From a virus, in the IMG/VR virus record IMGVR_UViG_3300047359_001049, positions 1 through 21,749 of that record: DNA of 21,749 nt; one strand, 5' to 3'. Each line of letters begins with the position of its first letter. Position 1 is the first letter of the stretch. Below the pieces are notes generated by a model, which saw only the letters and a program-made list of their open reading frames with translations, had not been told where the DNA came from and made no database searches. Positions 1 to 21,749 of the stretch are shown in pieces. A program made the translations under genes and the position numbers.

Positions 1-216
1 TCAAATGAATTTGAAGGGACGCCAGGTGGCGATTATATTCCTTATGAAAATCTTACTGAAGAAGTGGTTCTTAGCTGGGTTAAAGATAGCCTTGGGCCTG
101 AAATTGTTTCACAAACAGAAACAGAGATAGACGCAATGGCGGCAGCTAATAAAGAAGCTATTGAGAATCCGTCGGTGGAAAATGGCAAACCTTGGGTTGA
201 TGAAAAACCAAGTTAA
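1..216 (+). CDS. C-terminal part of a DUF7936-like phage protein (partial)
   Basis: Frame 1 is open from the window edge and ends at TAA 214-216, leaving 71 residues; the start lies outside. The visible part reads as an aromatic/Pro segment (YIPYENLTEE), then VLSWVKDSLG, an acidic helix, and a C-terminal Pro/Gly/Trp motif (GKPWVDEKPS). From memory this order (PY..LTee.V..Wv, helix, G.PW) matches a small phage family I know as DUF7936, common in marine cyanophages and pelagiphages and of unknown function. The identification is recollection, not a search. GC is higher than in the genes that follow (75 of the first 180 bases are G or C). An 88-base gap separates it from the next gene. Confidence 0.6.
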   Translation, partial: SNEFEGTPGGDYIPYENLTEEVVLSWVKDSLGPEIVSQTETEIDAMAAANKEAIENPSVENGKPWVDEKPS

Positions 217-251
217 CGCCGTCATAAACCACGTAATATATAAAGTATACC

Positions 252-268
252 AGCTCAGGGATAGAGCA
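252..268 (+). other. tRNA D-arm-like sequence, no complete tRNA
   Basis: The 17 bases AGCTCAGGGATAGAGCA contain a 4-bp stem GCTC (253-256)/GAGC (264-267) and closely resemble a bacterial tRNA D-arm. The following bases do not form an anticodon stem, and I see no T-arm before the ATG at 305. It could be a tRNA remnant, a recombination footprint or chance. It lies in the 88-base gap between the partial left gene and the 107-aa gene. Confidence 0.25.
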
Positions 269-304
269 ACCAGATAGTAATAATTAAACCAAAGCACATT
301 AATC

Positions 305-628
305 ATGGCAAGAATACCAATATATCAAAGACAATTTATAACTTTGACGCAGGCAACACTAGAACCTGCTGTTGGATTAAACGGTCTACAAACAGATACG
401 TATGGTAACCCTATTGCTCCAAAGATAACAACACAACCATTATATATAAATCCTACAGAAATTGCTGGTGTTACAGAGTATTATGATATACCTACAAAGA
501 AATATTTAGATTTAAGATATATATATGTTGGTGTTGGTCTTTTACCAATTATTGTTACTGAATCATATGCTAACATAAAAACAATATTAGATAATATAGA
601 TTGTGATGATTTATGTACAGATGTATAA
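305..628 (+). CDS. Hypothetical phage protein, 107 aa
   Basis: I do not recognise this protein. It starts ATGGCA, like about half the genes here, and ends at TAA 626-628. The sequence is rich in Thr, Ile and Tyr, with alternating polar and hydrophobic stretches that suggest beta strands (for example KKYLDLRYIYVGVGLLPIIV at residues 65-84). An acidic tail with two Cys (NIDCDDLCTDV) follows. There is no signal peptide. The stretch GVGLLPIIV is hydrophobic but too short and isolated for a confident membrane helix. It is 11 bases upstream of the basic DUF6321-like gene, so the two are probably co-transcribed. A small virion or accessory protein is a guess from context. Confidence 0.75.
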   Translation: MARIPIYQRQFITLTQATLEPAVGLNGLQTDTYGNPIAPKITTQPLYINPTEIAGVTEYYDIPTKKYLDLRYIYVGVGLLPIIVTESYANIKTILDNIDCDDLCTDV

Positions 629-639
629 AATAAAAAAAG

Positions 640-930
640 ATGGCAAATAAAAAAGACAGCAGATTAACAAGAGCAGGGGTATCCGGTTATAATAAGCCTA
701 AGCGCACCCCATCACATCCAAAAAAGTCACATGTGGTTGTAGCTAAAGTAGGGGATAAAGTAAAAACTATACGTTTTGGTGAACAAGGGGCCAGCACTGC
801 AGGTAAACCTAAAGCAGGAGAATCGGCTAGAATGAAAGCAAAACGTAAATCTTTTAAGGCAAGACATGGTAAAAACATTAAAAAAGGTAAAATGTCTGCT
901 GCATATTGGGCTGATAAAGTAAAATGGTAA
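640..930 (+). CDS. Small basic phage protein, DUF6321-like
   Basis: This 96-residue, very Lys/Arg-rich protein has conserved-looking blocks: LTRAGVSGYNKPKRTPSHPKK near residues 9-29, a central strand (SHVVVAKVGDKVKTIRFGEQG), and a C-terminal KSFKARHGKNIKKGKMSAAY block ending in WADKVKW. This block order matches, from memory, a family common in marine phages and annotated DUF6321; its function is unknown. The high charge and lack of membrane segments fit nucleic-acid binding or a virion-internal role, but that is inference. Its TAA (928-930) overlaps the start of the next small ORF at 924, a sign of translational coupling. Confidence 0.8.
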   Translation: MANKKDSRLTRAGVSGYNKPKRTPSHPKKSHVVVAKVGDKVKTIRFGEQGASTAGKPKAGESARMKAKRKSFKARHGKNIKKGKMSAAYWADKVKW

Positions 931-1070
931 ATGAATTATTAAAAAGTGCATCAGAACACGGTCAAAAAAGCAGATTGATTGAAGAAATAAATAAACTGAA
1001 AATAGATAATCCAGATAAGTCAGAAGATAGTTTATATAGTTTAGCTTATCAAATAGTTATGAAAACATGA
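924..1070 (+). CDS. Hypothetical small protein, 48 aa
   Basis: This short ORF starts at ATG 924, which overlaps the upstream stop by 7 bases, and ends at TGA 1068-1070, which overlaps the next start in an ATGA arrangement (ATG 1067-1069). Both junctions are typical of translational coupling and are the main reason to believe it is a gene. The product (MVNELLKSASEHGQKSRLIE..., ending in AYQIVMKT) is predicted mainly alpha-helical, with a charged middle (EEINKLKIDNPDKSED) and no Cys or membrane segment. I do not recognise the family. Without it there would be a 136-base hole in an otherwise gapless cluster. Confidence 0.65.
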   Translation: MVNELLKSASEHGQKSRLIEEINKLKIDNPDKSEDSLYSLAYQIVMKT

Positions 1071-1309
1071 CGGAATTAAGTATTAAAAAATTAGGCTTTG
1101 AAAGAGTGAATGTTACCGAAGAAGAGTCAGGTATTGGTTCTTTTTATTACTATGCATATAAAATAGGTCATATTGATTTAATATCTAATAGTAATGATAA
1201 TACTCAAGATGGTAAATGGATTATTGAAATTTTAGAAGGAGACATACAGTTTCATGATATTAATGAACTTAAAACTGTTATTAAAATACTTGAACGTAAT
1301 AAATTATAG
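1067..1309 (+). CDS. Hypothetical protein, 80 aa
   Basis: I do not recognise this 80-residue protein. It begins at the ATGA overlap with the 48-aa ORF and ends at TAG 1307-1309. It is acidic, with likely beta strands (GIGSFYYYAYKIGHIDLIS at about 22-40, then KWIIEILEGDIQFHDI) and a C-terminal helix (NELKTVIKILERNK). The compact alpha/beta pattern suggests a small globular domain. It is the last gene before the 60-base gap that holds a candidate promoter, so it probably ends the first transcription unit, although I see no hairpin terminator after it. Confidence 0.75.
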   Translation: MTELSIKKLGFERVNVTEEESGIGSFYYYAYKIGHIDLISNSNDNTQDGKWIIEILEGDIQFHDINELKTVIKILERNKL

Positions 1310-1337
1310 TAAACTTTTTTTATTTAAACATTTTTTA

Positions 1338-1345
1338 TATATTTG
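1338..1345 (+). promoter_or_regulatory. Candidate Bacteroidota-type -7 box
   Basis: TATATTTG fits the Bacteroidota -7 consensus TAnnTTTG exactly and lies 24 bases before ATG 1370, in one of the few gaps of the left half. No clear TTTG-type -33 element is visible about 20 bases upstream, where the sequence is T-rich. It would drive the packaging operon starting at 1370. Confidence 0.45.
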
Positions 1346-1369
1346 TTGTATTAATTTAAATATATAAAA

Positions 1370-1669
1370 ATGAAAAATTTAAAAACCAATCCTGAATTAT
1401 CTGAAAAAGATCCTAAATTAAGTAAAGAAGATCTTGCAAAACGTAGAGAAGAAATAACTGAGTTCTACAAAGATAATATTCCACATTTAGAAGTACAAGC
1501 GGATTATGAAATGTTGCTGGCTGCAATTGAAAAGGCTAGAGCAGAGCGTATGCAAGCTCAAATGTACATGGCACAACAGTATGCTGCACAAAAAGAAGGT
1601 GATCAACCATCAACACCGGAAGCAGAAGAGTTTAAAGCTGCTATGGCTGATGCAATGAACCCTTCATAA
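1370..1669 (+). CDS. Hypothetical coiled-coil phage protein, 99 aa
   Basis: This is a charged, mostly helical protein. It has a Pro/Lys-rich N-terminus with two near repeats (LSEKDPK, LSKEDLA), a segment FYKDNIPHLEVQADYEMLLA at about 33-52, and a long helix rich in Ala, Gln, Met and Glu (AIEKARAERMQAQMYMAQQY). It ends in an acidic Pro/Ala tail. From memory, similar small proteins with an IPHL..QxxYE..L..I..AR.eR pattern are frequent in marine phages, with no assigned function. It is the first gene after the candidate promoter at 1338, and only one base separates it from the amidase gene. The start context tatataaaaATG closely matches that of the gene at 14780. Confidence 0.8.
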   Translation: MKNLKTNPELSEKDPKLSKEDLAKRREEITEFYKDNIPHLEVQADYEMLLAAIEKARAERMQAQMYMAQQYAAQKEGDQPSTPEAEEFKAAMADAMNPS

Positions 1670-1670
1670 A

Positions 1671-2591
1671 ATGAAGATGTTAAAAATAGGATCATCTGGT
1701 CCTAATGTAGTTGTACTTCAAAACAAGTTAGGGATCAAAGCCGATGGTATCTTTGGTCCCAATACTGAAAAATATGTAAATAGGTTTCAACTTACTCATG
1801 ACTTACCTGTTACTGGTATAGTAGATAACGATGTCTGGTCATTGTTAATGAATTTACAATTAACAAGACCTGAAGAAATTGATGAAGATACGGATCTACA
1901 AAATCAAATTTATAAAACTAATTTTAATCAAACAATACACAAACATTTTTTACCAAAAGGAGAGTATATTGAAGGCCCTATAAATAATGAATATGTATTC
2001 TTACATCATACAGCTGGACATGCAAATCCTTTTGCTTGTATTGATATGTGGGGTAGAGACACGCGAGGTCGTATAGCTACTGAATTTGTATTAGGAGGTA
2101 TTGATCACAGAAATGGTAATAATGAGCATGATGGTGTAATGGTTCAAGCATTTCCAAAAGGTGCACAAGGTTGGCATTTAGGTAAAACAGGATCAGGTTG
2201 GATGAACCGTCATTCTGTTGGATTAGAAATATGTTCAATGGGATATTTAGATAATAATAATAAAACATATGTTAACTCAATCTGTCAAGAAGATCAAGTA
2301 ACTGTATTATCAGAGCCATTTAATGGAAAAAACACTTGGCATAGTTATTCAGATATTCAGATTAAAGAAATAGAAAAGTGGTTAAAATATGTTGGTGAAA
2401 GAGATCAAATTGATATTAGAATAGGTTTAAAACAATTTATTCAAAAATATGGAGCAACAAAAGGTTTTGGATTTCAAAAAGAAGCTTATTTAGGTAAAGT
2501 TAAAGGATTATTAACACATACAAACGTTAGATTGGATAAAACAGATTGTTATCCTCATCCTGATTTAGTTGATATGATAATGAGTTTATGA
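1671..2591 (+). CDS. N-acetylmuramoyl-L-alanine amidase with peptidoglycan-binding domain
   Basis: This 306-aa enzyme is predicted to cut the amide bond between muramic acid and L-alanine in peptidoglycan. Residues 4-60 form a PG_binding_1-type domain (LKIGSSGPNVVVLQ, KADGIFGPNTEKYVNRFQ, VTGIVDNDVW). A linker follows, then an Amidase_2/T7-lysozyme-like domain at about 105-300. Likely zinc ligands and catalytic residues are in LHHT (His112/113), GWHLG (His169), SVGLEI (Glu186) and THTNVRLDKTDCYPHP (His283, Lys290, Cys293), the last resembling the H...K.C arrangement of T7 lysozyme. The segment between Glu186 and His283 is longer than in minimal amidases. There is no signal peptide, so if it is an endolysin it would need a holin (none is visible here) for export. 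It may instead be a virion-associated lysin. Confidence 0.93.
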   Translation: MKMLKIGSSGPNVVVLQNKLGIKADGIFGPNTEKYVNRFQLTHDLPVTGIVDNDVWSLLMNLQLTRPEEIDEDTDLQNQIYKTNFNQTIHKHFLPKGEYIEGPINNEYVFLHHTAGHANPFACIDMWGRDTRGRIATEFVLGGIDHRNGNNEHDGVMVQAFPKGAQGWHLGKTGSGWMNRHSVGLEICSMGYLDNNNKTYVNSICQEDQVTVLSEPFNGKNTWHSYSDIQIKEIEKWLKYVGERDQIDIRIGLKQFIQKYGATKGFGFQKEAYLGKVKGLLTHTNVRLDKTDCYPHPDLVDMIMSL

Positions 2592-2592
2592 T

Positions 2593-2964
2593 ATGGCAAT
2601 AGTAAATAAAGTTGATTTAAAAATGAAAGTTGATATTGATTTAAGTATAAAATATCAAATAATAACATATTGTTTTTTTAATAACATACTTATTAGTAAT
2701 TCAGACTTAAAATTTTTAGCAGAGTTGTCAAAAAATAGAAATATAGAATTAACTAAATTTTGTTTAAAGTTGGTGGAGGATAAAATATTCAAAAGTCCTC
2801 AATCTGCAAGAAATGCAATTTCAAAAGCTGAAAGAAAAAAACTAATTGTTAAAAAAGGAAATAATAAAAAAACAATATCTCTTGAAAAAAATATAAATGT
2901 ACAGATAGAGGGATTGGTTTTACTTGATTATAAAATATTAGGTTATGAATCCCAAAAGTCATAA
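2593..2964 (+). CDS. Hypothetical protein, possible winged-helix DNA-binding
   Basis: This 123-aa protein is Lys- and Asn-rich and predicted largely helical. The region SPQSARNAISKAERKKLIVK (about 68-87), followed by a beta-like KKTISLEKNINVQIEG, resembles a helix-turn-helix plus wing: helix, recognition-like helix, then a basic strand. It could therefore be a small DNA-binding or regulatory protein, but no family is recognised with confidence. One base separates it from the amidase gene, and it overlaps the downstream HU/IHF-like gene by 20 bases, which suggests coupled translation. The pairing with a DNA-architectural protein supports a DNA-related role. Confidence 0.75.
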   Translation: MAIVNKVDLKMKVDIDLSIKYQIITYCFFNNILISNSDLKFLAELSKNRNIELTKFCLKLVEDKIFKSPQSARNAISKAERKKLIVKKGNNKKTISLEKNINVQIEGLVLLDYKILGYESQKS

Positions 2965-3301
2965 AGATATTAAGGAAGGTATTGCTGATGAGGTTGGTGT
3001 TCATAATTCAGTTGTAGATGAATTTATAACTTTTTATTATGCTAAGCTTAGAAAAAAATTATCTAATTTGGATTATCCAAGGATATATGTTGATGGATTA
3101 GGGACCTTTCATTTAAGAAAAAATAAACTTGAAAAAGGAATTAAAAAGAATAAAAGCATACTTGGAAATTTAGCTAAAAGAACTTATGCTGGATTTGCAA
3201 AAAGTCAAGAAATAAATATAAACCTTAAGCAAATGGAATCAGCATTAAAGCAAATAGAAAGCGATATACTAAATAAAAAACAATTTAAAAATGGCAAATA
3301 G
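2945..3301 (+). CDS. HU/IHF-like DNA-binding protein
   Basis: This 118-aa protein fits the bacterial HU/IHF fold. Helices at about 6-40 (IADEVGVHNSVVDEFITFYY) carry the usual IA...g.....V..... pattern, and RIYVDGLGTFHLRKNKLEKG (46-65) matches the hallmark strand pair (GfGtF.vr). The beta arm after this is short and Lys-rich and lacks the usual Arg-Asn-Pro tip. The C-terminus adds a helical extension (LKQMESALKQIESDIL). Dimeric HU/IHF proteins bend or compact DNA. Crass-like and other Bacteroidota phages carry such genes, so a role in genome architecture, packaging or regulation is likely but inferred. It overlaps its neighbours by 20 bases (upstream) and 11 bases (downstream). Confidence 0.8.
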   Translation: MNPKSHKDIKEGIADEVGVHNSVVDEFITFYYAKLRKKLSNLDYPRIYVDGLGTFHLRKNKLEKGIKKNKSILGNLAKRTYAGFAKSQEININLKQMESALKQIESDILNKKQFKNGK

Positions 3302-3620
3302 TTGGAAAAAATATGTTGATGCATTTAAAAATATTGATAAAATTACAGAAGGCATAAAGAACAATATTTTTAAAAAAGAACATATTGAAGCTGTTGCTAC
3401 TGATAGATTTCAGATATGTATTAAATGTTCATTGTTTGATGCAAAAGGTGATGATTGTTTAGCACCTGGTACTCAACCATGTTGTTCAGATTGTGGTTGT
3501 AGTCTTGCGTTTAAAGTCAGATCAATATCATCTGAATGCCCGAAAGGATATTGGGATGCTCTAGTAACAGAAGAGCAAGAAGATATAATAACTAATCAAA
3601 TAAACAAAAATGGTAATTAA
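3291..3620 (+). CDS. Cys-rich putative zinc-binding phage protein
   Basis: This 109-aa protein has an N-terminal helix and a Cys cluster: CIKC (43/46), Cys56, CCSDCGC (64, 65, 68, 70) and SSECPKGYW (Cys83). The spacing is typical of one or two structural zinc sites. The block C..C......C.......CC..CGC.L..K.RS.SSECP.G.W is one I recall from Bacteroidota and marine phages near terminase genes, but I know of no function. The start is embedded in the end of the HU-like gene, and its own end contains the start of a micro-ORF (3610). A nucleic-acid or protein-interaction role in packaging is possible from context only. Confidence 0.8.
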   Translation: MANSWKKYVDAFKNIDKITEGIKNNIFKKEHIEAVATDRFQICIKCSLFDAKGDDCLAPGTQPCCSDCGCSLAFKVRSISSECPKGYWDALVTEEQEDIITNQINKNGN

Positions 3621-3696
3621 TTATATTTATAAAGAAGAAATAACAAAAGTAGTAACTGAAACTGAAGGTTATTGGTATACTACAACAACACTATAA
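3610..3696 (+). CDS. Possible micro-ORF, 28 aa
   Basis: ATG 3610 overlaps the previous stop by 11 bases, in the same way that 3291 overlaps its neighbour. The frame ends at TAA 3694-3696, two bases before ATG 3699 of the nuclease gene. The product is MVINYIYKEEITKVVTETEG followed by YWYTTTTL. It is too short to assign, and may be a real peptide or simply a translation-coupling leader for the nuclease. The tight fit on both sides is the only evidence. Confidence 0.4.
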   Translation: MVINYIYKEEITKVVTETEGYWYTTTTL

Positions 3697-3698
3697 CT

Positions 3699-4511
3699 AT
3701 GGCAATTATATTTAAAGAAGAAGGACATGTTTATGAAAGTAATGATAATGATGATATTCAATGGGTTAGTGTAACTTCATTGGTTGGTAAATTTAAACCT
3801 AAGTTTGATAGAGATGGACAAGCTAAAAAATCTTCTAAAAATAAAAGATCCAAATGGTATGGTATGACACCAAAAGAAATTTTAGAAGCATGGGATAATG
3901 AAACTAAAAGAGCAATTAAGCTTGGTAATTTTTATCATAATCAGAGAGAGGCTGATATGTTAGGTTTAGATACAATTGGTAAATACGGTGTGGAAGTTCC
4001 TATTATTAAACCAATTATTGATGAAAAGGGTATAAAAATTGCACCAAATCAAAAACTAGAAGAGGGTGTTTATCCTGAACATTTGGTTTATTTAAAATCT
4101 GCCGGTCTTTGCGGTCAAGCAGATGTAGTTGAAGTGGTTAATGGATATATTAATATCAATGATTATAAAACTAATAAAGAAATAAAAGAAAAAGGGTTTA
4201 CAAATTGGGAAGGTATAACTAAAAAAATGTATAAACCAATTAGTCACCTTGATGATTGTAATCTTAATCATTATAACTTACAACTAAGTATTTATGCGTA
4301 TATTATTAAAAAGCACAATCCAAAACTTAAGATAGGGAAATTAACTATTCAGCATGTAAAGTTTAAACAAGTTGGTGAAGATTCTAATGGATATCCAATA
4401 AATGAACATGTAAATGGTGAACCAGTATTAGAAGAGATAAAAATTTATGAACTGCCATATTTAAAAGATGAAGTAACATCTTTAATAATGTGGATTAAAG
4501 ATAATCAATAA
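3699..4511 (+). CDS. PD-(D/E)XK (RecB/Cas4-like) nuclease
   Basis: With start ATGGCA at 3699 the protein has 270 residues. A TTG at 3672 would add nine residues but would overlap the micro-ORF and is less likely. Motifs fit a RecB-family PD-(D/E)XK nuclease: LGNFYHNQRE (His80, Glu84), PEHLVY (Glu127), LCGQADVVE (Asp142), ININDYKTNKE (Asp155 and Lys157, the core motif) and LNHYNLQLSIYAYII (Gln195, Tyr199, the motif-IV helix). Such enzymes cut DNA with metal ions as exonucleases or endonucleases in recombination, repair or DNA processing. There is no helicase domain, so it acts alone or with a partner. Its place before the packaging genes suggests processing of replicated DNA; this is inference. 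Confidence 0.85.
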   Translation: MAIIFKEEGHVYESNDNDDIQWVSVTSLVGKFKPKFDRDGQAKKSSKNKRSKWYGMTPKEILEAWDNETKRAIKLGNFYHNQREADMLGLDTIGKYGVEVPIIKPIIDEKGIKIAPNQKLEEGVYPEHLVYLKSAGLCGQADVVEVVNGYININDYKTNKEIKEKGFTNWEGITKKMYKPISHLDDCNLNHYNLQLSIYAYIIKKHNPKLKIGKLTIQHVKFKQVGEDSNGYPINEHVNGEPVLEEIKIYELPYLKDEVTSLIMWIKDNQ

Positions 4512-4514
4512 AAT

Positions 4515-5033
4515 ATGATAATAAAATTATTTGACATACAAAATAATAGTTTGATATTAACTGAACATTGCTATGCTTTACCTTTTTTGAAAAAAATAAT
4601 GGATGAGTATCCTGACACAAATTTATCTATTTATAAATATTTATTTTATATGACATGTCCAAATCCAGATTTAAATCCTTTTTTTAATTTACCGGAACAT
4701 GAAAAGGAAGATATTATCATAGAAGAAATTGAACTTGAAGAATCAACAGAAGATCCAACAATAAGATATGCTAAAGCAATGTGTGAAAAGCTTTATCAAA
4801 CTCCTACATACAGAGCTTATGTAGGTATAAAATCTATGTTAGATAGATTAGCAAAATATATGGAAGTTACAGCTATTGAACATGGTAGAGACGGAAATAT
4901 AAATTCAATGGTAAATGCTGCTGCAAAATTTGAGTCAATTAGACAATCATATAAAGGTGCATTTACAGATATGAGACAAGAACAAGACAGCTCTGTGCGT
5001 GGTGGCGCAGGTTTAGCTTATGACCAATTATAA
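4515..5033 (+). CDS. Hypothetical protein upstream of GroES/TerL; small-terminase candidate
   Basis: This 172-aa protein has two parts. Residues 1-60 are a hydrophobic, aromatic alpha/beta segment (LFDIQNNSLILTEHCYALPF). After an acidic linker (EEIELEESTEDP), residues 80-172 are helical: RYAKAMCEKLYQTPTYRAYV, then KSMLDRLAKYME, AAKFESIRQSYKGAFTDMRQ, and a Gly/Ala tail GGAGLAYDQL. The C-terminal block looks familiar from uncultured phage contigs, but I cannot name it. The small terminase is often encoded just before TerL and is helical and oligomeric, so that role is possible. No helix-turn-helix is obvious, and GroES lies between it and TerL. Confidence 0.75.
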   Translation: MIIKLFDIQNNSLILTEHCYALPFLKKIMDEYPDTNLSIYKYLFYMTCPNPDLNPFFNLPEHEKEDIIIEEIELEESTEDPTIRYAKAMCEKLYQTPTYRAYVGIKSMLDRLAKYMEVTAIEHGRDGNINSMVNAAAKFESIRQSYKGAFTDMRQEQDSSVRGGAGLAYDQL

Positions 5034-5044
5034 AAACAACAATT

Positions 5045-5320
5045 ATGGCAGAAAAAATTATTCCTGTAGGACAAAAATTATTAATCAAAGAAATAAAAGC
5101 AGCATCTAAAACTGCATCTGGACTTATTATTCCTGAAATGGCTCAAAAAATAACTTTTAGAGGTGAGGTTGTTGGGATAGGAGATTCAGTTAAAGAAATA
5201 AAAATAGGTGACATAGTTCAATACGCTGAACATGCTATGCCCACTCCAATGAAACATGATGGTCAGGAGCATTTATTATTGCAGGCAGGGGATGTTTATG
5301 CCATTATAAGAGATGAGTAG
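5045..5320 (+). CDS. groES: GroES-like co-chaperonin (Cpn10)
   Basis: This 91-aa protein is close to the usual 95-100 residues of GroES and matches along its length: N-terminal strand IPVGQKLLIKEI, mobile loop at about 17-34 (KAASKTASGLIIPEMAQK, with Gly-Leu-Ile-Ile in place of the Gly-Ile-Val-Leu that contacts GroEL), FRGEVVGIGDS, IKIGDIVQYAEHA, and the C-terminal HLLLQAGDVYAII. A heptameric lid of this kind would pair with host GroEL in the cytoplasm. T4 gp31 does this for capsid folding, so the major capsid protein is the likely client (inference). There is no GroEL gene in the window. Its stop overlaps the terminase start by 8 bases. Confidence 0.93.
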   Translation: MAEKIIPVGQKLLIKEIKAASKTASGLIIPEMAQKITFRGEVVGIGDSVKEIKIGDIVQYAEHAMPTPMKHDGQEHLLLQAGDVYAIIRDE

Positions 5321-7502
5321 AATTATACCCATATTTGAAAATCATCAATGGTCAACTAGAAAGTTTGATACAGATAATGATTTTAAAGAATATTTAGAAT
5401 CTATTTTAAAAGAACCGGGTGAGTATGATTTTGATCATACAGCTTGGAGATTTAATGATGAAGCTAAAAAATTTAATTCAAATGGGGCTTATTGTAATAA
5501 ACCATTTAGATCAAAAGACTTTACAGCTTATTGGGAAGATCAAAAAAACAAATGCAGATTAGGAGTTATATACAAAAGTGGTGACAAGGAATGGTATCTT
5601 ACTAGAGACTATTACATGTGGCTTAACTTTTTACCTATTTTTGATAAAGAAGAGAAAAAATATGGATTTGCAAAAGTAAGAGATGCGCAATATCATATGG
5701 CTTTATATGAAATTATTGCAGAATTAAATAATAAACATGCTGCAATTCTTAAAAAAAGACAGATAGCATCTTCTTATTTTCACATGGGAAAAATTATTAA
5801 TCAGTATTGGTTTGAAGAAGGATCTATATGTAAGATTGGTGCATCCCTTAAAGATTATATAAATGATAAAGGATCCTGGAAGTTTTTAGAGGAATACAAA
5901 ACATTTTTGAATGAACATACTGCATGGTATAGACCGAGTAATCCTGAAAAGGTTTTGCTTTGGCAGCAACAGATTGAGGTCAAAATAAATAATAGAAAAA
6001 CTTCAAGAGGTCTTAAATCAAAGATACAAGGAGCTTCTTTTGAAAAGAATGCTACAACTGGGGTTGGTGGACCGTGTACATATTTTTTTCATGAAGAGGC
6101 CGGGATTGCAAAAAACATGATGCAAACATATGAGTATTTACGTCCAGCAATGTCTTCCGGTATGATGACCACAGGGCAATTTATTGCTGCAGGATCTGTG
6201 GGTGATTTAGAACAATGCAACCCATTAAAGGATATGATATTAAATCCTTCATCAAATGATATTTACGCTGTAGAAACTAATCTTATGGACGCTGATGGTA
6301 CAATTGGTATGGCAGGTTTATTTATTCCTGAACAGTGGTCTATGCCCCCTTATATAGATAAATATGGGAACTCTGAAATAGATAAAGCAATTGCTGCAAT
6401 TAAAAATGAAAGAGCTAAGTGGAAAAATGAATTAAGCGGTGAACAATATCAATTGAGAATATCCCAAAAACCACTTAATATAGCAGAAGCATTTGCTTAT
6501 AGAAAAGAGTCTGTATTTCCACAAGGAATATTAAGTAAACAATTAAAAAAGATTGAAGAAAAAGAATATCCTTATGAGCTTATAGAACTTGATAGAGATC
6601 AAACAGGTATTACCGCTAAGCGTACAAATAAATTACCAATAAGTGAATTTCCAGTAAATAAAAAACAACAAGACAAAACTGGATCTATTGTAGTTTGGGA
6701 AAGACCAATTGATAATCCCGGTTTTGGGGCTTACTATGGTTCTATTGACCCTGTATCAGAAGGTAAAACGACTACATCAGATTCATTATGTAGTATATAT
6801 ATTTACAAAAATGCCACTGAAGTAACTAGAGATATTGGTGGTGGTGACGTAGAACAATTTATTGAAGGTGATAAAATTGTTGCAGCATGGTGTGGGAGAT
6901 TTGATGACATTAACAAAACACATGAAAGATTAGAATTATTAATTGAATGGTATAATGCATGGACTATTGTTGAAAATAATATTTCATTATTCATTCAACA
7001 TATGATTGCAAGAAAAAAACAAAGATATTTAGTTCCAAAACAACAAATACTTTTTTTAAAAGATCTGGGATCTAATAGAACAGTTTATCAAGAATACGGT
7101 TGGAAAAATACAGGAACACTCTTTAAAAGCCATTTGATTTCTTATGCAATTGAATTTTTAAGAGAAAGCATTCATGAGGAAACAGATGAACATGGATCTG
7201 TTATGTCACAAACATTAGGGGTTGAAAGAATACCGGATCCCATGCTTATAAAAGAAATGTTAGCATATTATCCAGGATTAAACGTAGATAGACTAGTTAC
7301 ATTTGGCGCATTAATAGCTTTTGCTAAAATACAGCAATCTAATAGAGGATATTCTAAAAGGCGTGAATCAGAGGATAATTCCTTGGTAAATCCAGAAAAA
7401 ATAAGTAAATTAAAGTATAGTAGTCCGTTTAAAAATATTGGACGTAAAAGAGGTTTGGGAGGATCTAAAATTAAAAGATCCGGATTTAAAAACATTAAAT
7501 AG
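5313..7502 (+). CDS. terL: Terminase large subunit (TerL)
   Basis: This 729-aa packaging motor/nuclease is long for a TerL (often 450-650). After an N-terminal extension of about 120 residues, the ATPase part includes AAILKKRQIASSYFHMGKI (143-161), where Walker A should be; a classical GxxxxGKS/T is absent. A Walker B-like CTYFFHEEAG lies at 255-264, followed by an IAAGSVGD segment (291-298). The RuvC/RNase H-type nuclease starts at YYGSIDPVSEGKTTTSD (Asp479), with TIVENN (Glu554) and NVDRLVTFGA (Asp659) as probable metal ligands. The C-terminus is basic (KRRES, GRKRGLGGSKIKRSG). It resembles large TerLs of crass-like and marine Bacteroidota phages. The portal gene follows 11 bases later, the classic order. 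Confidence 0.92.
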   Translation: MSRIIPIFENHQWSTRKFDTDNDFKEYLESILKEPGEYDFDHTAWRFNDEAKKFNSNGAYCNKPFRSKDFTAYWEDQKNKCRLGVIYKSGDKEWYLTRDYYMWLNFLPIFDKEEKKYGFAKVRDAQYHMALYEIIAELNNKHAAILKKRQIASSYFHMGKIINQYWFEEGSICKIGASLKDYINDKGSWKFLEEYKTFLNEHTAWYRPSNPEKVLLWQQQIEVKINNRKTSRGLKSKIQGASFEKNATTGVGGPCTYFFHEEAGIAKNMMQTYEYLRPAMSSGMMTTGQFIAAGSVGDLEQCNPLKDMILNPSSNDIYAVETNLMDADGTIGMAGLFIPEQWSMPPYIDKYGNSEIDKAIAAIKNERAKWKNELSGEQYQLRISQKPLNIAEAFAYRKESVFPQGILSKQLKKIEEKEYPYELIELDRDQTGITAKRTNKLPISEFPVNKKQQDKTGSIVVWERPIDNPGFGAYYGSIDPVSEGKTTTSDSLCSIYIYKNATEVTRDIGGGDVEQFIEGDKIVAAWCGRFDDINKTHERLELLIEWYNAWTIVENNISLFIQHMIARKKQRYLVPKQQILFLKDLGSNRTVYQEYGWKNTGTLFKSHLISYAIEFLRESIHEETDEHGSVMSQTLGVERIPDPMLIKEMLAYYPGLNVDRLVTFGALIAFAKIQQSNRGYSKRRESEDNSLVNPEKISKLKYSSPFKNIGRKRGLGGSKIKRSGFKNIK

Positions 7503-7513
7503 ATTAATTCAAT

Positions 7514-10261
7514 ATGAGAGTATTAAACGCGATGCAAATGAAAAGTGGTGCCACTGCAGAAAGTGGGCCTACGTTTTCTAGTCTTACCCAGCCTATACAA
7601 TTTTTACCATATTCAAAAAAGACAGATGATTGGGCAGCTTGGAATTTAGATTGGTTAGAGCTTCAAGGCATTGAGTTTTTACGTGTAAATTCAAGAAGGC
7701 TTCTTAAGAATTATAAACTTGCAAAAGGAATAATTGACAAAACAGATTATATTGTTGAGCCTGATAATGAATATAAAGATTTAATGGATACACTAACAGC
7801 TGAAAATGATTCAGCTTTGGAATTAAAATTTTATCCAATAATTCCCAATGTTATAAACGTATTGACAGGCGAATTTGCTAAAAGATATTCTAAAGTTCAG
7901 TTTAGAGCAGTGGATGATACATCTTACAATGAAATGCTTGAACAAAAAAGAATACAAATTGAAGAAGCATTATTAGCAGATGCAGAAGCTAATTTAGTTC
8001 TTAAGATGATTGAAATGGGTATGGATCCCGCATCAGAGGAAGCACAGCAACAATTATCTCCAGAAGGGTTAAAATCATTACCAGAAATAGAAGATTTTTT
8101 TAGTAAGTCTTATAGAAGTATGGTTGAAGAGTGGGCATCACACCAACTCTCAGTTGATGAAGAAAGATTTAAAATGCAGGAGCTTGAGGAAAGAGGTTTC
8201 CGTGATATGCTTATTTCAGATAGAGAATTTTGGCATTTTCGCATGCTTGAAGATGACTATGATGTAGAATTATGGAACCCCATATTAACATTTTATCAAA
8301 AGTCTCCTGATCAAAGATACATAGCAGATTCAAATTATTGTGGAAAAGTTGATTTAATGACTGTGTCCGATGTAGTAGACAAGTATGGCTATTTGATGGA
8401 TGAAAAACAATTGAAGTCATTGCAAAAAATTTATCCAGCAAGATCAGCTCAATATCAAGTTAATGGTTATCAAAATGATGGAGCATACTATGATGCTACA
8501 AGATCTCATGAGTGGAATACACAAATGCCAGGTTTAGGATATAGACAATTTACATCCAATTATTGGGATGATCCATCAAGAGGTGGTGATATACTTAGTG
8601 AAATATTAAATGAGAATGAAGATGTGTCTATGTGGGGTGAAGGAGACTTGATGAGAGTTTCAACAATATATTGGAAAACTCAACGTAGAATAGGTCACTT
8701 AACTAAAATAGAAACAGACGGTGAAGTAACACAAGAAATAGTAGATGAAACATTTAAGATAACTAAAAAGGCTGTTTATGATACTTCTGTTTTTAAACAA
8801 AAAAATAAAGAAAATTTATTAGAAGGAGAACATATTGAATGGATATGGATTAATGAAACATGGGGTGGTGTAAAAATTGGTCCAAATTTACCTGCTATGT
8901 GGAGATCTACTATGGGTGATAACATAAATCCTATTTACATTGGTATTAATAGAACTAAACCTGGTAGGCTACCATTTCAATTTAAAGGAAATAATACACT
9001 TTATGGTTGTAAACTTCCTGTTGAGGGTAGAGTATTTTCAGATAGAAATACCAGATCTACATCATTAGTTGATCTAATGAAAGCATATCAAGTTGGATAT
9101 AATATGGTTAATAACCAAATTGCGGATATCCTTATAGATGAATTAGGAACAGTAATAATGTTTGATCAAAACGCTTTACCACGTCACTCAATGGGAGAAG
9201 ATTGGGGTAAAAATAATTATGCAAAAGCATATGTAGCCATGAAAGATTTTCAGATGTTACCTCTTGATACATCTATTACAAATACTGAGAATGCTACTAA
9301 CTTTAACCATTACCAAACTCTGAATATGGAGCAGACTAATAGGTTAATGTCTAGAATTCAACTTGCTAATTATTTTAAGCAACAATGTTTTGATGCAATT
9401 GGTATTAACCCTCAACGTCTAGGAGGCGCTGTATCTGCACAAACAGCTACAGGAGTTGTACAAGCCATGCAGCAATCATATGCTCAAACAGAGATGTATT
9501 TTGTACAACACTCAGATCATTTAATGCCAAGGGTTCACCAAATGAGAACTGATTTAGCACAGTATTATTATAGTACTAACCCAAGTGTTAGATTATCTTA
9601 TATTTCTTCTGAAGCAGAAAAGGTTAATTTTTCTATTAACGGAACTGAATTATTGCTTAGAGATTTTAATGTATTTGCAACTACTAAAACAAATCACCGA
9701 GCTATATTGGAAAATCTTAAACAGATGGCTCTTACAAATAATACAACAGGAGCAAGCATATATGAACTTGGTAATATTGTTAAAGCTGATTCAATTGCCG
9801 AAGTAACAGATATATTAAAAGATTCTGAAACAAGAATGCAACAGCAACGTCAGCAAGAAATGCAACAGCAACGTCAAATGCAAGAACAACAATTGCAAGC
9901 CAAAGCACAAGAGGAACAACAAAAGTTGCAAGTTGAAAGAGAAGAAAATGCTAAGGATAGGCAAAATGATATTACAATTGCTGAGATTAGGTCTGCTGGT
10001 TTTGGTTCTATGGCTGACATAAACCAAAATCAACAATCTGATTTTCAAGATGCAATAAAAGATATTAGAGAAACAACTCAATATCGTGAACAAATGAATC
10101 TTAAACGTGAAGAGAATAGTTCTAAATCTATGATGGAAAATACCAGACTTCAAGTAGAAAGAGAAAAAATAAATGCATCAAAAGAAATAGCTAATACTAA
10201 ACTTCAAATAGCTAAAGAAAACAAAAATAAGTATGATTCAAAAGAATCAGATAAAAAATAA
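7514..10261 (+). CDS. Portal protein
   Basis: At 915 aa this is at the long end for portals. The dodecameric portal sits at one capsid vertex, docks TerL and passes DNA. Support comes from position directly after TerL, size, and features such as LRVNSRRLLKNYKLAKGIID near the N-terminus, FYPIIPNVINVLTGEFAKRY, a long middle with Trp-rich strands, and FDAIGINPQRLGGAVSAQTA with TGVVQAMQQS, which resembles the portal stem/wing segment around the clip. Residues of about 771-817 are a Gln/Glu-rich coiled coil with an 8-residue repeat (MQQQRQQE / MQQQRQMQ). After a short break (ITIAEIRSAGF), a second charged helix runs to the end (about 845-915), a possible barrel or internal-protein-binding tail. 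Confidence 0.88.
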   Translation: MRVLNAMQMKSGATAESGPTFSSLTQPIQFLPYSKKTDDWAAWNLDWLELQGIEFLRVNSRRLLKNYKLAKGIIDKTDYIVEPDNEYKDLMDTLTAENDSALELKFYPIIPNVINVLTGEFAKRYSKVQFRAVDDTSYNEMLEQKRIQIEEALLADAEANLVLKMIEMGMDPASEEAQQQLSPEGLKSLPEIEDFFSKSYRSMVEEWASHQLSVDEERFKMQELEERGFRDMLISDREFWHFRMLEDDYDVELWNPILTFYQKSPDQRYIADSNYCGKVDLMTVSDVVDKYGYLMDEKQLKSLQKIYPARSAQYQVNGYQNDGAYYDATRSHEWNTQMPGLGYRQFTSNYWDDPSRGGDILSEILNENEDVSMWGEGDLMRVSTIYWKTQRRIGHLTKIETDGEVTQEIVDETFKITKKAVYDTSVFKQKNKENLLEGEHIEWIWINETWGGVKIGPNLPAMWRSTMGDNINPIYIGINRTKPGRLPFQFKGNNTLYGCKLPVEGRVFSDRNTRSTSLVDLMKAYQVGYNMVNNQIADILIDELGTVIMFDQNALPRHSMGEDWGKNNYAKAYVAMKDFQMLPLDTSITNTENATNFNHYQTLNMEQTNRLMSRIQLANYFKQQCFDAIGINPQRLGGAVSAQTATGVVQAMQQSYAQTEMYFVQHSDHLMPRVHQMRTDLAQYYYSTNPSVRLSYISSEAEKVNFSINGTELLLRDFNVFATTKTNHRAILENLKQMALTNNTTGASIYELGNIVKADSIAEVTDILKDSETRMQQQRQQEMQQQRQMQEQQLQAKAQEEQQKLQVEREENAKDRQNDITIAEIRSAGFGSMADINQNQQSDFQDAIKDIRETTQYREQMNLKREENSSKSMMENTRLQVEREKINASKEIANTKLQIAKENKNKYDSKESDKK
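9836..9876 (+). repeat. Direct repeat inside the portal coiled-coil region
   Basis: ATGCAACAGCAACGTCA occurs at 9836-9852 and again at 9860-9876, a 24-base period that encodes an eight-residue MQQQRQ unit twice. It lengthens the Gln-rich helix of the portal C-terminus and is a likely place for repeat-number change. Confidence 0.8.
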
Positions 10262-10267
10262 ATTACG

Positions 10268-10300
10268 TTAGCTATATACTGCTGATTATTTTTATTTTTA
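10268..10300 (+). terminator. Weak candidate terminator after portal
   Basis: A 5-bp imperfect stem TTAGC (10268-10272)/GCTGA (10281-10285, one G-T pair) is followed by a T-rich run with only scattered A. It is the only hairpin-like structure between the portal and the scaffold-like gene, and it is weak. Confidence 0.3.
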
Positions 10301-10330
10301 TGCAAATATTATAAGTTTATAATACAAACT

Positions 10331-10353
10331 TTGCGTATATTATATATGTAATG
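10331..10353 (+). promoter_or_regulatory. Candidate promoter for scaffold-like/capsid genes
   Basis: TTGCGTATATTATATATG followed by TAATG lies about 30 bases before ATG 10382, in a 120-base gap. It shares TTG-(GC)-TATATTAT with elements before 15608 and 17209, and resembles the Bacteroidota -7 region. It would give the scaffold-like and capsid genes their own strong transcript, ending at the terminator at 13385-13420. Confidence 0.4.
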
Positions 10354-10381
10354 AATATTAATTATTAAAACCAACATAATT

Positions 10382-11692
10382 ATGAATACAACACAAAAGG
10401 AACCAGTGAAAAGTAGCGTAGAACAAGTTGACGTTAATTTAGATGAAATTTTTAATGCTGCACCCAGCGCTGATGATGTTATTTTAGGAGAGTCAAATAA
10501 AACTAAAAATATATTTAGCGGTTTAAATGAGAAAGCAGATATGTCATTTGCAGATCCAGACAAGGATGGTAAAGATGATTTGAATGCAAAAGTGGAGGAA
10601 AAAGAAGATACTAAAGAATCTGAAGTTGATGAAGCTGAAGCAGAAGAATCTGTTAAAAATGAAGAGGTTGTAGAAAATGCAGATAGTATATTAGATGCAT
10701 TAGATGGCAATGATGAATTAGAAGAAAAAGAGGAAACAAAAACAAAAAAAGGTAGAAAACCTATTTCAGGTATATCTGATGTTTTTTCAAAACTAATTAA
10801 AGAAGATAAGATAGTTCCATTTGATGATGATAAAGATTTATCAGAATATAGTGCAAAGGATTGGGAGGAGCTTATTCAAGCTAATTTAGAAGAAAGAGCA
10901 AATCAAGTAAGACGTGAAACACCAAAACAATTTTTTCAGTCTTTACCAGAAGAATTGCAAATAGCAGCAAAATATGTTGCTGATGGTGGTAAAGATCTTA
11001 AAGCATTATTTTCTACATTATCACATGTTGAAGAAAGTAAAAGTCTTGATGTTAAAAAGAGCAATGACCAGGAGCAAATTATTACTCAATATTTAAGTGC
11101 AACTGGATACGGAACTCAAGAAGAGATTCAAGAAGAAATTGAAATATGGAAAGATTTAGGTAAGCTTGAACAACAAGCAAATAAGTTTAAACCTAAATTA
11201 GATAAGATGCAAGAGAAAGTTGTTGCACAAAAACTTCAAGAACAGGAGTTAAAAAAGAAACAACAAGAGCAAGCATCAAAAGCATATATGAAAAATGTAT
11301 ATGATACATTAAAAGATGGTAAGTTGGGTGAACTTAAAGTTGATAGAAAAACACAAGCTATGTTGTATAATGGTTTAGTTCAACCTAATTATCCTTCAGT
11401 AAGTGGGCGTAATACAAATTTATTAGGTCATTTATTAGAAAAGTATCAATTTGTTGAACCAAATTATGCACTTATATCAGAGGCTTTATGGTTATTGCAA
11501 GATCCAGAAAGTTATAAAGCTAAAATTATGGACAAAGGCGCGCAAAAAAGTGTTGAGCAAACAGTTAGAAAACTTAAAACAGAGCAAGCAAATACAGGCG
11601 GATCTTCTTTGGGTGTAACTAAAGCTGAAGAACAAAAGAGAAGTTCAAAGAAAAAATTAAGTAGACCAACAAATATTTTTAAAAGAATTTAA
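10382..11692 (+). CDS. Scaffold-like acidic protein between portal and capsid
   Basis: This 436-aa protein lies where head scaffolds usually do. Residues 1-120 are acidic and probably disordered, with DPDKDGKDD at 58-66, which resembles a calcium-binding DxDxDG loop. A basic KTKKGRKP follows, then a helical domain (about 130-260), a coiled coil rich in Lys, Gln and Glu (about 260-305, KLDKMQEKVVAQKLQEQELK), a small domain with LWLLQDPESYKAKIMDKGAQ, and a basic C-terminus (KKKLSRPTNIFKRI). Helical, charged proteins with a short basic C-terminal tail that contacts capsid subunits are typical scaffolds. No protease motif is visible. The assignment is by position and composition; an internal or ejection-type virion protein is an alternative. 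Confidence 0.7.
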   Translation: MNTTQKEPVKSSVEQVDVNLDEIFNAAPSADDVILGESNKTKNIFSGLNEKADMSFADPDKDGKDDLNAKVEEKEDTKESEVDEAEAEESVKNEEVVENADSILDALDGNDELEEKEETKTKKGRKPISGISDVFSKLIKEDKIVPFDDDKDLSEYSAKDWEELIQANLEERANQVRRETPKQFFQSLPEELQIAAKYVADGGKDLKALFSTLSHVEESKSLDVKKSNDQEQIITQYLSATGYGTQEEIQEEIEIWKDLGKLEQQANKFKPKLDKMQEKVVAQKLQEQELKKKQQEQASKAYMKNVYDTLKDGKLGELKVDRKTQAMLYNGLVQPNYPSVSGRNTNLLGHLLEKYQFVEPNYALISEALWLLQDPESYKAKIMDKGAQKSVEQTVRKLKTEQANTGGSSLGVTKAEEQKRSSKKKLSRPTNIFKRI

Positions 11693-11753
11693 TTAAGTAA
11701 ATTAAATATAAATAGAGTAAAATAAACATTAACAATTAAAAACAATCAAAATT

Positions 11754-13373
11754 ATGGCAACTCCAGTTTTAAATAATGGAATTTTCCTGCGTGATACAAG
11801 CTACAAGGCTAGTTCACATGTTGATTCTTATCACCTTACCCAGATGCTCGGTAATCCTGAGCCTATGGATATGGGACCAATTGATTTATGGGCAATGACC
11901 CAGAAGGTAGAAATGCCTTTATATCAAATGGCTTCTTTTGGTGGAAAGAATACTATCATGGTGGATAATGCTAGAGGCGAGTACAAGTGGCAAACTCCCA
12001 TTGCACAAGATCTTCCTTACATTGTAGCAGACATTGAACCGGCTAATACTAATAAAGGTATTGATGGAACCTACTTTAAAATTAAGGTCAACAAAAGAAC
12101 ATTTGGTCATGGTGATATTATCACATATGACAAGTATAATGGTCTTGAATTATACATTACAGCAGATGATATTATTCCTGCAGGTGATGGTTTTGTATAT
12201 ACTGTACAGTTAGTTAACAATAACAACAGTGCAATATTAGATAATAAATATCTTGCAAAAGGAACTAAGTTCTTTAGAAAAGGTTCTGCAAGAGGTGAAT
12301 ATGGTGAAAGGTTTTCTGATATTGAGACAGGATCTGGATTCCGTGAATTCTACAATTTCGTAGGTGGAGCAGAAGCACATGTACATTATTCAATTTCTAG
12401 CCGTGCTGATCTTATGATCAAAGGCGGTTTGAATGCTGATGGTACAGTACCAGTAACTGAAATCTGGAGAAACTTTGATAATGATCCAAATAATCCATCC
12501 GTACCAAGCATTGAAGGTTTGGTAGCAAATATGGGTAAAGCTGGTGCAAGAGAAGCATTTGAAAATGGAACTCTTACACGTACTTTCATTACAAATATGG
12601 AAGCAGCTCATTTATCTAAAATTGCAACGGATATTGAAACTTACCTAATGTGGGGTAAAGGTGGTAGAATTAAACAAGATGGACCAGATGATATTAGATT
12701 ATCTGTAGGTTTATGGGCACAGTTAGATAACTCTTTCAAAAGAGTATATAACAAGTCTTCATTTACTCTTGATATGTTTAAGTCTGAACTTTACAACTTT
12801 TATCAAGGTAAAGTTGAATTTAAAGGACCGGACCCACAAAGATCACTTGTTGTACAAACAGGTATTGGTGGTATGCAATTAATCAACAAAGCAATTGCTG
12901 ATGAAGTGTATGGTTCTGGTTTAGTTCAAAATGCATCTGATATAGGAGCTGTTAAAGGTTCTGGTATGGATTTAGATTATGGTTTTGCTTACACAAGCTT
13001 TACTATTCCTTTCTTAGCTAACGTTAAGTTTGTATTGAATCCTGCATTTGATAACTTAAATACTAATGACATTGAGAATCCATTGATTGATGGAAGACCT
13101 CTAAGTTCATTTAGTTTTATTATTTTTGACGTAACTGATGAAGGAAATGACAACATTCACTTGTTGAAACTTTCTTGGGATAATCAACTTAAGTGGTTCT
13201 ACCAAAATGGTACTATGGACTACATGGGAAGAACTCAAGGGTTTGCTTCTACTGGTCAGTTTAATGGTTATAGAGTTTATATGACTCAGACTATGCCAGC
13301 TATATGGGTTAAAGATCCAACTAAAGTTCTAAAAATTGTAATGAGAAACCCTGTAACAGGAGGATCATTCTAG
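11754..13373 (+). CDS. Major capsid protein
   Basis: This 539-aa protein is taken as the HK97-fold major capsid protein from its place after TerL, portal and scaffold-like genes, its length, and its isolation in a unit closed by a strong terminator, as expected for the most abundant virion protein. Coding looks smoother here, with more C-ending codons (aac, ttc, tac) than in neighbours, consistent with high expression. Visible segments include a soluble N-terminus (GIFLRDTSYKASSHVDSYHL), a Pro/Met-rich early part (NPEPMDMGPIDLWAM), an Asn/Gly-rich insertion-like region around 100-190, a long helix-rich middle (GKAGAREAFENGTLTRTFIT) and a beta-rich end (RVYMTQTMPAIWVKDPTKVL). No N-terminal propeptide or cleavage site can be seen. 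Confidence 0.8.
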   Translation: MATPVLNNGIFLRDTSYKASSHVDSYHLTQMLGNPEPMDMGPIDLWAMTQKVEMPLYQMASFGGKNTIMVDNARGEYKWQTPIAQDLPYIVADIEPANTNKGIDGTYFKIKVNKRTFGHGDIITYDKYNGLELYITADDIIPAGDGFVYTVQLVNNNNSAILDNKYLAKGTKFFRKGSARGEYGERFSDIETGSGFREFYNFVGGAEAHVHYSISSRADLMIKGGLNADGTVPVTEIWRNFDNDPNNPSVPSIEGLVANMGKAGAREAFENGTLTRTFITNMEAAHLSKIATDIETYLMWGKGGRIKQDGPDDIRLSVGLWAQLDNSFKRVYNKSSFTLDMFKSELYNFYQGKVEFKGPDPQRSLVVQTGIGGMQLINKAIADEVYGSGLVQNASDIGAVKGSGMDLDYGFAYTSFTIPFLANVKFVLNPAFDNLNTNDIENPLIDGRPLSSFSFIIFDVTDEGNDNIHLLKLSWDNQLKWFYQNGTMDYMGRTQGFASTGQFNGYRVYMTQTMPAIWVKDPTKVLKIVMRNPVTGGSF

Positions 13374-13384
13374 AACTAATAACT

Positions 13385-13420
13385 AAAGGGGAGGGGTTAA
13401 ACTTCCTCCCTTTTTTTTTT
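13385..13420 (+). terminator. Strong intrinsic terminator after the capsid gene
   Basis: GGGAGGGG (13389-13396) pairs with TTCCTCCC (13403-13410), including two G-T pairs next to a 6-base loop (TTAAAC), and is followed by ten T residues (13411-13420). This is a textbook rho-independent terminator 12 bases after the capsid stop. Confidence 0.93.
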
Positions 13421-13439
13421 AATCTTTAAATACAAAAAA

Positions 13440-13634
13440 ATGGCACTAGATATTAAAAAACAAAATAAAACATACGAGTTTTCAAATTCAAGTGTTTCTA
13501 AAATACTTGCTTCTAAAGCAGTTGGTAAAGACATTTTAGCCAGAGACTATGCGGATAATGCAGCAGCATTAGCAGCCGGTCTAGGAAAAGGTGATTTTTA
13601 TCGGAGTGGAGAAGATTTGAAAATAGTTGTTTAA
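13440..13634 (+). CDS. Small capsid-adjacent protein, 64 aa
   Basis: This 64-aa protein starts ATGGCA 19 bases after the T-run of the capsid terminator and ends at TAA 13632-13634. The N-terminal half is polar (KKQNKTYEFSNSSVSKILAS). The C-terminal half has DYADNAAALAAGLGKGDFYR followed by SGEDLKIVV, an (A)AGL..G.FYR(S/T)G..LK(I/V)V motif that I recall at the ends of small phage structural proteins, often close to capsid genes. A head-decoration, fibre or vertex role is plausible but not shown. No promoter is evident between the terminator and this gene, so expression may depend on read-through. A hairpin follows it at 13650-13668. Confidence 0.75.
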   Translation: MALDIKKQNKTYEFSNSSVSKILASKAVGKDILARDYADNAAALAAGLGKGDFYRSGEDLKIVV

Positions 13635-13649
13635 TAGTCAAATAACTTT

Positions 13650-13668
13650 AGTCAGGTCTAACCTGACT
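13650..13668 (+). terminator. Hairpin after the 64-aa gene, possible terminator
   Basis: AGTCAGGT (13650-13657) and ACCTGACT (13661-13668) form a perfect 8-bp stem with a 3-base loop. The trailing T-run is only TTTAG, so termination may be weak; it may also protect the 3' end of the mRNA. Confidence 0.55.
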
Positions 13669-13690
13669 TTAGAGATATTAATAATAAATT

Positions 13691-13711
13691 GTGCATAATT
13701 ATGTACATTTG
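13691..13711 (+). promoter_or_regulatory. Candidate -7 box with overlapping palindrome
   Basis: TACATTTG (13704-13711) matches TAnnTTTG exactly and lies 39 bases before ATG 13751. Its first three bases are shared with GTGCATAATTATGTAC (13691-13706), a 16-base palindrome broken by one G-T position. The arrangement looks like an operator overlapping a promoter, or a symmetric activator site. No clear -33 box is present. Confidence 0.4.
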
Positions 13712-13750
13712 ACTAAAGATGAATATTATTAAATTTTAAAACCAAACAAA

Positions 13751-14770
13751 ATGGAAGATTACACTATTGTTGAGAAGTATCAACACACAAAAAAAAGTAG
13801 CACAATTGCTATTAGACCTTATTTTAATTCCAGCAAAGAAAACATGGGATTAGAGCAGTATGGTTTAGCATTACATGATGGAGTATGGCATCAAGAAAGT
13901 TTAGCTTGTTTAGAAATGAATGGGGTAAAAAGATATATTACAGGATTAAATGAATTTTCTCCTGAAGTGAAAAGGTTATCTCCTGACAAAAAGAAAACAA
14001 AAATTGCAGAAATTAGAAAAGTGGTTTCTGAATTAGAAGCTGAATTAGCAGCAAATGTTGTTGATCCAAAAGATAAAGATTTTTGGAATAAATTAACTGT
14101 TATGAAACCAGATAATTCTAAATTTTGGGATAAAATACAATTAAGATGTGGTAATGATCCGGTATTTTTAGATCCAGATGGTGATCCTTATGACAAAATT
14201 AAATTATATGCAATCAAAGCAGGTGGATTTTCAATCGTTGCTAAATCATTAGCAGATGCAAAAAAATCACAAAATGAACCTAAATTTTATTTAGACACAG
14301 TAGAAGAAACATTAACTACTAGAACTGAATCAACTAAATTAAAGAATAAATCAATTTCATTATTACAAAAGTTGTTTGATACGAATACAACAAAATTAAT
14401 GTATGTTGCTAAAGTTGTAGATGTTGATAGTGTTCAGTATACTAAAAATACTCCAAATGATGTTATGTATGAAAACATGGATGCTTACATTTTAGGAGAA
14501 GGTGCAGAAAGCAATAAAAAACGCGCTGCATCAAACTTTTTAGAAGTTGCTCAATTAGATATGGAAGAGTTAAAAATTAGAGCATTAATTAAGGACTCTT
14601 TATATTATAGATTTTTGTTAACTAAAGCCGGTGGTTGGATTGAGCCTATGGATAGTGGGATTAGATTGGGTAAAAGACCTAATGAATGCTTGGAATTTTT
14701 AAAAGACCCAATTAATGAAGAAGTTCTTTTATCTTTATTGGATAAAGTAGAACCATATTGGAATTCATAA
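13751..14770 (+). CDS. Hypothetical virion-region protein, 339 aa
   Basis: I do not recognise this 339-aa protein by family. It begins with a beta-rich segment (YTIVEKYQHTKKSSTIAIRP, then GLEQYGLALHDGVWHQESLA), followed by a charged helix at about 75-97 (SPDKKKTKIAEIRKVVSELE) and an aromatic block (DPKDKDFWNKLTVMKPDNSK, FWDKIQLRCGNDPVFLDPDG). The C-terminal half is helical (NKSISLLQKLFDTNTTKLMY, then KKRAASNFLEVAQLDMEELK) and ends in EPYWNS. There is no signal peptide or membrane segment. It lies between the capsid and connector genes, 9 bases before the latter, and is probably co-transcribed with it. A structural role at the head-tail junction is the best guess. Confidence 0.75.
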   Translation: MEDYTIVEKYQHTKKSSTIAIRPYFNSSKENMGLEQYGLALHDGVWHQESLACLEMNGVKRYITGLNEFSPEVKRLSPDKKKTKIAEIRKVVSELEAELAANVVDPKDKDFWNKLTVMKPDNSKFWDKIQLRCGNDPVFLDPDGDPYDKIKLYAIKAGGFSIVAKSLADAKKSQNEPKFYLDTVEETLTTRTESTKLKNKSISLLQKLFDTNTTKLMYVAKVVDVDSVQYTKNTPNDVMYENMDAYILGEGAESNKKRAASNFLEVAQLDMEELKIRALIKDSLYYRFLLTKAGGWIEPMDSGIRLGKRPNECLEFLKDPINEEVLLSLLDKVEPYWNS

Positions 14771-14779
14771 TATATAAAA

Positions 14780-15481
14780 ATGGAAAATAATACACTCTTA
14801 ATAAAGCTGAAGCAAAGATTAAACAAGCTTGATAGTAATGATTATGACAACATTGAGTGTTGGCAATTTATTGAAGCTTTTAATAAGGCGCAGATAGAGT
14901 GGTGTAGACGTAATTTACATGGTGGAAATATGTATAAGGAGGGAGATGAACTATCTAAAAAAAGAATAGATGATCTCCAACCTTTACTTATTGAATTATC
15001 ATTAACTGGTAATCAAACAGATACATACTTTCAAACTGATAATTTTCCGTTAGAACAATATTTAGAATTTAAAAGGGTAAGTACTAAAGGTAAAAATGAT
15101 TGTTGTAACCCAAGATCTATGACTGTTTATTTAGCTGAAGAAGCAAATGTTCCTTTATTATTAAGGGATCCTTTAAAGAATCCTAATTTTGAATGGGGAG
15201 AAACATTTTGCACAATGTTAAATAATACAATAAGAATCTATAAAAAGGACTTTGATATTGTTGATCCAGTATTAACTTATTATAGAAAACCTACATTAAT
15301 ACAAATTGAAGGTTGCGTAAACCCATATGATGGTCAAGTTAGTACAACAAATGTTAATAGTGAATTTAAAGATGATTTAGTTGAAGTTATACTTGATGAC
15401 ACTGCAGCATTAATTGCAGGGGACATAGAAAATATATATCAACAACAAAGAGGTTCACAAGCTGCAGAAAGAAATAATTAA
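14780..15481 (+). CDS. Probable head-tail connector / ring protein
   Basis: This 233-aa protein has the layout of connector-ring proteins in Bacteroidota phages: an N-terminal helical part (LLIKLKQRLNKLDSNDYDNI, ECWQFIEAFNKAQIEWCRRN), a central beta part (NFPLEQYLEFKRVSTKGKND), ETFCTMLNNTIRIYKKDFDI, then VLTYYRKPTLIQIEGC and a C-terminal helix with EFKDDLVEVILDDTAALIAG DIE. The sequence Y.RKP..I...GC followed by a hydrophobic acidic helix is what I remember of crass-like and related ring or adaptor genes. It has several Cys, including Asp-Cys-Cys-Asn. I infer a role just below the portal. The start context tatataaaaATG repeats that of the gene at 1370. Confidence 0.7.
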   Translation: MENNTLLIKLKQRLNKLDSNDYDNIECWQFIEAFNKAQIEWCRRNLHGGNMYKEGDELSKKRIDDLQPLLIELSLTGNQTDTYFQTDNFPLEQYLEFKRVSTKGKNDCCNPRSMTVYLAEEANVPLLLRDPLKNPNFEWGETFCTMLNNTIRIYKKDFDIVDPVLTYYRKPTLIQIEGCVNPYDGQVSTTNVNSEFKDDLVEVILDDTAALIAGDIENIYQQQRGSQAAERNN

Positions 15482-15504
15482 TGTATAGATAATTTAAAAA
15501 ATTA

Positions 15505-15535
15505 TTGTATATTATTATAGTAACAATGATGTTAC
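15505..15535 (+). promoter_or_regulatory. Candidate promoter plus hairpin before the 492-aa structural gene
   Basis: TTGTATATTATTATAG (15505-15520) shares its core with elements at 10331, 17170 and 20920. It is followed at once by GTAACA-ATGA-TGTTAC (15520-15535), a perfect 6-bp hairpin. The hairpin would sit at or near the 5' end of the transcript of the gene at 15608. Confidence 0.4.
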
Positions 15536-15573
15536 GAACAGAGTAAACTGGTAAAATCATTTATATATAACTA

Positions 15574-15593
15574 GTGAAGGTAATGGTCTTCAC
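15574..15593 (+). promoter_or_regulatory. Leader hairpin just upstream of ATG 15608
   Basis: GTGAAG (15574-15579) pairs with CTTCAC (15588-15593), with one more G-T pair (15580/15587), leaving a 6-base loop and ending 14 bases before the start codon. The T-run that follows (ATTTTTTATT) overlaps the initiation region. It could be a 5'-UTR stability or translation element, or a leaky terminator. Confidence 0.4.
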
Positions 15594-15607
15594 ACAAATT
15601 TTTTATT

Positions 15608-17086
15608 ATGGCTTATTTTAATAATGCGTTTAACAAAACGTTTATTGCAGACAGCACGCTTCAAACGGCTGGAACTGCAACTAGTGCTCTTACCGGAGGA
15701 CAATTGGCTTTAGTTGACGGATCTGATTTTGAATCTGTTGCTTTAGCTGGAGGTGGTGCGGTACCAGCAATTACAGCAGGAGCATTGGCTTATGTTGTAC
15801 AAGGATCTTTTTATTCAAAAGATACTATTGGAAATAACCCCGGTCATGGTGGTTATAAAGAATCAGTAAAATCTAAAGGTATCAATCCTAGATATATTAC
15901 TAGATTGTGGAGAACAAACTGTCTTACTGCAACACAAGCAACAGCAAGCCTATCATTAGGTTCTGATTGTGCTCCATGTGGTAAAACTCAATTTTTAAGA
16001 GTTGATGTAAAGGGCTCTCCTGCACTAAGATTTTTAAATCACAATGCATATGCAATTGCTGATTCAGCAAACGTATGCTGCATAGATGGTCAAGAATTTA
16101 TTGATCCTACTGTAGTACTTGGTGCTATGGGTAAAATGGCTCTTGCTGATCCTTTAATTAAACCTTTTGTAGCTGAAGCATCAACTGATGGTATTGCAAC
16201 AGCAACTTTATCTGCAGGTGGTTCAGGATATGCTGAAGTATCTGGTGTTGCAACAACTGGTGGTACTGGAACTGGTGCAAAAGTTAATGTTGATACAGTT
16301 GCAGCTGGTGCAGTTGCTACTTTTTCTATTGCTGATGTAGGTAGTGGTTATACTGCTGGCGATGTACTAACAATTTCTGGTGGTGGTGCTGATGCAACAT
16401 TTATTGTTGACACAGTAAGTGCTGGTGGTGTTATTGTTTCTGTAACAGATGCAGCTGGTGAAGTTGTACAGTCTATTTATACTATTGAAGAAACACAAGA
16501 TGGAACATACACTCCTTCTACAACACCTAATGCAGCAGGAGCTAAAGTTTCAGCAAAATTAGACTTGGTTGGTGCATATGTTGATACAGTTTTTGGAAAT
16601 TGTTCTTTTGATACAAGAGATCACTACAATGCTGAGCCTGTTGAAATTATTGTTTCTCAATTAGATGAAACCGGTAATCCTTGCAATGATTGCGGTGTGG
16701 CAACACAAACTCCTGGATCAATGCAACAAACACAAGGTGAAGAAGTAATTAGAGATTTACTAATGTCTGAAAGATATCGTCAGAGCCCTTACAACCAGGG
16801 GAATGCTGATAGTGGAAGAATCAGAGAAATTGAAATGTCAGATGAGCTTATTGCTGCTGTAGATAGAACTGCAACATACAGAGCTTATTATATTCAACAT
16901 TCTGTGCCACGTTTTAATAATCCAACTGGTGTATTTGATAATGACCAATATGTATACAAAGTATATGTAAAATGTTCAGATACAGCTGCACAAGCTCAAC
17001 TAGATAATCTATTTGAAGATTTAGAAGCTTGGGCTGGGGATAACGGCAATAAAATTGTATTTGAAGATACAAATGCTTACTGGTAA
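15608..17086 (+). CDS. Large virion structural (tail-region) protein with inserted Gly-rich repeats
   Basis: This 492-aa protein has a flanking body of about residues 1-190 and 285-492, with an inserted Gly/Ala/Val/Thr-rich block at about 196-284. The body begins FNKTFIADSTLQTAGTATSA followed by LTGGQLALVDG, typical of abundant tail/virion proteins, and ends with QLDNLFEDLEAWAGDNGNKI. The insert contains two related units built on GSGY(A/T)..(S/G)(G/D)V and VDTV, resembling the GSGYTxGDxLTIxGGG beta repeats of many phage surface proteins. The body has paired Cys (CAPC 121-124, Cys-Cys 157-158, NPCNDC 359-362). A major tail (tube- or sheath-like) or other repeated structural protein is likely. 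It has its own promoter-like leader and a strong terminator, which suggests high expression. Confidence 0.72.
   Translation: MAYFNNAFNKTFIADSTLQTAGTATSALTGGQLALVDGSDFESVALAGGGAVPAITAGALAYVVQGSFYSKDTIGNNPGHGGYKESVKSKGINPRYITRLWRTNCLTATQATASLSLGSDCAPCGKTQFLRVDVKGSPALRFLNHNAYAIADSANVCCIDGQEFIDPTVVLGAMGKMALADPLIKPFVAEASTDGIATATLSAGGSGYAEVSGVATTGGTGTGAKVNVDTVAAGAVATFSIADVGSGYTAGDVLTISGGGADATFIVDTVSAGGVIVSVTDAAGEVVQSIYTIEETQDGTYTPSTTPNAAGAKVSAKLDLVGAYVDTVFGNCSFDTRDHYNAEPVEIIVSQLDETGNPCNDCGVATQTPGSMQQTQGEEVIRDLLMSERYRQSPYNQGNADSGRIREIEMSDELIAAVDRTATYRAYYIQHSVPRFNNPTGVFDNDQYVYKVYVKCSDTAAQAQLDNLFEDLEAWAGDNGNKIVFEDTNAYW
16193..16459 (+). repeat. Inserted imperfect tandem repeat domain (protein level)
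   Basis: This stretch encodes residues 196-284 of the 492-aa structural protein. It holds two diverged copies, about 196-231 and 232-270, each with GSGY, a Gly-rich turn and the end motif VDTV, plus a partial third (SAGGVIVSVTDAAG). Composition differs sharply from the flanks, which are richer in Cys, Asp and aromatic residues. Confidence 0.65.
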
Positions 17087-17117
17087 GACAGTATAAAACA
17101 TCTTAAATAATTAATTA

Positions 17118-17150
17118 GAGCAGGGGTACTAAACTCCTGCTCTTTTTATT
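17118..17150 (+). terminator. Strong intrinsic terminator after the 492-aa gene
   Basis: GAGCAGGGG (17118-17126) pairs with CTCCTGCTC (17134-17142), with one G-T pair, over a 7-base loop (TACTAAA), followed by TTTTTATT and more T-rich sequence. This is a textbook rho-independent terminator 31 bases after the stop. Confidence 0.93.
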
Positions 17151-17169
17151 TTATATATTCTTGTTTTTT

Positions 17170-17188
17170 TTGTATATTATCTATATAG
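17170..17188 (+). promoter_or_regulatory. Candidate promoter for the tail-fibre operon
   Basis: TTGTATATTATCTATATAG lies directly after the terminator and 21 bases before ATG 17209. It shares TTG-TATATTAT with 15505 and 10331. A T-run precedes it (17164-17171). Terminator plus promoter in one 120-base gap marks a transcription-unit boundary. Confidence 0.45.
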
Positions 17189-17208
17189 TGTATTAAAGCA
17201 AATAAAAA

Positions 17209-17784
17209 ATGGCAAGCAGACATATATTAAGTTTAGAAATTCCTACAGTATCTAACTGTGATTTATTATGTATTAAAGATACAAGTCAATATTCTAAAGA
17301 TTTGTCAGTAGATTGCGAAGAATTGTTAATAACATTACCTGGATATTCTGTTCCGGTATTAATTAAAGTAGATAAAGACTTTGATATGTGCTTAACTGCT
17401 TGTACTCTTGCTTTACAGACCGAAAATTGTGGAACAAAACAATCTGAAATTCCTGATGGGATATATATTATTAGATATAGTGTATCTCCAAACTCTAAAG
17501 TTTATGTAGAATATAATCATTTAAGAGTAACTAAATTACTTACAACTTATTATGAAGTTTTATGTGATTTAAATGTGCAAGCATGTCAACCAAATTCAGA
17601 TAAACAAGCATTATTATCTGAGATGTATTATATAAAAACTATGATTGATGCGGCAGTGGCTAATGTAGAATACTGTCAATCATCAGAACAAGGGATGCAG
17701 TTATATAGATATGCAAAAGAAAGATTGAATAAAATTTTATGTCCAACAGGAAACTGTGGATCAAGTTCAAAATATTTAATTTAA
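17209..17784 (+). CDS. Cys-rich hypothetical protein of the tail region, 191 aa
   Basis: This 191-aa protein has no family I can name with certainty. The N-terminal half looks beta-rich (RHILSLEIPTVSNCDLLCIK, then EELLITLPGYSVPVLIKVDK), with IPDGIYIIRYSVSPNSKVYV and YNHLRVTKL in the middle. The C-terminal half is helical (LLSEMYYIKTMIDAAVANVE, QGMQLYRYAKERLNKILC) and closes with CPTGNCGSSSKYLI. About 12 Cys are spread through it, often paired (CDLLC, CLTAC, CPTGNC), suggesting metal sites or disulfides in the virion. I recall the pattern IPDGIY.I.YSV.PN...Y from uncultured marine phages. It heads the tail-fibre operon, 11 bases before the zinc-ribbon gene. Confidence 0.8.
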   Translation: MASRHILSLEIPTVSNCDLLCIKDTSQYSKDLSVDCEELLITLPGYSVPVLIKVDKDFDMCLTACTLALQTENCGTKQSEIPDGIYIIRYSVSPNSKVYVEYNHLRVTKLLTTYYEVLCDLNVQACQPNSDKQALLSEMYYIKTMIDAAVANVEYCQSSEQGMQLYRYAKERLNKILCPTGNCGSSSKYLI

Positions 17785-17795
17785 ACCAATAAGAT

Positions 17796-17975
17796 ATGGC
17801 AAATTGTGCTCACTGTAATAAAGTATTTACTTGTGGATGTCAAAAAGCTAGTTTAGGAAATGGAGTAGTAGTATGTAAACAATGTAAAGCAAAAGCTGAA
17901 GCAGATGTATCAACATCAAGAGACTTAAATCTAGAATTAGCAAGACAACAAGTACAAGATTTAAAAAATAGATAA
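17796..17975 (+). CDS. Small putative zinc-ribbon protein, 59 aa
   Basis: This 59-residue ORF starts ATGGCA 11 bases after the previous stop and ends 7 bases before the next start. It has seven-residue-scale Cys pairs: CAHC (4/7), CGC (13/15) and CKQC (27/30), with His6, a classical zinc-binding layout, and then a charged helical tail (SRDLNLELARQQVQDLKNR). Without it there would be a 198-base hole in the operon. From memory similar small C..C/CGC/C..C proteins occur in uncultured Bacteroidota phages next to fibre genes; the function is unknown. A chaperone or scaffold role for fibre assembly is only a guess. Confidence 0.82.
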   Translation: MANCAHCNKVFTCGCQKASLGNGVVVCKQCKAKAEADVSTSRDLNLELARQQVQDLKNR

Positions 17976-17982
17976 ATAAAAT

Positions 17983-18528
17983 ATGGCAACATCAACTGCG
18001 GTAGCATCATCAAATGCAGTTCAAGAAAAAGAACTTAAATTGCTAAAGCAAATTAAGATTGAGCAAAATTTTTCTAAACAAGCATATGCAAACTTTAAAT
18101 CAGTTAAGTTTGGCATTGCTTCTTGCTGTTATACAGATTTTGCAACATCTATAATTGAAAAGCAATTATGTGATTGGCAAAATTCATCAAGTAATAAAGC
18201 AGTTGTTGCAACAGAAGACAGAGGTTTATTTGTAGAGCCTTTATCAAAAATTAATTTAAAAGCAAGTATAAGTTGTCCAACAACTCCAAGTAATGTTTGT
18301 ACTGTATTAGATTTAGCAGCTATACTAGCAGATGAAGGCACCTATTCTCAATGTTTTGAAAATGCATCTTCTACCTGGACAGTTACACATAATTTAGGAA
18401 AGTTCCCTTCAGTAACTGTTGTAGACAGTGCAAATACAGTGGTTGTGGGTAATGTAGATTATACAAACTCATTGCAACTAGTTATAACGTTTAATGCAGC
18501 TTTTTCAGGTTGTGTTTATTTAAATTAA
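17983..18528 (+). CDS. Small virion protein with tail-fibre-type C-terminal domain
   Basis: This 181-aa protein has a helical N-terminus (KELKLLKQIKIEQNFSKQAY, about 16-35), a central region with Cys pairs (SCCYTD, CPTTPSNVC), and a C-terminal domain at about 127-181: SSTWTVTHNLGKFPSVTVVD followed by SANTVVVGNVDYTNSLQLVI and FSGCVYLN. This W.V.HNLg.fPsV.vvDs......V.Y......i.F..af.G..yLN pattern is familiar from phage tail-fibre and baseplate-associated proteins and is probably a beta sandwich. It is likely a fibre-linked or short-fibre component; the helical N-terminus may trimerise or attach to the tail. It lies 18 bases before the large fibre gene. Confidence 0.72.
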   Translation: MATSTAVASSNAVQEKELKLLKQIKIEQNFSKQAYANFKSVKFGIASCCYTDFATSIIEKQLCDWQNSSSNKAVVATEDRGLFVEPLSKINLKASISCPTTPSNVCTVLDLAAILADEGTYSQCFENASSTWTVTHNLGKFPSVTVVDSANTVVVGNVDYTNSLQLVITFNAAFSGCVYLN

Positions 18529-18546
18529 AAAATAAAATAAAATAAA

Positions 18547-20916
18547 ATGGCAATACAATTTTTAACGGGTTTAAACGTACAAGGTAACGTTAATTTAAAC
18601 GAAAGTCAACTTCAGAATTTTATAGTACACCCTTTAGCTGCAAATCCAACCGGAATTGCTGGTAGACTATATTATAATTCAAGTATTAATGCCTTGAAAT
18701 TGTATAATGGCACGGCATGGGTAGCAATAGATTCAGATACAAAATATGACCTTACAGGTGTTGGATCAACAAATGGTTCAGCAGGTGTAAGATTAACTGA
18801 GACAGGGACAAGCAATCACGATGATGTATTAATTGTTGGTGCAGGTACAGTAGGGGTAACTAGAAATGGTAATACACTTACAGTTACAGGAACTGATTCA
18901 GCAGCTGGAACAGTTACAGACGTGGCTGGAGGTACAGGAATTACTATCACAGGTACATCAACTGTAACACCTACTGTAAATATTGATTATGCAGGAACAG
19001 ACAATGCTATTTTAGCTGCAACTGCTGCAACACCAGTAGGAGGTGATACAGTATGGTTTTCTGATGCAGATGATAATGGAATTAAAAAAGCACTTATTAG
19101 TTCTATGCCAGGATTTGGTAAAGATGGTACAGTTACTTCTGTAGCAGCAACACATGCTGGTAATGCATTTACAGCAAGTATAGGAAATACAGCAACAATA
19201 GATCCATCTGTTGATATAACAATGAATGGTGCTTCAACAGATTATATAAATGGTTTAGGTAACTTAACAGTTTTTCCAGCAATACCTCAAGGGGATATTA
19301 CAAAGGTTGATGTTACAGCACCAATAACAGGTGGTGGAGCTACAGGTGATATAACTATAGGTCACGCCTCTCAAACAGATACAGAGACTACAGATACTGC
19401 CACTTTATCATTTGGAGGAACATTCGATGCGTACACCGATGTAACTACCAACGCAACAGGACACGTTACAGGCCATGAAGTAACAACCTTTACATTACCT
19501 GCGAATCCAAATACAAATACAACTTATCAGTTAGGTGTTGGAGCAGGTGGTACAAATAGTTCTAAAATAGAATTAGATGCTAGTTCAGGAACTGATACAA
19601 GCATCACTCTTGAGGGTACATCAACAACAATTAAGGTTACGGAAAACACAACTACTGATGTTATAACCCTAGACTTTCAAAATGATGTTGAAATTGCAAA
19701 TGATTTATTTGTAGGAAATGAACTTACTGTTGATAGTGATACTACTTTAGCTGGAGAATTAGCAGGTTCAACAGCAACTTTTACAGGTCAGGTAACTATA
19801 CCTGTAACTCCAACTGCAGCAGCTTCGGCAGCTTCTAAAAGTTATGTAGATTCTACGTTAGCAGGCTCAGGAGCTTTAATATTCCAAGGAGGATATAATG
19901 CAGCAACCAACGTTCCTGATTTAGATTCAAATCCAAGTGCATCCATCAAGCAAGGTTGGACATATGCAGTTACAAATGGAGGACAATTTTTTGGAGAAAC
20001 AGTAGAAGATGGTGATTTACTTATTGCTGAAACAGATGCTCCAACAGCACTATCTGATTGGACAGTTGTTCAAGACAATATTGGAATTGCTACGGCAGGC
20101 AGTACAGATGGTAATACTACCAAAGGTATTGCAGGATTTAATTCAGCTCATTTTAATGTAACATCAAACGGATGGGTTTCTTCTGACATATACGGAGGAG
20201 GCTCTACACTAGGTATTGTTCCTTCAGGAGGAGCAAGCACTACCTTCTTACGAGGTGATGGTTCATGGGTGACACCGACAGATACAAACACACAAAGGTC
20301 TGCAGGTACAGGTTTAAGTTTATCAGGTAACACTATAAATGCTAATGTTGATGGAACACAAACTGTCGCAGCAAATAGCTCATCATCAAATACAAATAGA
20401 ACATATAAGATTCAAGTTGATTCAGGAGATAACTTAGTAGTTAACGTACCTTGGTCAGATACAAATACTCAAGCAGTATCTAGTGTAGATGAAATTTCTC
20501 CAGGTACTTCAACAGGAACGCCAATTGTAGTTAACCCAACTACAGGGGCTGTTAAGGTTCAGTCAATGGCATATGATGGAGGTAGCGATGTAGGTCACGT
20601 TCCTTCAGGAGGTAGTTCATCTACATTCCTAAGAGGTGATGGTACATGGGCAACGCCAGTAGATACAGGAGCTTTAGGAGCAAAAGTTGTTTTAACAGGT
20701 GGCGTTACGGCTTCTGGAGTAACTACATTTACATATGATGTTACTGGGTCATTCCCTTCCGGGGCAGTTGCTGAAGATGTAAAATGTGAAGTTATAAGCG
20801 CTGCAGGAGAAACTGTTTATGCTGGAATTACAAGATCTTCTGCTGATTTAATTATTAAAATGAATGGAACAATTTCAGATAGTACTTATAAAGTATTGCT
20901 TACATATATTGGCTAA
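18547..20916 (+). CDS. Tail fibre protein, 789 aa
   Basis: This is a Thr/Gly/Ser/Asn-rich repetitive protein typical of tail fibres. Segments in order: an N-terminal anchor-like region (MAIQFLTGLNVQGNVNLNE, then RLYYNSSINALKLYNGTAWV), beta-repeat shaft (GTVTDVAGGTGITITG at about 121, GTVTSVA at 194, DITKVDVTAPITGGGATGDI at 250), a globular domain at about 430-515 (AASKSYVDSTLAGSGALIFQ through GDLLIAETDAP and DWTVVQDNIGIA), two copies of VPSGG..STFLRGDG.W.TP.DT at 558-580 and 685-707, and a C-terminal domain (about 711-789) of beta strands ending YKVLLTYIG. I see no intramolecular-chaperone or peptidase motif. It probably mediates host binding. A second fibre gene with a related N-terminus follows. 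Confidence 0.88.
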   Translation: MAIQFLTGLNVQGNVNLNESQLQNFIVHPLAANPTGIAGRLYYNSSINALKLYNGTAWVAIDSDTKYDLTGVGSTNGSAGVRLTETGTSNHDDVLIVGAGTVGVTRNGNTLTVTGTDSAAGTVTDVAGGTGITITGTSTVTPTVNIDYAGTDNAILAATAATPVGGDTVWFSDADDNGIKKALISSMPGFGKDGTVTSVAATHAGNAFTASIGNTATIDPSVDITMNGASTDYINGLGNLTVFPAIPQGDITKVDVTAPITGGGATGDITIGHASQTDTETTDTATLSFGGTFDAYTDVTTNATGHVTGHEVTTFTLPANPNTNTTYQLGVGAGGTNSSKIELDASSGTDTSITLEGTSTTIKVTENTTTDVITLDFQNDVEIANDLFVGNELTVDSDTTLAGELAGSTATFTGQVTIPVTPTAAASAASKSYVDSTLAGSGALIFQGGYNAATNVPDLDSNPSASIKQGWTYAVTNGGQFFGETVEDGDLLIAETDAPTALSDWTVVQDNIGIATAGSTDGNTTKGIAGFNSAHFNVTSNGWVSSDIYGGGSTLGIVPSGGASTTFLRGDGSWVTPTDTNTQRSAGTGLSLSGNTINANVDGTQTVAANSSSSNTNRTYKIQVDSGDNLVVNVPWSDTNTQAVSSVDEISPGTSTGTPIVVNPTTGAVKVQSMAYDGGSDVGHVPSGGSSSTFLRGDGTWATPVDTGALGAKVVLTGGVTASGVTTFTYDVTGSFPSGAVAEDVKCEVISAAGETVYAGITRSSADLIIKMNGTISDSTYKVLLTYIG
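20218..20667 (+). repeat. Two 69-base fibre repeats (20218-20286 and 20599-20667)
   Basis: Both copies begin GTTCCTTCAGGAGG and encode VPSGG..STFLRGDG.W.TP.DT; they differ mainly at third positions and a few residues. The 127-residue spacing suggests duplication of a larger fibre module with later divergence. Confidence 0.8.
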
Positions 20917-20919
20917 TAA

Positions 20920-20939
20920 TTGTATATTTGTATATTAAC
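20920..20939 (+). promoter_or_regulatory. Candidate promoter between the two fibre genes
   Basis: TTGTATATTTGTATATTAAC contains TATATTTG (20923-20930), an exact TAnnTTTG box, 33 bases before ATG 20964. It may let the second fibre gene be expressed separately from the first. The 47-base gap shows no hairpin. Confidence 0.45.
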
Positions 20940-20963
20940 AATTAAAATTTTTATTTATAAAAA

Positions 20964-21749
20964 ATGGCAATACAGTTTATTAATGATTTTAGTGTAACAG
21001 GAAATGCAACGTTTTCTACAACAGGTGTTACTGACAATATAGTTTTAACGTCTACAGATACATCTGCTTCTTCTGCACCAGATTTAGTATTATATAGAAA
21101 TGCTGCTGTTGCAAACTCAGATACCTTGGGTGTTGTGGAGTATAAGGGTAAGAATGGTATGGTTCCAAGTTTGGGGACTCCATTAACTTATAATGCTATT
21201 TACTCAAGAATAGCTGATGCTTCAAATAATCAATCTATATTAACTTTTTCTGCTCACAAAGGAAACGGTAGTGGATCATTTGTTCATTCAGTTAATGTTT
21301 CTGCTATTGGTACAAATAACTCAGCTACAGGAGCAATACTTATAAACCCAACTTCAGAATTTAAATTGCCTGCATATAATCTAGACGTAAATGGAGATGC
21401 TTATATAGCAAGTGATGCTACTATAATTGGTAACGTCGGGATTGGGGCGAGTCCTGGTGATAAACTTCATGTAGAGGGTAATATTTATTTAGGAGCTTCT
21501 AGCAGAACTATTTATACTGGCGGTAGCGGAAATCTAACTTTTCAAAATGGTACTGGAAATATGTTGTTTCTTCGTAGCAATGGTAGTTCTGAGTCCATGC
21601 GTATTGATTCGTCAGGAAACGTTACAATGACTGGCGCATTGACAGTAAACGCAAAATTTACAGCAAATGACGTAGACAAACACGCACCGAGCGTTGTTTA
21701 TGACGCGGACGCTGGGCAAGTTTTAAAGAACGAAGATAGCGAGCTAGCA
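20964..21749 (+). CDS. Second tail fibre / receptor-binding protein (5' part, runs off the window)
   Basis: ATGGCA at 20964 opens a frame of 262 codons with no stop before the window end. The N-terminus MAIQFINDFSVTGNATFSTT parallels the first fibre (MAIQFLTGLNVQGNVNLNE), suggesting the same attachment end. The middle is rich in Ser, Asn, Thr and Gly with beta-strand periodicity; then comes NVGIGASPGDKLHVEGNIYL, a widespread motif of phage fibres and trimeric beta-helical proteins, and MRIDSSGNVTMTGALTVNAK. From about 21410 onward G+C rises and codon choice changes (gcg, gac, gtc, ccg), suggesting a recombined distal module. The C-terminal receptor-binding tip is outside the window. Confidence 0.85.
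   Translation, partial: MAIQFINDFSVTGNATFSTTGVTDNIVLTSTDTSASSAPDLVLYRNAAVANSDTLGVVEYKGKNGMVPSLGTPLTYNAIYSRIADASNNQSILTFSAHKGNGSGSFVHSVNVSAIGTNNSATGAILINPTSEFKLPAYNLDVNGDAYIASDATIIGNVGIGASPGDKLHVEGNIYLGASSRTIYTGGSGNLTFQNGTGNMLFLRSNGSSESMRIDSSGNVTMTGALTVNAKFTANDVDKHAPSVVYDADAGQVLKNEDSELA

Follow-up and report, generated by a model that had tools for sequence, protein, structure and literature searches.

Phage co-chaperonins are already known, as are annotated co-chaperonin genes in gut Crassvirales and GroEL or GroES of marine phages. In phage T4, gp31 is essential for the folding of the capsid protein gp23, and the section of PMC6318259 dealing with it describes a protein that lacks the roof loops and has a longer loop (22 versus 16 residues). 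Several phages of Bacteroidota carry both partners: Maribacter phage Panino has groES and groEL (in the relevant passage of PMC11590407), and in the Flavobacterium elemo phages and Bacteroides phage DAC16 the two genes are neighbours. In the survey of marine phages by Nishimura et al. 2017 (PMC5332604), group 2, to which IAS virus and Cellulophaga phages belong, has GroEL homologues in 36 of its 78 genomes; the main text of that paper contains no GroES or co-chaperonin terms. Furthermore, most Southern Ocean viruses are described as encoding at least one GroEL/GroES analogue, with a suggested role in cold adaptation (a passage of PMC8407431), and the structural genes that PMC6487183 lists for genomic islands of marine viruses include a co-chaperonin GroES.

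The nearest precedents come from gut phages. Indeed, a 'putative 10kDa chaperonin' of 136-154 aa is annotated 5' of terL, separated from it by two or three genes and lying before the Gp16 family gene, in crAss001, cr106_1, cr126_1, cr112_1, PhiCrAssBcn23 and cr116_1. In the Crassvirales literature searched, the main texts make no mention of a terL-linked co-chaperonin, and where crAss-like phages and GroES are treated together, the GroES passage seen concerns only the neighbourhoods of novel phage DNA polymerases. Likewise, the open-licence literature searched was not found to describe an overlap of groES and terL throughout the clade, a flavobacterial GroEL present in some members, or docking loops remodelled or broken in deep lineages.

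The DNA analysed here, referred to as the window, is a virus record of 21,749 bases. It represents a fragment of a crAss-like phage, since the Pfam model of the Crassvirales capsid (Crass_capsid, PF23898) recognises its capsid protein above cut-off and phage families match its TerL and portal protein; TerL matches mostly crAss-like records (60 of 133 among the matches listed). The source is a marine phage akin to the crAss phages of the gut, and its host is probably a marine member of the Bacteroidota. The features that matter for the comparison are as follows, all on the + strand.

4515 to 5033, +: gene for a 172-aa protein directly 5' of groES, possibly a distant relative of the crAss001 Gp16 family (hhalign)
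5045 to 5320, +: groES-like co-chaperonin gene, an ATG ORF of 91 codons plus stop (Cpn10, phrog_3188, fold)
5090 to 5146, +: mobile-loop segment, GroES residues 16-34 (alignments to PDB GroES and bacterial GroES; lower model confidence)
5123 to 5131, +: hydrophobic triad of the mobile loop, L27-I28-I29 (alignments)
5180 to 5209, +: shortened roof segment G46-G55, 10 residues (alignment to bacterial GroES; gaps against PDB GroES)
5255 to 5272, +: phage-specific histidines H71 (5255-5257) and H76 (5270-5272), flanking a beta turn (alignment)
5313 to 5320, +: groES/terL overlap of 8 nt, ATGAGTAG, the end of groES over the start of terL (sequence)
5313 to 7502, +: terL, large terminase subunit, 729 aa (phrog_6681 terminase large subunit, E 1.6e-61)
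7514 to 10261, +: portal protein (phrog_6547, E 6.4e-95)
11754 to 13373, +: major capsid protein (MCP), 539 aa, the presumed client (PF23898, 104.5 bits, cut-off 27)

An ORF at 2945-3301 is presumably HU-like, although Pfam gave no such match. In the window, groES thus heads a run of terL, portal and MCP genes.

The first-pass annotation had called the 91-aa product a full-length GroES homologue, and this is borne out by profile and predicted fold alike. Its match to Pfam Cpn10 (PF00166) scores 51.6 bits against a cut-off of 21.1 (E 9.9e-14) and covers the profile whole (1-93 of 93), while phrog_3188, co-chaperonin GroES, matches at E 9.5e-19 and co-chaperonins are its strong sequence matches in the PDB. 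An AlphaFold2 monomer, built from 85 sequences of the protein's own family, reaches a mean pLDDT of 85.6, with residues 21-40 less confident (block means of 69 and 72). When this model was used for structure search, GroES structures ranked first, with VIA Z of 12.2 to 8wuc and 10.9 to 1aon and of 10 to 12.2 for several GroES chains, against 8.5 and 8.1 for T4 gp31; the predicted fold thus seems nearer to cellular GroES than to gp31. In addition, phrog_931 ('head morphogenesis'), which we take to be the gp31-like phage family, does not match the window protein at E of 0.1 or below. The best match in the viral structure library is the GroES of Virus NIOZ-UU157 (A0A7S9STM9; 91 aa, 40% identity, TM 0.85). 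T4 gp31, proposed beforehand as the precedent, therefore holds as a functional analogy only: both are phage co-chaperonins, and the roof, whose loops gp31 lacks, seems shortened in the window protein by alignment, but the predicted structure tends to favour GroES, and among phages crAss001 Gp15 comes closest.

Indeed, crAss001 Gp15 and its Steigviridae relatives resemble the window in having a GroES-like gene 5' of terL on the same strand, and the two profiles are homologous (hhalign of the 85-sequence window family against a six-sequence Gp15 profile: probability 95, E 3.5e-8). They differ in that the window gene encodes 91 aa, passes the Cpn10 cut-off and overlaps terL; among the three gut Crassvirales 10kDa chaperonins scanned, two reach 17.6 and 18.6 bits, below cut-off, and the third is unmatched. 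A distant relationship to crAss001 Gp16 is possible for the 172-aa neighbour, with a profile comparison that is colinear over nearly its full length (hhalign probability 64, E 6.5e-5). In the short stretches around terL of cr1_1, Lbo-JY46 (a Leptolyngbya phage), ProJPt-Bp1, cr128_1, Fpv3 and cr11_1 no chaperonin is annotated, the profile scan there covering one gene in each of three. The whole record of phi14:2 has no Pfam Cpn10 match, and the viral structure library contains a 129-aa phi14:2 protein with a GroES fold; this is likely g096 (129 aa; g017 is equally long), which gives a probability of 83 with the Gp15 profile and of 3 with the window-family profile. Because the Gp15 genes of gut Crassvirales are homologous and near terL, part of the Crassvirales has probably long carried a GroES-like gene in the vicinity of terL, which the window phage would not have acquired anew.

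Both ORFs of the groES-terL overlap noted at first pass are present on the + strand, upstream of the capsid genes, and the 8-nt overlap is consistent with translational coupling. The first-pass annotation had also proposed surveying relatives for this linkage, which proved to be kept in nearly all of those sampled. In three surveys, which overlap in contigs and hence are not independent, and whose scans comprise the best 80 loci of larger sets, groES lies immediately 5' of terL in 99 of 102 sources (including the window itself and one excerpt of it), in 154 of 162, and, in the third, directed at deeper lineages, in 74 of 78. Among the sources found linked in the second survey (154), 140 show the same 8-nt overlap (gap -8). 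As for the misses, the three of the first survey (L027, L062, L074) have terL at the contig edge. In the second, terL is truncated with no ORF called in L019, L024 and L026, where groES is present in the first survey; room is wanting 5' of terL in L062, L074 and L085; L027 is again an edge; and L257 is a true absence at the terL-adjacent site. In the third, L411 has a gap of 149 nt between groES and terL, and in L257 and L404, which are one contig, and in L405 the place of groES is taken by an unrelated ORF of 81 aa. Once edge effects and cut terL genes are set aside, two exceptions remain, the lineage with the 81-aa ORF and the locus with the 149-nt gap. Since groES is absent from the terL site in that lineage, it is perhaps dispensable there, unless a copy lies elsewhere. 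Across a large branch of the crAss-like phages sampled, which metagenomes alone represent here, the co-chaperonin therefore accompanies terL almost constantly, and this agrees with the presence of a GroES-like gene in gut crAss phages. The constant position of groES in front of terL, portal and MCP is in keeping with expression together with the head genes.

A further comparison concerns the mobile loop, whose presence in the window GroES is supported by alignment to PDB and bacterial GroES. The bacterial set consists of 77 unique sequences from 79 of 80 loci, taken from bacteria picked by the nearness of their GroEL to phage GroEL, which may not be the true host's group; according to record titles these are mostly flavobacteria and other Bacteroidota. 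The loop motif of the window is SG-LII-P, with the hydrophobic triad intact. Among the 77 bacterial sequences the motifs are SGIIIP (28), GGIIIP (16), SGIFIP (9), SGLYIP (9), SGIYIP (6) and SGLIIP (4), with five other forms once each, one of them unmatched, so that GroES of related Bacteroidota is mostly of the form (S/G)G(I/L)(I/Y/F)IP. The first reading of the locus had seen in GLII, in place of GIVL, a feature that might tune the loop to a particular GroEL; as SGLIIP occurs among the motifs of related bacteria, the exchange is without special meaning, and an unusual loop is ruled out by this comparison. In the phages (143 unique GroES from 228 of 239 sources searched), the triad is intact in 130, following a glycine in 73 and GTN- or NTN-like residues in 57; a glycine precedes it in all 79 bacterial GroES. 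In the remaining 13 the triad is partly non-hydrophobic, with N, K or R in third place in 12 and a central histidine in one.

As judged by alignment, the departures from related bacterial GroES are a shortened roof and two phage-specific histidines. The segment G46-G55 has 10 residues in 140 of 144 phage rows (143 unique sequences, with the window repeated once), as opposed to 14 in 73 of 79 bacterial GroES, a difference read from the alignment only, and next to the PDB GroES aligned with it the window protein likewise has gaps at the roof. All 144 phage rows have H71 and 137 have H76, at positions where bacteria have mostly Leu/Ile/Phe/Tyr and mostly Tyr, respectively; with strands at 67-71 and 74-80 in the model, the two histidines would flank a two-residue turn. 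The GroES of Flavobacteriaceae and other Bacteroidota thus has in common with that of the window the kind of loop motif and the GroES fold (the latter known from other species), but differs in roof length, in these two positions and in genomic setting, bacterial groES lying within about 3 kb 5' of groEL in 79 of 80 loci and window groES with terL.

Whether the phages bring a GroEL of their own differs among relatives. It was found in one of 20 larger contigs of the first survey (G009), in none of 18 later contigs and in none of 11 deep-lineage contigs (one counted in both), many of all these being incomplete. A search seeded by the G009 GroEL gave 80 loci, after which the next 25 records were examined: five hold a TerL relative, with groES adjoining terL in all five, and three others have a Cpn10 match and no TerL relative. 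Six terL-bearing records with GroEL are thus at hand (G009 and G032-G036), and in each the terL-linked groES is the sole Cpn10 match. Like the elemo phages and DAC16, some kin of the window have both GroES and GroEL, but in this clade groES stays with terL and groEL lies elsewhere. In a tree, a single clade (support 1.0) unites the 20 best phage GroELs, most of which come from contigs that lack a TerL match. This clade joins 11 flavobacterial GroELs (support 0.877; some deeper nodes are weak) and lies apart from the GroELs of phi14:2 and DAC16; a single clade in this position suggests a single capture from a flavobacterium. Two genomes are likely complete because of their end repeats: G034 (161 nt), with GroEL and groES, and G004 (112 nt), which has groES and lacks GroEL, also in the stretch from its polymerase gene to the next gene of opposite orientation. 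End repeats were absent from the nine other long records tested. G014 and the window's near relative G002 (TerL 95.5%) likewise lack GroEL in the stretch beside the polymerase gene. Since genomes keep groES with and without GroEL, groES is independent of phage groEL, and the window phage most likely uses the GroEL of its host.

Taken together, we assign a probability of about 0.72 to the reading that this GroES caps the host's GroEL, or the phage's own, for the folding of late phage proteins, where we infer the host group, the heptamer, GroEL binding, late expression and the client. Seven copies would form a lid on GroEL (the model being of a monomer), made from a gene run shared with TerL, portal and capsid protein. 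Host-like mobile loops would dock to the host's GroEL and, in the GroEL-bearing minority, to a phage GroEL of flavobacterial origin, and the cut-down roof would provide a cage suited to late phage proteins. By analogy with gp31, and from gene position and protein size (539 aa), the client would most plausibly be the MCP.

Several observations sit less easily with this reading: the 13 of 143 triads that are not fully hydrophobic, the L257/L405 lineage without the gene at its site, the rarity of GroEL in large relatives, and an MCP that hardly changes next to a fast-changing GroES.

The same protein could instead be an auxiliary factor for general folding in the infected cell, for example in the cold, and no particular helper of head proteins. 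The Southern Ocean viruses with their GroEL/GroES analogues and suggested cold role (the passage of PMC8407431 cited above) are in keeping with this, and a loop that matches bacterial GroES could serve host clients too; we nevertheless consider it unlikely, given that almost every relative sampled has the gene in the same place before terL, portal and MCP, and given the related genes near terL in phages from human feces, a warm habitat. That the gene is a mere passenger heading for decay is scarcely credible. It is true that GroES diverges faster than the products of terL, portal and MCP (mean protein distances of 0.728 against 0.220, 0.233 and 0.067 in 37 dereplicated loci of 45 holding all four genes, from 157 sources) and that groES is missing from the terL site in one lineage, but the gene is under purifying selection, with a median dN/dS of 0.166 (728 pairs), so that it is no chance ORF. 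The corresponding medians are 0.091 for terL (741 pairs), 0.071 for the 172-aa gene (692), 0.066 for the portal (383) and 0.039 for MCP (39). Moreover, six residues (P7, G9, L13, G46, H71 and L78) are invariant in 85 GroES sequences, and none of the groES matches listed among relatives has an internal stop, which already disfavours decay.

Highly unlikely, too, is the recruitment of the GroES fold as a ring associated with the terminase or packaging, GroEL binding having been lost at least in deep lineages. What speaks for it is the persistence of the terL overlap where the triad is broken (12 of 143, with N, K or R third), the lack of a GroEL match in the 115,584-base record G064, which bears a broken-triad loop and has no end repeat and so may be incomplete, and a higher mean pN in the loop than elsewhere in groES (0.202 versus 0.135). 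Set against this are the 130 of 143 intact triads, the host-like loop of the window and the six terL-bearing relatives that carry GroEL, and contact with TerL is purely hypothetical. A related and quite improbable proposal takes up the docking loops: in the deep lineages the GroEL-docking loop may have been rebuilt from KTASG-LII-P to PGTN-III-P and on to GTT-ILK-T, in this putative order, while the capsid stayed near-constant, and members with broken loops would perhaps no longer cap GroEL and would form a ring that serves packaging or assembly, a chaperonin lid having turned into a part of phage assembly. Natural genomes with and without their own GroEL, together with graded docking loops, would offer a handle on the real requirements of a phage co-chaperonin.

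With regard to the GroEL lid and its presumed client, co-evolution of GroES and MCP was also considered, and it turned out to be weak and without specificity for MCP, GroES-portal being as strong. Partial rank correlations given TerL are 0.151 for GroES-MCP (35 of 999 permutations as high) and 0.135 for GroES-portal (79 of 999), while GroES-MCP given portal is 0.239 and GroES-portal given MCP is 0.261 (4 of 999 each); they lend weak support to a capsid-specific tuning of GroES. Since MCP is near-invariant and GroES diverges about tenfold more, change of GroES driven by MCP is not evident. On these sequence comparisons, groES is constrained and its change is not clearly driven by that of the capsid.

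A possible tracking of phage GroEL by GroES subtype ('YT.HCLP' versus 'YA.HAMP') fails as a rule. GroEL was not found with the CLP-type GroES of G046 and G047 (loci L245 and L247; 75,832 and 29,999 bases) or of G012, G013, G017 and G018 (loci L061, L064, L086 and L089), all of them possibly incomplete, and G032 has GroEL yet an AMP-type GroES. The motifs GEALxTLV(V/I)N and DGVTVAK are each kept in 20 of 20 phage GroELs; the label of GroEL docking helices is our assumption. Where present, phage groEL lies near the DNA polymerase gene and away from terL, and beside it is a 291-aa ORF that we take to be DUF932.

In the remodelled GroES mobile loops of many relatives, the hydrophobic triad (L27-I28-I29 in the window) is preceded by (G/N)T-x, a loop type present at the following loci:

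L084, L086, L089, L090, L242, L244-L252, L255, L256, L258-L262, L264-L292
L380-L441, minus L404 and L405

The triad lacks its third hydrophobic residue in L282-L286, L292, L380-L395 and L400. H71 and H76 (window 5255-5272), together with M69, are near-invariant among phage GroES (family alignment A1) and missing from bacterial GroES, and these residues possibly constitute a metal site or an interface site.

Some relatives carry at the groES position an ORF that is unrelated to groES:

L257:4447-4692 = L404:2253-2498 (one contig), 81-aa ORF
L405:876-1121, 81-aa ORF

In both cases the ORF overlaps terL by 4 nt and may represent a groES replacement. On the 5' side of groES, the window contains a further gene:

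4515-5033, 172-aa gene between the exonuclease gene and groES

Its product is strongly conserved and roughly colinear with crAss001 Gp16, and can be put forward, purely as an idea, as a candidate small terminase.

A flavobacterial-type GroEL is encoded by some phages (L106:1423-3057, L117-L136), its gene adjoining a DNA polymerase gene in virus record G009, and a TerL match was absent in 20 of the 25 searched records with this GroEL. In the genome of Bacteroides phage DAC16, groES and groEL lie as a pair (L104:5989-7888), labelled as hypothetical proteins in the record and identified by profile matches to Cpn60 (247 bits) and Cpn10.

Within the clade, the capsid protein (window 11754-13373) is remarkably constant compared with TerL and portal, with a mean protein distance of 0.067. 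Judged by eye, two small cysteine-rich ORFs of the window resemble zinc-binding proteins:

3291-3620, small cysteine-rich ORF
17796-17975, small cysteine-rich ORF
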